Assembly: GCA_025751475.1 (NCBI GenBank)
Contig: JAOWLD010000002.1
Location: 186,001-250,000, forward strand
DNA from: Rhodobacteraceae bacterium XHP0102
GTDB taxonomy: Bacteria > Pseudomonadota > Alphaproteobacteria > Rhodobacterales > Rhodobacteraceae
DNA: 64,000 nucleotides
Reading direction: 5' to 3'
Shown in pieces: positions 1 to 64,000 of the stretch (positions are counted from its first letter, which is position 1; every line of letters begins with the position of its first letter). Both the position numbers and the translations under genes were made by a program. A model generated the notes under the pieces. That model saw only the letters and a program-made list of their open reading frames with translations. It had not been told where the DNA came from and did no database searches.

Positions 1-520
1 TCGCCACGGCGAAGATCAAAAACACGCTTTGCCACGGCATCACTGTCAACAGTGCCTCGGCCACAGGCGCCCCAAAAACCTGACCTGCAGACCCCGCTGC
101 GGTCGCAATCCCAAGCGCAAGTGAGCGATGCTCATCCGATGCGGCGCGGCCCACAATGGCCAAGATCACACCAAAGCCCGTGCCCGCCACACCAAATCCA
201 ACAAGAATTTCCAAAAGCTGATGCGCCCCTGGCGTGATGGCATAGGCCGAAAAGACCAGACCCGCCGCATACATCAAAGCGCCAAGGATAATCGCCTTGC
301 GATCCCCGAATTTCTCGGCAATCGCGCCAAAAATCGGCTGGCCCACGCCCCAAGCAAGGTTCTGGATGGCAATGGCCAAGGAAAACTCGGCGCGCAGCCA
401 ACCAAATTCATCCGCAATCGGAATTTGGAACACCCCAAAACTTGCCCGAATGGCAAAGCTGATCATGATGATAAAACAGCCCCCGATGAGAACCGGGGTG
501 AAGATGGACGCACTGCGCAT
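1..520 (-). CDS. MFS transporter, N-terminal part (runs off the left edge)
   Basis: Reads leftward from an ATG at 520 and leaves the window, so only about 173 N-terminal residues are visible. The translation begins MRSASIFTPVLIGG and continues as alternating hydrophobic helices. The loop after helix 2 contains GAIAEKFGDRKA, which fits motif A of the major facilitator superfamily. A later helix reads ILVGFGVAGTGFGVILAIVG. The family is secondary transporters of the inner membrane; the substrate cannot be told from half a protein. The 126 bp between this start and the divergent zapE-type gene shows no clear promoter or operator. Open frames on the opposite strand here are low-complexity shadows. 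Confidence 0.75.
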   Translation of the reverse strand, partial: MRSASIFTPVLIGGCFIIMISFAIRASFGVFQIPIADEFGWLRAEFSLAIAIQNLAWGVGQPIFGAIAEKFGDRKAIILGALMYAAGLVFSAYAITPGAHQLLEILVGFGVAGTGFGVILAIVGRAASDEHRSLALGIATAAGSAGQVFGAPVAEALLTVMPWQSVFLIFAVA

Positions 521-646
521 AACGATGAACCTGCCGAAAGGACGCTGCGCGCAAGATTGCGCGGATGGCAGCCCACCGTCAATCCTGAAAGCAGGCACCT
601 CTAAAAGCACTGGCCATGGATGGGGCGTTTGCCCTAAGAGGCGGCT

Positions 647-1729
647 ATGTCTCAACATTTGACCGCCATATATGACACCCGCGTCAGCGAAGGTATCTTG
701 CGCCCCGACCCCGCACAGCGCGAGGTGCTGCACAGGTTCGAGGCTTTACGCGAGGCGCTTGAGGCGCGCCCAAAATCAGGCCTTCTGGCGCGCTTCTTTC
801 AAGACAAACCACAATCGGGTCAACAGGGTCGCGGGTTTTACGTTTGGGGCGGGGTCGGGCGCGGAAAATCCATGATTATGGATTTATTCTTTGCCCATAC
901 TGCCATTCCTCAAAAGCGGCGCGTGCATTTCCACGCTTTTATGCAGGAAATCCAATCTTCACTGCACGAGGCGCGCAAAACGGGCGTGAATGATGCGCTC
1001 AAACCCGTGGCCGAGGCGATTTCAAAAGACCTGCGGTTGCTCTGCTTCGATGAAATGCAAATCACCGACATCACCGATGCGATGATCGTGGGGCGCCTGT
1101 TCGAGGCTTTGTTCAAAGCAGGGGTGAGCATCGTCACCACCTCCAACCGCCCGCCCCAAGACCTTTACAAAGACGGGCTGAACCGTCAACTTTTCTTGCC
1201 CTTCATCGCGCTTTTAGAACGGGAGTTGGAGGTGATTGAAATGCAATCCCCCACCGATTACCGCCGCGACCGCCTTGCAGGAGAAGCCACCTATTTCACA
1301 CCCATCACTGCTGGAACAGGTCAGCAAATGGACCAAATCTGGCGTGACCTGACCCAAGGGCATGAAGAGCCGCTGGATTTAGAGGTCAAAGGCCGCCATG
1401 TGATTATCCCCCATTACTGGGCAGGCATGGCCCGCGCCGATTTTTGGGAGCTTTGCGGCAAACCCTTGGGTGCGGGTGATTATCTGGCGCTGACGGGGGC
1501 CGTCAAACTCCTGATGTTGGAAAACGTCCCCCGCCTTGGCATCGACAATTTCAACGAGGCCAAACGCTTTGTCACCTTGATTGATGCGCTTTATGAGGCG
1601 GGTATTCGTTTGATCATTTCCGCCGATGATGTGCCCGAACATCTTTACGCCGAAGGCACAGGCAGTTTTGAATTTGAGCGCACCGCAAGCCGCCTGCGCG
1701 AAATGCAATCGGCGGATTGGGGCTGCTGA
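647..1729 (+). CDS. zapE: ZapE/AFG1-family ATPase
   Basis: 360 residues, the usual size for this P-loop ATPase family, which includes bacterial ZapE (associated with the division ring) and mitochondrial AFG1/LACE1. A Walker A motif GGVGRGKSM lies at residues 68-76 and a Walker B region LLCFDEMQITD near 131-141, followed by the sensor-like TTSNRPPQDLY stretch typical of the family. The ATG at 647 is preceded by a purine-rich AAGAGGCGG ribosome binding site. It stands alone, divergent from the MFS gene and 63 bp before the TetR gene. Family assignment is firm; the exact cellular role in this organism is inferred. Confidence 0.9.
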   Translation: MSQHLTAIYDTRVSEGILRPDPAQREVLHRFEALREALEARPKSGLLARFFQDKPQSGQQGRGFYVWGGVGRGKSMIMDLFFAHTAIPQKRRVHFHAFMQEIQSSLHEARKTGVNDALKPVAEAISKDLRLLCFDEMQITDITDAMIVGRLFEALFKAGVSIVTTSNRPPQDLYKDGLNRQLFLPFIALLERELEVIEMQSPTDYRRDRLAGEATYFTPITAGTGQQMDQIWRDLTQGHEEPLDLEVKGRHVIIPHYWAGMARADFWELCGKPLGAGDYLALTGAVKLLMLENVPRLGIDNFNEAKRFVTLIDALYEAGIRLIISADDVPEHLYAEGTGSFEFERTASRLREMQSADWGC

Positions 1730-1748
1730 ACCGCACCAAGGCTTGCAA

Positions 1749-1767
1749 AAACTGAACTGATCGGTTT
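1749..1767. promoter_or_regulatory. Imperfect palindrome upstream of the TetR gene, possible operator
   Basis: AAACTGA and TCGGTTT form 7-base arms (6 of 7 complementary) around a 5-base centre, 25 bp before the tetR-type start codon. Size and position fit an autoregulatory operator of a TetR/AcrR protein. This is inference from position only. Confidence 0.35.
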
Positions 1768-1792
1768 ACACTTCCGAGAAGGAGGATGCGCC

Positions 1793-2410
1793 ATGAACAT
1801 TCAGTCGCAGTCACGCAAAGGTCGTAAATTCGATCAAGTCATTGATGGCGCACGGAATATCTTTCTCAGCGAAGGGTTTGAGGGGGCCAGTGTCGATGTG
1901 ATCGCACGCCAAGCGGGCGTGTCCAAAGCCACGCTTTATTCCTATTTTCCTGACAAACAAGCGCTGTTCATGGCGGTTCTCAACCAAGAATGCGATGTCC
2001 AACGCCGCGCGCAAATGGATATTGAGTTTCTCCAACGCGATGTCCGTGATGCCTTGCGGCATCTGGCCTATTCCATGCTCGAATTCCTGATGTCGGATGA
2101 GGGCGTGTCGATCTTTCGCGTCTGCGTGGCGGAGGCCCAGCGCTTTCCCGAACTGGGGCGCGCCTTTTACGAGACGGGCCCCTCCACGGCCATGTCCCAT
2201 GTGGCAGGATATCTGAGCACGCCAAAAGTGGGCACAGCATTGGATATTGATGACCCCCGAAAGGCGGCGGACCTGTTTATGAAACTCTGTCGCGGTGATT
2301 TGATGCTGCGCCGCCTGCTCTGCGTCAGCAGCCAGGCAACCCACGAGGAAGTGTCGGAAGCCGCCGATGAGGTGGTCGAAACCTTCATGGCACGCTACCG
2401 CAAAGCTTAG
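1793..2410 (+). CDS. TetR/AcrR family transcriptional regulator
   Basis: 205 residues, typical for the family. The N-terminal helix-turn-helix lies at about residues 33-52 (SVDVIARQAGVSKATLYSYF), a textbook TetR signature, followed by an all-helical ligand-binding domain of the AefR-like type. The ATG at 1793 follows a strong AAGGAGGA site. A near-palindrome at 1749-1767 just upstream could be its own operator. The stop overlaps the convergent GNAT gene by 4 bases. The effector and regulon are unknown; no transporter gene lies beside it in the same direction. Confidence 0.88.
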   Translation: MNIQSQSRKGRKFDQVIDGARNIFLSEGFEGASVDVIARQAGVSKATLYSYFPDKQALFMAVLNQECDVQRRAQMDIEFLQRDVRDALRHLAYSMLEFLMSDEGVSIFRVCVAEAQRFPELGRAFYETGPSTAMSHVAGYLSTPKVGTALDIDDPRKAADLFMKLCRGDLMLRRLLCVSSQATHEEVSEAADEVVETFMARYRKA

Positions 2411-2913
2411 TCCACCAAGGATTTGAACATCACAAAAGCATCAACCAGCCCTTTGGTCGGGTGGTTGAAGGCCTGCGGCAAGCGACCCACAATCTCGAAC
2501 CCTGCCTTTTGCCATGTTTCCACAGCGCGGGTGTTTTCCGACACCACAAAATTATACTGCATCCCGCGATAGCCCTGCGCGCGCGCCGTCTCAAGTGAAT
2601 GCGCCAACATCTTGCGCGCCACACCGCGCCCTGTGGCCGCTTCGGCGGTGATATAGCCACAGTTGCAGATATGCGCACCGCCGCCCGCTTGATTGGGGCG
2701 GATATAATAGGTGCCCATGATCGCGCCCCCGCTTTCGGCAACAAAAACGGTTTTTTCAGGTGCCGTCCAAAAGGCAAGCGCAGCGTCAGCACTGATATCA
2801 GGAGCGACCGTATAGGTCTCACCTGCGCGAAACACGGGCAAGAGCATAGACAGCAGGGCCGCGTGATCAGCGGGGGTGAGGGGTCGAATGGTGATATGCG
2901 TATCTTGAACCAT
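2407..2913 (-). CDS. GNAT family N-acetyltransferase
   Basis: 168 residues with the GNAT fold: an N-terminal TIRPLTPADHAALL strand-helix, and the acetyl-CoA pyrophosphate-binding motif A in the stretch ATGRGVARKMLAHSLETA (R/Q-x-x-G-x-G/A pattern). The later strand LQYNFVVSENTRAVETW is written here as GMQYNFVVSENTRAVETWQ and carries the usual N-x-x-A-x-x-x-Y/W element. Substrate cannot be predicted. It converges on the TetR gene with a 4-base overlap of stop codons and stands apart from the rimP operon. Confidence 0.85.
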   Translation of the reverse strand: MVQDTHITIRPLTPADHAALLSMLLPVFRAGETYTVAPDISADAALAFWTAPEKTVFVAESGGAIMGTYYIRPNQAGGGAHICNCGYITAEAATGRGVARKMLAHSLETARAQGYRGMQYNFVVSENTRAVETWQKAGFEIVGRLPQAFNHPTKGLVDAFVMFKSLVD

Positions 2914-3042
2914 GCGCGCAGATGGCCATGCCCCACAGCAAAGCGCAAGATGGTCACTTGCTATAAGAGATGATTCTGTCTATATGCCGTTTCAACAGGT
3001 GCTTGGGGGTCCAAACTCCACGCTCCACCCTAGATGCTGATG

Positions 3043-3065
3043 CGGGCCCTGTGGCCCGTTTTTTT
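3043..3065 (+). terminator. Intrinsic terminator/attenuator-like hairpin directly before rimP
   Basis: A 6 bp GC stem (CGGGCC at 3043-3048, GGCCCG at 3053-3058) with a CTGT loop is followed by seven T residues (3059-3065). The T run ends exactly where the first possible rimP ATG (3066) begins. It could end a short transcript made from the 2914-3042 region or attenuate rimP-nusA-infB. Confidence 0.6.
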
Positions 3066-3080
3066 ATGTCCAAAGGTCAA

Positions 3081-3665
3081 ATGTCCAACCTGATCGCCAA
3101 ATCCAGTATTGATCGCCGCATGGCCGAGATCATCACCCCTGTCATCGAGGATCTGGGGTTCGAGCTTGTCCGCGTGCGCCTCATGGGCGGCGAAACAAAA
3201 ACCCTACAGGTGATGGCCGACCGCCCCGATGGCGGGATCAATGTGGATGATTGCGCCGATATCTCGACTGCGATTTCCGCAAGTCTCGATGTCGAGGACC
3301 CGATTGAGGGCGCCTATCATCTAGAAGTATCAAGCCCAGGGATCGACCGTCCGCTGACACGTTTAAAGGATTTTGATATCTGGCAGGGCTATGAAGCCAA
3401 GCTGGAAACAAGCGACATGATTGATGGCCGCAAGCGCTTCAAGGGCGTCTTGGCGGGTATCGAAGGCGATGAGGTTCTGATCAATATCGAACAGGGCAGC
3501 GAGACCATCACGCTTGGCCTGCATTTCGATTGGCTGGCCGATGCCAAGCTTGTTTTGAGCGATGAACTGATCGCCGAGATGCTGCGGCAGCGCAAAGCAT
3601 CTGGCGTTATTGACGAAACCCAATTTGATGAAATCACGCAAGAGCCCGAAGAGGCGGAGGATTAA
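3081..3665 (+). CDS. rimP: Ribosome maturation factor RimP
   Basis: 194 residues from the chosen ATG at 3081. RimP assists 30S subunit maturation. The translation has the conserved N-terminal domain ([12 protein letters not shown], then the LQVMADRP strand and DCADIS) and the [12 protein letters not shown] motif that marks the family, then an Sm-like C-terminal domain. The ATG at 3066 directly follows a T run and lacks a ribosome binding site, while 3081 has AAAGG a few bases upstream, so 3081 is preferred. First gene of rimP-nusA-ylxR-infB, an order widely conserved in bacteria. The frame stays open upstream to 2970, which is probably leader. Confidence 0.93.
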
Positions 3666-3670
3666 GATCC

Positions 3671-5266
3671 ATGGCAATTACATCAGCAAACCAGCTAGAG
3701 CTTCTGCAAACCGCCGAGGCGGTTGCCCGCGAAAAGATGATCGACCCTGATCTGGTCATCGTGGCAATGGAAGAAAGCCTCGCCCGCGCTGCGAAGTCGC
3801 GCTACGGCTCCGAATTGGATATTCGCGTTTCGATCGACCGCAAAACAGGCCGCGCCACCTTCACCCGTGTGCGCACCGTGGTTGAGGAAGTTGAAAACCA
3901 TTTCGTTGAGATGACCCTACGGGACGCCCGCGCGCACAAAGCCGATGCCGAGATTGGCGATGAGATCATTGACGAAGTGCCCCCGGTCGAGATGGGCCGT
4001 ATTGCCGCGCAAAGCGCCAAGCAGGTGATCCTTCAAAAAGTGCGTGAAGCCGAGCGGGATCGCCAATATGAAGAATTCAAAGACCGCGCAGGCACCATTA
4101 TCAATGGTGTCGTGAAGCGCGAAGAATATGGCAATGTGATTGTCGATATTGGCCGTGGCGAGGCCGTTTTGCGCCGTAATGAAAAAATCGGGCGCGAAAG
4201 CTATCGCCCCAATGAGCGCATCCGCTGCTATATCAAAGATGTCCGCCGTGAGGCGCGCGGCCCGCAGGTCTTCCTCAGCCGCACCGCGCCCGAATTCATG
4301 GCGGAATTGTTCAAGATGGAAGTGCCTGAAATTTACGATGGCATCATCGAGATCAAAGCCGTTGCCCGCGACCCAGGTTCACGTGCGAAAATCGCGGTGA
4401 TTTCCTACGACAACTCGATTGACCCCGTTGGCGCCTGTGTGGGTATGCGCGGCAGCCGTGTTCAGGCCGTGGTCAATGAATTGCAGGGTGAGAAAATCGA
4501 CATCATTCCATGGAATGAAGATGCGCCAACCTTCCTTGTGAATGCATTGCAACCCGCTGAGGTCACGAAAGTGGTTCTGGACGAGGATGCAGGCAAGATC
4601 GAAGTGGTCGTGCCCGATGAACAACTGTCTTTGGCCATTGGCCGCCGTGGTCAAAACGTCCGTTTGGCCAGCCAATTGACCAACCTGGATATCGACATCC
4701 TCACGGAAGAAGAAGAAAGCGCCCGCCGTCAGGCCGAATTTGCCGAACGGACAAAACTGTTCATGGATACACTGGATCTGGATGAATTCTTTGCCCAGCT
4801 TCTGGTTTCCGAAGGTTTCACTTCCTTGGAAGAAGTTGCCTATGTCGAACAGGATGAGCTTTTGGGCATTGACGGTGTCGATGAAGCCACAGCGGACGAG
4901 TTGCAGGCCCGTGCGCGTGATTACATCGAAGAACAGAACCGCAAGGCGCTTGAGAATGCCAAGGAGCTTGGTGTCGAGCAAAGCTTGATCGATTTCGAGG
5001 GCCTCACCCCGCAGATGCTTGAGGCGCTTGGGCAGGATGGTGTGAAAACCTTGGAAGATTTCGCCACCTGCGCCGATTGGGAATTGGCGGGTGGTTGGAC
5101 CACCGTCAATGGCGAGCGGGTCAAGGATGAAGGGGTTTTGGAGAAATTCGAAGTTTCCCTTGAGGAAGCGCAGAACATGGTCATGTCCGCACGTCTGGCC
5201 TTGGGTTGGGTGACCGAAGATGACCTCGCCTCCAACGAAGAAGACCTGGGCGAAGAAGAAGAGTAA
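3671..5266 (+). CDS. nusA: Transcription termination/antitermination protein NusA
   Basis: 531 residues, as usual for alphaproteobacterial NusA. The order is an N-terminal RNA polymerase-binding domain, an S1 domain around residues 135-200 (INGVVKREEYGNVIVDIG), two KH domains (VGACVGMRGSRVQAVVNEL near 255 and LAIGRRGQNVRLASQLT near 320), then helix-hairpin-helix-like acidic repeats and a very acidic tail. It modulates pausing, termination and antitermination. It begins 5 bp after rimP, with a GGAGG site inside the end of rimP, which implies co-transcription. Confidence 0.96.
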   Translation: MAITSANQLELLQTAEAVAREKMIDPDLVIVAMEESLARAAKSRYGSELDIRVSIDRKTGRATFTRVRTVVEEVENHFVEMTLRDARAHKADAEIGDEIIDEVPPVEMGRIAAQSAKQVILQKVREAERDRQYEEFKDRAGTIINGVVKREEYGNVIVDIGRGEAVLRRNEKIGRESYRPNERIRCYIKDVRREARGPQVFLSRTAPEFMAELFKMEVPEIYDGIIEIKAVARDPGSRAKIAVISYDNSIDPVGACVGMRGSRVQAVVNELQGEKIDIIPWNEDAPTFLVNALQPAEVTKVVLDEDAGKIEVVVPDEQLSLAIGRRGQNVRLASQLTNLDIDILTEEEESARRQAEFAERTKLFMDTLDLDEFFAQLLVSEGFTSLEEVAYVEQDELLGIDGVDEATADELQARARDYIEEQNRKALENAKELGVEQSLIDFEGLTPQMLEALGQDGVKTLEDFATCADWELAGGWTTVNGERVKDEGVLEKFEVSLEEAQNMVMSARLALGWVTEDDLASNEEDLGEEEE

Positions 5267-5289
5267 GCCCAATTTCAGGAGCCGTAATC

Positions 5290-5928
5290 ATGACCCGTGG
5301 CGGTGCCACCAAAACCAAGGACACGTCCGAACGGCGCTGTATCGCAACTGGCGAAACAGCACCGAAGGCGGGGCTGTTGCGTTTTGTGGTCAGCCCTGAG
5401 AATATAGTGACGCCTGATATTCTGGAGCGCCTGCCAGGGCGGGGGATGTGGTGCAGCGCCGATCGCGCGGCGGTGGAATTGGCGGTGAAGAAAAACCTGT
5501 TTTCACGATCCGCCAAAGCGCAGGTCAGCGTGCCTTCCGATCTTTTGGGCACGCTTGAAACCCTGCTTGCGCGGCGTGTGGGTGATTTGATCGCCCTCGC
5601 GCGGAAATCTGGTGATGCGGTCGCAGGTTTTGAGAAGGTGAAAGATTGGCTTGCCACGCGCCCTGTGCGGGTGCTGTTGCAGGCCTCGGACGGCTCCGAG
5701 CGCGGCAAGTCCAAACTTTGGACACCCGAGGGCGCGCGCTATTTTGATTGCCTTACCGCTTTTGAATTAGGTTTGGCATTCGGGCGAGAAACTGTGATAC
5801 ATGGCGCGCTGGCGACTGGCGGACTCGGCGATCGTGTTGTAGAGGAAGCAGCAAAGCTGCAAGGGCTGAGGCCCAAAACCAGCTTGAACAACGGCAAGAC
5901 CGTTGGGAAGGACAAGAAAGACGCATGA
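5290..5928 (+). CDS. YlxR-family RNA-binding protein with C-terminal L7Ae-like region
   Basis: 212 residues. The N-terminal ~90 residues match the YlxR/DUF448 family: the [19 protein letters not shown] motif and the LPGRGMW turn, followed by KNLFSRSAK. The C-terminal half (from about [19 protein letters not shown] to the [12 protein letters not shown] helix) resembles the L7Ae/eL8 RNA-binding fold, a fusion common in alphaproteobacteria. Between nusA and infB, the canonical place for ylxR. Its stop overlaps the infB start (ATGA), so the two are probably translationally coupled. A role in transcription or translation is inferred. Confidence 0.88.
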
Positions 5929-8414
5929 GCGATCAAGACGGAAAAAAACCCCTCGGACTATCTGGCGGTGCCCGCAGCGGGCGCGTGAACCAGAGCTTTT
6001 CGCGTGGGCGCACGAAAACGGTTGTTGTAGAAACCAAGCGCAAGCGCGTGATGGTTCCCAAAACCGGAGCTGGCGGCAAGGGAGACGGGTCTGGGGATCA
6101 AGATGAGGGTGCCGTTTCGGGCAATCCCGAACTCGAACGCCGTATGAAGGCCGTGATGGCCGCCAAGGCCCGCGAGGCCGATGAAGAAGAACAGCGCAAA
6201 CGCGAAGAGCAAGAACGCGAAGAAGAGCGTCAGCGCCGCCGCGCCGAGGCCGAGGCCCGCGAGCGCGAAGAGCGCGAACGCGAGGAAGCATTGCGCGCCA
6301 AAGAGGAAGAGGATCGCCGCCGTTCGGAGGAGGCCAAAGCCGCCAAGCCGCGCAAGGCTGATGCAGCCCCTGCCGTCACCTCACCTGCCGACTTGCCAGA
6401 TCCCGCTGTGGCCGCCGCGCGCGCCAAGGCCGCGGCCGCCCCTGCGCGGCGGGACGTGGATCGGGACGACAAGCGCGAGCGCGTCTCCAAAGGCGACCGC
6501 GATGGCGATGGCCGCCGTTCGGGCAAATTGAGCGTCAATCAGGTCTTCTCGGATGGCGAAGGCGGGCGTCAGCGCAGCCTTGCCGCGATGAAGCGCAAAC
6601 AAGAGCGCCAGCGCCAAAAGGCCATGGCCGCACAAGGTGATCGCGAAAAAATCGTGCGCGATGTGCAAATTCCAGAAACCATCGTGGTTTCCGAATTGGC
6701 CAACCGCATGGCCGAACGGGTGGCTGATGTCGTCAAATCCCTAATGCAAATGGGTATGATGGTCACGCAGAACCAATCCATTGATGCAGATACGGCGGAA
6801 TTGATCGTCAGCGAGTTCGGGCATCGCGTGCAGCGCGTGTCTGACGCGGATGTGGAAGATGTGATCAAGGTCGAAGAAGACAGCCCATCCGATATGCAAC
6901 CGCGTCCGCCCGTCATCACCATCATGGGCCATGTTGACCACGGCAAGACCTCGCTTTTGGACCGCATCCGCAAGGCCAATGTTGTCTCTGGCGAGGCAGG
7001 TGGGATCACGCAGCATATCGGTGCCTATCAGGTGCGCACGGAAAGCGGCGCGCTTTTGACCTTCCTTGATACGCCAGGTCACGCGGCCTTTACCTCCATG
7101 CGGGCGCGTGGGGCGAATGTCACGGATATCGTGGTTCTTGTGGTTGCCGCCGATGACGCGGTGATGCCGCAGACCATCGAAGCGATTAACCACGCCAAGG
7201 CGGCCAAAGTGCCGATGATCGTGGCGATAAACAAAATCGACAAACCCGCCGCCAACCCTGACAAGGTGCGCACCGATTTGCTTCAGCATGAGGTGATCGT
7301 TGAGAAAATGTCAGGCGAGGTTCAGGATGTAGAGGTCTCTGCGGCGACAGGGCAAGGCTTGGATCAATTGTTGGAATCCATCGCGCTTCAGGCCGAACTG
7401 CTTGACCTCAAAGCCAACCCTGACCGCGCGGCCGAAGGTGCCGTTATCGAAGCGCAATTGGATGTAGGGCGCGGCCCTGTGGCCACCGTTCTGGTGCAAC
7501 GCGGCACGCTGAGACAAGGCGACATCTTCGTTGTGGGCGAGCAATGGGGCAAAGTGCGCGCGCTGATCAACGATCAAGGCGAGCGTGTTAAAGAAGCGGG
7601 GCCATCTGTCCCTGTAGAGGTTTTGGGCCTGAACGGCGCACCCGAAGCGGGTGACGTTTTGAACGTGGTTAAAACCGAAGCACAGGCGCGTGAGATTGCG
7701 GATTACCGCATCCAAGTGTCCAAAGACAAACGCGCCGCTGCGGGGGCCGCAACAACCTTGGATCAATTGCTGGCGAAGGCCAAGGCGGATGAGAACGTCA
7801 AGGAATTGCCCATCGTGGTTAAGGCCGATGTGCAAGGCTCTGCCGAGGCCATCGTGCAAGCGATGGAGAAAATCGGCAATGAGGAGGTGCGTGTGCGCGT
7901 CCTTCACTACGGTGTGGGCGCGATCACCGAATCCGATATCGGCTTGGCCGAGGCGTCAGGTGCGCCTGTCATGGGCTTTAACGTCCGTGCCAACGCGCCT
8001 GCGCGCAATTCCGCCAACCAAAAGGGCGTGGAAATCCGCTATTACAGCGTGATCTATGACCTTGTGGATGATGTGAAGGCCGCCGCCTCAGGTCTGCTTG
8101 GTGCTGAAATCCGCGAAAACTTCATCGGCTATGCCCAGATCAAGGAAGTCTTCCGCGTCTCTGGCGTGGGGTCGGTCGCAGGCTGTCTGGTCACCGAAGG
8201 TGTCGCGCGCCGCTCGGCGGGTGTGCGCCTGTTGCGCGATGATGTCGTGATCCACGAAGGCACGCTAAAAACGCTGAAGCGCTTCAAAGACGAGGTCAAA
8301 GAAGTGCAATCAGGTCAGGAATGCGGCATGGCCTTTGAGAATTACGATGACATCCGCAAAGGCGATGTGATCGAGATTTTCGAACGCGAAGAAGTGGAGC
8401 GAAAGCTGAGCTAA
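5925..8414 (+). CDS. infB: Translation initiation factor IF-2
   Basis: 829 residues. A long N-terminal segment rich in Arg, Glu and Ala (about residues 65-230, likely extended helix) precedes the conserved IF2 N domain and the GTPase domain. The G motifs are visible: [27 protein letters not shown], and NKIDKP. After them come the domain II beta-barrel, domain III and the C-terminal fMet-tRNA-binding domain ending at the [12 protein letters not shown] tail. IF-2 places initiator tRNA on the 30S subunit. Starts on the ylxR stop and is the last gene before a strong terminator at 8437-8463. Confidence 0.97.
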
Positions 8415-8436
8415 GCGCCCCGCATATCATAAAATG

Positions 8437-8463
8437 GCGCGCCCTTTTGTGGCGCGCTTTTTT
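8437..8463 (+). terminator. Rho-independent terminator after infB
   Basis: A perfect 7 bp stem (GCGCGCC at 8437-8443, GGCGCGC at 8451-8457) with a CTTTTGT loop is followed by six T residues. It closes the rimP-nusA-infB operon and separates it from the convergent crtI-crtB-tspO operon. Confidence 0.9.
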
Positions 8464-8932
8464 ATGTAGCGGCGGAAACTTCGGCAGGGTTCAAGCGCCA
8501 AACCGCAAGGTTCAGCGCCCCTGCCACCGTCACCCACATCAGATAAGGCACAATCAGCGCGCCCGCGAGCGGATCAAGCGCCCAGAAACTCAGCATCGTG
8601 CCACAGACCGCAATCCATAGTGCGCTGAGGACCACCATCCCCGCCCGAATGCGGCGCAGGCCAAAGAAAACGGGGCTCCAAAGCGTGTTTAGCGCAATTT
8701 GCAGCGCCCAAAAGCCTATCGCATGGGCATTGCCATCGAGCATCGCAATGCGGGTCGCCGCATAGGCAGAGGCGATGTAAAGCACCGTCCATGCCACTGG
8801 AAAGAGCCAATTTGGTGGCGTGAAAAACGGCTTGCGCAAATCCTTATACCACTGACCCGGTGAAAACAGGGACCCCGTGGAGGCGGCAGCGGCGCAAGCG
8901 GCGAAGAACAATATGAAAACTGACCAATCCAT
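8462..8932 (-). CDS. tspO: TspO/MBR family protein (CrtK)
   Basis: 156 residues from the ATG at 8932; an open extension upstream overlaps the end of crtB and is not used. Five predicted membrane helices, with the Trp/Pro-rich family signatures PFFTPPNWLFPVAWTVLYI and ALNTLWSPVFFGLRR. TspO is an outer-membrane tryptophan-rich sensor that in Rhodobacter negatively modulates photosynthesis genes in response to oxygen and is linked to tetrapyrrole handling. It is the last gene of crtI-crtB-tspO, as in Rhodobacter, starting 17 bp after the crtB stop. Confidence 0.92.
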   Translation of the reverse strand: MDWSVFILFFAACAAAASTGSLFSPGQWYKDLRKPFFTPPNWLFPVAWTVLYIASAYAATRIAMLDGNAHAIGFWALQIALNTLWSPVFFGLRRIRAGMVVLSALWIAVCGTMLSFWALDPLAGALIVPYLMWVTVAGALNLAVWRLNPAEVSAAT

Positions 8933-8949
8933 GGTCAATATATAAGTGT

Positions 8950-9972
8950 TTACAGCTTCGCTTCCAGAGCGTGACTGCGATCTTGCGCTTCTAATTGCGC
9001 CAAAACGGAAATCACCTGATCGCTCCACCCTTTTTTATCGGCTTGTCGCTGCGCGGCGGCCTCAACCAGAAACCGCGTTTCTTCCAAAGGCGGCGCAAAA
9101 AGGATCGGACAGCGCGGCGCAAGCGTGATGATCATGGCTTGCAGCGCGGCATAGCTCAAAAGACCCAGTTTTTGACCTCTGGTGGTATAGGCGCGCTGCG
9201 TGATGCCATCATATCCCCGCCGCGCCACCGCGCCGCCAATGGCATCATAGCAATGCCGCGCGGCCAAGATGCCCGCACGGCTGATAAAGGGCAGTTGCGA
9301 CACGCCCGCCTCGGAGCGCACATATAATCGGCGCGCTTCAGCCAACAGGCGGCGATTGATCCGCCGCAAGGCAGGCGAGATGCGCGGATCAGCCAAAAGG
9401 CGGTCGGGGTCGACACCTTCTTCGGCCAACCAATCGAGCGGCAAGTAGATCCGCCCCGCACGTGCATCCTCGCCCACATCCCGGGCGATATTGGTCAACT
9501 GCATGGCCACACCCAAATCGCAGGCCCGTGCCAAAGCATCGCCTGAACGCACCCCCATCAACACACACATCATCGCCCCGACAGCGGAGGCAACCCGCGC
9601 CGAATAGCTGCGCAAATCCGATAGGCTGTGATAGCGCCGCTCGGTTGCGTCCCATGCCAAACCTTCCAACAGCGCTTCGGGCAGGGCGCGCGGCATTTCA
9701 AAATCCCGCACCACGGCGGCAAAGGCCCGATCCGCAGGGTAATCCACGGGCGCGCCGCTATAGATGCGATCCAAACGCGCGCTCAAGTCCAGAACGGCAT
9801 GGGCCTTGTTGCAGCTCAAATCCACGGCATCATCGGATATGCGGCAAAAGGCATAAAGCGCCAAAGCAGGGTCCCGCACGGATCGAGGCAAAATGCGCGA
9901 GGCGACATCAAAGGAATGCGACCCTTCGGCAATCGCCGCGCGGCAATAGGCAAGATCCTCGGCCGTGATCAT
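8950..9972 (-). CDS. crtB: Phytoene synthase
   Basis: 340 residues. Condenses two geranylgeranyl diphosphates to phytoene, the first committed carotenoid step. Both Asp-rich substrate/Mg2+ motifs are seen: SDDAVDLSC in the N-terminal third, and DVGEDARAGRIYLPLDWL in the middle, with the preceding QLTNIARDVG stretch typical of trans-isoprenyl synthases. The ATG overlaps the crtI stop by 4 bases, indicating coupled translation. Second gene of crtI-crtB-tspO. Confidence 0.96.
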   Translation of the reverse strand: MITAEDLAYCRAAIAEGSHSFDVASRILPRSVRDPALALYAFCRISDDAVDLSCNKAHAVLDLSARLDRIYSGAPVDYPADRAFAAVVRDFEMPRALPEALLEGLAWDATERRYHSLSDLRSYSARVASAVGAMMCVLMGVRSGDALARACDLGVAMQLTNIARDVGEDARAGRIYLPLDWLAEEGVDPDRLLADPRISPALRRINRRLLAEARRLYVRSEAGVSQLPFISRAGILAARHCYDAIGGAVARRGYDGITQRAYTTRGQKLGLLSYAALQAMIITLAPRCPILFAPPLEETRFLVEAAAQRQADKKGWSDQVISVLAQLEAQDRSHALEAKL

Positions 9973-11561
9973 TCTGCCGCCATTTTCATATCTGCACGGG
10001 CGCGCAGGGGTGCGGCATCGGGCACCAGTTTTCCTAATACTTCGGCCGATGAAATCACACCTGGCAAACCCGCCCCAGGATGCGTGCCCGCGCCCACGAG
10101 ATAAAGGCCCTCAGCCTCCTCCGATACATTATGCGGACGGAAATAGGCACTTTGCAGGATGCGCGGTTCGATGGAAAATCCAGAGCCATTGGGCGATAGA
10201 TAACGACTTTCAAAATCGGCAGGGGTCAAAACATCAGATGCCGACAGATGCGCGCTCAAGCCAGGCAAAAGCTGCTCTTCCAACACCTGCTGCACCTTTT
10301 GGCGATAGGCTTCGCCCATCGTGGCCCAATCCACGGGATCATCAAACCCCAGATGCGGCACAGGTGAGAGGGCATAAAATGTATCATCCCCTTCGGGCGC
10401 ACAGCTTGGATCGGTCACCGAGGGGCGGTGGACATAGAGGCTCATATCCTCACTTAACTTGCCCTTGATGAAGATGTCTTTGACCAATCCGCGATAACGC
10501 GGACCGTTGAGGATGGTATGATGACCAACATCGGCCCATTTGTTGCGGGTGCCCCGCGTGCCAAAATACCAAACGAACAGCCCCATCGACCAACGTGATT
10601 TGGTCAGTTTCTCATTCGTCCAGCGGCGGCGGGGGCGGTTGCGCAGCAAATGTTGATATGTATGCCCCGCATCCGCGTTCGACACCACAATATCCGCAGC
10701 GACCACCTCGCCTGTCGCAAGGCGCACACCCGTGGCGCGCTTGCCTGTAAATGTGATTTCATCCACCACATGATGAAACCGCAGCGCCCCGCCTTGATCC
10801 TGCACTACGCGGGCCATGGCCTTTGCAATCGCGGCCACACCCCCCATTGCATAATGAACCCCGAATTCTTTTTCGAGATGGCTGACCAGAATATACATCG
10901 AGGTCACATTGAACGGATCACCGCCGATGAACAGCGGATGAAAACTAAACGCCATGCGCAGGCGCGCGTCCTTGAACCGTTTTGCAGCGTGGGCATAAAC
11001 CGAACGATCCGCGCGCAGCATGGCAAATTTTGGCAGAACCTTGATCAAATCCCAAAGCTTGTGCATCGAACGGCGGCCCAGATCTTCGAATCCAAACCAA
11101 TAGCGCGCCTCGCTGTCTTTGAGAAATTTCTCATAGCCTGACACATCTTGGGGGGAGAGGCGCGCCACTTCGGCCCGCACTGCATCGGTGTTCTGACTGG
11201 CGGTGAAATGGGAACCATCAGGCCAACGGATTTCGTAAAATGGCGCAATCGGGCGCAAGTCTACATCTTGGTCAAAATCACGACGACAGGTTGCCCATAA
11301 CTCGCGGAACACCTGCGGCACGGTCACAATGGTCGGGCCAAGATCAAACCGATGCCCATTTTGATACAGCGCAGACCCGCGGCCGCCCGCCATATCCAAT
11401 TTGTCAATCACGGTGACGCGATAGCCCTTAGCGCCCAGTCGCATGGCTGAGGCCAAACCGCCCAACCCCGCACCAATCACGATCGCATGGGGACGCTGAT
11501 CGCCCAGATCAGCGGCGAAGCCTGCTTCAACTTGGCTGTGTGTTCTGTGGTCATCCATCAT
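9969..11561 (-). CDS. crtI: Phytoene desaturase
   Basis: 530 residues. FAD-dependent desaturase converting phytoene to neurosporene (in this pathway three desaturations are expected). The N-terminal dinucleotide-binding motif is VIGAGLGGLASAMRLGAKG near residues 28-46, followed by the GGRGSAL and FDLGPTIVT elements; the C-terminal signature GLYLVGAGTHPGAGLPGVI is intact. Translation probably starts at the ATG at 11561, 16 bp from a TGT-N12-ACA PpsR site (11578-11595). It is divergent from crtA and shares a regulatory region with it. Confidence 0.96.
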   Translation of the reverse strand: MMDDHRTHSQVEAGFAADLGDQRPHAIVIGAGLGGLASAMRLGAKGYRVTVIDKLDMAGGRGSALYQNGHRFDLGPTIVTVPQVFRELWATCRRDFDQDVDLRPIAPFYEIRWPDGSHFTASQNTDAVRAEVARLSPQDVSGYEKFLKDSEARYWFGFEDLGRRSMHKLWDLIKVLPKFAMLRADRSVYAHAAKRFKDARLRMAFSFHPLFIGGDPFNVTSMYILVSHLEKEFGVHYAMGGVAAIAKAMARVVQDQGGALRFHHVVDEITFTGKRATGVRLATGEVVAADIVVSNADAGHTYQHLLRNRPRRRWTNEKLTKSRWSMGLFVWYFGTRGTRNKWADVGHHTILNGPRYRGLVKDIFIKGKLSEDMSLYVHRPSVTDPSCAPEGDDTFYALSPVPHLGFDDPVDWATMGEAYRQKVQQVLEEQLLPGLSAHLSASDVLTPADFESRYLSPNGSGFSIEPRILQSAYFRPHNVSEEAEGLYLVGAGTHPGAGLPGVISSAEVLGKLVPDAAPLRARADMKMAAE

Positions 11562-11577
11562 GACCCCTATCGTAAAC

Positions 11578-11595
11578 TGTCTAGTTTAATTTACA
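11578..11595. promoter_or_regulatory. PpsR/CrtJ-type site in front of crtI
   Basis: Exact TGT-N12-ACA match, 16 bp upstream of the crtI start codon. Paired with a second copy at 11694-11711 across the crtI-crtA intergenic region, as expected for cooperative PpsR binding. Confidence 0.75.
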
Positions 11596-11643
11596 ATATC
11601 TATTCACACGGCACGCAGGTTCCCCCAAAATTTTTTAAGTTAA

Positions 11644-11657
11644 TTGAAATAAATCAA
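11644..11657. promoter_or_regulatory. FNR/CRP-family box between crtI and crtA
   Basis: TTGA-N6-TCAA with sequence TTGAAATAAATCAA, 13 of 14 identical to the FNR consensus TTGAT-N4-ATCAA. A second palindrome, ATCAATAGATTGAT, directly follows at 11658-11671. Both lie between the two PpsR sites. The binding regulator is inferred. Confidence 0.45.
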
Positions 11658-11693
11658 ATCAATAGATTGATCCTTTTCTTTATTGTCCAATTC

Positions 11694-11711
11694 TGTCACA
11701 ATAAGTTGACA
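11694..11711. promoter_or_regulatory. PpsR/CrtJ-type site in front of crtA
   Basis: Exact TGT-N12-ACA match, ending 16 bp before the crtA ATG. The right half contains TTGACA. Together with the site at 11578-11595 it would control the crtI and crtA operons. Confidence 0.75.
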
Positions 11712-11727
11712 GATAAAAAGATCGACC

Positions 11728-12450
11728 ATGCAGTCTGTAACACTCAGTTTATTCCGATTTGGCAGCGCCAAGGCGCGGATTTGGGCCTTTGCCCAAATGG
11801 CCACTGCACGATTCGCCCTCAAGCGCGAGCCGAAGATTGGTTTTTTTAAATTGCTTGGCTCAGGCACGGGGGAGGGATTTACGCCCATTCCCAATGTTTC
11901 GGTCTATGCGATTCTCGCGACATGGCCCGACCGTGAGACGGCTGAGACGGAAATTTCAAAAAGCACCACCTATGCCCGCTATCGCGCCCATGCGGTGGAG
12001 GATTGCACCCTTTTTCTGTCTCCCACAAGCGCGCGGGGCGAATGGGATGGGCGCGCACCTTTCATCGCCGAACAAACAAGCACAGATGGGCCAATCGCCG
12101 CCCTCACCCGCGCCACGGTCAAGCCCGTCAATGCCCTGCGCTTCTGGCGGCGTGTCCCCGATATATCACAGGTGATCGGGGATGATCCCAATGTCCTGTT
12201 TAAAATCGGCGTGGGTGAAGTGCCGCTGTTGCATCAGGTCACTTTTTCAATTTGGCCCGACAGCGCAAGCATGGCCGAGTTTGCCCGCCGCGATGGCCCT
12301 CATGCCCGCGCGATCAAAGCCGTGCGCGATGGCGCATGGTTCCGCGAAGAGCTTTATGCCCGTTTTCGCCTTGAAGGCATTCAGGGCCAGTGGGAAGGGG
12401 GGCATCCTCTCAACCCCAACCGTTTCAATGACGAAAGACCGCACACATGA
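11728..12450 (+). CDS. crtA: Spheroidene monooxygenase
   Basis: 240 residues. Inserts the C-2 keto group into spheroidene (and hydroxyspheroidene) with O2, giving red spheroidenone. Family features include VTLSLFRFGSAKARIWAFAQ at the N-terminus, the GFFKLLGSGTGEGFTPIPN segment, and a C-terminal RFRLEGIQGQWEG. The start has only a weak ribosome binding site (AAAAGA). First gene of crtA-bchI-bchD-bchO, each overlapping the next by 4 bases. Flanked upstream by two PpsR sites and an FNR-like box, so light/oxygen control is expected. Its presence implies the spheroidene branch. Confidence 0.94.
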   Translation: MQSVTLSLFRFGSAKARIWAFAQMATARFALKREPKIGFFKLLGSGTGEGFTPIPNVSVYAILATWPDRETAETEISKSTTYARYRAHAVEDCTLFLSPTSARGEWDGRAPFIAEQTSTDGPIAALTRATVKPVNALRFWRRVPDISQVIGDDPNVLFKIGVGEVPLLHQVTFSIWPDSASMAEFARRDGPHARAIKAVRDGAWFREELYARFRLEGIQGQWEGGHPLNPNRFNDERPHT

Positions 12451-13451
12451 CCCATCCTTTCCCGTTCTCCGCCATTTTCGGTCAAGACGCGATGAAACAG
12501 GCCATGGTGCTGACCGCAATTGACGCGGGCATTGGCGGCGTTTTGGTATTTGGGGATCGTGGTACGGGAAAATCAACGGCCGTGCGCGGTTTGGCGGCTC
12601 TTTTGCCTTCAATCCACGCGGTCAAGGGGTGCCCTGTGAATTCGGAAACCGTGGCGGCCATCCCCGATTGGGCCAATGTGACCGAGCGGGAGGTTGTGGA
12701 AAAGCCGACCCCTGTGGTCGACCTGCCCCTTGGCGCGACCGAGGATCGGGTGGTCGGCGCTTTGGATATTGAGAAAGCCCTGGCGAAAGGAGAAAAAGCC
12801 TTTGAAGCGGGGCTCTTGGCGCGCGCCAATCGCGGGTATCTCTATATTGACGAGGTCAACCTGCTGGAGGATCACTTGGTCGACCTTCTGCTCGATGTGG
12901 CACAGTCAGGGGAGAATGTGGTGGAGCGCGAAGGGCTGTCGATCCGCCACCCAGCGCGTTTTGTTCTGGTTGGCTCTGGCAACCCTGAGGAGGGCGAATT
13001 GCGCCCCCAACTGTTGGATCGTTTTGGCCTCTCCGTTGAGGTGACAAGCCCCAAGGATATCGAAACCCGTGTCGCGGTGATCAAGCGCCGCGATGCCTAT
13101 GATCGGGACCGCGCGGGATTTGTAAAGTCTTGGGCCAAAGAGGATGCCGCAATCCGCAAGGCGATCATCACCGCGCGCAAGAGACTGCCTAAGGTGAAAA
13201 CGCCTGAGGCCGTGTTGCAGGATTGCGCCGCGCTCTGTCTTGCGCTTGGGTCTGACGGGTTGCGGGGCGAGTTGACCCTGCTGCGCGCTGCCCGCGCGCA
13301 AGCCGCCTTTGAGGGCGCGTCAGAAATCACCCGCGATCATCTGCGCGCGGTTGCCCCTATGGCGCTATCTCATCGCCTGCGCCGTGATCCATTGGATGAG
13401 GCGGGGTCGACCGCACGGGTGATGCGCAGCGTTGAGACGGTTCTCTCATGA
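12447..13451 (+). CDS. bchI: Magnesium chelatase ATPase subunit I
   Basis: 334 residues. AAA+ ATPase that with BchD drives Mg2+ insertion into protoporphyrin IX by BchH. Walker A is GDRGTGKST at residues 36-44; Walker B is LYIDEVNLL in the middle, followed by the GSGNPEEGELRPQLLDRFG sensor region. The ATG overlaps the crtA stop (ATGA), and its own stop overlaps bchD in the same way, indicating translational coupling and near-stoichiometric synthesis. Confidence 0.97.
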   Translation: MTHPFPFSAIFGQDAMKQAMVLTAIDAGIGGVLVFGDRGTGKSTAVRGLAALLPSIHAVKGCPVNSETVAAIPDWANVTEREVVEKPTPVVDLPLGATEDRVVGALDIEKALAKGEKAFEAGLLARANRGYLYIDEVNLLEDHLVDLLLDVAQSGENVVEREGLSIRHPARFVLVGSGNPEEGELRPQLLDRFGLSVEVTSPKDIETRVAVIKRRDAYDRDRAGFVKSWAKEDAAIRKAIITARKRLPKVKTPEAVLQDCAALCLALGSDGLRGELTLLRAARAQAAFEGASEITRDHLRAVAPMALSHRLRRDPLDEAGSTARVMRSVETVLS

Positions 13452-15157
13452 CCACCCCGCAAGAGAGATGGGGAAACATCAATCTTGCCCTAGCGCTTTT
13501 TGCGATTGATCCCGCGCCGCTTGGTGGTCTGTGGCTGCGTGCACGCACAGGGCCAGCACGGGATCGGGTGATCGAGGCACTATCCCATATTCTAGAGACA
13601 GATCATCTGCCGCGCATTCATCCCAACATCCAAGATGACGCGCTTTATGGGGGATTGGATTTATCGGCCACTTTGGCCACGGACCAGCCTGTCTATACAA
13701 ATGGTGTTCTGCAAAACCCTGGACCCTTGATCCTGACCATGGCCGAACGGGCGGAAAAGGGTCTTTTGGCACGCTTGGCCACCGCGCTTGATGCGGAGTT
13801 GGGCCTGTCAATCATCGCGCTTGATGAGGCCGCGGAGGCGGGCGAAGGCTTGGGAGGCTCCCTGAGTGATCGATTGGCGCTGCATCTTGATCTCGATGGC
13901 ATCCCACAAGCCACAGCCACGCGGTTGGAATTCGACCGCGCTGCCTTGGCTGAGGCCCGCGCGCATCTGCCCTTTGTTCAAAATGCGCCCGATGATTATC
14001 GTGATCTGTGCCTGGTGGCCGAAGCATTGGGGATCACTTCGCTGCGCGCTGTGCAACACGCCTTGCGCCTTGCCCGCCATTCTGCCGCGCTTATGGGGGC
14101 GGATCAGGTGGAGCAGCCCGATCTGCAATTGGCCGTGGAATTGGTCTTGGCACCGCGTGCCACACAAATTCCCGAGCAAACCCAAAGCGAAGAACCAGAT
14201 ACCCCGCCGCCGCCTGACACCGCCCAAGCTGATGCGCCTTCAGATCAGGACAGCTCACAATCCGATGACACAGATTTACCGCCGTTTGAGGCGCTCATCG
14301 AAGCCGCCAAAGCAATGCTGCCACCCGATCTGCTTGCGCGTCTGGCCACAACCCGCGCCGCGCGGCAAAGCAAAGGCAGCACGGGCACAGGACGCAAGAA
14401 GAAGGGCAATCACCGTGGCCGCCCCGTTGCATCGCGCAGCGGCACCTTGGGGGGCGGCGCACGGCTGGATCTGATCGCCACATTGCGCGCGGCTGCCCCA
14501 TGGCAAGTCCTGCGCAGCGCATCTTCCCCCAAGAAATCCAAAGGGTTGCACATCCGCAAAAGTGACCTGCGCGTCAAGCGCTTTCAGGAAAGCTCCGACC
14601 GGGCGATTATTTTCGTGGTGGATGCTTCAGGCTCTAGCGCGATGTCCCGCATGGCCGAAGCGAAAGGCGCAATTGAGCTGCTTCTTGCAGAGGCTTATGC
14701 GCGGCGGGATCATGTGGCGCTTGTGGCCTTTCGTGGGCAAGGCTCGGATGTGCTTTTGGCACCGACACGCTCCCTTGTGCAAACCAAGCGGCGGTTGCAA
14801 GAACTGCCAGGTGGGGGCGGCACGCCTTTGGCCTCTGGTCTCAAATCAGCCCTTCAACTGGCAAACCTGTCAGCCTCTAAGGGCATGACCCCCTCGATTG
14901 CGCTGCTGACCGATGGTCGCGCAAATATCGCGCTGGATGGCAGCGCCAACCGCACCCAAGCGAGCACAGACGCACATCAGATGGCGCGTGCCCTGCGCAC
15001 TCAAGGCTTCCCTGCGATTGTGATCGACACAGGCGCGCGCCCCACGCGTGATCTGGATGGTTTGGCCCAAGATATGGGTGCCACCTATCTGCCCCTGCCA
15101 AGGGCCGATGCAAAATCGCTCAGTGCCGCGGTTGAGGCGGCCTTGCCATCGCCATGA
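13448..15157 (+). CDS. bchD: Magnesium chelatase subunit D
   Basis: 569 residues. Platform subunit of Mg chelatase. An N-terminal AAA+-like domain with a degenerate P-loop is followed by an acidic, Pro-rich linker (around residues 240-275: multiple Pro, Asp, Ser) and a Lys/Arg-rich patch. The C-terminal von Willebrand A domain holds the metal-binding DASGSSAMSRM motif (D-x-S-x-S), which in homologues contacts BchI and BchH. Overlaps bchI and bchO by 4 bases on each side. Confidence 0.96.
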   Translation: MTTPQERWGNINLALALFAIDPAPLGGLWLRARTGPARDRVIEALSHILETDHLPRIHPNIQDDALYGGLDLSATLATDQPVYTNGVLQNPGPLILTMAERAEKGLLARLATALDAELGLSIIALDEAAEAGEGLGGSLSDRLALHLDLDGIPQATATRLEFDRAALAEARAHLPFVQNAPDDYRDLCLVAEALGITSLRAVQHALRLARHSAALMGADQVEQPDLQLAVELVLAPRATQIPEQTQSEEPDTPPPPDTAQADAPSDQDSSQSDDTDLPPFEALIEAAKAMLPPDLLARLATTRAARQSKGSTGTGRKKKGNHRGRPVASRSGTLGGGARLDLIATLRAAAPWQVLRSASSPKKSKGLHIRKSDLRVKRFQESSDRAIIFVVDASGSSAMSRMAEAKGAIELLLAEAYARRDHVALVAFRGQGSDVLLAPTRSLVQTKRRLQELPGGGGTPLASGLKSALQLANLSASKGMTPSIALLTDGRANIALDGSANRTQASTDAHQMARALRTQGFPAIVIDTGARPTRDLDGLAQDMGATYLPLPRADAKSLSAAVEAALPSP

Positions 15158-16020
15158 CATCACTGCGCGATATCCCCGCAGATTGGCCTGCGCGCGACAC
15201 AAGCCAAATCATCGCGACCCACCCCCATCGTTGGCACGTGCAAATCATGGGCACTGGCCCTGACCTTGTGCTGATCCATGGCGCGGGGGCATCGACCCAT
15301 TCTTGGCGTGTGATGATGCCGATATTGGCGCAATCCTATCGGGTGGTCGCCTTTGATCTTCCTGGGCAGGGGTTCAGCCTTGCAGGCACCCGCAGCAGGT
15401 CTTCGTTGGATTTGATGGCGCAGGATATTTCGCGCCTGCTGCGCGCGGCAGAAATCCGCCCCCATGCGATTGTGGGTCACTCAGCCGGCGCGGCGCTCGC
15501 GCTTCAGATGATGCTCCACGACCCAGATCTTGCGCGCGGGGTTGTGGTGATCAATGGCGCGCTTGAAAATTTTTCTGGTGCCGCGGGTTGGCTTTTCCCC
15601 GTGATGGCCAAGCTGATGGCCATGAACCCACTGACAGGGCTTTTCCTTGGCTCTGGCATGAGCGATCGGCGCTTGATTGCGATTTTGCAAACCACAGGCT
15701 CCAATCCTGATGCTGAAACATTGAGCTATTATCGGCATTTGATGCGTAAGCGCAGCCATATTGAGGCCACTTTGGCGATGATGGCGCAATGGACCTTGGA
15801 GCGGCTCAATCAGGATTTGCCACGTATCGCCGCGCCCGTTCTGTTCTTGCACGGGGCCAAGGATCAGGCGGTTTCGCTTGATATCGCCAAGCGTGCCATG
15901 GGTGCTGTGCCGCATGGCCAATTACAGGTGTTGGCGGATGCGGGTCATCTCTTGCCCGAAACCCATGGCGCCGAAGCCGCCGCTGCCGTCACCAGTTTCT
16001 TGCGCAATCTTGATCCCTAA
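15154..16020 (+). CDS. bchO: Alpha/beta hydrolase BchO
   Basis: 288 residues. Alpha/beta-hydrolase conserved beside bchID in purple bacteria; named BchO and thought to aid Mg chelation, although its reaction is not established. The nucleophile elbow GHSAGAA places Ser110 (GxSxG); the acid is likely in HGAKDQAVS and the His in DAGHLLPETHG. The oxyanion-hole HGAGAS is at residues 42-47. Last gene of crtA-bchIDO, followed within 10 bp by a 10 bp hairpin. Confidence 0.93.
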   Translation: MTSLRDIPADWPARDTSQIIATHPHRWHVQIMGTGPDLVLIHGAGASTHSWRVMMPILAQSYRVVAFDLPGQGFSLAGTRSRSSLDLMAQDISRLLRAAEIRPHAIVGHSAGAALALQMMLHDPDLARGVVVINGALENFSGAAGWLFPVMAKLMAMNPLTGLFLGSGMSDRRLIAILQTTGSNPDAETLSYYRHLMRKRSHIEATLAMMAQWTLERLNQDLPRIAAPVLFLHGAKDQAVSLDIAKRAMGAVPHGQLQVLADAGHLLPETHGAEAAAAVTSFLRNLDP

Positions 16021-16026
16021 TCAGAA

Positions 16027-16050
16027 AAGGGCAGGTCGAAACCTGCCCTT
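16027..16050. terminator. Bidirectional terminator between bchO and cycA
   Basis: A perfect 10 bp stem (AAGGGCAGGT at 16027-16036, ACCTGCCCTT at 16041-16050) with a CGAA tetraloop sits between convergent bchO and cycA. The minus strand has the longer T run, so it should work best for the cycA direction. Confidence 0.82.
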
Positions 16051-16078
16051 GTCAATGCCGTCACGTCACCGCTCGTGC

Positions 16079-16522
16079 TTATTCAGCGGAGAGGCTTGCC
16101 AAATAGGCGTAAACGTTTTTCGCGTCTTCTTCGCTGCGCACACGGAAGGCCATCGCGCTGCGCGCACGGCTGTCGCCAGTGGCTTCACGCAAATAGGCCG
16201 TTGGGTCCAGAACATATGCGACAAAGGCCTCTTCTGTCCAAACCGTTCCCGCCTCACCCACTTGGGTGATAGATGGCGAATAACGGAAGCCTTCGACAGA
16301 CGCGACTGGACGACCGGCCGTGCCATAAAGATTTGGACCTGTGCGCCCGTTGCGGCCCGCCAAAACATCGCCCGCGTCATTTGCCACCACATGGCAAGCA
16401 ACACATTGATTGAAGACACGCTCACCTGCAGCCGCATCACCTGATGCGCCATGGCCATCCGCGAAAGCGGATGTCGCAGCGCATAGTCCTGCCACTGCAG
16501 CAATGATTGCAGATTTTTTCAT
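16079..16522 (-). CDS. cycA: Cytochrome c2
   Basis: 147 residues. A Sec signal peptide (MKKSAIIAAVAG..., cleavage after the SAFA at about 21) precedes one haem site, Cys40-Val-Ala-Cys43-His44, with Met124 (in RSAMAFRV) a likely sixth ligand. Class I periplasmic cytochrome c that carries electrons from the bc1 complex to the reaction centre or its cytochrome subunit, and in respiration to oxidase. It follows hemA in the puh side of the cluster, a Roseobacter-type arrangement. The 91 bp to hemA could hold a separate promoter; a GGGAGAG site precedes the ATG. Confidence 0.92.
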   Translation of the reverse strand: MKKSAIIAAVAGLCAATSAFADGHGASGDAAAGERVFNQCVACHVVANDAGDVLAGRNGRTGPNLYGTAGRPVASVEGFRYSPSITQVGEAGTVWTEEAFVAYVLDPTAYLREATGDSRARSAMAFRVRSEEDAKNVYAYLASLSAE

Positions 16523-16613
16523 GGTTTTCTCTCCCTCGGTTAGATTCCACCAAGGCGCAAACTAGCCCTTTTTGAGCCGCCTCCAAGAGCTAATTTCGGA
16601 AATCTTGTCACAG

Positions 16614-17825
16614 CTACGCGACCGCGTGCGCGATGGCGCATTGTTTCCAAAGGGTCTTGAGCGCCATAACCAGATATTCGATATCCTCATCACTGTGCAG
16701 CGGGCCAGGCGTAAAGCGCAACCGCTCCGTGCCTTTGGGAACGGTCGGATAATTGATCGGCTGCACATAGATGCCAAATTGCTCCATCAAAATATCCGAC
16801 AGCATTTTGCATTTGACAGGGTCTTTCACCATGACAGGGATGATGTGGCTGTCGTTGTGAACGTGGGGAATGCCCTCGGCATCAAGACGGGCGCGCAGGC
16901 GGGCCACTTGGTGCTGTTGCATCTCGCGCTCATAGCTTGAATGTTTCAAATGACGGATCGAAGCGCGCGCGGCGGCGGCGACCGCAGGCGGCAATGCCGT
17001 TGTAAAGATAAAGCCACTGGCAAAACTGCGGATGAAATCGACCAAGGCATGACTGCCCGTGATGTAGCCACCCACCACGCCATAGGCCTTGCCAAGCGTG
17101 CCCTCGATCAAGGTGATGCGATCCATCAGCCCCTCACGTTCGGCAACACCGCCGCCACGCGGGCCATACATTCCGACCGCGTGAACCTCGTCAATATAGG
17201 TCATCGCGCCATGCTTTTCGGCCACTTCGACAATCTCACGGATGGGGGCAATGTCGCCATCCATGGAATAAACAGATTCAAACGCAATAATCTTGGTCGC
17301 ATTGGCGGGCAGTTCCTGCAATTGGCGATCCAGATCAGCCACGTCATTGTGCTTCCAAACCCGCTTTTCACAGCGCGCATGGCGAATGCCTTCGATCATC
17401 GAAGCGTGGTTCAACGCATCCGACAAGATCACCGCATTGGGAAGGCGACTGCCGAGGGTCGACAACGCGGCCCAATTGGAAACATAACCACTGGTAAACA
17501 AAAGCGCCGCTTCCTTGCCATGGAGATCCGCCAACTCGGCCTCTAGCAATTTATGGTGATGTGCATTGCCCGAAATATTGCGGGTGCCACCTGCGCCTGT
17601 GCCGCAGGATTGCACCGTGTCGAGCATGGCTTGGATCACATCGGGGTTTTGTCCCATCCCCAAATAATCATTTGAGCACCAAACCGTAACCTCATCCTGA
17701 CCTTCGCCATGGTTTTGGACGCGCGGAAAATCCCCGCATTTGCGCTGCAATTCCGCGAAGACGCGATAATTGCCTTCTTCTTTCAACTTGTCCAACTGGG
17801 CTTGAAACAGATTGTCAAAATTCAT
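16614..17825 (-). CDS. hemA: 5-aminolevulinate synthase
   Basis: 403 residues. PLP enzyme that condenses glycine and succinyl-CoA to 5-aminolevulinate, the C4 (Shemin) route of alphaproteobacteria and the entry to haem and bacteriochlorophyll. Conserved elements: [12 protein letters not shown] near 75-86, the PLP-contacting [10 protein letters not shown] near 212-221, and the Schiff-base Lys246 in EGTLGKAYG. Overlaps puhE by 4 bases and is thus tied to the photosynthesis operon. A second hemA copy elsewhere cannot be excluded. Confidence 0.96.
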
Positions 17826-18661
17826 CGCACGTCCTCATTCTTCATTATGGCGATCTGGGGGCCGTTCTGGCCGTTGCTGTGGCGCGCAGGAAGCATCCAG
17901 CGCCACAAACGTTCATCGGGAAGCGGCAGCACCATGAACCAATGCTCCAAAAGCGCGAGCAGGGTCAGGGCCGCCAAAAGTGCAAAGCCCACCTCTTGGG
18001 CAATCGCGTCCGTGTGCCAAATCCGCTCCATCCAAAAGGCAGCCGCAAAGCTTAACCCCGTGATGGAGACGGGAAACAACCAATTCATCCGCGCTGTGCG
18101 AAAATGGCTGGGCAAATGGTTGAGGGGTTCGGGAATGAATTCGACATTGATTTTCCGAACCCCAAGATAAAGATTCAACTTGGCGCTGATGCGGGCAAAA
18201 AACAGGATCGCGAAGGTCCACAATCCAATCGGATTATGCGCCTCTACACTGACCAAGATCATCGCGACCAAAATGAACACCAACAGCATCTCGTGATAGG
18301 CAATCGTGCCCCATGCACGGATGAATCTCTCCCATTCAGGGACACCATCGCGCAACCGATTGCGATTTGGCCCCGTGATGACCCCCGTGAGGAAGGCAAG
18401 CTCCACCCATCCCCACAGGGCAATGGCCGAAAGAAAAGCCACATAAACACCCGCAAGGCTGTCATCATAACGCGATTCAAGAAACCCAACCGCACCGAGG
18501 ATCAAGAAGGGCAGATTCATCAAAACCGCCCACATACGCGCGGTTCCCCCTGCCTGATCGGCGCGCCGCACAACCAAAAGGATCGCACCTGTGGAAAACC
18601 ACCACAGGAACAACGCGACCAACGCCGCGCCCCAAGGGTTATGCAGCACCGCCGCGATCAA
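17822..18661 (-). CDS. puhE: Putative photosynthetic complex assembly protein PuhE
   Basis: 279 residues if translation starts at the TTG at 18661, which overlaps the acsF TGA as TTGA; a GTG at 18649 is the alternative. The frame is open further upstream, but that part lies inside acsF. Polytopic membrane protein with about seven hydrophobic segments; the start region [18 protein letters not shown] is characteristic of the family (DUF3623). In Rhodobacter, PuhE loss alters bacteriochlorophyll levels and reaction-centre yield, but the mechanism is unknown. Between acsF and hemA, with 4-base overlaps on both sides. Confidence 0.85.
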
Positions 18662-19776
18662 TAGACAGGCTCCAAGCGCGTGCTTGCAGGCAGGGCATGG
18701 GATTTTGCGGGAATGGTGTAAAGGTTCACAAAGGCCAGACCCGCGCGGATGCTGGCCCCGATCCGCTTGAAGAACTTCCCTTTCTGCTTGGCATCCGCCA
18801 AATCCACATTTGCGGCTTGCAGGGCATTCAACCCCTTCTGCCAACGCGGGTGATCAATATCCAAGGTGATTGGGAAAATCTGCTTGGAAATGTCACTGGT
18901 CTTGCGGAAAACCTCATGGCCATACCAATCGGTATCCACACCCAAAGCCTCGTGAAATGCGGGACGCTGGTGGTCGCGCACATACATGGTGGCGAACACG
19001 GCAGTGAGGAAGAATTTGATCCAAAGGACATTCATCCCGCTGGTCAATTTCGGGTCGGTCTTCATCAACAGCGCGAAAGCTTCGCCATGGCTGAATTCAT
19101 CATTGCACCATTCTTTGAACCATTTGAAAATCGGGTGGAACCGATGTTCAGGATGCGCCTCAAGATGGCGGAAAATGGTGATATAACGCGCATAGCCGAT
19201 CTTTTCAGATAGGTATGTGGCGTAATAGATGAACTTTGGCTGGAAATAGGTGTATTTCTTGGCTTGCGTCAGAAAACCCAAATTCACCGCAATACCCGCC
19301 TCGCGCAGCGCGTCATTGATAAAGCCCGCATGACGGGCCTCATCGCGGGCCATCAACTGGAACAGCGTGGTGATATCCTCGTTGCTGCCACGCCGTTTCA
19401 TCTCCTTATACAGCACACAACCTGAGAATTCGGCAGTGCAGGAGGAAACAAGGAAATCAATGAATTCCTTTTTCAGTTTCGGCTCCATCCCATCCCAGTC
19501 GATGTGATCCCAGTCCTCGTTTTTCTTGAAATGCCCCTTATTCGGGTCTGATTTCATCTGGTCGATCAACTGGTCCCAGTCCTCACGCACGGGGGAGACA
19601 TCGATCGCATCCAGCTTGTCGAAATCCGTTGTATAGAAGCGTGGGGTCAAAAGCGTGTTCTGCATCGCAAGCGCGGTGGCGCTTTCGCTGTCGACCACTG
19701 CATCTTCATAGTTGCGCGCGGCCAGCGCATCTTCCACGGTGGCTGCATCGGCGGAATGTTTGGCTTGCACATTCAT
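18658..19776 (-). CDS. acsF: Mg-protoporphyrin IX monomethyl ester oxidative cyclase
   Basis: 372 residues from the ATG at 19776, which follows AGGAGG at the right distance; the frame extends 33 bases further upstream without a ribosome binding site. Diiron enzyme that forms ring E with O2. Iron-ligand motifs are visible: ARDEARHAGF in the middle and NDEFSHGEAF in the second half. It is the only cyclase in the window (no bchE), consistent with aerobic pigment synthesis. The start overlaps the stop of the upstream 98-residue gene by 4 bases. Confidence 0.95.
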   Translation of the reverse strand: MNVQAKHSADAATVEDALAARNYEDAVVDSESATALAMQNTLLTPRFYTTDFDKLDAIDVSPVREDWDQLIDQMKSDPNKGHFKKNEDWDHIDWDGMEPKLKKEFIDFLVSSCTAEFSGCVLYKEMKRRGSNEDITTLFQLMARDEARHAGFINDALREAGIAVNLGFLTQAKKYTYFQPKFIYYATYLSEKIGYARYITIFRHLEAHPEHRFHPIFKWFKEWCNDEFSHGEAFALLMKTDPKLTSGMNVLWIKFFLTAVFATMYVRDHQRPAFHEALGVDTDWYGHEVFRKTSDISKQIFPITLDIDHPRWQKGLNALQAANVDLADAKQKGKFFKRIGASIRAGLAFVNLYTIPAKSHALPASTRLEPVY

Positions 19777-20069
19777 AGCGAAACCTCCTCTGAGAAACTG
19801 AATTCGCACAGCTCCATGAATTCAAAATCGCCCGTCATCCGTGTCCAAATCTGTTCAAGCTTGCTGGCACGGGTGATCGTGGCCGTGCGGGTTTCGCAGA
19901 CCACCTCGCCATAGGGGGCCATCACGGGCGCACCATGCACCAACACCTCGTCACCAGGGTTGATGATTGCGCCGTTCAAGAATTTGACGTGGGCGTGTAG
20001 GCTTTCAAATTTATGGCTCACCTCAACCTCGCAAGGGGCCGTTTCGGTCGTTCTGGTCATCCATCCCAT
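19773..20069 (-). CDS. Unassigned 98-residue protein between puhC and acsF
   Basis: I do not recognise a named family. 98 residues, soluble by appearance (no hydrophobic helix), with a His/Val-rich first half (EVSHKFESLHAHVKFLNGA), a beta-rich middle including a PGDEVLVHGAPV turn, and a C-terminal ELCEFSFSEEVSL. The ATG at 20069 has a GGAGGA site and the gene sits 3 bp after puhC and overlaps acsF by 4 bases, so it should be co-translated with the cyclase. Position suggests a role in reaction-centre assembly or in the cyclase step. A second ATG at codon 4 is possible. Confidence 0.72.
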   Translation of the reverse strand: MGWMTRTTETAPCEVEVSHKFESLHAHVKFLNGAIINPGDEVLVHGAPVMAPYGEVVCETRTATITRASKLEQIWTRMTGDFEFMELCEFSFSEEVSL

Positions 20070-20072
20070 GGG

Positions 20073-20546
20073 TCATTCCTCCATGATGCGGGCAAAGACC
20101 CGCTCATTATCCGCGCCAAAGCCATAAAGCTCGGCACGGAAATCGGTCACATTATCGCGCAAAGCGAGGCGGCCATCCGCCATTTGCACCAAGCGGATTG
20201 GATCACTGCCAGAGGCACCCACCGCGCCGCGGCGGCGCTCCAGCACACGGTAAATACCCGCGACAAACCCGCCTTCTTCCTTGCTGAGGTTCAGGATCAC
20301 ATTGCCTTCGGTATCCATCACCCGCGCTGATCCATCCATCGCGCCATAAATGCGGATGACCTTTTCTTTGACGATCGGCAATTCAGCGGCGGTGGGGGGC
20401 GTGGCGGCCAAGGGGCGGTCGGTGAGCTTGGCGTAGGTCACGATCACAAGGACGCTCATACATAAGATGAACATTGCGCGCACAAGCAGCTTGGGCACCA
20501 TCTCGCGGTCACGTTCAACAAGCTTTTGTTCAGGGGTCATGCTCAT
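20073..20546 (-). CDS. puhC: Photosynthetic complex assembly protein PuhC
   Basis: 157 residues from the ATG at 20546, preceded by GAGGGGGA; the upstream open frame is the tail of puhB read out of phase. One N-terminal membrane helix (LLVRAMFILCMSVLVIVTYA, about residues 20-39) anchors a periplasmic domain. In Rhodobacter, PuhC is needed for normal assembly of the reaction centre-LH1 core. Third gene of puhA-puhB-puhC. Confidence 0.9.
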   Translation of the reverse strand: MSMTPEQKLVERDREMVPKLLVRAMFILCMSVLVIVTYAKLTDRPLAATPPTAAELPIVKEKVIRIYGAMDGSARVMDTEGNVILNLSKEEGGFVAGIYRVLERRRGAVGASGSDPIRLVQMADGRLALRDNVTDFRAELYGFGADNERVFARIMEE

Positions 20547-20559
20547 GTTCTGATCCCCC

Positions 20560-21198
20560 TCACTCTGCGGCAACCGCGCCGCTTGGCGCAGGTTCACGTT
20601 CAATGACAGGTTGGCTAACCACGGTTTCCGCTGCATCCGACAGGATCGCGGCCACCTTTTGCGCCTCTGGAATACAGCGCAGCGCAGGCTGGGTGCTTTT
20701 CATCACCCAAGGCCGCAAATGGGGCCATGTGTTGAGGTAAGACAGACGAATATTGGAGGGCATCAATTCCAAAGCAATCGTGCCCGTGCCATCCTTGCGC
20801 AAGCCCAAAGTGGCATTGGCCACTTGGCGATAGGGCAAGTTTAGGGTCATCGTCAAAGCCGCCCCGATCCGCATTGCAACACGGCGGTTGGTGATCGTGT
20901 AAACGGTTGCCTTGGCTTGGACATAGGCCACACCCAACAGCAATACCGCAACAATCGCGCCAAGCACCAAAAAGAATGACGCGGCAATCACGCTGTCAGC
21001 CCATGAGGTGACAGCGGCACCCGATACGGTGCGCCAAGCGAAAAGAAACAGGAAATATCCCACAACCCACCAGAAACTCAGCGCTTCTTTCGCCAGAGCA
21101 AACCAATGGGGCGCGCCCTGCCAAAGAATTTCTTCTCCAGCAGGGGGCTTTTCGGGCAAACCACGAACAGGCTCGGTCTGAAAGTCGTCATGTGGCAT
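20560..21198 (-). CDS. puhB: Reaction-centre assembly protein PuhB
   Basis: 212 residues. Two to three hydrophobic segments between about residues 38 and 98, then a PH-like bPH2 domain (TVYTITNRRVAMRIG and the following beta strands). PuhB is a dimeric membrane assembly factor for the reaction centre in Rhodobacter. It begins 30 bp after puhA behind a GGAGGA site and precedes puhC by 13 bp, so it belongs to the same transcript. Confidence 0.93.
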   Translation of the reverse strand: MPHDDFQTEPVRGLPEKPPAGEEILWQGAPHWFALAKEALSFWWVVGYFLFLFAWRTVSGAAVTSWADSVIAASFFLVLGAIVAVLLLGVAYVQAKATVYTITNRRVAMRIGAALTMTLNLPYRQVANATLGLRKDGTGTIALELMPSNIRLSYLNTWPHLRPWVMKSTQPALRCIPEAQKVAAILSDAAETVVSQPVIEREPAPSGAVAAE

Positions 21199-21228
21199 GG
21201 GTCGTCCTCCTTTAGAGGTTTTAGGAAA

Positions 21229-21990
21229 TTACAAAAGCGGGTCTGTCCGCTCTTGGGAGGCGTAAAGCGTGCCACCACCGTAGAAGGCCGAGATTTTCTC
21301 TTCTTCCAACATGGTCACCTGATTGGGCGACTTGGTCACAGGCACTTTGGGGAAATGTGCGGCAAAGATCGAATTGACCACCACACGGTCGGATTTGATC
21401 TTGGCCATTTGCATCGGCACAAGACGTGCCGTGCCATCGGACAATTCCACCTCAAGATAGCGAACCAACTGCTCTGGCGCATCAACCCACATATCAGAAA
21501 TGCGGCCCGCGATTTCACTGTCACCCGCCATGACGGGCAAACCACGTGGATCACGACCCGCAGAAACGCGGTAATCCTCCATTTGACCCATCGGGACAAT
21601 CTTGGGGTGACCATGGCCATCCAATTCGGGCAGGTCACGGCGCTTGGCCCAGCTTGCGGGACCAACACCATCAACCATTGGATCGCCAGTGGGTTCAAAA
21701 GGATAGCCGTTTGCAACATTGGTCTGACGCAGGGCCAGATTGTCACGCGCTTGCAGATCCTTGCCTGGAACGGTGACTTCACCGCGGCCATGCATCAGCT
21801 TGAAGGTCTTTTCCTTTGGCAAAGGAAACGGCCCCTGATTGGCGGCAACGCTGCCATCATCATTTTCGAGCGGATAGCCTTCCCGCATATTTTCAGTTTG
21901 CAGATAGTAAATCAGTAAAGCGAAGAAGATCCAGAACAGCCAGATCGACAGGCTGGCCAGATCAAAATTGCCGAAAAATGCATTTTCCAT
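21229..21990 (-). CDS. puhA: Reaction centre subunit H
   Basis: 253 residues. A single N-terminal transmembrane helix (residues 12-31, [20 protein letters not shown]) with a short periplasmic head, and a large cytoplasmic beta-barrel domain. The [12 protein letters not shown] segment near the C-terminus matches the region that includes the proton-path Glu of the H subunit. It covers the quinone side of L and M. The ATG follows a strong TAGGAGG site, 26 bp after lhaA. Confidence 0.96.
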
Positions 21991-22016
21991 GGATTTTATC
22001 CTCCTAGGTTCGGCGG

Positions 22017-23434
22017 TTACGTGGGCAGGTCGGCGAGCCCGATCTTGCCGGCCTCCCCGCGCGAGATTGTGCTGTGGAGACGCACCAGCGGCCCCAAAGC
22101 GACAAGGGTGAAAAACAGAAACAGAATTTCGATGTGATAGACGACCGAATAGCCTGTGGCGGGGCTGTTCAGCGCCTCACCCAAAGACCCTGTGACGGCC
22201 AATTGATTGACGCTGTCCCGCAAACCACCACCGATTGCGATGGAGAGACCTGCGGCCGTGGCCTGCGCCGCGCCCCAAGCGCCGAGCGCCAAACCGCGCC
22301 CCGCAGCACCACTTGCGGGCATGGTCATTGCCGCCGTAAGCGTTGCAACGGAAAACAGACCGCCGCCAAAACCGATCAGGCCCGCGCCTGCGAAAAACAA
22401 GGGCTCCGACCCCATCGGATTGGCAAATATCACCGCTGAAAAGGCCGCAAGCCCGGCCAATAGCCCACGTGCGGCCATGCGGTGCGGGTTCAGGCCATCG
22501 GCAAGCCACTTGGCCGCAAATGCAAAGCCAATCAAGGCACCCGTGGCCCATGTGGCGGTCAAAAAGGTGGTTTTGGACACGCTCAAGCCAAGGATTTCGC
22601 CGCCATAAGGCTCGAGCAGCACGTCTTGCATATTGAAGGCCATGGTGCCGAGAAATACGACCACCAACAACCGACCCGCAGGGCCGCCGCTTGCAAAATC
22701 GCGCCATGCGTCCCCAAAGCGCGGCGCAGGCTCCGCACGTTCGGCCTTGCTCATGGGGCGGAGGCGTTCTTGCTTCCACAGCGCCACCATATTGAGAACC
22801 AAGGTCGCGACAGCCGCGCCTTGCACGACACGGATCAAGGTCAGGCCCGAAAAATCACGCAGCAGCCACCCGATCACGAGCGCCGATGCCGCCATCCCCA
22901 AGAGATACATCACATAAAGAAGCGCCACGACCCGCGGGCGCGTCTCCTCGGTCGCACGGTCAGCGGCCAAGGCCAGACCCGCCGTTTGGGTCATATGCAT
23001 CCCCAAACCTGTCATCACAAAGGCCAACCCCGCGAGAACCTCACCCGCAAACGGCAGGTCATGAACCACATCACCGCCCAAGACCAAAAGACTGGCGGGC
23101 ATAATCGCCAGACCGCCAAATTGCCACAGCGTGCCGAACCACAAATAAGGTATCCGCTTCCACCCCAACGCGCTGCGATAGTGGTCGGACTTATGTCCCA
23201 AAAAGGCACGGAACGGCGCAATCAGAACAGGCAGGGCGACCATGATCGCCACGAGGGTCGCGGGCAAGGACAGCTCCACAATCATCACACGGTTCAGCGT
23301 GCCCAGCAGCATCACACCCGCCATGCCCACCGAGATTTGGAACAGGGACAAGCGCAGCAACTGCGACAAGGGAAGGGCATCGCTTGCAGCGTCCGAAAAC
23401 GGGAGGAATTTAGTGGAGATGCGTGCAAGATTGC

Positions 23435-23438
<4 letters not shown>
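22017..23438 (-). CDS. lhaA: LH1 assembly protein LhaA (PucC-family MFS)
   Basis: 473 residues from the ATG at 23438, which overlaps the bchM stop as ATGA; the open frame upstream lies inside bchM. Twelve hydrophobic helices with the PucC/LhaA features: [17 protein letters not shown] in the first helices, [17 protein letters not shown] after helix 2, and the [13 protein letters not shown] segment in the second half. LhaA is needed for LH1 assembly, probably delivering bacteriochlorophyll. A paralogue (bch2) lies at 35631-36923. Confidence 0.93.
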
Positions 23439-31939
<8,501 letters not shown>

Positions 31940-31995
31940 TTTTCTTTGATTCCAGTCTGTCAATTAAGGAAAGGCTAGCCCTCAAAGGGGTAAAG

Positions 31996-32013
31996 TGTCA
32001 ATTAAAACTTACA
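31996..32013. promoter_or_regulatory. PpsR/CrtJ-type site, bchF proximal
   Basis: Exact TGT-N12-ACA, 57 bp upstream of the bchF ATG. The left half reads TTGACA on the minus strand, in position to overlap a bchF promoter. Confidence 0.75.
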
Positions 32014-32014
32014 G

Positions 32015-32028
32015 TGTTGGAGTTGACA
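32015..32028. promoter_or_regulatory. TGT-N8-ACA palindrome next to the bchF PpsR site
   Basis: TGT (32015-32017) and ACA (32026-32028) with 8 bases between; with the neighbouring site it makes an AAGTGTCAA/TTGACACTT inverted repeat. Variable-spacing PpsR sites are known, but binding here is only inferred. Confidence 0.35.
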
Positions 32029-32127
32029 CTTGCGCATCTGGCACAGCGGATACGCTTCAAAATATGCCAATATTTTTTGCTGTTCTGGCCCTTATCGGCG
32101 CATTGCTGCTCGTTGACGCGGGGGAAA

Positions 32128-32145
32128 TGTCAATTTTCTTTGACA
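32128..32145. promoter_or_regulatory. PpsR/CrtJ-type site, ppaA proximal
   Basis: Exact TGT-N12-ACA with TTGACA in its right half on the plus strand, 192 bp upstream of the ppaA ATG. It suggests that ppaA-ppsR transcription is itself under PpsR. Confidence 0.72.
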
Positions 32146-32337
32146 GATCAACCATTCTCCTAGAGTGTTGCCCTGCGCGAACCGCCCTTGAGAAGGGCTG
32201 TCGCTTATGCAAGACACGCGGCCAAAGCCAAAGATGTCGTGTGACTAACGGCCAAAGAAAAAGGATCGCCCCGATCTTTTACGTGAGGCCCGCCTAACAG
32301 TGCCGCATTGGCGCGAAGGCGGCTAAGGAGCCGGTCA

Positions 32338-33156
32338 ATGACCCAAGACGAGGACGCATTGTCCCGTAAAGGGACAGATAAACGCTCTGCCGAAATCAAT
32401 TCGCTGGCCAAGGCCGCGATATCTGTTTTGGCGCGCCAAGCGCCGCCTACATCCGAAGGCGTTGCGCGGCGCCTCGAAACGCTGTGCGAAGCTTACATCT
32501 CCCCTGACGAAGCGCATCGGCTTGATGCCCTCGGCAAACTGGCCAGTGAAGGCGTGAGTGTTGAGGATATCATTGATTACGTCATCCCCGCCACAGCCCG
32601 ACTGATGGGACATCGCTGGGCCACAGACAGCCTGAGTTTTGCAGAGGTGTCGATCGGATCAGCACGCCTACAGGAAACCGTACGCGGGCTGGCCGTCCAA
32701 AAACGGCGAGAGGTCGTAAAGAACCAAGGGTCTATTCTGATGATTTTGCCCTACAGGGAGCATCATACATTAGGCGCCTTTGTCGCGGCCGATCAATTAC
32801 GGCGGCGCGGTCTCGATGTTCATATTGCCGTGTCACAACACCCCAAAGAGGTTGCCGAGCGGATAAAGCGTCATAGATATGACATGATAGGTGTCACGGC
32901 GGCTGGACGCAGAACGCTTGCATCCGTAAAGGATCTGGTGGAAATAATTAGAAATAACGTCTCAAGACGAACGCCCGTTATCCTAGGTGGGTCCATATTG
33001 GACAGTGAATTGGACGCGGTGGCCATCACAGGGGCGGACTTTGCGGCAACAGATGTTGATGCGGCATTGGAATATTGTGGTTTGGGAGGTCAGAAGCCCA
33101 GGCCCGTTGAATCGCCGCAAGGCACGGAACGAAACGATGCGACCGAGAACAGGTAA
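32338..33156 (+). CDS. ppaA: PpaA/AerR cobalamin-binding photosynthesis regulator
   Basis: 272 residues from the ATG at 32338 (AAGGAGC upstream). N-terminal helical region, then a B12-binding domain: LMILPYREHHTLGAFVAADQL followed by GVTAAGRR. The EHHTLG segment is an E-x-H-x-x-G variant of the cobalamin motif, in keeping with AerR/PpaA proteins, which bind B12 through this His and antagonise or modify CrtJ/PpsR. It lies 21 bp before ppsR, the standard pairing. The last ~25 residues are charged and probably disordered. Confidence 0.9.
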   Translation: MTQDEDALSRKGTDKRSAEINSLAKAAISVLARQAPPTSEGVARRLETLCEAYISPDEAHRLDALGKLASEGVSVEDIIDYVIPATARLMGHRWATDSLSFAEVSIGSARLQETVRGLAVQKRREVVKNQGSILMILPYREHHTLGAFVAADQLRRRGLDVHIAVSQHPKEVAERIKRHRYDMIGVTAAGRRTLASVKDLVEIIRNNVSRRTPVILGGSILDSELDAVAITGADFAATDVDAALEYCGLGGQKPRPVESPQGTERNDATENR

Positions 33157-33177
33157 CGGAAACGGACGGAACGTCGT

Positions 33178-34614
33178 ATGAACACGCGCGGAACAGATTT
33201 TTGGGATCAACCCGCAGGCCCGCCGATTGCGCCTGAACATTTCAACGATATCGTGGCAACAGCGGCGGATTTGGCCATTGTGCTGGATACCTCTGGTTTT
33301 GTGCGATCCGTTATCACCAATCCGTTGAACCCAAGCTTGGGTCGCCTCGATCATTGGAAAGACCGCGATATCCGCGAATTTATGGCAGAGGATTCCTTGG
33401 GCAAGCTCGAGGCGCAACTCGAAGCTTATCGCGGGGGAACGAAAAACACCGTTGAGGCGATTGAGGTCAATCACCACGACAATGCCAGCTGGGAATTCCC
33501 CATTCGATACACGCTGCATAAAACAGGGCGTGACGATATCATTCTCATGCTTGGGCGCGACTTGCGACCCATCGCTGAACTGCAGCATCGCTTGGTGAAG
33601 GCGCAGCTCGCCCTTGAAAAAGATTACGAGACCCACCGCGACTATGAAACCCGCTATCGGGTGATCATGGAAGCCGCGCGCGATGCCCTGATCTTGGTAG
33701 ACGTCAATTCGGGCCGCATCACAGACCTCAACAGCGCTGCGGCCCAAGCGCTGGGAGGTTCCGCAGATAGCCTGACAGGGACGGCCTTTGCCTTGGAATT
33801 CGAAGGCAAACGGCGGGTGGAATTCATCGAAACCCTGACCGCACGCGCAGGCGATAGCTTGGGCGGTCCGCTTACGGTGACAACCAAACGGCTCAATAAA
33901 CCAGTATCTCTTTATCCATCACTTTTCCGCGCAGCAGGCGACAATATGCTGCTCTGTCGGATAGAGGTGGATGGCACATCCGAAGTCGTGGCCGCAGAAT
34001 TGGCCGAGGCGATGGCGGTGCTGTATCAAAACGGCGCTGATGCGATTGTGTTCACCGACAATCACGGCATGATCCGTTCGGCAAATGATGCCTTCCTGAG
34101 CCTCTGCGATGCCGCCCGTCTCAGCGATGTGCGTGGCAAGTCTTTGAGCGATTTTTTGATCCGCGGCAGTGTGGACATGAAGGTGCTGATCGAGAACGCC
34201 ACCCGCGCAGGGAAAATGCGCGTCTATTCCACGCGACTCGAAGGCAATTACGGCACGCAACTGTCTGTCGAGATTTCCGCAACCCATATGATGGGCCAAT
34301 CCATGGGCGGGTTTGCCTTTGTGATCCGCGACATCTCCCGCATGGAAGTCGTGCGTGAGCCAAGCTCTCCCCTGCCGTCTGGCGCCCCTGTTGGGGATGA
34401 CGCCATGCGCAATGTGATGGATTTGGTTGGCTCCGCCCCGCTCAAGGAAATCGTGGCCGCAACCACTGATGTGGTGGAAAAAATGTGCATCGAAACCGCA
34501 GTTGAGTTGACAGACAACAACAGGGTCGCTGCGGCCGAGATGCTGGGCTTGTCGCGCCAATCGCTTTACGTGAAGCTGCGCAAATACGGTCTCTTGAACA
34601 AAAGCGCCCAGTAA
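33178..34614 (+). CDS. ppsR: Photosynthesis repressor PpsR/CrtJ
   Basis: 478 residues. N-terminal PAS (about 20-130), Gln-linker helix (LQHRLVKAQLALEKDYETH), second PAS (about 160-265), third PAS (about 280-385), and a C-terminal Fis-type helix-turn-helix (NNRVAAAEMLGLSRQSLYVKL region). Cys260 and Cys437 match the two redox-active Cys of Rhodobacter PpsR (251 and 424) in context; Cys310 is extra. Represses crt, bch and related genes under oxygen at TGT-N12-ACA sites, ten of which occur in this window. Confidence 0.95.
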   Translation: MNTRGTDFWDQPAGPPIAPEHFNDIVATAADLAIVLDTSGFVRSVITNPLNPSLGRLDHWKDRDIREFMAEDSLGKLEAQLEAYRGGTKNTVEAIEVNHHDNASWEFPIRYTLHKTGRDDIILMLGRDLRPIAELQHRLVKAQLALEKDYETHRDYETRYRVIMEAARDALILVDVNSGRITDLNSAAAQALGGSADSLTGTAFALEFEGKRRVEFIETLTARAGDSLGGPLTVTTKRLNKPVSLYPSLFRAAGDNMLLCRIEVDGTSEVVAAELAEAMAVLYQNGADAIVFTDNHGMIRSANDAFLSLCDAARLSDVRGKSLSDFLIRGSVDMKVLIENATRAGKMRVYSTRLEGNYGTQLSVEISATHMMGQSMGGFAFVIRDISRMEVVREPSSPLPSGAPVGDDAMRNVMDLVGSAPLKEIVAATTDVVEKMCIETAVELTDNNRVAAAEMLGLSRQSLYVKLRKYGLLNKSAQ

Positions 34615-34691
34615 ATCCTGCCAAAATACCACCGATCGTGAGCAACTGTCGCAAAGCGTCAAGCTGAGTTTACACTTGCCGAGTCGCGCAC

Positions 34692-34709
34692 TGTCAGTGT
34701 AAATTGACA
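34692..34709. promoter_or_regulatory. PpsR/CrtJ-type site abutting the bchG start codon
   Basis: Exact TGT-N12-ACA ending 2 bases before the bchG ATG, where a ribosome binding site would normally be. It overlaps the right arm of an inverted repeat TTTACACT-N19-AGTGTAAA (34669-34676 and 34696-34703). Confidence 0.7.
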
Positions 34710-34711
34710 GT

Positions 34712-35626
34712 ATGAGTGTAACGACCGACACGCATCAAAGCCAGACCAAGCGTGGCATTCCTGAGCCGCGCGCAATCTTGACGCTGCTCAAGCCCATCAC
34801 ATGGTTTCCGCCAATGTGGGCCTATCTTTGTGGTGCTGTGTCGGTTGGATCCGCCGCATCGGGTCATTGGCTTGGCCTTGCCTTGGGCATCATTCTCGCA
34901 GGCCCGATTGTCTGCGGAATGAGCCAAGCCGCCAACGATTGGTGCGATCGTCATGTGGATGCCATCAATGAACCCCATCGCCCAATTCCATCGGGCCGCA
35001 TCCCTGGAAAATGGGGCCTGTGGATTGCGCTTTTCATGTCAGCTGTGGCGGCCATAATTGGTCTGGCCCTCGGCCCTTGGGGCTTTGCGGCCACCGTTGC
35101 GGCCATCGCCGCTGCTTGGGCCTATTCCGCCGAACCTGTGCGGCTAAAGCGCTCGGGGCTTTGGGGGCCAGGATTGGTCGGATTGTCCTATGAAAGCCTG
35201 CCATGGTTCACAGGTGCCGCCGTTCTTTCCGCGGGCGCCCCTTCGGGACCCATCGTGATCATCGCCTTGCTTTACGGCATCGGCGCACATGGCATCATGA
35301 CGCTCAATGATTTCAAAGCCTTGGAGGGCGATCGCCAAATGGGGGTCAATTCCCTCCCCGTTACGCTTGGCCCAGAGCGCGCCGCGCGGGTTGCAGCATG
35401 GGTCATGGCCGTTCCGCAATTCATTGTTATATTGCTGATGTTCCATTGGGATCGACCTTGGTTTGGGTTTTTCATCACCGTTTCGCTTCTGGCGCAAATC
35501 GCTGCTATGCAGGTCTTGCTGAAGGACCCCAAAGCACGCGCGCCCTGGTATAATGCGACGGGTGTGACGCTCTATGTCTCGGGCATGATGATCGCAGCCT
35601 TCGGTCTGCGCGGTTTGGGGGGATAG
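34712..35626 (+). CDS. bchG: Bacteriochlorophyll a synthase
   Basis: 304 residues. UbiA-family prenyltransferase that esterifies bacteriochlorophyllide a with geranylgeranyl or phytyl diphosphate. The KPITWFPPMWAYLCGAVS start is highly typical; the Asp-rich motif is NDWCDRHVDAINEPHRPIPS, and the second is in LNDFKALEGDRQMG. Eight or nine membrane helices. The ATG has no Shine-Dalgarno sequence; a PpsR site ends 2 bases upstream, so a leaderless message or a start further in is possible. Confidence 0.95.
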   Translation: MSVTTDTHQSQTKRGIPEPRAILTLLKPITWFPPMWAYLCGAVSVGSAASGHWLGLALGIILAGPIVCGMSQAANDWCDRHVDAINEPHRPIPSGRIPGKWGLWIALFMSAVAAIIGLALGPWGFAATVAAIAAAWAYSAEPVRLKRSGLWGPGLVGLSYESLPWFTGAAVLSAGAPSGPIVIIALLYGIGAHGIMTLNDFKALEGDRQMGVNSLPVTLGPERAARVAAWVMAVPQFIVILLMFHWDRPWFGFFITVSLLAQIAAMQVLLKDPKARAPWYNATGVTLYVSGMMIAAFGLRGLGG

Positions 35627-35630
35627 GGGT

Positions 35631-36923
35631 ATGACGCTCAGTTGGCTTCAAATCATCCGCCTTGGCATTGTGCAATTGTGCCTTGGCGCGATTGTGGTTC
35701 TAATCACCTCCACATTGAACCGCCTGATGGTGGTGGAATTGGCATTGCCCGCTATCCTTCCAGGCTTGTTGGTGGCACTGCATTACGCCATTCAAATAAC
35801 ACGGCCACAATGGGGCTACCGCTCGGACACGGGCCGCTCGCGCAGCCGCTGGATCATTGGCGGTATGGCACTCTTGGCCTCAGGGGCGGTTCTGGCCGCT
35901 TTTGCACTCTCACTTTTTGCAGTACAGTATTGGCTGGCCTTGGCGCTCTCTGTTCTGGCCTATGCCATGATCGGCGTGGGGGTAGGTGCCTCGGGCACGT
36001 CCCTATTGGCACTCTTGGCAACGGCCACCGCCCCTGAACGCAGGCCTGCCGCCGCAACCATCACATGGCTGTTGATGATTTTCGGTATTGCGGTCACGGC
36101 AGGTGTCTCTGGCCAATTTCTTGATCCCTACAGCCATCTGCGGCTGATGGGCGTGGTCGGCACAGTGTGCATCGGCGCGGTTTTGATCACCACCCTTGCC
36201 ATTTGGGGCATCGAGAGCAAGGTGGTGGCCCGCGCCGAGGAAAAAGCCGCACCTTTCTTGGAAGGAATGCGGGAAATCTGGGCAGAGCGCAAAGCGCGCC
36301 ATTTCACCATTTTCGTTTTCCTAAGTATGTCGGCCTATTTCATGCAGGAGTTGATCCTAGAGCCGTATTCTGGCCTTGTGTTCCACTTCACCCCAGGTCA
36401 ATCGACCTCGCTTTCGGGTGCGCAAAACGGCGGCGTGTTCCTTGGTATGGTTCTTGTGGGTGTGGCGGGCACGGCGCTGCGATTGGGCAGCCTCCGTCAA
36501 TGGGTCATCGTGGGCTGTCTGGGATCGGCGTTGTCGCTGATTTTGATTGCATGGCTGGGCCAAATTGGGCCAAGCGCACCGCTGCTGCCCGCAGTGGTCA
36601 CAATGGGGTTTTTCAACGGAATGTTTGCGGTGGCGGCCATCGGATCGATGATGGCCTTGGCGGGCGAGGGGCGTCAGGCCCGCGAAGGGACCCGCATGGG
36701 TCTTTGGGGTGCAGCGCAAGCCATCGCCGCAGGGTTTGGCGGGCTGCTCGGCGCCGCCTTGGTTGATATTGTCCGCCCCATGATGGGCGACGCCGATGGG
36801 TTTGGGGCGGTGTTTTTGTTTGAAGCCGCGCTTTATCTCGCCGCAGCCCTGATGGCGATGCGTGTGATTGCAAACACAGCCCATAGAACCGCCGCTTCAC
36901 CCCTTACAGTGCCAGGAGAATGA
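35631..36923 (+). CDS. PucC/LhaA-family MFS protein (Bch2, ORF428 type)
   Basis: 430 residues, twelve hydrophobic helices. Homologous in appearance to LhaA and PucC: LNRLMVVELALPAILPGLLV in helices 1-2, GYRSDTGRSRSRWI after helix 2, and MGLWGAAQAIAAGFGG in the second half. In Rhodobacter the equivalent gene lies between bchG and bchP and is often labelled a bacteriochlorophyll synthase 44.5 kDa chain; a pigment-delivery or assembly role is more likely. It begins 4 bp after bchG and ends 1 bp before bchP. Confidence 0.9.
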   Translation: MTLSWLQIIRLGIVQLCLGAIVVLITSTLNRLMVVELALPAILPGLLVALHYAIQITRPQWGYRSDTGRSRSRWIIGGMALLASGAVLAAFALSLFAVQYWLALALSVLAYAMIGVGVGASGTSLLALLATATAPERRPAAATITWLLMIFGIAVTAGVSGQFLDPYSHLRLMGVVGTVCIGAVLITTLAIWGIESKVVARAEEKAAPFLEGMREIWAERKARHFTIFVFLSMSAYFMQELILEPYSGLVFHFTPGQSTSLSGAQNGGVFLGMVLVGVAGTALRLGSLRQWVIVGCLGSALSLILIAWLGQIGPSAPLLPAVVTMGFFNGMFAVAAIGSMMALAGEGRQAREGTRMGLWGAAQAIAAGFGGLLGAALVDIVRPMMGDADGFGAVFLFEAALYLAAALMAMRVIANTAHRTAASPLTVPGE

Positions 36924-36924
36924 A

Positions 36925-38109
36925 ATGGATTATGATGTCGTTGTCGTAGGGGGTGGCCCATCTGGTGCAACCGCCGCACATGATCTGGCCCTGTCAGGCC
37001 ATCGCGTGGCCCTTTTGGATCGGGCGGGGCGGATCAAACCCTGTGGCGGTGCCATTCCGCCACGCTTGATCGCAGATTTTGATATTCCAGACGCACAGAT
37101 CGTGGCCAAGATCACCACCGCGCGGATGATTTCACCCACGGGACGCAAAGTGGATATTCCGATTGAGAATGGCTTTGTCGGGATGGTGGACCGTGAGAAT
37201 TTCGATGAGTTTCTGCGCGTTCGCGCCGCCGATGCGGGTGCCGAGAGGTTTACGGGCACCTACACTCAGATCGAACGCGATGCACGGGGCACCCATGTGG
37301 TCTATCGTGATAAAGAAACGGGCGAAACACGGCGTTTGACCTGTGCCGTGGTCATTGGCGCCGATGGTGCGCGCTCCAATGTTGCGCGAGATGAGGTGAA
37401 GGGCGGGGACCGCATTCCCTATGTCATCGCCTATCATGAAATTGTCGAGGCCCCCGAAGGTGGAACCGATGCCTATCATCCAGACCGCTGCGATGTCATT
37501 TATGACGGACGGATCAGCCCCGATTTCTACGGATGGGTGTTTCCGCACGGGAAATCCGCCTCTATTGGCATGGGCTCGATGGAAAAGGATGTTGACCTAA
37601 AGAAAGCCACGGCTGACCTGCGCAGCCTGTCGCATCTGGCCGACTGCAAAACCATCCGCCGCGAAGGTGCGCCGATTCCGCTGAAACCTCTGGATCGTTG
37701 GGACAATGGCCGCGATGTGATCCTCGCGGGGGACGCGGCGGGCGTGGTTGCGCCATCTTCGGGCGAGGGCATTTATTACGCCATGGTCGGCGGTCGCGTG
37801 GCGGCCACGGCAGCAGCGGCCAAACTGCAATCAGGGCGGATCAAAGACCTTGATCTGGCGCGGCGCCTGTTCATGCGCGAACATAAAAGCGTGTTCAAGG
37901 TTCTGGGGGCAATGCAAAATGCATATTATCGCTCCGATGAGCGGCGCGAACGCTTTGTCAGTCTCTGTCATGATGTCGATGTTCAGCGCCTGACCTTCGA
38001 AGCCTATATGAACAAGAAACTGGTCAAGGCACGGCCTTTGGCGCATATCAAGATCGGTGTAAAAAATCTGGCCCATTTGACGGGTCTGATCTCGGCAACG
38101 CGTGTATAG
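36925..38109 (+). CDS. bchP: Geranylgeranyl diphosphate/bacteriochlorophyll reductase
   Basis: 394 residues from the ATG at 36925 (AGGAGAA upstream, 1 bp after the bch2 stop). FAD-dependent reductase that converts the geranylgeranyl tail to phytyl. N-terminal VVVVGGGPSGATAAHDLA FAD motif, a CGGAIPPRLI segment, and the GDAAGVVAPSSGEGIYYAM motif in the second half are all as in BchP. Overlaps or abuts idi. Confidence 0.96.
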   Translation: MDYDVVVVGGGPSGATAAHDLALSGHRVALLDRAGRIKPCGGAIPPRLIADFDIPDAQIVAKITTARMISPTGRKVDIPIENGFVGMVDRENFDEFLRVRAADAGAERFTGTYTQIERDARGTHVVYRDKETGETRRLTCAVVIGADGARSNVARDEVKGGDRIPYVIAYHEIVEAPEGGTDAYHPDRCDVIYDGRISPDFYGWVFPHGKSASIGMGSMEKDVDLKKATADLRSLSHLADCKTIRREGAPIPLKPLDRWDNGRDVILAGDAAGVVAPSSGEGIYYAMVGGRVAATAAAAKLQSGRIKDLDLARRLFMREHKSVFKVLGAMQNAYYRSDERRERFVSLCHDVDVQRLTFEAYMNKKLVKARPLAHIKIGVKNLAHLTGLISATRV

Positions 38110-38111
38110 TG

Positions 38112-38645
38112 ATGGATGATGTGCTGATCCCTGCATGGGTCGGGGGCGAATTGACAGCGGTGGATAAGTTGGAGGTGCATCAGCGCGGGTTGCGGCACAA
38201 AGCGATCTCCGTGTTTCTGATGCGTGCCAACAAGGTGCTGATGCAGCGCCGCGCATTGACGAAATACCACACGCCAGGTCTGTGGACGAACACCTGTTGC
38301 ACCCACCCCCATTGGGGCGAAGACGCGTTAAGTTGTGCACAACGCAGATTGGGCGAAGAGCTGGGTCTGCCCACCCTAAGCCTGGAGAAGCGCGATCGGG
38401 TGGAATACCGCGCCGATGTGGGCGGTGGTCTGATTGAGCATGAGCTTGTGGATATCTTTGTGGGTGAATTACCACCAGAGGTTGAACCGACCCCCAACCC
38501 CAATGAAGTGGCCGATCTTGCATGGATAGACCTTGCAGGGCTGTCCGACCGTGTGGCCGCCAGCCCCGAAAAATTCACCCCTTGGCTCAAGATATACCTA
38601 GAGGACCATGCCGCAAAAATATTCGGCATCGGTGCAAAAGTTTAG
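38112..38645 (+). CDS. idi: Isopentenyl-diphosphate delta-isomerase, type I
   Basis: 177 residues from the ATG at 38112; a GTG at 38109 is also possible. Nudix-fold enzyme that interconverts isopentenyl and dimethylallyl diphosphate, feeding carotenoid and phytyl synthesis. The active-site Cys lies in [14 protein letters not shown] and the Glu in [10 protein letters not shown]; the [14 protein letters not shown] strand is typical. Follows bchP directly and converges on dxs, with their stop codons overlapping. Confidence 0.94.
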
Positions 38646-40591
38646 GGTTTCAGCTGCGCGACCTTGTTGGCGTTTTCGAACACGGGCGCAGCGACCCCAA
38701 GCGCACCTAGACCAGCGCGTATGATATCGTCCCGCGCCATACCTGCATCAGCATACATCGCATTTGGACTTGCCTGATCGATAAAACGGTCAGGCAGATG
38801 CATGGTGCGGATGGCCACGCCACGATCCAATTGTCCACTGGCCGCGAGATGGTGCAACACCAAGGCACCAAACCCAAGGGCAGAGCCTTGTTCAATCGTC
38901 ATGATTGCCCTGTGACTGGCGACCAAATCATCCACCAAATCCGTGTCAATCGGCTTGGCAAATCGGGCATCCGCAATTGTCACTGAAAGCCCATGCGCCG
39001 TTAGGGCGGCGGCGGCTTCCTCGACCACAGAGAGATGCGCGCCAAGGCTGAGAAGGGCCAGATCGCTGCCCTGCTGCAAGATGCGACCCTTACCAATTTC
39101 CAATATTTGGCCCGTTTCAGGCAGAGCAACGCCCGTGCCTTCGCCGCGCGGATAACGCAAGGCAATTGGGCCATCGTCATAGGCGGCGCAGGTGGCGATC
39201 ATATGCACCAATTCCGCCTCATCCGCACAGGCCATCACCACCATATTGGGCAGGGCTGCAAGATAATTGATGTCAAACGCGCCTGCATGGGTGGGGCCAT
39301 CGGCACCCACCAGCCCCGCGCGATCAATCATGAAGCGGACGGGCAGGTTTTGCAGCGCCACATCATGCACGATTTGGTCATAGCCGCGCTGAAGGAAGCT
39401 GGAGTAAATCGCGCAAAACGGCTTTAGCCCGCCTGCCGCCAATCCCGCAGCAAAGGTCACCGCGTGCTGTTCCGCGATACCCACGTCAAAGACACGGTGT
39501 GGCATCGCTTGTTGCATTACATTCAAACCCGTCCCCCCTGGCATCGCTGCGGTGACACCCACAATCTTGGGGTCTGCTTGTGCCTCGGCCAAAAGACGTT
39601 TGCCAAAGACGGCTGTGTAGCTTGGCGCATTGGCGGTGGTTTTTTGTTGAATACCGGTTTTGGGATCGAATTTCGCAACACCATGATAGCAATCATCTGC
39701 CATTTCGGCAGGCGCATAGCCCTTACCTTTTACCGTGACAGCATGGATCAAAACGGGGCCAGTCGCGTGGGTTTTCGCATGGCGCAGCGTCTCCAGAAGT
39801 GCGCCCATATCGTGACCATCAATCGGGCCAATATAATCAAAACCCAAATGTTGAAAGAGGTTCTCACCATGGGGCAATTCCCCGATCTGGGCCTTTACCA
39901 ACTCCCGTGCGCGGGTCGCGCCTGCACGCAGCGGTTCGGGCAAAAGCGGCACCATACCATCGGCAATATCCTTTAGCGCGGAGAGCGGCGAATGTTTCGC
40001 CAAATCCTGCAAGTATCGGGACATGGCCCCAACGGGCGGGGCGATGCTCATATCATTGTCATTCAGGATCACGAACAAGCGCCGCCCCAAATCGCCTGCA
40101 TTGTTCATCGCCTCATAGGCCATACCCGCCGAAATCGACCCATCACCGATCACGGCGATGGCATCACCCGTGGCCTCGCCCAATTCGCGCGCCATGGCAA
40201 AGCCGAGCGCGGCGGAAATAGAGGTCGAGCTGTGCGCGGCACCAAACGGGTCAAACGGGGATTCGCTGCGCTTGGTGAAACCAGACAAGCCACCCTCTTG
40301 GCGCAACGTGCGAATGCGATCACGGCGGCCTGTTAGAATTTTATGCGGATAGCATTGATGCCCCACATCCCAAATCAGCTTGTCATATGGCGTATTGAAA
40401 ACCGCGTGTATGGCCACCGTCATCTCCACAACACCGAGGCTAGAGCCTAAATGGCCCCCCGTTTCGGATACGGCAGAGATGGTTTCGGCCCGCAGTTCAT
40501 CGGCCACACGCGCCAGTTCATCGTCACTGAGGCGGCGCAGATCAGCGGGGCTGTGAATTTTGTTCAAAAGGTCGGTCGTTGGTCGTGTCAT
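38642..40591 (-). CDS. dxs: 1-deoxy-D-xylulose-5-phosphate synthase
   Basis: 649 residues from the ATG at 40591; the frame extends 60 bases upstream into the puf terminator region. Thiamine diphosphate enzyme making DXP from pyruvate and glyceraldehyde 3-phosphate, the first step of the MEP isoprenoid pathway. [12 protein letters not shown] near the N-terminus, the ThDP motif [18 protein letters not shown], and the transketolase C-terminal domain are visible. It lies downstream of pufC on the same strand, separated by a terminator. A second dxs may exist elsewhere. Confidence 0.96.
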
Positions 40592-40613
40592 CTTTCCAGC
40601 CCTCCCAAGCCAG

Positions 40614-40648
40614 AAAAAACCACGGGGCGGGAGATCCCGAACCCGTGG
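40614..40648 (-). terminator. Rho-independent terminator of the puf operon
   Basis: On the minus strand, a 7 bp outer stem (CCACGGG at 40620-40626 with CCCGTGG at 40642-40648) plus an inner GGGA/TCCC stem is followed by six T residues (complement of 40614-40619). It lies 109 bp after pufC and 22 bp before the dxs ATG. Confidence 0.8.
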
Positions 40649-40655
40649 CAAGGCG

Positions 40656-40726
40656 CACCTACGAAGGGACGATAGGTGAGTTCTGATGGTCTGGTCTGCT
40701 CTGCGATTTATGGTCTAAACCGCAGA
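40656..40726 (-). promoter_or_regulatory. Two further stem-loops after pufC
   Basis: A 6 bp stem TCTGCG/CGCAGA (40700-40705, 40721-40726), extended by TTTA/TAAA, and a 6 bp stem CACCTA/TAGGTG (40656-40661, 40673-40678) stand between pufC and the terminator at 40614-40648. They may protect the 3' end of the puf message; this is inferred from structure and position. Confidence 0.5.
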
Positions 40727-40756
40727 ACAGAGTATTATACTGGCCGAAGCCAAACA

Positions 40757-41857
40757 TCACTGAAACGCCGAATAGTCAGGCTCGCCCGATGTTGTGGCAA
40801 GCTCTGGCCAATTTGCGATCACGTTCAGGCCACGCAGCGGCTGCTGCTGTCCTTGGTGGCAGGTGGCACAGGCCAATTTCGGGACATCGGCATGAACAGG
40901 ACCAAGCCGCTCGGCGGGCAAGACCTCCTCCAAAGGCAGGATGTAGAGGTCGAGCGCCTCTTGCACCATTTGAATACCAAGGCTTGCCGTGGCCCATTGC
41001 GGTGTCACTTGGCCCGCATCGTAGAAGGCCCGCGTGTTGTGACAGAAGGTGCAATTCACGCCCAAAGAATTCGCAATGTAATTCATAAAGGCATAAGTGC
41101 GCTCGGTCTGCTGGATGAGGGGATCTCCTTCCAACTGTTGCACGCGGGATGCCAGATCGTGGACGCCAATGCGATTATACTGACCATCCTCGTTCAGAAG
41201 CAGGTAGGTTTCGAGATAATCCGATGGCAATGATGTCGAGTTTGACACAATCGTCACACGGTTCTGGTTCGCGGACCATCCACCTGCGTTTTCATTCACA
41301 GGCGAGATTTTGAACCAGATGTTGTTTGGGACGGGTTCGCCACGGTGACAGGTGTAACAGGTCACACCCACCTCCGCATTGGCGTTCACGTGCCCACCCC
41401 AGAATTCGTTAATATTCTGGGTCATCTCAATCATGCTGCGTGCGACCACGGTCTGGTAATTTTCCTCACCCGCAAAAAGGTCAGGAATACCCGTCCAAAT
41501 CCGCATTGCCTCGACCAAACGGTCGTAATTTTCTGGGGTGAGATACCCCAGACTTGGGTCTGCATCTGGACGCACATCGCGCACAGGGCGCGCATTGGCT
41601 TGGGGAACAATCGGTTCGGTGGTGTAGAAATTATCCGCATCAGGATAGGCCGCGAACAGATCAGCTTGGAACTCAGGAACGCTCATCCCTGTGCCGCGTG
41701 GGCCAGTTTGAAGCGAATCTGTTTTAAAAGGCTGACCAATCGTGACCAAAGCTGCTGCAGAAAACACCGCCGCGCCGACCACCCCGACCAATATGGCAGG
41801 GCCATAAATATTGGTCGGGTTCTTGGCGTTCCAATCTTTGAACCATTTGGGGAACAT
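40757..41857 (-). CDS. pufC: Reaction centre cytochrome c subunit, triheme form
   Basis: 366 residues from the ATG at 41857 (GGAGG upstream). An N-terminal helix (about 18-40) anchors it; no lipobox Cys is present. Only three haem sites are found: Cys167-Cys170-His171, Cys269-Cys272-His273 and Cys330-Cys333-His334. Typical PufC has four; the first C-x-x-C-H, expected near residues 120-132, is replaced by WTGIPDLFAGEENY, while the following VVARSMIEMTQNIN is kept. Rhodovulum sulfidophilum is known to have a triheme PufC. It re-reduces the special pair from cytochrome c2. Last gene of the puf operon. Confidence 0.94.
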   Translation of the reverse strand: MFPKWFKDWNAKNPTNIYGPAILVGVVGAAVFSAAALVTIGQPFKTDSLQTGPRGTGMSVPEFQADLFAAYPDADNFYTTEPIVPQANARPVRDVRPDADPSLGYLTPENYDRLVEAMRIWTGIPDLFAGEENYQTVVARSMIEMTQNINEFWGGHVNANAEVGVTCYTCHRGEPVPNNIWFKISPVNENAGGWSANQNRVTIVSNSTSLPSDYLETYLLLNEDGQYNRIGVHDLASRVQQLEGDPLIQQTERTYAFMNYIANSLGVNCTFCHNTRAFYDAGQVTPQWATASLGIQMVQEALDLYILPLEEVLPAERLGPVHADVPKLACATCHQGQQQPLRGLNVIANWPELATTSGEPDYSAFQ

Positions 41858-41858
41858 A

Positions 41859-42860
41859 TCAGTTACCTCCCGTGGTTTGACCGAGGAAGCCTTGATAGCT
41901 GCCATAGGCCTCATAGCCGTAAGGTGCGAGATATTCTGGTGCAAAGTTATGCTCTTGCGCCCAGATGAACCAATTATCCACCACCGTGCCTGTCAACAGG
42001 ATGCCGATGCCGCCTGTGATCGGGGTCAAAACCGCGAACCACCAAGCCCAACGGTGAATCCCCTCCATTGTGGCATTGAAGCCCATCGTCCAGCGCCAGA
42101 ACAAAGCCGCGCGTTCAGATGCCGTGCCACGGTCGTAAATCTGTTCCAACTCGCGGTCGCCGCCGAAACGGGACACCGCCAAAATGGTCGCGCCATGCAT
42201 CGCAAAAAGCAGGACGGAGCCATAGAGGAACACGATCGAAAGCGCGTGGAACGGATTATAGTAGAGGTTTCCGTAACGGATCGAGAAAGCGGTCGTCCAA
42301 TCAAGGTGCGGGAAGATGCCATAGGGCACTGCCTCACTCCATTGACCCATCAAGATGGGACGGAACAGACCCAACACAAGGAACAACCAAATCGCGGCCA
42401 AGAACGCCCATGCGATATGTTTGCCCATCTTATGTTGTTCAGCCAACAGATAGGTGCGCAGCCACCAAGACATCACCGACACCAACAAGAAGAAGCTGGA
42501 AATGATATACCAGCCGCCTTCATTAAGTGGCGGGATACGCAGGCCCCATTCAGGACCTGGAGGCTCAAGCGCAAGCCAGAACAACTGACGGATGAATTCA
42601 GGGATCGACCAACCGACTTGGGATAGCATATTGAGGCCAACGATGTTGAACCACAATAGGCCTGTCGCCAAACTGATCATGCCCGCCCATCCGAGGTAAA
42701 TCGGGCCAAGCTGCGCGTTACCGATCAAACCAGCGAGGGTCGAGAAGGAGGCCGATTTCGTGCGCTCGGCCGCCATGTTGTTTTCATTGTCCATCCCCAT
42801 TTCGGGATGACCCTGCACCTGCACTTGGGTGAAGATGTTTTGATATTCAAAATAGGCCAT
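41859..42860 (-). CDS. pufM: Reaction centre subunit M
   Basis: 333 residues, longer than the 308 of Rhodobacter sphaeroides through a C-terminal extension (from about [10 protein letters not shown]). Five helices. Ligands, all offset by +3 from R. sphaeroides: His185 (accessory), His205 (special pair), His222, Glu237 and His269 (non-haem iron). The extended C-terminus is usual in species with pufC and may contact the cytochrome. It begins 3 bp after pufL and ends 1 bp before pufC. Confidence 0.97.
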
Positions 42861-42863
42861 GGT

Positions 42864-43724
42864 TTACATCCCTCCCGTGACCGCATGAATCGGGCTTGGA
42901 TCAGGCCAAATCGGCAGGGTCAGCCACCAATTCCACCACTCAGGCCAGCCGCTTGTCCAAACGGGGCCAGAGATCACGATACAAACCGCGCTCCAGAAAC
43001 CAGCATTCAACGCCAGCAAAAGACCCAAGCGGTGAATGCCCAAAGTGCCGATGGAATAGCCGATGAAATCGCGGAAGAACGTGTCTTCATGATCAGGGCT
43101 TTTCGCTTCTTCACCTTTTTCAGGGTTCGCCGCGGATAGGATCAAGCCACCATGCAACGCCAAGGCAAATGTCGTGGTGAAGAAGAAGGTCACCGCGATC
43201 ATATGAGCTGGGTTATAGTGGAAATGGAGATACGAATATCCAACATTCGAGACCCAATCGAGATGGCTGAAAATGCCATATGGGAAGCCATGTCCCCATG
43301 CGCCAAGCAACAAGGGGCGCACAATAACCAATGTCACATAAGCCAAAATCGCGAAACTAAAGGCGAATGGAACATGATAGCCCATCCCCAGTTTACGGCT
43401 GATTTCAACTTCTCTTAAGGCCCAGGACACAAAGGCCCCTGTGGCGCAGATCGTGATGATCTGCCAAAGGCCGCCGTCAAGCAACGGGGCCATGCCCAGC
43501 CCATAGGAAAGATCAGGCGGGGCGATATTGATCGTCCAAGGGTTGAACGTGCCTTGCATGGCCGCCCCCCAGAAGATCAGGATGGTTCCAAGGGCAGCGA
43601 AGAAGATCGTGGTCACCCCAAAGAAGCCCACATAGAAAGGGCCAACCCAGAAGTCGAACAGATCGCCGCCAATCAGCGTCCCTCCGCGGACGCGATATTT
43701 TCTTTCGAAGCTTAGCAAAGCCAT
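42864..43724 (-). CDS. pufL: Reaction centre subunit L
   Basis: 286 residues, five helices. Key residues offset by +1 from R. sphaeroides: His154 (accessory bacteriochlorophyll), His169, His174 (special pair), His191 and His231 (iron), with Glu213 and Asp214 of the QB proton path. All are intact, so the reaction centre should be functional. Preceded by an intercistronic region with two stem-loops. Confidence 0.97.
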
Positions 43725-43791
43725 GCGTCTGTCTCCGCGTTTGGCGGCCTTTGGATCATCTCCACTTAGCCGTCCGTTATTGGTCGGTTTG

Positions 43792-43859
43792 CTGCGGGCG
43801 GACAGGCCGCCCGCAGCGGTATCTTAAGGCTTGTCAGGCGCGCCGCACGCGGCGGGCCA
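43792..43859 (-). promoter_or_regulatory. Intercistronic stem-loops between pufA and pufL
   Basis: A perfect 11 bp stem (GCTGCGGGCGG at 43792-43802, CCGCCCGCAGC at 43808-43818) and a second stem (43838-43846 with 43851-43859, one mismatch, loop CACG). In Rhodobacter, hairpins in this interval protect the pufBA segment of the message, giving excess LH1 over reaction centre; the same job is inferred here. Confidence 0.78.
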
Positions 43860-43864
43860 AACTC

Positions 43865-44020
43865 TTACATGCCAGCGGCTGCTGCAGTCTCAAACCAGTT
43901 GAGACCCGAGCTCAGAACCACCAAGTGGATCATTGCTGCGAGCAAGAAGAGAAAGACGCCCTGAGCCACGAAGACGCGGCGCGGGTCAAAGATCAGCCAG
44001 ATTTTGTAAAATTTGGACAT
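43865..44020 (-). CDS. pufA: LH1 alpha polypeptide
   Basis: 51 residues from the ATG at 44020 with a GAGGAGA site. A single helix with the bacteriochlorophyll ligand His32 ([12 protein letters not shown]) and the conserved FDPRRVF N-terminus. Forms the core antenna ring with PufB around the reaction centre. Begins 10 bp after pufB. Confidence 0.95.
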
Positions 44021-44030
44021 GTCTTTCTCC

Positions 44031-44183
44031 TCAGCCGAACCACGGGCGCCAGATATACGTGGCGATATGAGCAAGCAGGGCGATGCCTGCGAACAGCCAA
44101 AGGCCGCTCATATACACCGAGTGGAGCTCTTGCGCCTGCTCGTCGGTCAGACCTGTAAAGGACAGATCGGTGTTACCAGCCAT
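44031..44183 (-). CDS. pufB: LH1 beta polypeptide
   Basis: 50 residues from the ATG at 44183, with a GGAGGA site. Central helix with His39 as the bacteriochlorophyll ligand ([16 protein letters not shown] end) and the conserved [15 protein letters not shown]-terminus with His21. Partner of PufA. No second antenna operon (puc) is seen in the window. Confidence 0.95.
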
Positions 44184-44395
44184 GAACTTTCCTCCGGAAC
44201 GTTTGACTAGTGCCGCACACCCTGCGGCCGGGCCCCGACAAAACCTCATTGTCTTGTCGGCATTCCACCCACGCGGGAAGTCATCCCGCATTGGCGAACT
44301 TGTGTCGGCTCCGGTCGTCACGCCGAGAATTTTATGACCTCGCTATTGCGCCTCGACCGGGTCTAATCGGTCTCAAACAGCGCGCCAGAAAGGTG
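44184..44395 (-). promoter_or_regulatory. pufQ-pufB intergenic region with two hairpins
   Basis: 212 bp without a gene. It holds a 7 bp stem CCGACAA/TTGTCGG (44235-44241, 44254-44260) and a 6 bp stem GCGGGA/TCCCGC (44273-44278, 44284-44289). A processing site or an extra promoter for pufBA is plausible; I see no confident promoter and no PpsR site. Confidence 0.4.
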
Positions 44396-44614
44396 TCAGG
44401 CCGAAAAAATCATCGGCGTGATAATCCGCGCCTGACTCCAAGCGCGTTTCACGGGGCCTTTTTCCGTCAAGCTGCCCGTGCGCAAAGCCGCCAATCCCCA
44501 AGTGATCGTGGCCAAAGGCAGGGTCGCGAGAAAAATGATCCCGAAGTAAATCATGAACTCCGTCTTGGGCGGTCTGGACCGCGCAATTTGTGGGTTGGAG
44601 CTGATATCAGTCAT
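44396..44614 (-). CDS. pufQ: PufQ
   Basis: 72 residues with one hydrophobic helix (about 20-44, FMIYFGIIFLATLPLATITWG). PufQ is required for normal bacteriochlorophyll levels in Rhodobacter; a role in handling pigment intermediates is proposed. Starts on the bchZ stop (TAATG, 1-base overlap) and is followed by a 212 bp gap before pufB. Confidence 0.88.
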   Translation of the reverse strand: MTDISSNPQIARSRPPKTEFMIYFGIIFLATLPLATITWGLAALRTGSLTEKGPVKRAWSQARIITPMIFSA

Positions 44615-46092
44615 TATACGCCTCCTTCGTTCAGCGTCTCGAAACGGCGTGGCGCCAGCTGCGCCACCGTTTCTTTCACGACCCGTTCAGCCCCGCTTTC
44701 AAGCGCGGCTTTCTCTGCGGCATCGCGTAAGGATTTGGCCGCCGAAATCCGTGTCAAAACGGGGTGTTCGGCAACAATTCGATCGAGCAACGCCTGCGCG
44801 TCCGCGTCCCATGGGAAGTCACGGCGCAGTGTTGTCGGTGTGGCTTTGGCGCTGTCCATATCACTGCCAAGCGGCAGAATGTGGAACAGGGCATCAAACA
44901 GGCTGTTGCAAATTTCCTGCAATAGATACGTGGCGCCCGCATATCCCATGAAGGGCGTGCCTGTCGCACGGCGGATCGCAGCACCTGGAAAACTTGCTGC
45001 TATAAATGACGGGCGGGGGCCATGTCCTGCGCTCATTTCCGCGAGATACATTTTCTCGTTGATCGACCCCATCAAAACCAAAGGCCGCTTTGCGGAGATC
45101 AGGCTGCGCACTTCGTCATTATCGGTTTTCTTGCCCGCGGTGCGCGCAATGGCAAAAGCACAAGGCAGACCCAGATCCGTTTCAAGATAATTGCGAATGC
45201 CACGGGTATAGGTTTCGTTGGCCACAATGCCAAAATTTGCGGTGGCAAAGAAATCTTGTGTCACCGACCGCCACAAATCCCAAACGGGTTTCAGGGTCGA
45301 ATGTTTTTCACGGGTGATGAATGGTTCAGGATCTAAGCCCAGCATCTCGCCCAATTGGCGCAAGAATTTCGTGGTTGATTCCACCCCGATGGGCGCTTGC
45401 AAATAGGGCTTGCCCAAAACCTCGGCCAAACCACGACCAAATTCGCGATACATCACGATATTTGCATCGGCGTTGACCAGATTGCGCATCTCAGCCAAAT
45501 GGCTGCCCAAAGGCATGACCATATTCACTTCGGCCCCGATCCCTTCGACCAAACGGCGAATTTCATGCAGGTCCGATGGCATATTAAACGTGCCATACAT
45601 CGGCCCAAGGATGTTGACGCGCGGCGCGGCGCCTTCCTCGCGCTTTTTCTCGGGTGGCATACGGCCCTTGGTCATGCCGAATTCCGTGAAAATCCACGTC
45701 ATGGCGCGATCTGCGGCCTCCCATTGATCCTCATCAATAGTGCGCGGCAAGAAACGCTGAATATTGGTGCCTTGCGGTGTGACCCCGCCGCCAATCATCT
45801 CGGCAATCGAGCCAGTCACAACAACGGCGGGAAGCGCAGGGTCAAGCGTGCCCCAAGCGCGCTTCATTGCGCCTTCGGTGCCGTCACGGCCCAATTCTTC
45901 TTCGCCAAGACCCGTGGTCACAATCGGCAATTCATGGGGCGGCAGGCCATCGGTGTAATGCAGAACCGATGTCACGGGCAGGTTTTCACAACCCACTGGC
46001 CCATCAATGACCACCTGCAATCCCTTGACGGCGGTAAAGGCGTAAACCGCCCCCCAATATCCGCCTGCGCGATCATGATCTTGGATCAACAT
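44614..46092 (-). CDS. bchZ: Chlorophyllide a reductase subunit Z
   Basis: 492 residues. With BchY and BchX it reduces ring B of chlorophyllide a (and can form the C8 ethyl group). NifK-like; the cluster-binding Cys is in [13 protein letters not shown] near residue 35, and a PCP-reductase-like C-terminal domain is present ([14 protein letters not shown]). Overlaps bchY and pufQ by one base each. Confidence 0.96.
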
Positions 46093-47678
46093 CAGATCAT
46101 CTCCTGCGCTTTGGCGGCACGGGCCGCTTTGTCGAGTTTCTTTTGATGAACCTCGCGGAAATCGGGCCGCTCATTCGGGCTGCCTTCCCAAATGCCTGCG
46201 GTATCGGCGTGACCGACACCCTCAAAGAAGGCACGCATATGATCCATGCGGTCTTTATTGGACATGGCCGCGTTGACCACCTGCGCCAAAGACCCTGCAC
46301 CCGCTGGCCCCATCAAAGGACGCGCGGAAATCAAATTGGTGAAATACAGGCTTGGGATGCCCAGCTCTTTGCCCTTTTGCACAACAGGGGTCGTGCCGAT
46401 GGCAAGATCAGGCTTGATCGCTTCCATCGCGGCGCAGTCATCTTCAAGGCTTGCGCGGAATTTAACCTTAACACCCTTGGCCGTCAGCCAATCCAAATCA
46501 GGCTCGGACCATGGCGTTTTTGGGCAGGCCGTGCCCACATAGGGCACATCGGCCCCACTTTCGATCAACAGGCGGGCGACCAAAAGCTCTGACCCTTCGT
46601 AACCTGATAAGGTAATCGTTCCATTGATCTTTTGGGCGGCAAGCGCGCCCTTGATCGCGGGCAGGAAGGCATTTTGGGCCGCAGCAATTTGATCAGCAGA
46701 AACCCCATAGGCCGCGCCAATCGCAGAAAGCCATGCGGCTGTGCCGTCATATCCAACGGGGCCGCTGCCAATGATCGTGCGGCCAGCAGCCTGAAATTCT
46801 CGGATGGCGGATGTGTAGAACGGGTGAATCGCTGCGACCACCTCACTGTCCAAGGCAGAATAGAGCTCGCGCCACTCACGGCAGGGAACGACCGGACCTG
46901 CCGCCAGACCGAGCGGCGCGAGCATCCCACCAATCCCAATGGGATCGGCTGGGAACATTTCGCCCAACAGGGTCACTGTCGGGCGATCTGATTTGCCCGA
47001 AACAGGGGCCTGGACGGGGCCAGCCTCCACCTCTTTACGGGCATAATTCAACATAGCGCCTGCAAGCACATCTTTGGCTTCGGCATGGGTGGGAATTCCA
47101 AATCCTGGCACATCAATGCCCACGATCCGAACGCCGTTGATCTCCTGCGGCAAAAGCCGCAATGGAACACCAGAGGCGGTGGGAACGCAAAGATTGGTCA
47201 CCACAATCGCGTCATAGCGCGCGGGATCGGCCATGTCGTGAACCGCATCCCGAATATCCTCGAAGAGTTTGCCCGTAACCAAACTTTCCGAGTTGAAAGG
47301 CACATAGCCGACCGAGCGGCGCGCGCCATAAAAATGGCTGACAAAGCTGAGGCCATAGACACAGCAGGCTGAACCAGACAAAACCGAGGCCACGCGGCGC
47401 ATCCGCAAGCCCACGCGCAAGCTGCCAAAGGCGGGGCACATACTTTGGGGTTTGTCATGCGGCCCTTGCGGGTAATCGCGGGCATATTGATCAAGGATTT
47501 CGGATTTGCCCGCCATACGTGCGGCGGCCTCCATTTCGGCCGCACCCGCATGACACCCGATACCCTGCCCCAATTCGGGCGGGGTCTGCCCATCCGAAGC
47601 AGCCGATGCATCAGCGCGATCTTGACCGAGGATCACCTCGGCCTCATCGGCGGCATCATATCTTACTTCGTCAGACAT
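46092..47678 (-). CDS. bchY: Chlorophyllide a reductase subunit Y
   Basis: 528 residues. NifD-like partner of BchZ. Cluster-region cysteines are seen in [23 protein letters not shown] and [12 protein letters not shown]. An N-terminal ~75 residues is rich in Ala and Asp. Starts 6 bp after bchX. Confidence 0.96.
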
Positions 47679-47684
47679 TCTCTT

Positions 47685-48689
47685 TCAGACCTCGTCATAA
47701 ATGACTTCAAGCGACTTTTTCGGCGCGGCGTTCTTACCGCGCATATCGGCCTCGGTTGCAGGCTCTAGGACGATGCCCGCGCCTGTATCCTTGCCATCGA
47801 AAAGACCGATCAACTCATCTTGCGTTAGTGCCGTTGGACGCAGGGGCGCCGCTTCGCCCACGTTCTCACCCAATGCGGCAAACAATGCGCCCCATTGGCT
47901 GTGTGATGTGCCCACGATTTGATAATTTGCAGATTTCTTGCGCAGATCATCATCCGCAGGGATGGATGCCAAAACGGGGATCTTCACCGCATCGGCAAAG
48001 GCCTGCGCCTCGCCCGTGCCGTCATCCTTGTTGATCACAAGCCCCGCGACACCGACATTGCCGCCCATTTTGCGGAAATATTCCACCGCCGAGCACACGT
48101 TGTTGGCCACATAAAGCGATTGCAGATCATTTGATCCGACCAGGATCACCTTCTGCGCCATGTCGCGGGCAATCGGCAGGCCGAACCCGCCGCAGACCAC
48201 ATCGCCCAAGAAATCGAGCAGGACGTAGTCGAAATCCCAATCATGGAAGCCCAGCTTTTCGAGCAGCTCGAAACCATGGATGATTCCACGTCCGCCGCAG
48301 CCACGGCCAACTTCTGGCCCGCCAAGCTCCATCGCGTAGACACCGCCACGCTTGAAGCAGACATCACCGATCTTTACCTCCTCGCCCGCCAATTTCTTTT
48401 TGGTCGAGGTTTCGATAATCGTTGGGCAGGCCTTACCGCCAAAAAGCAGGCTGGTCGTATCAGATTTCGGATCACAGCCGATCAACAATACACGTTTGCC
48501 TTGCTCCGCCATCATATGGCTGAGATTGGCGAGCGTGAAACTTTTGCCGATCCCGCCCTTCCCATAGATCGCAATGATCTGCGTGTGTTTGGTGGGTGTG
48601 CCTTGGGGCACTTCAAGGCTTGGCTCTTGCTGCGCCTCATCGCGGAGGCGTGCATCGAAATCCTTGAGATTTGGGACATCAAGGGTCAT
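47685..48689 (-). CDS. bchX: Chlorophyllide a reductase iron protein
   Basis: 334 residues from the ATG at 48689, overlapping the bchC stop as ATGA. NifH-like ATPase donating electrons to BchYZ. P-loop [15 protein letters not shown] from residue 42; [4Fe-4S] ligands Cys131 (GRGCGGRG) and Cys166 (GDVVCGGF). The S-F-T after the P-loop Lys separates it from BchL. Confidence 0.96.
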
Positions 48690-49621
48690 GTGGCGCTCTC
48701 CCAATTCAAAATCATTTTCAGGCAAGACGCATCCTCGAAGGCGAGGGGATAGGCCGTCTTGGCCTCGGATGCGGGCTTTTGATGGGTAATCAATCCACTC
48801 AGGCTCAACCGGCCTGCATCAATCAGATCCCGCGTTGCAATCAGATCACCGCGCGTCCATTCCGCAGCGACACGCAAACGGGCCTCGCGCAGGAACGCGG
48901 GCGGAAATGCAAATTTTAGATCATCGGAATAGAAGCCCGCGAGCACGATCTCCCCGCCGCGCGACAGGCGCGCAATCATTGGGTCCAAAAGCCCCGAAAC
49001 GCCTGATGCGTCATAGATGCAGCGATAATCGCGCCGCTGATCCTCTTCGGAATTGGTGACCGTGTAACCGTCTGCACCCGCGACACGGGCGGGGTTCACT
49101 TCCCAAACTGTGGGGGCAGGACCGCCAAGCGCCACCGTCAGACGCGCCAAAAGTCTTCCAAAAACGCCATGTCCAACAATCAGTTCCGGCAAATCATGGC
49201 CTGCCAAAGCGTGGTGGGCCGTGGCCGCAAGTGCCAGCAGCGCCCCCTCCGCACCGATATTCGGATCAATCCGAACCGCGCGATCAGGGGAGGTAATCAA
49301 CATGGAAGACGCGCCGCCGAACAGGCCGCGCAAATCACCATAGCAATTCGCACCTGGCACAAAAATATGATCACCTACCGAGAATTCGCCATTTTTCGGG
49401 GCTGAAATCACCTCGCCAGCCGACTCATATCCAGGGATGAGGGGGTATCCCATGCCTGGAAACGGGGGCATCTGGCCTGACCAGAACAATTTTTCCGTGC
49501 CAGTTGAAATGCCAGAATAGCGTACGCGCACAACCACATCATCCGCACTTGGCGCGGTGAGGCTGACCTGCCCAAGGCCTATTTTCTTTGGCCCTTCGAG
49601 TATGACTGCGGTCGCGTGCAC
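48686..49621 (-). CDS. bchC: Bacteriochlorophyllide a dehydrogenase
   Basis: 311 residues from a GTG at 49621, which has AAAGGAAG at the right distance; homologues are about this size. The frame is open to 49687 but without an ATG that fits. Zinc-type medium-chain dehydrogenase fold without a clear catalytic zinc site; oxidises the 3-hydroxyethyl group to acetyl. GYESAGEV and the Rossmann [15 protein letters not shown] are visible. First gene of bchCXYZ-puf, behind three PpsR sites. Confidence 0.94.
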
Positions 49622-49691
49622 GATTGCACTTCCTTTTTCTGGAGGCCCAAATTGCTGCTTTTGCAGAGATGGGAATCCTCTGAACATCTTG

Positions 49692-49709
49692 TGTCAGTTT
49701 AATATTACA
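49692..49709. promoter_or_regulatory. PpsR/CrtJ-type site 1 upstream of bchC
   Basis: Exact TGT-N12-ACA, 71 bp from the bchC GTG. First of three copies with starts 26 and 32 bp apart. Confidence 0.75.
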
Positions 49710-49717
49710 GCGCGGTA

Positions 49718-49735
49718 TGTCAATTAAAATGGACA
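49718..49735. promoter_or_regulatory. PpsR/CrtJ-type site 2 upstream of bchC
   Basis: Exact TGT-N12-ACA; its left half reads TTGACA on the minus strand and could be the -35 of a bchC promoter. Confidence 0.75.
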
Positions 49736-49749
49736 GTTTGAAAAAAGAT

Positions 49750-49767
49750 TGTCAGCTTTTGTTGACA
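49750..49767. promoter_or_regulatory. PpsR/CrtJ-type site 3, at the end of crtF
   Basis: Exact TGT-N12-ACA; it lies across the last codons of crtF (stop at 49752). Constraint on both the coding and the regulatory sequence is implied. Confidence 0.68.
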
Positions 49768-50906
49768 GTCTTTTCAGCTGTAACGATCCGCGCGACAAAG
49801 GGGCGGTTGGTTTTCACAGTCGAAACCTTGCCAAATCCAGCGCTTTTCAAAATTTCACCGATTTCAGCGGCGCTGCGCACCGTGCCCGTGCCCATCGCCA
49901 AACAGTAAAGCGCAAAATAAGCGTCCGAACTGCGATCTGGCACCGCACCGCCGGACATCGGCTCGGCAATCACGATCTTGCCGCCGTCAGGCAAGACCTC
50001 ATAAGCCGATTGCAACAGGCGCAGAACGGTTTCATCCTCGTGATCATACAAAACGCGGATCAAAGTGATGACATCCGCGCCGCGCGGAAGCGCCTGATCG
50101 CGAAAACTGCCACATTCAATATGTGCGCGCGCGGAGATTCCCGCTTTGGCAAAGCGCTCGGAGGCAAGTGGGGCAACTTGCGGCAGATCAAAAAGTGTCA
50201 GCGACAGATTGGGATAGAGCGCGGCGCAAGCGGCGAGAAAAACACCCGTGCCGCCGCCAATATCCATAACATGGCGCACATCGGAGAAATCAAGACTTGT
50301 CAAAATCTCGTCTGACACCAAGCGTTGGGTTTCCGACATCAGATGGGAATAGCGCGCCGCCGCATCTGGCGCATCAACGGCCGCCGCACCAAAGACATAG
50401 GGCCAAAACTGCGCCAGCTCGGGATCTGTTTCCCCGCGAAAGAACGCCGCTGCCGCGCTCAGATCACGGTAAAGAATTTCATGATGCAGGATCATATCTT
50501 TCAATCCACCGACACCTTCAAGCGCCGCACCCAAACGGGCCAAGGTGTAGCGCCCATCACGGCGGCGATGTAAAAGACCCAAACTGGCGGCGGCTTGACA
50601 CAAGACGCGCATATGCCGCGCGGGCACGCAGAGGCGTATGGCCAATTCATCCGTTGTTGCGGGACGCCTGCGCAGATGGCGCGACAGATCAAGCGCCACA
50701 AATGCTTGTAAAACTTGGCTATAGGTGAAACCCGCAACCAGATCGAACAGGCGTTCGCCATCGCGGCGGGCAGCCATGCGCGTCAATGGAAAGCGTGCCG
50801 CCCATTTTTGAAATCGGGGTGATGCAATCACCCCCAGATAGCGTTCACGCCAACGATCGAACATGGTCGGACGTGGATCATCACTGGGAGATAACGCCGC
50901 CATCAC
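49752..50906 (-). CDS. crtF: Demethylspheroidene/hydroxyneurosporene O-methyltransferase
   Basis: 384 residues. SAM-dependent O-methyltransferase that adds the methoxy group of spheroidene. An N-terminal winged-helix dimerisation domain (AARDGERLFDLVAGF region), then SAM motif VMDIGGGTGVFLAACAAL and the HD-type catalytic region around VLYDHEDETVL. Starts 1 bp after crtE; its 3' end carries a PpsR site. Confidence 0.95.
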   Translation of the reverse strand: MMAALSPSDDPRPTMFDRWRERYLGVIASPRFQKWAARFPLTRMAARRDGERLFDLVAGFTYSQVLQAFVALDLSRHLRRRPATTDELAIRLCVPARHMRVLCQAAASLGLLHRRRDGRYTLARLGAALEGVGGLKDMILHHEILYRDLSAAAAFFRGETDPELAQFWPYVFGAAAVDAPDAAARYSHLMSETQRLVSDEILTSLDFSDVRHVMDIGGGTGVFLAACAALYPNLSLTLFDLPQVAPLASERFAKAGISARAHIECGSFRDQALPRGADVITLIRVLYDHEDETVLRLLQSAYEVLPDGGKIVIAEPMSGGAVPDRSSDAYFALYCLAMGTGTVRSAAEIGEILKSAGFGKVSTVKTNRPFVARIVTAEKTVNKS

Positions 50907-51779
50907 TTATTCCGCTGCATGATGGGCAGGCAAAACAGGGGTCAAGCGCTCGGCATACACACGCACCAGATCGCACAGCGCCGCCTCCCCTGCACAGGAA
51001 GGGATAGAGGCGATTGCCCCCGACAGAATATTCTCAAGCCGCGATACCGCACCGCGCACACCCAATTGTGACACCGCATTCGGGCGGCCATTCAGATCAT
51101 CCTGCCCCACGGGTTTGCCCAATGTTTTTTCATCATAAAGCGCATCGCGCAGATCATCAGCGACCTGAAACGCCTCTCCGATGCGCGCGCCAAGCTCGGT
51201 CCAGCTTTCGGGATCTTCTCCTGCTGCAGCCGCACCCATTTGAGTCGCCGCCACAAAAAGCGCGCCCGTTTTTGACCGATGATAGGCCGAAAGATCAATT
51301 TTATCTTCGCTTTCCCAACCCTGCCCAGCGCATATGCCGTTGGGCATTCCAGTCGCTTGGCTCAAGATCTTTATCAGGTGCACCGCGCGTTTGGGGTCCG
51401 CTTCGGCTGCTCGGGCCAGCACCTCGAACGCCAAAACAATCAGCGTATCGCCCGTCAATACAGCAATAGGTTGCGAATAGGCCACATGAACCGTTGCTTT
51501 GCCACGCCGCAGATCAGCATTGTCAAAACAGGGCAGATCATCATGCACAAGGCTGGCACAATGAATCAATTCAATCGCCACCGCCGCTGCATCAGACAGA
51601 ATCGGCTTGTCATCGCCACAGGCCTTGGCCACCGACAAGGAAATCGTGGGCCTGATGCGCGCACCGCCTGGATTAACGGCATGATCCAAAGCCTGCGCCA
51701 ATTTACGCGGTGCAGGCTCTTTCATCGCAAAGGACAGGGATGCAGAGATCGCTGATTCTATACGGGCAGACAGGGACAT
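50907..51779 (-). CDS. crtE: Geranylgeranyl diphosphate synthase
   Basis: 290 residues from the ATG at 51779; the upstream open part lies in the intergenic region and in crtD. Trans-prenyltransferase with both Asp-rich motifs: HDDLPCFDNADLRRG (first) and VADDLRDALYD (second). Makes GGPP for carotenoids and the bacteriochlorophyll tail. Heads crtE-crtF-bchCXYZ-puf and shares a two-site PpsR region with divergent crtD. Confidence 0.95.
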   Translation of the reverse strand: MSLSARIESAISASLSFAMKEPAPRKLAQALDHAVNPGGARIRPTISLSVAKACGDDKPILSDAAAVAIELIHCASLVHDDLPCFDNADLRRGKATVHVAYSQPIAVLTGDTLIVLAFEVLARAAEADPKRAVHLIKILSQATGMPNGICAGQGWESEDKIDLSAYHRSKTGALFVAATQMGAAAAGEDPESWTELGARIGEAFQVADDLRDALYDEKTLGKPVGQDDLNGRPNAVSQLGVRGAVSRLENILSGAIASIPSCAGEAALCDLVRVYAERLTPVLPAHHAAE

Positions 51780-51825
51780 GGTCACGCGGCCTTCATCAGG
51801 GTTTGCGCGGACGATCCCGCACATA

Positions 51826-51843
51826 TGTAAATTAGACTGGACA
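51826..51843. promoter_or_regulatory. PpsR/CrtJ-type site, crtE proximal
   Basis: Exact TGT-N12-ACA in the crtE-crtD divergent region, 46 bp from the crtE ATG. Confidence 0.74.
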
Positions 51844-51856
51844 GTTTGCGGGAATA

Positions 51857-51874
51857 TGTCAACAATATCTGACA
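51857..51874. promoter_or_regulatory. PpsR/CrtJ-type site, crtD proximal
   Basis: Exact TGT-N12-ACA with extended symmetry (ATATGTC and GACATAT arms), 16 bp from the crtD ATG. Site starts are 31 bp apart (three helical turns), suited to cooperative binding. Confidence 0.76.
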
Positions 51875-51890
51875 TATTGCTGGAAAAGAG

Positions 51891-53435
51891 ATGTCCAACC
51901 GCGTGACTGCCATTCACACATCCCACAGGCCCAAAGCCGTTGTCATCGGTGCTGGTATGGGCGGACTGACCGCTGCCTTGCGTTTGGCTCATGCGGGTTG
52001 CGCGGTCACGGTCATCGAAGCGCAAAATACCGTTGGCGGCAAAATGCGGACGGTCCCAAGCGCGGCTGGACCCGTGGATGCGGGCCCAACAGTGGTCACC
52101 ATGCGGCCCGTTTTTGAAAAGCTCTTTTCGGATTTGGGCACAGATTTAAAAGATCACGTCCATCTCACGCGCTTAGAAATTCTTGCGCGGCATTTTTGGC
52201 CTGATGGCAGCACCCTTGATCTTTACGATGATATCGATGCCTCCGCTGCGGCAATCGCCCAGTTTGCAGGTGCAAAGGCACGGTCTGATTTCTTGGCCTT
52301 CCATCGTGAGAGCACGGCTTTGTTCACTGCCTTTGAAGGGCCAATGATCCGAAGCCCTGATCCAAGCAAAATGGATTTGACCCTCACCGTTTTAAGGTCA
52401 CCACATATTTTGCGCGCCATGGCGCCGCATCAAAACCTCGCGCAATCTTTGGAAAAACGGTTCGGCGATCCGCGCTTGGCACAGCTTTTTGGGCGATATT
52501 CGACATATATCGGGGGCAATCCCTATCTCAGCCCTGCGCTTTTGGCGCTGATTTGGGCATCCGAGGCAGCAGGCGTCTGGCGCGTTGAAGGCGGGATTCA
52601 TCAACTCGCCCTCGCAATGCAGAAACTGGGCACGGACTTGGGCATTCGTTTTCTTATGGGCACTTCCGTTGAGCGGCTGCACCATGACCATGGGCGGGTG
52701 CATCAAGTGGCGCTGTCCACAGGGGAAGTTTGCGCTGCGGATGTGGTGCTGTTCAACGGCGATCCGCGCGCGATTCACATTGGGCTTTTGGGGGCGGATC
52801 TGCAATCAATCGTTCCGCGCCAAAAGGTCGAGCCTCGCAGCCTTTCCGCCCATGTGTGGGCCTTTGCGTCCCGCGTCTCAGGACGGGCGTTGGCCCATCA
52901 TAATGTGTTCTTCGGCGCTGATCCGCGCAGCGAATTTGATCCCATCGCGGCAGGCGAGATGCCGCGTGACCCCACGCTTTACGTCTGCGCACAAGATGCA
53001 GGTTCAGCGCAGGATCAAATGCAGCGATTTGAAATTATCATGAATGGTGCGCCGAGCCGTGCTGAAACCAAAAGGGAGGTCGCCTTATGTCGCGATCTGA
53101 CATTCCAGACCTTGGCCGCGCGTGGCCTGAAATTTCAAGATCCGATTCCAGACGGGGCGCTGACAAGCCCAATGGATTTTGCGGAGATCTTTCCAGCCTC
53201 GTGCGGATCCCTTTACGGGCGCAGCCCACATGGTCTGACAGCGGGGCTGAAACGTCCACGCGCGCGCACGGCCCTGAAGGGTCTTTATCTGGCGGGGGGC
53301 GGAACACATCCAGGGGCGGGGATACCAATGGCCTGCCTCTCAGGACAGCACGCGGCCGAGGCGATATTAACGGACCTTGTTTCAACCTCGCCGTTCCGCC
53401 CAATGGCTACGCGTGGTGGTATATTGACGGCATAA
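51891..53435 (+). CDS. crtD: Methoxyneurosporene dehydrogenase (hydroxyneurosporene desaturase)
   Basis: 514 residues. CrtI-family FAD desaturase introducing the C-3,4 double bond. N-terminal VVIGAGMGGLTAALRLAHAG at about 17-36 and the VDAGPTVVTMRPVFEKLF element; the C-terminal GLYLAGGGTHPGAGIPMAC signature is intact. Start at 51891 after AAAAGAG. Its 3' part overlaps crtC in another frame. Confidence 0.94.
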   Translation: MSNRVTAIHTSHRPKAVVIGAGMGGLTAALRLAHAGCAVTVIEAQNTVGGKMRTVPSAAGPVDAGPTVVTMRPVFEKLFSDLGTDLKDHVHLTRLEILARHFWPDGSTLDLYDDIDASAAAIAQFAGAKARSDFLAFHRESTALFTAFEGPMIRSPDPSKMDLTLTVLRSPHILRAMAPHQNLAQSLEKRFGDPRLAQLFGRYSTYIGGNPYLSPALLALIWASEAAGVWRVEGGIHQLALAMQKLGTDLGIRFLMGTSVERLHHDHGRVHQVALSTGEVCAADVVLFNGDPRAIHIGLLGADLQSIVPRQKVEPRSLSAHVWAFASRVSGRALAHHNVFFGADPRSEFDPIAAGEMPRDPTLYVCAQDAGSAQDQMQRFEIIMNGAPSRAETKREVALCRDLTFQTLAARGLKFQDPIPDGALTSPMDFAEIFPASCGSLYGRSPHGLTAGLKRPRARTALKGLYLAGGGTHPGAGIPMACLSGQHAAEAILTDLVSTSPFRPMATRGGILTA

Positions 53436-54307
53436 GTGCGGATGGCACTAAGGCCATTTCCATCATTGCCTTTATCGGCTCAGTGTTTTCGCCTTGGTAT
53501 CGTTGGTCAGGCCGCAAAGATCCTGAAGACCATTGTTGCCTGAATGTGGTGACCTACGGAAAGGGCGGTCGATGGACGATGACAGACCGCGGTCGCGATG
53601 CATTAGAATTGTCTGAGTCTCAGATGACTATAGGGCCAAGCGCCCTGAATTGGGACGGAACGGCCTTAACCATCACCATTGACGAACGCAGCACGCCCCA
53701 TGGACAACGGCTCAAAGGAAAAGTGACCCTAACACCTAGTGCAGTGACGGATGTGGAGCTTCCGCTTTGTGAAGATGGCGCACATATCTGGCGGCCATTT
53801 GCCCCTGTCGCAGATATTGACGTGCAGTTGGAAAAATCAGGATGGTCTTGGTCTGGGCATGGGTATTTCGATGCGAATTTCGGAACCCGTGCGCTGGAGC
53901 AAGATTTCGACTATTGGACATGGGGGCGATTTCCAACCGAAGCAGGGGCTTGCTGTTTTTATGATGCAACCCGTTGCGATGGCAGCCATTTGGCCGCCGC
54001 CATCACATTCGACAAAAACGGCCACGCCCATACTGTGCAAAGCCCGCCACGTGCAAGTTTCAAACCCGCCTTCTGGGGCGTGCATCGTGAAACGCGCGCA
54101 GACCTTGGGTTTGCCCCGCATGAGGTTATGCCAATGCTGGACGCACCGTTTTATAACCGCGCGATGGTCGAAACCAAAATCAACGGTGAGGTGGTCACGG
54201 GCGTTCATGAATCCCTCGATTTAAGCCGTTTTAGAAAACCTTGGCTTATGCCCATGTTGGCGATGCGGGTGCCGAGGCGTAAAAATTGGCCGAAGCAGCG
54301 GTTGTGA
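53087..54307 (+). CDS. crtC: Hydroxyneurosporene synthase (carotenoid 1,2-hydratase)
   Basis: Hydrates the psi end of neurosporene and related carotenoids. The recognisable domain starts near 53378 (CFNLAVPPNGYAWWYIDG) and includes IAFIGSVFSPWYRWSGRKDP and FDYWTWGR. The start is uncertain: the only in-frame ATG is 53087, with a good GGGAGG site, but that makes a 349-base overlap with crtD and an N-terminal ~95 residues that look like an out-of-frame reading of crtD. A GTG at 53213 or a non-standard start near 53333-53378 are alternatives. The stop is firm. Confidence 0.88.
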   Translation: MSRSDIPDLGRAWPEISRSDSRRGADKPNGFCGDLSSLVRIPLRAQPTWSDSGAETSTRAHGPEGSLSGGGRNTSRGGDTNGLPLRTARGRGDINGPCFNLAVPPNGYAWWYIDGISADGTKAISIIAFIGSVFSPWYRWSGRKDPEDHCCLNVVTYGKGGRWTMTDRGRDALELSESQMTIGPSALNWDGTALTITIDERSTPHGQRLKGKVTLTPSAVTDVELPLCEDGAHIWRPFAPVADIDVQLEKSGWSWSGHGYFDANFGTRALEQDFDYWTWGRFPTEAGACCFYDATRCDGSHLAAAITFDKNGHAHTVQSPPRASFKPAFWGVHRETRADLGFAPHEVMPMLDAPFYNRAMVETKINGEVVTGVHESLDLSRFRKPWLMPMLAMRVPRRKNWPKQRL

Positions 54308-54352
54308 TCTGATCTCGCCGCTTCCATATTGGGCGCAGAAAAGAGGATCATA

Positions 54353-54907
54353 ATGTCAAATAGCTTTCCAGACTGGCATGGCACAACCATCATCGGTGTG
54401 CGCAAAGGCAATGAGGTGGTGATTGCAGGTGATGGCCAAGTCAGCCTCGGCCAGACCGTGATCAAGGGAACCGCGCGCAAAGTGCGCCGCCTGTCCCCAG
54501 GTGGCTATGAGGTGGTCGCGGGTTTTGCAGGGTCTACTGCCGATGCCTTTGCTTTGCTCGAACGATTGGAAGCAAAACTCGAGGCAACGCCTGGTCAATT
54601 GCAGCGCGCCAGCGTTGAGTTGGCCAAGGATTGGCGGACCGATAAATATCTTCAAAAACTCGAAGCGATGCTGATCGTCACCGATGGCGCAGAGCTTTAT
54701 GTCATTACGGGTGCGGGTGACGTTCTCGAGCCTGAATATGGCATCGCCGCGATCGGGTCGGGTGGGAATTACGCAATGGCCGCCGCCCGTGCCATGATCG
54801 ACAGCGACAAATCGGCCGAAGAAATCGCGCGGCGCGCGATGGAAATCGCAGCACAAATCTGTGTCTATACAAATGGCAATTTGACGGTGGAGCGCATAGC
54901 AAAATGA
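54353..54907 (+). CDS. hslV: HslV protease subunit
   Basis: 184 residues from the ATG at 54353 (AGAGGA upstream). Threonine protease of the HslUV (ClpYQ) complex. The N-terminus [10 protein letters not shown] is a short propeptide, with Thr11 as the expected catalytic residue after removal (TTIIGVRKG). [10 protein letters not shown] and AGSTADAF are as in homologues. Overlaps hslU by 4 bases. Confidence 0.96.
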
Positions 54908-56217
54908 CTGACCTTACCCCGCGCGAGATCGTATCAGAATTAGACCGTTTCATCATTGGCCAAGCCGATGCCAAGCGTGCGGTTGCAGTGGCCCTCCGCA
55001 ATCGCTGGCGGCGCAAGCAGCTTGGTGATGATTTACGCGATGAGGTTTACCCGAAAAATATCCTGATGATTGGTCCCACGGGTGTCGGCAAAACCGAGAT
55101 CAGCCGCCGTTTGGCAAAACTGGCCCGCGCGCCCTTTTTGAAAGTGGAAGCCACAAAATTCACCGAAGTTGGGTATGTCGGGCGCGATGTCGAGCAAATC
55201 ATCCGCGATCTGGTCGATGCTGCTCAAATTATGGTGCGGGATCATATGCGCGAAGAAGTTACGGCCAAAGCACACAAAGCAGCGGAAGATCGCGTTATTG
55301 CCGCCTTGGCTGGGGCGGATGCACGCAACCAAACGCGCGAGATGTTCCGCAAAAAGCTGCGGAGTGGCGAATTGGACAATACAGTGATTGAACTGGAGGT
55401 CGCAGATCAATCCAACCCCATGGCCATGTTTGAAATCCCTGGTCAGCCCGGTATGGGCCAAATGGGCGGCGGAATGAATTTGGGCGATCTTTTCGGCAAG
55501 GCCTTTGGCGGTCGCAAAATCCGCAAAAGAATGACGGTTGCCGCAAGTTATGAAGTCTTGATCGCAGAGGAAGCCGACAACCTACTGGATCAGGAAACCG
55601 TGACAAAAGAGGCCATTCGTGCCGTTGAACAGAACGGAATCGTGTTCATTGATGAAATCGACAAGGTTGCAGCGCGCGCTGAGGCGCGGGGTGCCGATGT
55701 CAGCCGCGAGGGCGTGCAGCGCGATTTACTGCCCTTGATAGAAGGCACAACTGTCTCTACTAAACACGGCCCTGTTAAAACAGATCATATCCTGTTCATC
55801 GCATCGGGCGCTTTTCACATCGCAAAGCCATCTGATCTGCTGCCAGAACTGCAAGGGCGGCTTCCCATTCGGGTTGAACTGCAAGCGCTGACCGAGGCGG
55901 ATTTCACCCGCATTTTAACGGAAACTGATAACGCGTTAACACGTCAATACACGGCCCTAATGGCGACCGAAAATGTAACGGTGAATTTCACCGAAGACGG
56001 TATACGGGCCTTGGCCAAAATCGCAGCGGATGTAAATAAATCGGTTGAAAACATTGGGGCGCGGCGGCTTTATACCGTTTTGGAACGGGTTTTTGAGGAG
56101 TTAAGCTTCACCGCGCCTGATCGCGGCGGCGAAAGCGTGACGGTTGATGCGACATATGTGGAGACATATTTGGCTGAATTTGCAGGGAAATCGGATCTAA
56201 GCCGTTACGTTTTATAG
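54904..56217 (+). CDS. hslU: HslU ATPase subunit
   Basis: 437 residues. AAA+ unfoldase for HslV. Walker [16 protein letters not shown] near residues 57-71, Walker [10 protein letters not shown], and the C-terminal LSRYVL-type tail that inserts into HslV. The intermediate I domain (roughly 110-230) includes a Gly/Met-rich linker ([15 protein letters not shown]). Confidence 0.97.
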
Positions 56218-56220
56218 GCT

Positions 56221-56796
56221 CTATTTCCTCAAATAGACATAAAGCGCGCCATGCCCACCATGGCGGCTATGCGCTTCGCGGATATCCAATATCATATGGC
56301 TTAAAGATGGATGCCGCAGCCATTGCGGAACATTCTGGCGCAACACGCCACGCGGGGGTGCGGCCAAATCATAGCCACCTGGATCAGATAATTGACCTTT
56401 CCCCGTGATGACCAAAACAAGGCGCAGATGACGATCATAGGCATCATGAATGAACCGCGCCAAGGCAGGATGGGCTTGGGCTTGGGTCATTCCGTGCAAA
56501 TCAATACGGGCCTCTGGCCGCAACTGGCCGCGCATCATACGGGTATGGGTCTTCTTATCCATCCGCAGAGGATCTGTTTTGCGCAAGGGTTGAGGCGTTG
56601 GAGCGGCGTTCGCGCCAAAATTCAAATTGGTTAAGTCCAATGGGACAGTCGGTTTTTCAACAGTATTTGGTGACTTCGTATCAAATTGAGGCAGAGTGAA
56701 GGTCTGCGACCGATTGCGCAACGGTTTGGCACTGCGCGCCACGCGATCCCATAAAAGACGATCTTCATTGCTCAGATGCTTGGGTTTCTTCGCCAT
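56221..56796 (-). CDS. Smr-domain protein
   Basis: 191 residues. C-terminal Smr domain (about 105-190): ARIDLHGMTQAQAHPALARF with the LDxH-like DLHG motif, then VLVITGKGQ and GGHGALYVYLRK. Smr domains are nucleases or nucleic acid-binding modules of MutS2-type proteins; the N-terminal half is low complexity. Converges on hslU with a 3 bp gap and follows the mltA gene by 3 bp. Confidence 0.9.
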   Translation of the reverse strand: MAKKPKHLSNEDRLLWDRVARSAKPLRNRSQTFTLPQFDTKSPNTVEKPTVPLDLTNLNFGANAAPTPQPLRKTDPLRMDKKTHTRMMRGQLRPEARIDLHGMTQAQAHPALARFIHDAYDRHLRLVLVITGKGQLSDPGGYDLAAPPRGVLRQNVPQWLRHPSLSHMILDIREAHSRHGGHGALYVYLRK

Positions 56797-56799
56797 GCC

Positions 56800-57735
56800 C
56801 TATCCCGCCAAATCATCCACGACAGCATGGCCCTTTGGCCAAAGCACCGTCAACTGGGCCGCTGCGTTGATTTGCCCCGCGTGATGTCCTGCTTCATTCC
56901 CTGATCCACAGAAAATATCGGCCCGCTGGGGGCCTTTGATGGCCGAGCCACAGTCTTGGGCCAAATAGAGGCGTGGTTCATGACCTTGACGTGCAATCAT
57001 AACGGGCAAACCATAAGGAATATAGGCAGGATCCACCGCAATCGAACGATGTGGGCTCAAAACGTCACCCGCTGCGCCCACAGCACCCGCTGTCTGACGC
57101 GGGGCGAAAAAAATGTATGATGGATTTTCCCAAAATAGGGCATCCATCTGCTCAGGATTCGCATTCAACCACGATTTCACCCAATCGGCGGTTATGTTTT
57201 CGGCCGCGATTTCACCTCGGGCGATCAAGACCTGCCCAATGGAGCGGTAGGGATGGCCGTTTTTCGCGGCAAATCCAAATCGGGCCCGCGTGCCATCTGG
57301 GTAATCCACTGCGACAGAGCCTTGTATATGGACAAAATACTGGTCCACACGGGAATTGAGATACACCAATTCAAGTGCACGACCCGATAAGATATCCCCT
57401 TGTTCTATCGCGTGACGGGTATGCCAAGGAAGGCTAAGGTCACGGGGTGGCGCATAAAGGGGATATTTAAAGTCAGCATCGGGCGCTGTTTTGCCTGCCA
57501 AAATCGGCTCATAATAACCCGTGACATGACCCGCAAAAGCAGGGCCAAACTGCATCGGCTGAAAATAATCCTCAAAAAATTTTCGCGCCTGATCAGGGGG
57601 GATATTCTGCGCCGCGCGGATCAAATGCTTGGTCGCTTGTGCAGTTTGTTGGCTGAAAAGTGATAGGATTTCCCCGTGATCCTCGTCATTCCAACCCAAA
57701 AGATCAGAAAATCCTATGGGTTGGGGATAGGTCAC
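56800..57735 (-). CDS. mltA: MltA-domain murein transglycosylase
   Basis: 311 residues from a GTG at 57735 (AAAGGA upstream). Lytic transglycosylase that cleaves peptidoglycan. GHVTGYYEPIL in the middle and the C-terminal 3D motif AQDCGSAIKGPQRADIFCG with the catalytic Asp are present. No signal peptide or lipobox is visible, and an in-frame TGA lies 24 bases upstream of the GTG, so no longer start exists. Export may be lost or use another route. Between the Tim44-domain and smr genes. Confidence 0.88.
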   Translation of the reverse strand: MTYPQPIGFSDLLGWNDEDHGEILSLFSQQTAQATKHLIRAAQNIPPDQARKFFEDYFQPMQFGPAFAGHVTGYYEPILAGKTAPDADFKYPLYAPPRDLSLPWHTRHAIEQGDILSGRALELVYLNSRVDQYFVHIQGSVAVDYPDGTRARFGFAAKNGHPYRSIGQVLIARGEIAAENITADWVKSWLNANPEQMDALFWENPSYIFFAPRQTAGAVGAAGDVLSPHRSIAVDPAYIPYGLPVMIARQGHEPRLYLAQDCGSAIKGPQRADIFCGSGNEAGHHAGQINAAAQLTVLWPKGHAVVDDLAG

Positions 57736-57756
57736 GACACATCCTTTCAGGCGGGT

Positions 57757-58416
57757 TCAGCCACCTGTGGCCACCAAAACCCAATTTGGGTTGTTGCTGC
57801 CCATCTCGCGGGCGAATGTCCAAATATCGCGCTGGCGTTTGATCTCGGTCGCGCTTCCCTCGACAATCTCACCATCCGCATTGCGCACCAAGGAAGTTAA
57901 CTCCGCTGCAAAGCGCACGGTCAATTCGCCCTCGCGCGATGTTGGGTCAAATTGGGCATCCTGCACAGCGATATCGCTTAGACCCACGAAATTTGCCTCG
58001 ATTTCCAAGCCTTGCGCACGGCGGGCCGCGATCACCTCGTCAAAACTTTCAGCCACTTCCGCGGATAGAAAATCGCGCAATTCTGAAATGTCCCCGCGCT
58101 CAAACGCCATTAAAATCATCTCATAGGCACCGCGCGCCCCTTGCAAGAACTCCTCCACCGAAAAACTGGGCTCTGCGGATTTCATCGCCGCAAGGGCGCG
58201 CGCCGCATCAGAACCTTCGGGCACGTGATCCGTGATATCCCGATCTGGTCCGCCCTCGATCACCTCAAAATTGCGGCTTTGGCTTGGCTTTGCGGCTTTG
58301 ATCGCATCTGGTGATTTTTCAAACCCCTCGCGGGTGCCCAAAACGGCGCGCAAACGCAGTATGAGGAAAATCGCGATCGCCGCGAGAACCAAAAGGGACA
58401 AAAACGATGAATTCAT
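57757..58416 (-). CDS. Tim44/TimA-domain membrane protein
   Basis: 219 residues from the ATG at 58416. An N-terminal membrane helix (about 5-21, FLSLLVLAAIAIFLILR), a charged linker, then a Tim44-like domain from about residue 75 (EEFLQGARGAYEMILMAF to the C-terminus). Alphaproteobacterial TimA proteins are relatives of mitochondrial Tim44; the cellular role is not settled. Divergent from fxsA. Confidence 0.88.
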   Translation of the reverse strand: MNSSFLSLLVLAAIAIFLILRLRAVLGTREGFEKSPDAIKAAKPSQSRNFEVIEGGPDRDITDHVPEGSDAARALAAMKSAEPSFSVEEFLQGARGAYEMILMAFERGDISELRDFLSAEVAESFDEVIAARRAQGLEIEANFVGLSDIAVQDAQFDPTSREGELTVRFAAELTSLVRNADGEIVEGSATEIKRQRDIWTFAREMGSNNPNWVLVATGG

Positions 58417-58548
58417 ATGTATTTCTCGATTCAACTTCGATGCAGGGGTTACAGGCAAGTGCTTGGCTTCATATGTAGGTATGGTCAGGCAGCAAGTCCA
58501 TGAATTGCGACATAGTTTTACCGACTATCTTTGCGAAAGGCTCAAAAA

Positions 58549-59007
58549 ATGTGGCTATTCCTTATTTTTCTTGCGGTTCCCCTCATTGAAATCGGCCTTT
58601 TTATCGAAATTGGGGGCGCAATCGGCCTGTGGCCCACCTTGGCGATTGTGGTCATTACCGCAGTTTTGGGCACCTCTCTGGTGCGCTCACAAGGAAGTAT
58701 CGCGCTGTCACAAATCAAATCGCGCTTTCATGAATTGTCCGATCCAACCGAAGCTTTGGCACATGGCGCAATGATTCTCATCGCTGGTGCATTGCTACTG
58801 ACACCAGGTTTTTTCACAGATGGTGTTGGCTTTGCCTTGCTGGTTCCACCTTTGCGAGAATTCTTAATTGGTCAGCTGCGCGCGCGGGTTCACGTCACTG
58901 GTTTCAGCACAACCACAGCGGACCCCGAGAAAGGCGTTATCATCGATGAAGATGGCGAAGTCATCGCGGCACGTGATCCTGGCCCTTCTAAATGGACGCG
59001 GCATTGA
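58549..59007 (+). CDS. fxsA: FxsA family membrane protein
   Basis: 152 residues from the ATG at 58549. Three or four hydrophobic segments, with the FxsA signatures VPLIEIGLFIEIGGAIG, AVLGTSLVRSQG and LLLTPGFFTDGVG. FxsA was named for easing phage T7 exclusion when overexpressed in E. coli; its normal role is unclear. Adjacent to secB, 56 bp downstream. Confidence 0.9.
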   Translation: MWLFLIFLAVPLIEIGLFIEIGGAIGLWPTLAIVVITAVLGTSLVRSQGSIALSQIKSRFHELSDPTEALAHGAMILIAGALLLTPGFFTDGVGFALLVPPLREFLIGQLRARVHVTGFSTTTADPEKGVIIDEDGEVIAARDPGPSKWTRH

Positions 59008-59063
59008 GGCTTTGACCATGGGCTGCTAAGAGGCGTTTAAAATTTGCCTGAGGGAGATCATGA

Positions 59064-59570
59064 ATGGCGAAGAAAGATGCAGATGCCGCGCAAGAAAATG
59101 GTGCGCAGCAGCAACCCGTGATGCCGCAGATGAAAATTCTGGGCCAATTTGTGCGCGATTTGTCCTTTGAAAACATCGCCGCGCAAAAATCGATCCAAGG
59201 GGCTGGTCAACCCGACATCCAACTGCGCGTGGCGCTTGATGGCGGCAAGCGTCCAACCGAAAAGCAATATAACGTCATTGTCAAAGTGACGATTGAAGCA
59301 AAAACCAAATCGGACACACCCGAAGCGATTTTCCGTGTTGATCTCGATTATGCGGGTATTTTCCACATCGACAATGTGCCCGAAGAACAGCTGCATCCCT
59401 ATTTGATGATTGAATGTCCACGGATGCTGTTTCCGTTCATCCGCCGGATTGTGTCGGATGTGACACGGGACGGGGGATATCTGCCGCTCAATCTTGATAC
59501 GATTGATTTCGTTGCGCTGTATCGAAATGAAATCGCGCGCAAGATGAGCGAACAAAAAGCAGACGCTTGA
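59064..59570 (+). CDS. secB: Protein-export chaperone SecB
   Basis: 168 residues. Tetrameric chaperone that holds Sec substrates unfolded and hands them to SecA. ILGQFVRDLSFENI, the IFHIDNVPEEQLHPYLMIECP stretch (positions about 99-119) and FVALY near the end are characteristic. Start after GAGGGAGA. Converges on dnaQ with a 3 bp gap. Confidence 0.96.
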   Translation: MAKKDADAAQENGAQQQPVMPQMKILGQFVRDLSFENIAAQKSIQGAGQPDIQLRVALDGGKRPTEKQYNVIVKVTIEAKTKSDTPEAIFRVDLDYAGIFHIDNVPEEQLHPYLMIECPRMLFPFIRRIVSDVTRDGGYLPLNLDTIDFVALYRNEIARKMSEQKADA

Positions 59571-59573
59571 TCG

Positions 59574-60260
59574 TCACTTGATCCAAATTGCGTTGCTGCC
59601 CATTTCGGCAATAAAATCGTGATGGGCAGCGCGCTCTGCCTCGGTAATGCGCGGGGGCAATGCTTGTGGTCTGCTGCGCGTAGGCGTGACGGGACGGACA
59701 ACATCGCGGTTCGTGTCATCTTTATTTTGGGATAGAACCAAATCGGGCTGTTTGCCGCCGATAAGCTCCAAATAGACCTCGGCCAAAATTTCCGAATCCA
59801 ACAGGGCGCCATGCTTCTCGCGCATCGAATTGTCCACGCCAAAGCGGCGGCACAGGGAATCGAGACTTGCGGGGGAGCCTGGAAATTTTCGGCGCGCGAT
59901 GGCCAAAGTATCAAGGGCCTGTTCTGTTGGAAGAGTGGGCTTATTCGCCCATGAAAGTTCGGCATTTAGAAATTTCATATCAAAACTGGCGTTGTGGATC
60001 ACCAGTTGAGCATCGCCTATAAAATCCAGAAAATCCTGCGCGATAGAGGCAAATGCGGGCTTATCCGCCAGGAATTCATCGCCCAAACCGTGAACGTTAA
60101 ACGCCTCCTGCGGCATTGGTCGTTCTGGATTGATGTATTGGTGATAGGTTTTGCCCGTGGGCAAGTGGTTCCACAATTCAACCGCACCAATTTCGACAAT
60201 GCGGTGCCCTTCATTTGGCTCAAATCCCGTGGTTTCTGTATCGAGGACGATTTCGCGCAT
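59574..60260 (-). CDS. dnaQ: DNA polymerase III epsilon subunit
   Basis: 228 residues. Proofreading 3'-5' exonuclease. Exo I motif [10 protein letters not shown] with Asp7 and Glu9, Exo [15 protein letters not shown], and Exo III with [18 protein letters not shown]-terminal tail (after about 170) would bind the polymerase alpha subunit. Starts 3 bp after coaE. Confidence 0.95.
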
Positions 60261-60263
60261 GAA

Positions 60264-60851
60264 TTATGTTTCATCCTTTATGGTCTGAATCAAGGCGCGC
60301 ACAGCAGCGCGGGTTTGCTCGCGTGATTTGGTTTCGATCACATAATCAGCGCGTTTTATTTTTTCGCAATTGGGTGTCTGGCGGGCAAGAATTTTATCAA
60401 ACAAGTCTTGGTCCATACCAGGTCGTGCCATAACGCGGGACTTTTGAGTTTCGGGATCCGTGGTCACGACCAATACCGCATCCAGCCATTCGTCTGCATG
60501 GGTTTCAAACAACAATGGGATATCACATAAAATGAGATCATATTCCGCGTGGTCGGCTATAAATTTTTCGCGGTCTTGCGCCACAAGGGGGTGAATAATG
60601 GATTCGAGCCGAGACAGGTTGTTTGGCTCTGATTTGACCCAAGATTTCAGGGCGCTTCGATCCACTGCCCCATGTTTCACAAAATCGGGGCTTAGAGATG
60701 CGAGCGAAGACACCGCCGCGCCACCTTTCTGGTAAAGCTTGGCCACAACCGCATCGGCATCCCAAACAGGAATTCCCTCGGCGTGAAACATTTGCGCTGT
60801 GGTGCTTTTCCCCATCCCAATTGAGCCGGTAAGACCGAGAAGAAAGCTCAT
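60264..60851 (-). CDS. coaE: Dephospho-CoA kinase
   Basis: 195 residues. Last step of CoA synthesis. P-loop GLTGSIGMGKSTTAQMF at residues 6-22, DADAVVAKLY and DIPLLFET are conserved. The start overlaps aroE by 4 bases. Confidence 0.95.
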   Translation of the reverse strand: MSFLLGLTGSIGMGKSTTAQMFHAEGIPVWDADAVVAKLYQKGGAAVSSLASLSPDFVKHGAVDRSALKSWVKSEPNNLSRLESIIHPLVAQDREKFIADHAEYDLILCDIPLLFETHADEWLDAVLVVTTDPETQKSRVMARPGMDQDLFDKILARQTPNCEKIKRADYVIETKSREQTRAAVRALIQTIKDET

Positions 60852-61681
60852 TTTTCCAAAACCGCTTGACGCAGTTCATCATCTATTTCTGGCGTTGTTC
60901 CGAACCATCGCGCAAAGCCCGGAGCCGCCTGATGCAATAACATTCCCAATCCATCAACGGCACGGAAACCAAGATCTTCGGCTTGTTGTAAAAGCGCGGT
61001 TTTCAGGGGCGCATAGACAATGTCATTGACCACTGCGTTGGGATTGAGATTTCGCAAATCTACATTCAGCGCTGGTTGTCCTGTCATACCCAGTGAGGTC
61101 GTATTCACGAGAAGATGACAGTCAGGCAAAAGATCAGGCAGCGCATCCAATCCAGCGGTGCGGAGCCTTGGACCAAAATGCGCCCGCAAATGATCAGCAC
61201 GCGCGACATTCCGGTTCAGAACATGAATCAGGGGCGCACCATCGTCCAAAAGGGCGGCAATCACGGCTTTGGCCGCACCGCCAGCACCCAAGATAACCGA
61301 AGGTCCAACGCTGCTTTGGAAATCAGGGATGTTTTGTTGAATATTTGTAAGGAAACCAATCCCATCTGTATTATCAGCCGTAATTTCCCCTGATTTTGAA
61401 AATGTCAGGGTATTTGCTGCGCCAATTGCGCGGGCGCGATCTGTCACGATATCCGCGCATTCTAACACCGCTGCTTTATGAGGAATGGTGACGTTGGCGC
61501 CGACAAATCCCAGTTTCGGAAGAAGGTGCAAAACGGCCTTCAAATCCTCTGCACGGGTATGCAGAGGCACATAATGTCCCGCGATTTGGTATTTTTTAAG
61601 CCAAAATCCGTGAAGCTTTGGCGATTTGCTATGCGCAATAGGATCACCCAGAACAGCCGCAAGTCGAACCATATCAGTCAT
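60848..61681 (-). CDS. aroE: Shikimate dehydrogenase
   Basis: 277 residues. NADPH-dependent reduction of 3-dehydroshikimate. GDPIAHSKSPKLHGFWL at the N-terminus, NVTIPHK with the catalytic Lys, and the VILGAGGAAKAVIAALLDDG Rossmann motif are present. Overlaps maf and coaE by 4 bases each. Confidence 0.95.
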   Translation of the reverse strand: MTDMVRLAAVLGDPIAHSKSPKLHGFWLKKYQIAGHYVPLHTRAEDLKAVLHLLPKLGFVGANVTIPHKAAVLECADIVTDRARAIGAANTLTFSKSGEITADNTDGIGFLTNIQQNIPDFQSSVGPSVILGAGGAAKAVIAALLDDGAPLIHVLNRNVARADHLRAHFGPRLRTAGLDALPDLLPDCHLLVNTTSLGMTGQPALNVDLRNLNPNAVVNDIVYAPLKTALLQQAEDLGFRAVDGLGMLLHQAAPGFARWFGTTPEIDDELRQAVLEK

Positions 61682-62274
61682 CGGTCAATAAACCCTCGCA
61701 AGGATAGGTAGTTGAGCACCTCGATCAAAGGAAAGCCGAGAACATCAAAATAACTGCCTTCTATGCGGCTGAACAGGCGTATTCCCTCCGACTCGAGCAT
61801 ATAACCGCCAACACTGGATTGGATAGCAGGCCAATTTCGGGAAAGGTAGTCGTCCAGATATGTATCCGTAAAGGTCGCCATATGTAACCGAACCACGCCA
61901 ACATGACGCCAAATCGGTTCGCATTCATCATAAATCACAACCGCAGACAGCAATTTATGAGAACCGCCTCGCAAGCGGATCAACTGATCACGCGCTTGAT
62001 CTCGATTTTGTGGTTTTGAAGAAATGTGACCCTCGAACTCAAGTATTTGGTCACAGCCCAGCACGACCGCTTCAGGAAACTTACGTGCGATTTTCGCTGC
62101 TTTCGCCTCGGCCAACTGATCGACCATGTCACGGGGCGCGAGATTTGCGGCGCGCAGACTTTGCTTCAAGGCCTCCTCATCGATTCGGGCGTTTACCGCC
62201 TCAAAAGACACAGATGCATTTCGCAAAAGTGTCTGACGGGTCTGCGACTGTGAGGCGAGAATGATTTTTTTCAT
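61678..62274 (-). CDS. maf: Maf-family nucleotide pyrophosphatase
   Basis: 198 residues from the ATG at 62274; the open frame upstream covers the intergenic DnaA-box region. Hydrolyses non-canonical NTPs; bacterial Maf affects septum formation. LASQSQTRQTLLRNA at the N-terminus and catalytic Asp75 in VLGCDQILEFEG. Heads maf-aroE-coaE-dnaQ, an order common in Rhodobacterales. Confidence 0.92.
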   Translation of the reverse strand: MKKIILASQSQTRQTLLRNASVSFEAVNARIDEEALKQSLRAANLAPRDMVDQLAEAKAAKIARKFPEAVVLGCDQILEFEGHISSKPQNRDQARDQLIRLRGGSHKLLSAVVIYDECEPIWRHVGVVRLHMATFTDTYLDDYLSRNWPAIQSSVGGYMLESEGIRLFSRIEGSYFDVLGFPLIEVLNYLSLRGFIDR

Positions 62275-62799
62275 AGGATGAACCCGTGGGTCTCTTTGGG
62301 GATATGTACTGGCACAAAGAGATGACATATCAAAATTCCAGATTTCAATCACAGCGAAACGGAGATGTTCGATATCCGATAGGCGACTTATCCCCGTGGA
62401 TATATTTGTCCAACCACTCCACAAAGCCCTTTGACCTGCAGGGATATCCGAATGTTATCCCCATGTTGTTATCATCTTTTATAGCCTAAAATATTGATTT
62501 TAAAATAAAATTATCTGAGCTTTGGTTATCTGGATATTTTTCACCACGATATAATATCTGTGGAAAACAGGCTGATATCCCCGTTTTCCCTGTTTTACAC
62601 AGAACTACAGACACAACATCTTCCTTTTCTAAATTTCTCTTTCATTAGAATGAAACCTGATGACAGCAGAAACGATGCTCGGTTGACTCAGGACAGATGG
62701 CTGCATAGAAGGCAGATAAATCGCCCGTTCGGGTGTGTTCTTTCCCCTTATTGACGTCTCTGTGTACTTAAACAGCCACACAGGGCACATGGACCGCTC
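62275..62799. other. Candidate replication origin (oriC-like) between maf and rho
   Basis: 525 bp without a gene, notably AT-rich for the window. DnaA-box-like sequences (consensus TTATCCACA): TTATCCCCG 62388-62396, TTATCCCCA 62455-62463, and TGTGGAAAA 62559-62567 (reverse). An AT tract at 62477-62520 could be the unwinding element. The pentamer GATAT recurs seven times. Position beside maf and rho fits alphaproteobacterial origins; not proven. Confidence 0.55.
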
Positions 62800-64000
62800 A
62801 TGACAGTGAATTCCCTAAACCTTGCCGATCTCAAGGCGAAGTCCCCAAAAGACCTGCTTTCTATGGCGGAAGAATTGGAGATCGAGAACGCATCAACCAT
62901 GCGTAAAGGCGATATGATGTTCGCCATTCTCAAGGAACGCGCAGAAGAGGGGTGGGATGTCTATGGGGATGGTGTTTTAGAAGTTTTGCAGGATGGATTT
63001 GGGTTTTTGCGCTCACCAGAGGCCAATTATCTTCCAGGCCCTGATGATATCTATGTTTCGCCTGATATGATCCGTCAGCACAGCTTGCGGACAGGTGATA
63101 CGGTGGAAGGTGTCATTGCCGCGCCGCGGGAAAGTGAAAATTATTTTGGCCTGACCAAAGTATCAAAAATCAATTTCGAGGTTCCAGAAAAGGCACGCCA
63201 CAAAGTGGCCTTTGATAACTTGACACCGCTTTATCCAGATGAGCGGTTGAAGATGGAAATCGAAGATCCGACCATTAAGGATCGTTCGGCGCGCATCATC
63301 GACTTGGTTTCACCGATTGGGAAGGGACAGCGCGCCCTTATCGTTGCGCCACCGCGAACAGGGAAAACTGTTCTTTTGCAGAATATCGCCCATTCAATCG
63401 AAACCAATCATCCAGAGTGTTATTTGCTGGTTCTTTTGATTGACGAACGCCCTGAAGAAGTGACGGATATGCAGCGCTCGGTGAAGGGTGAGGTCGTTTC
63501 CTCGACCTTTGATGAACCTGCAACGCGCCATGTGGCCGTCGCAGAAATGGTGATCGAGAAGGCCAAGCGTCTGGTTGAACATAAACGTGATGTTGTGATT
63601 TTGCTCGACTCGATCACGCGTCTTGGACGTGCCTACAACACGGTGGTTCCGTCATCGGGTAAGGTTTTGACAGGTGGTGTTGATGCAAACGCTTTGCAGC
63701 GGCCGAAGCGGTTTTTTGGTGCTGCACGGAACATCGAAGAAGGCGGATCGCTGACCATTATCGCCACAGCGCTTATCGATACGGGCAGCCGTATGGACGA
63801 AGTGATTTTTGAAGAATTCAAAGGCACCGGCAACTCTGAGATCGTTTTGGATCGCAAGGTGGCAGACAAACGTGTGTTCCCTGCGATGGATATTTTGAAA
63901 TCGGGAACCCGGAAAGAGGACCTGCTGGTCGATAAAGGTGATCTTCAGAAAACCTATGTCTTGCGGCGTATCCTCAACCCGATGGGCACCACAGATGCAA
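62800..64000 (+). CDS. rho: Transcription termination factor Rho, truncated by the right edge
   Basis: 400 residues are visible; Rho is about 420, so only the C-terminal ~20 are missing. N-terminal [23 protein letters not shown]-binding OSB domain ([18 protein letters not shown]), Walker [12 protein letters not shown], and the [21 protein letters not shown]-loop region are present. The ATG at 62800 lies in CGCTCATGACAG with a weak ribosome binding site; an upstream ATG at 62789 opens a four-codon frame that ends at the rho start. Confidence 0.95.

Follow-up and report, generated by a model that had tools for sequence, protein, structure and literature searches.

Where does chromosome replication begin in Rhodobacteraceae bacterium XHP0102? 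The genome of this bacterium (2.68 Mb in nine contigs, 99.98% completeness) includes a contig of 622,632 bases (C2), and the window considered here is a stretch of 64,000 nucleotides corresponding to bases 186001–250000 of that contig. Close to the right-hand end of the window lies a spacer of 525 bp (62275–62799, or 248.3–248.8 kb on C2) flanked by the divergently transcribed genes maf and rho, and a first-pass annotation had put this spacer forward as a candidate chromosomal replication origin (oriC). The results described below support that proposal on several counts: putative DnaA boxes, a likely unwinding tract, a switch in GC skew, nearby parS sites and parAB genes, and box places that are conserved across the family. 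We consider it highly likely, from these sequence data, that the maf–rho spacer is the replication origin.

The spacer bounds proposed in the annotation are exact. To the left, the maf gene (61678–62274, minus strand), which encodes a Maf family nucleotide pyrophosphatase (TIGR00172, 126.5 bits against a cut-off of 117.15), has its start-codon side at 62274; to the right, the gene encoding the transcription termination factor Rho (62800–63999, plus strand; TIGR00767, 656.7 bits against a cut-off of 509.45) starts at 62800 and runs beyond the window end. Further to the left of maf are found, among others, aroE, coaE, dnaQ, secB, hslU, hslV, crtC and crtD, and to the right of rho, beyond the window, mnmE, mnmG, rsmG, parA and parB. 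The spacer is gene-free, with no separate open reading frame of 90 amino acids or more inside it (the single mechanically predicted ORF is a 5′ extension of maf from a TTG codon), and is AT-rich, with a GC content of 0.42 in its first 520 bp versus 0.50 across the 4.2-kb locus.

DnaA boxes were counted principally as matches to TTATCCACA or ATATCCACA with no more than one mismatch, in a sample of 475 kb of C2. Five such boxes are present in the spacer, compared with a mean of 0.40 in simulated sequences (a count of five was reached in none of 1000 simulations), making it the top 525-bp window of the sample, ahead of a next best window with three. The three DnaA-box-like sequences reported in the annotation are also recovered, there being exactly three matches to TTATNCACA with up to one mismatch, at 62455 (plus strand), 62559 (minus) and 62593 (plus). 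This count is weak when taken alone and is not relied upon here, because it has a probability of about 0.03 when the region is modelled as a first-order Markov chain and several other windows of the C2 sample contain three or four boxes of this type. Neither a perfect TTATNCACA nor a perfect TTATCCACA is found in the spacer, the boxes having mostly ATATCC cores.

The individual DnaA-box-like sites begin close to maf with ATATCCCCA (62297–62305, minus strand), which stands at the place of the most conserved box in the family. This is followed by TTATCCCCG (62388–62396, plus strand, two mismatches), a site that reads TTATCCACG in three congeners and that overlaps ATATCCACG (62395–62403, minus strand), and then by TTATCCCCA (62455–62463, plus strand), at a family place with an offset of 165–200. 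The motif scan identified ATATCCAGA (62529–62537) and TTTTCCACA (62559–62567), both on the minus strand, as well as a weak site with two mismatches, ATATCCCCG (62575–62583, plus strand); a further weak site, TTTTACACA (62593–62601, plus strand), is one mismatch away from TTATNCACA. A stricter motif, WTATCCMCR, was picked after the spacer had been seen and occurs in it five times, against 0.044 expected per 525 bp. All neighbouring pairs of WTATCCMCR less than 525 bp apart in the C2 sample lie inside the spacer and the 97 sites listed for contig C1 reach a maximum of two per 525 bp. A DnaA-box cluster at another locus, an observation that according to the annotation would refute its proposal, was seen neither in the 475 kb of C2 nor among the listed C1 sites nor at the dnaA locus, the positional scan having covered C1 and all but about 148 kb of C2 (the whole of the 2.68 Mb except for roughly 1.0 Mb). 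Across the whole genome, WTATCCMCR is found 227 times versus 107 times for a reversed control, mostly with the ATATCC spelling among the sites listed, an excess that could reflect codon usage or DnaA sites spread genome-wide.

The annotation had also pointed to a likely unwinding tract, and calculations of nearest-neighbour duplex stability agree, placing the probable DNA-unwinding element at 62466–62556, within the DnaA-box array. Positions 62466–62515 form the least stable 50 bp among the 475 kb of C2 and 62477–62556 the second-least stable 80 bp; for 120 bp, the tract ranks third (tied). A single match to the IHF consensus, AATCAATATTTTA, lies in the tract (62487–62499, minus strand) and may be a binding site for that protein. 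No full CtrA site (TTAA-N7-TTAA) is present in the spacer, such sites being seen in six of 39 family spacers. In Escherichia coli oriC, DnaA boxes are located beside an unwinding element and the XHP0102 spacer would operate on the same principle, with differences from E. coli in neighbouring genes and in box number and spacing.

GC skew, a check suggested in the annotation, can be applied at a resolution of 10–100 kb. Along C2 a change point separates mostly negative skew on its left (mean −0.029) from mostly positive skew on its right (mean +0.031); it is best placed at 238.5 kb, with a 5–95% bootstrap interval of 131.5–281.5 kb that is wide and includes the spacer. The cumulative skew minimum, at 237.7 kb, lies 10.6 kb to the left of the spacer, beside crtD. 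From a congener with a single contig of 2,663,031 bases (G003), 525 kb was sampled, more densely around rho and without weighting. The best two-replichore fit has its origin at 1.90 Mb and its terminus at 0.50 Mb; rho is found at 1,900,630–1,901,829, and 56 of 60 bootstrap replicates placed the origin at 1.8–2.0 Mb. In three other genomes of the family, each a single contig, coarse fits place the origin 329–429 kb from rho. When one of these, G174, is sampled more finely, the estimate shifts to about 4.08 Mb; fixing the origin at rho explains 54% as much as the best fit, and thus the skew does not confirm the locus in that genome. Nor does it in the other two.

In many other bacteria the origin is at or near dnaA–dnaN, which in XHP0102 would mean C2:80.6–82 kb, 166 kb from the spacer. 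A beta-clamp-like ORF (dnaN, assigned by eye) is located downstream of dnaA, three loose boxes are found at 86.5–86.9 kb, and the bootstrap interval of the skew change point extends down to 131.5 kb, no more than about 50 kb from dnaA. The dnaA locus itself (79.0–84.5 kb), however, has four loose sites scattered over 5.5 kb rather than a cluster, the skew is negative in every sampled 10-kb bin between 1 and 140 kb, on both sides of dnaA, and in G003 the dnaA gene lies at 2.044 Mb as against a skew origin of 1.90 Mb. A dnaA-proximal origin was rejected on the absence of a box cluster there and we regard it as extremely improbable. According to passages of a survey of alphaproteobacterial genomes, dnaA tends toward the origin in genomes of this order (PMC8116508), a tendency that the 166 kb separating dnaA from the spacer fits.

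Two perfect parS sites are found on C2, at 251385 and 253293, which is 2.6 and 4.5 kb from the maf–rho spacer, with parA and parB at 253.9–255.6 kb, so that the sites and genes together span 2.6–6.8 kb from it. The corresponding region of G003 also has two perfect parS sites, and in each of the seven single-contig genomes of the family that were tested, the best match to parB is within 7 kb of rho. In the same survey, parAB are reported near the origin in almost all of 179 alphaproteobacterial genomes (PMC8116508). At C2:251385 the parS site overlaps the opening codons of mnmG (MFHVKH).

A DNA similarity search with the spacer against 41 genomes gave matches only in XHP0102 itself and in one congener, and conservation was therefore tested by synteny. 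Among 110 rho loci (30 + 80), maf was found in 83, of which 39 were short-type (a maf–rho distance under 1.25–1.3 kb) and 44 longer; 37 of the 39 short-type spacers have at least two boxes. When these 39 are combined with 27 of 28 further loci, the resulting 66 family spacers average 3.32 boxes, compared with 0.124 per 520 bp in the remainder of the loci; 63 of the spacers contain two or more boxes and one contains none. Place and strand are conserved as well. At 0–30 bp from maf, 52 of the 66 spacers have a box, and all 53 matches at this place are on the minus strand; of the 27 family matches at an offset of 165–200 from maf, 26 are on the plus strand. Where an extra gene precedes rho (a UPF0093, hemJ-type gene in the locus tested, L079), the box array remains beside maf.

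This last observation bears on the question of whether the spacer is merely a divergent promoter or leader region for maf and rho, serving for example in rho autoregulation, with the DnaA-like sites there by chance or as regulatory DnaA sites and the true origin elsewhere nearby. A possible rho promoter, TTGACT-17-TAGAAG (62683–62711, plus strand), was recognised by eye; it is absent from the promoter scan list, and both of its hexamers are invariant in a four-genome alignment. The scan itself gave one promoter-like site (62478–62506, with 1.4 expected) and there is one terminator-like stem (62722–62735, with 0.6 expected). The conserved box array, however, lies in the 335 bp nearest to maf, on the far side from rho, and keeps to maf when the two genes are separated, and neither the skew switch nor the parS sites would be explained by a promoter. 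A role confined to transcription is in our view very unlikely; the final 120 bp toward rho probably contain the rho promoter. An RNA leader for rho was rejected, since the predicted folding is no better than that of shuffled sequences (z = 1.0) and an Rfam scan of 58000–64000 gave no match.

What sets the XHP0102 spacer apart is how its boxes are spelled. The seven GATAT repeats described in the first-pass annotation are there, exactly seven of them on the plus strand, but are mostly cores of a DnaA-box variant and for the most part do not form a separate feature. Counting both strands, GATAT occurs 12 times versus 1.89 expected, a number reached in none of 1000 simulations. The hexamers ATATCC/GGATAT occur seven times, spanning 62297–62583, the highest number for any 525-bp stretch in the 475 kb (the next has four). 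Three congeners have zero, one and one copies, and none of 65 other family spacers has more than three; the seven-copy array is unique among the 66. In the four-genome alignment, ATATCC/GATAT replaces the TTATCC/GATAA of the congeners at offset 22 and near column 303. The DnaA proteins of the congeners are 90–95% identical to one another, and FGGRDHTTILHG, which we take to be the DNA-binding signature of DnaA, is identical in four congeners. A change in DnaA matching the ATATCC boxes was accordingly rejected.

Might the ATATCC/GATAT array then be a distinct regulatory element for another protein, lying inside oriC and compatible with it? The seven copies, set against zero or one in the congeners and at most three in the other 65 spacers, would fit such an element, as would the constancy of the DnaA signature, owing to which nothing seen in DnaA accounts for the switch in spelling. 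Some of the ATATCC copies, however, occupy the exact places of the TTATCC/GATAA sequences of the congeners, and TGTGGATAT, the reverse complement of ATATCCACA, served as a Rhodobacteraceae DnaA-box motif in Kopejtka et al. 2019 (PMC6699656). We consider a separate element unlikely. The simplest reading of the respelling is a turnover of weak boxes, and the spacer is very probably an ordinary oriC for the Rhodobacteraceae that is unusual in the spelling of some putative initiator-binding sites.

At such an origin, DnaA-ATP would bind the ordered boxes on both strands, with their TTATCC and, in XHP0102, mostly ATATCC cores, perhaps with the help of IHF or another DNA-bending protein at the single IHF consensus site. 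Melting would then occur in the AT-rich tract inside the array (about 62466–62556), and the helicase would be loaded. Of the two forks departing, one would copy maf, secB and the photosynthesis cluster and the other rho, mnmE–mnmG–rsmG and parAB, and ParB bound at the two parS sites, which lie 2.6 and 4.5 kb from the spacer, would segregate the newly replicated origins.

How does this compare with origins described elsewhere? The annotation had placed alphaproteobacterial origins near maf, rho and hemE; maf and rho do adjoin the spacer, but hemE lies elsewhere, at 115 kb on contig C1. In the family sample, hemE is found between maf and rho in 39 of the 44 longer loci and in none of the 39 short-type loci, and the 500 bp upstream of hemE in the former contain at least two boxes in 23 cases, one box in six and none in ten. 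Among six loci whose ORFs in the interval from maf to hemE were collected, four gave long frames on the opposite strand; of the other two, the one tested by Pfam (L095) has a Kinase-PPPase (COG1806-type) gene in that interval. The Caulobacter crescentus origin, Cori, lies between hemE and a COG1806 gene, as described in passages of PMC1914354. Given the presence of hemE in 39 of the 44 longer loci, the XHP0102 spacer corresponds in position to a Caulobacter-type origin locus without hemE. Like Cori as portrayed in those passages, it combines an AT-rich tract with several DnaA boxes in a syntenic neighbourhood, and there is one match that is IHF-like; unlike Cori, it has no full CtrA site and is not bounded by hemE, maf and rho adjoining it directly (PMC1914354).

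Closer relatives provide a second comparison. Kopejtka et al. 2019 assigned oriC by prediction in 101 Rhodobacteraceae strains, with TTATCCACA, TGTTTCACG and TGTGGATAT given as DnaA-box motifs (PMC6699656). The maf–rho spacer resembles the origins described there in having a cluster of boxes of the same motifs, a local GC minimum, and parAB and a skew switch nearby, and differs from them in its mostly ATATCC cores and the absence of a perfect TTATCCACA (PMC6699656).

The location of the spacer has a further consequence. The crtC gene, near the end of the photosynthesis gene cluster (53300–54307, plus strand, start uncertain; NF045922, 477.8 bits against a cut-off of 400), ends at 54307, and the cluster thus begins about 8 kb from the spacer, just as the annotation had it. 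G003 has the same gene order maf, hslUV, crtC, with 8.5 kb between crtC and rho. In a first sample of 120 genomes, 46 of which had a crtC match, crtC and rho were on one contig in 15 and no more than 160 kb apart in 11 of these by hand comparison, a proportion to be read in the light of fragmented assemblies favouring near pairs. A second, overlapping sample had a crtC match in at least 152 of 395 genomes, from which a subset of 32 was drawn (E below 1e-100, at most about ten contigs, two genomes with weak matches being omitted; one member, G077, scores below the family cut-off). Six genomes with the two genes on different contigs were dropped. In 17 of the remaining 26, crtC is within 160 kb of rho (range 8.5–158 kb), this being a raw count that ignores kinship, and in nine it is 316 kb to 1.9 Mb away, all distances having been entered by hand and those for G174 and G184 being approximate. 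Among single-contig genomes the figure is four of seven. Random placement would put crtC within 160 kb of rho in about 8% of genomes (320 kb of about 3.9 Mb). The spread from 8.5 to 158 kb implies rearrangements between the two genes.

That selection holds the photosynthesis cluster close to the origin in phototrophic Rhodobacteraceae is a tentative suggestion that we think rather unlikely. A benefit in fast growth, where the annotation had foreseen raised copy number, is not favoured by what is reported for Roseobacter litoralis, in which the effect of light on respiration is seen mainly in stationary phase, according to passages of PMC3141670. Proximity of the cluster to the origin was not found in the titles, opening lines of abstracts and open-licence texts searched, and is not discussed in passages of PMC3141670, PMC6739100 and PMC6052148.

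Taken as the probable replication start of a small-genome member of the Rhodobacteraceae, the maf–rho spacer illustrates how the alphaproteobacterial origin neighbourhood appears when trimmed of hemE in this family. It presents two puzzles. The putative boxes of the origin have been respelled while the DNA-binding signature of DnaA stayed constant, and in many genera the photosynthesis cluster is a near neighbour of the origin. If selection does keep the cluster there, its early replication, dosage or expression may matter to these bacteria.
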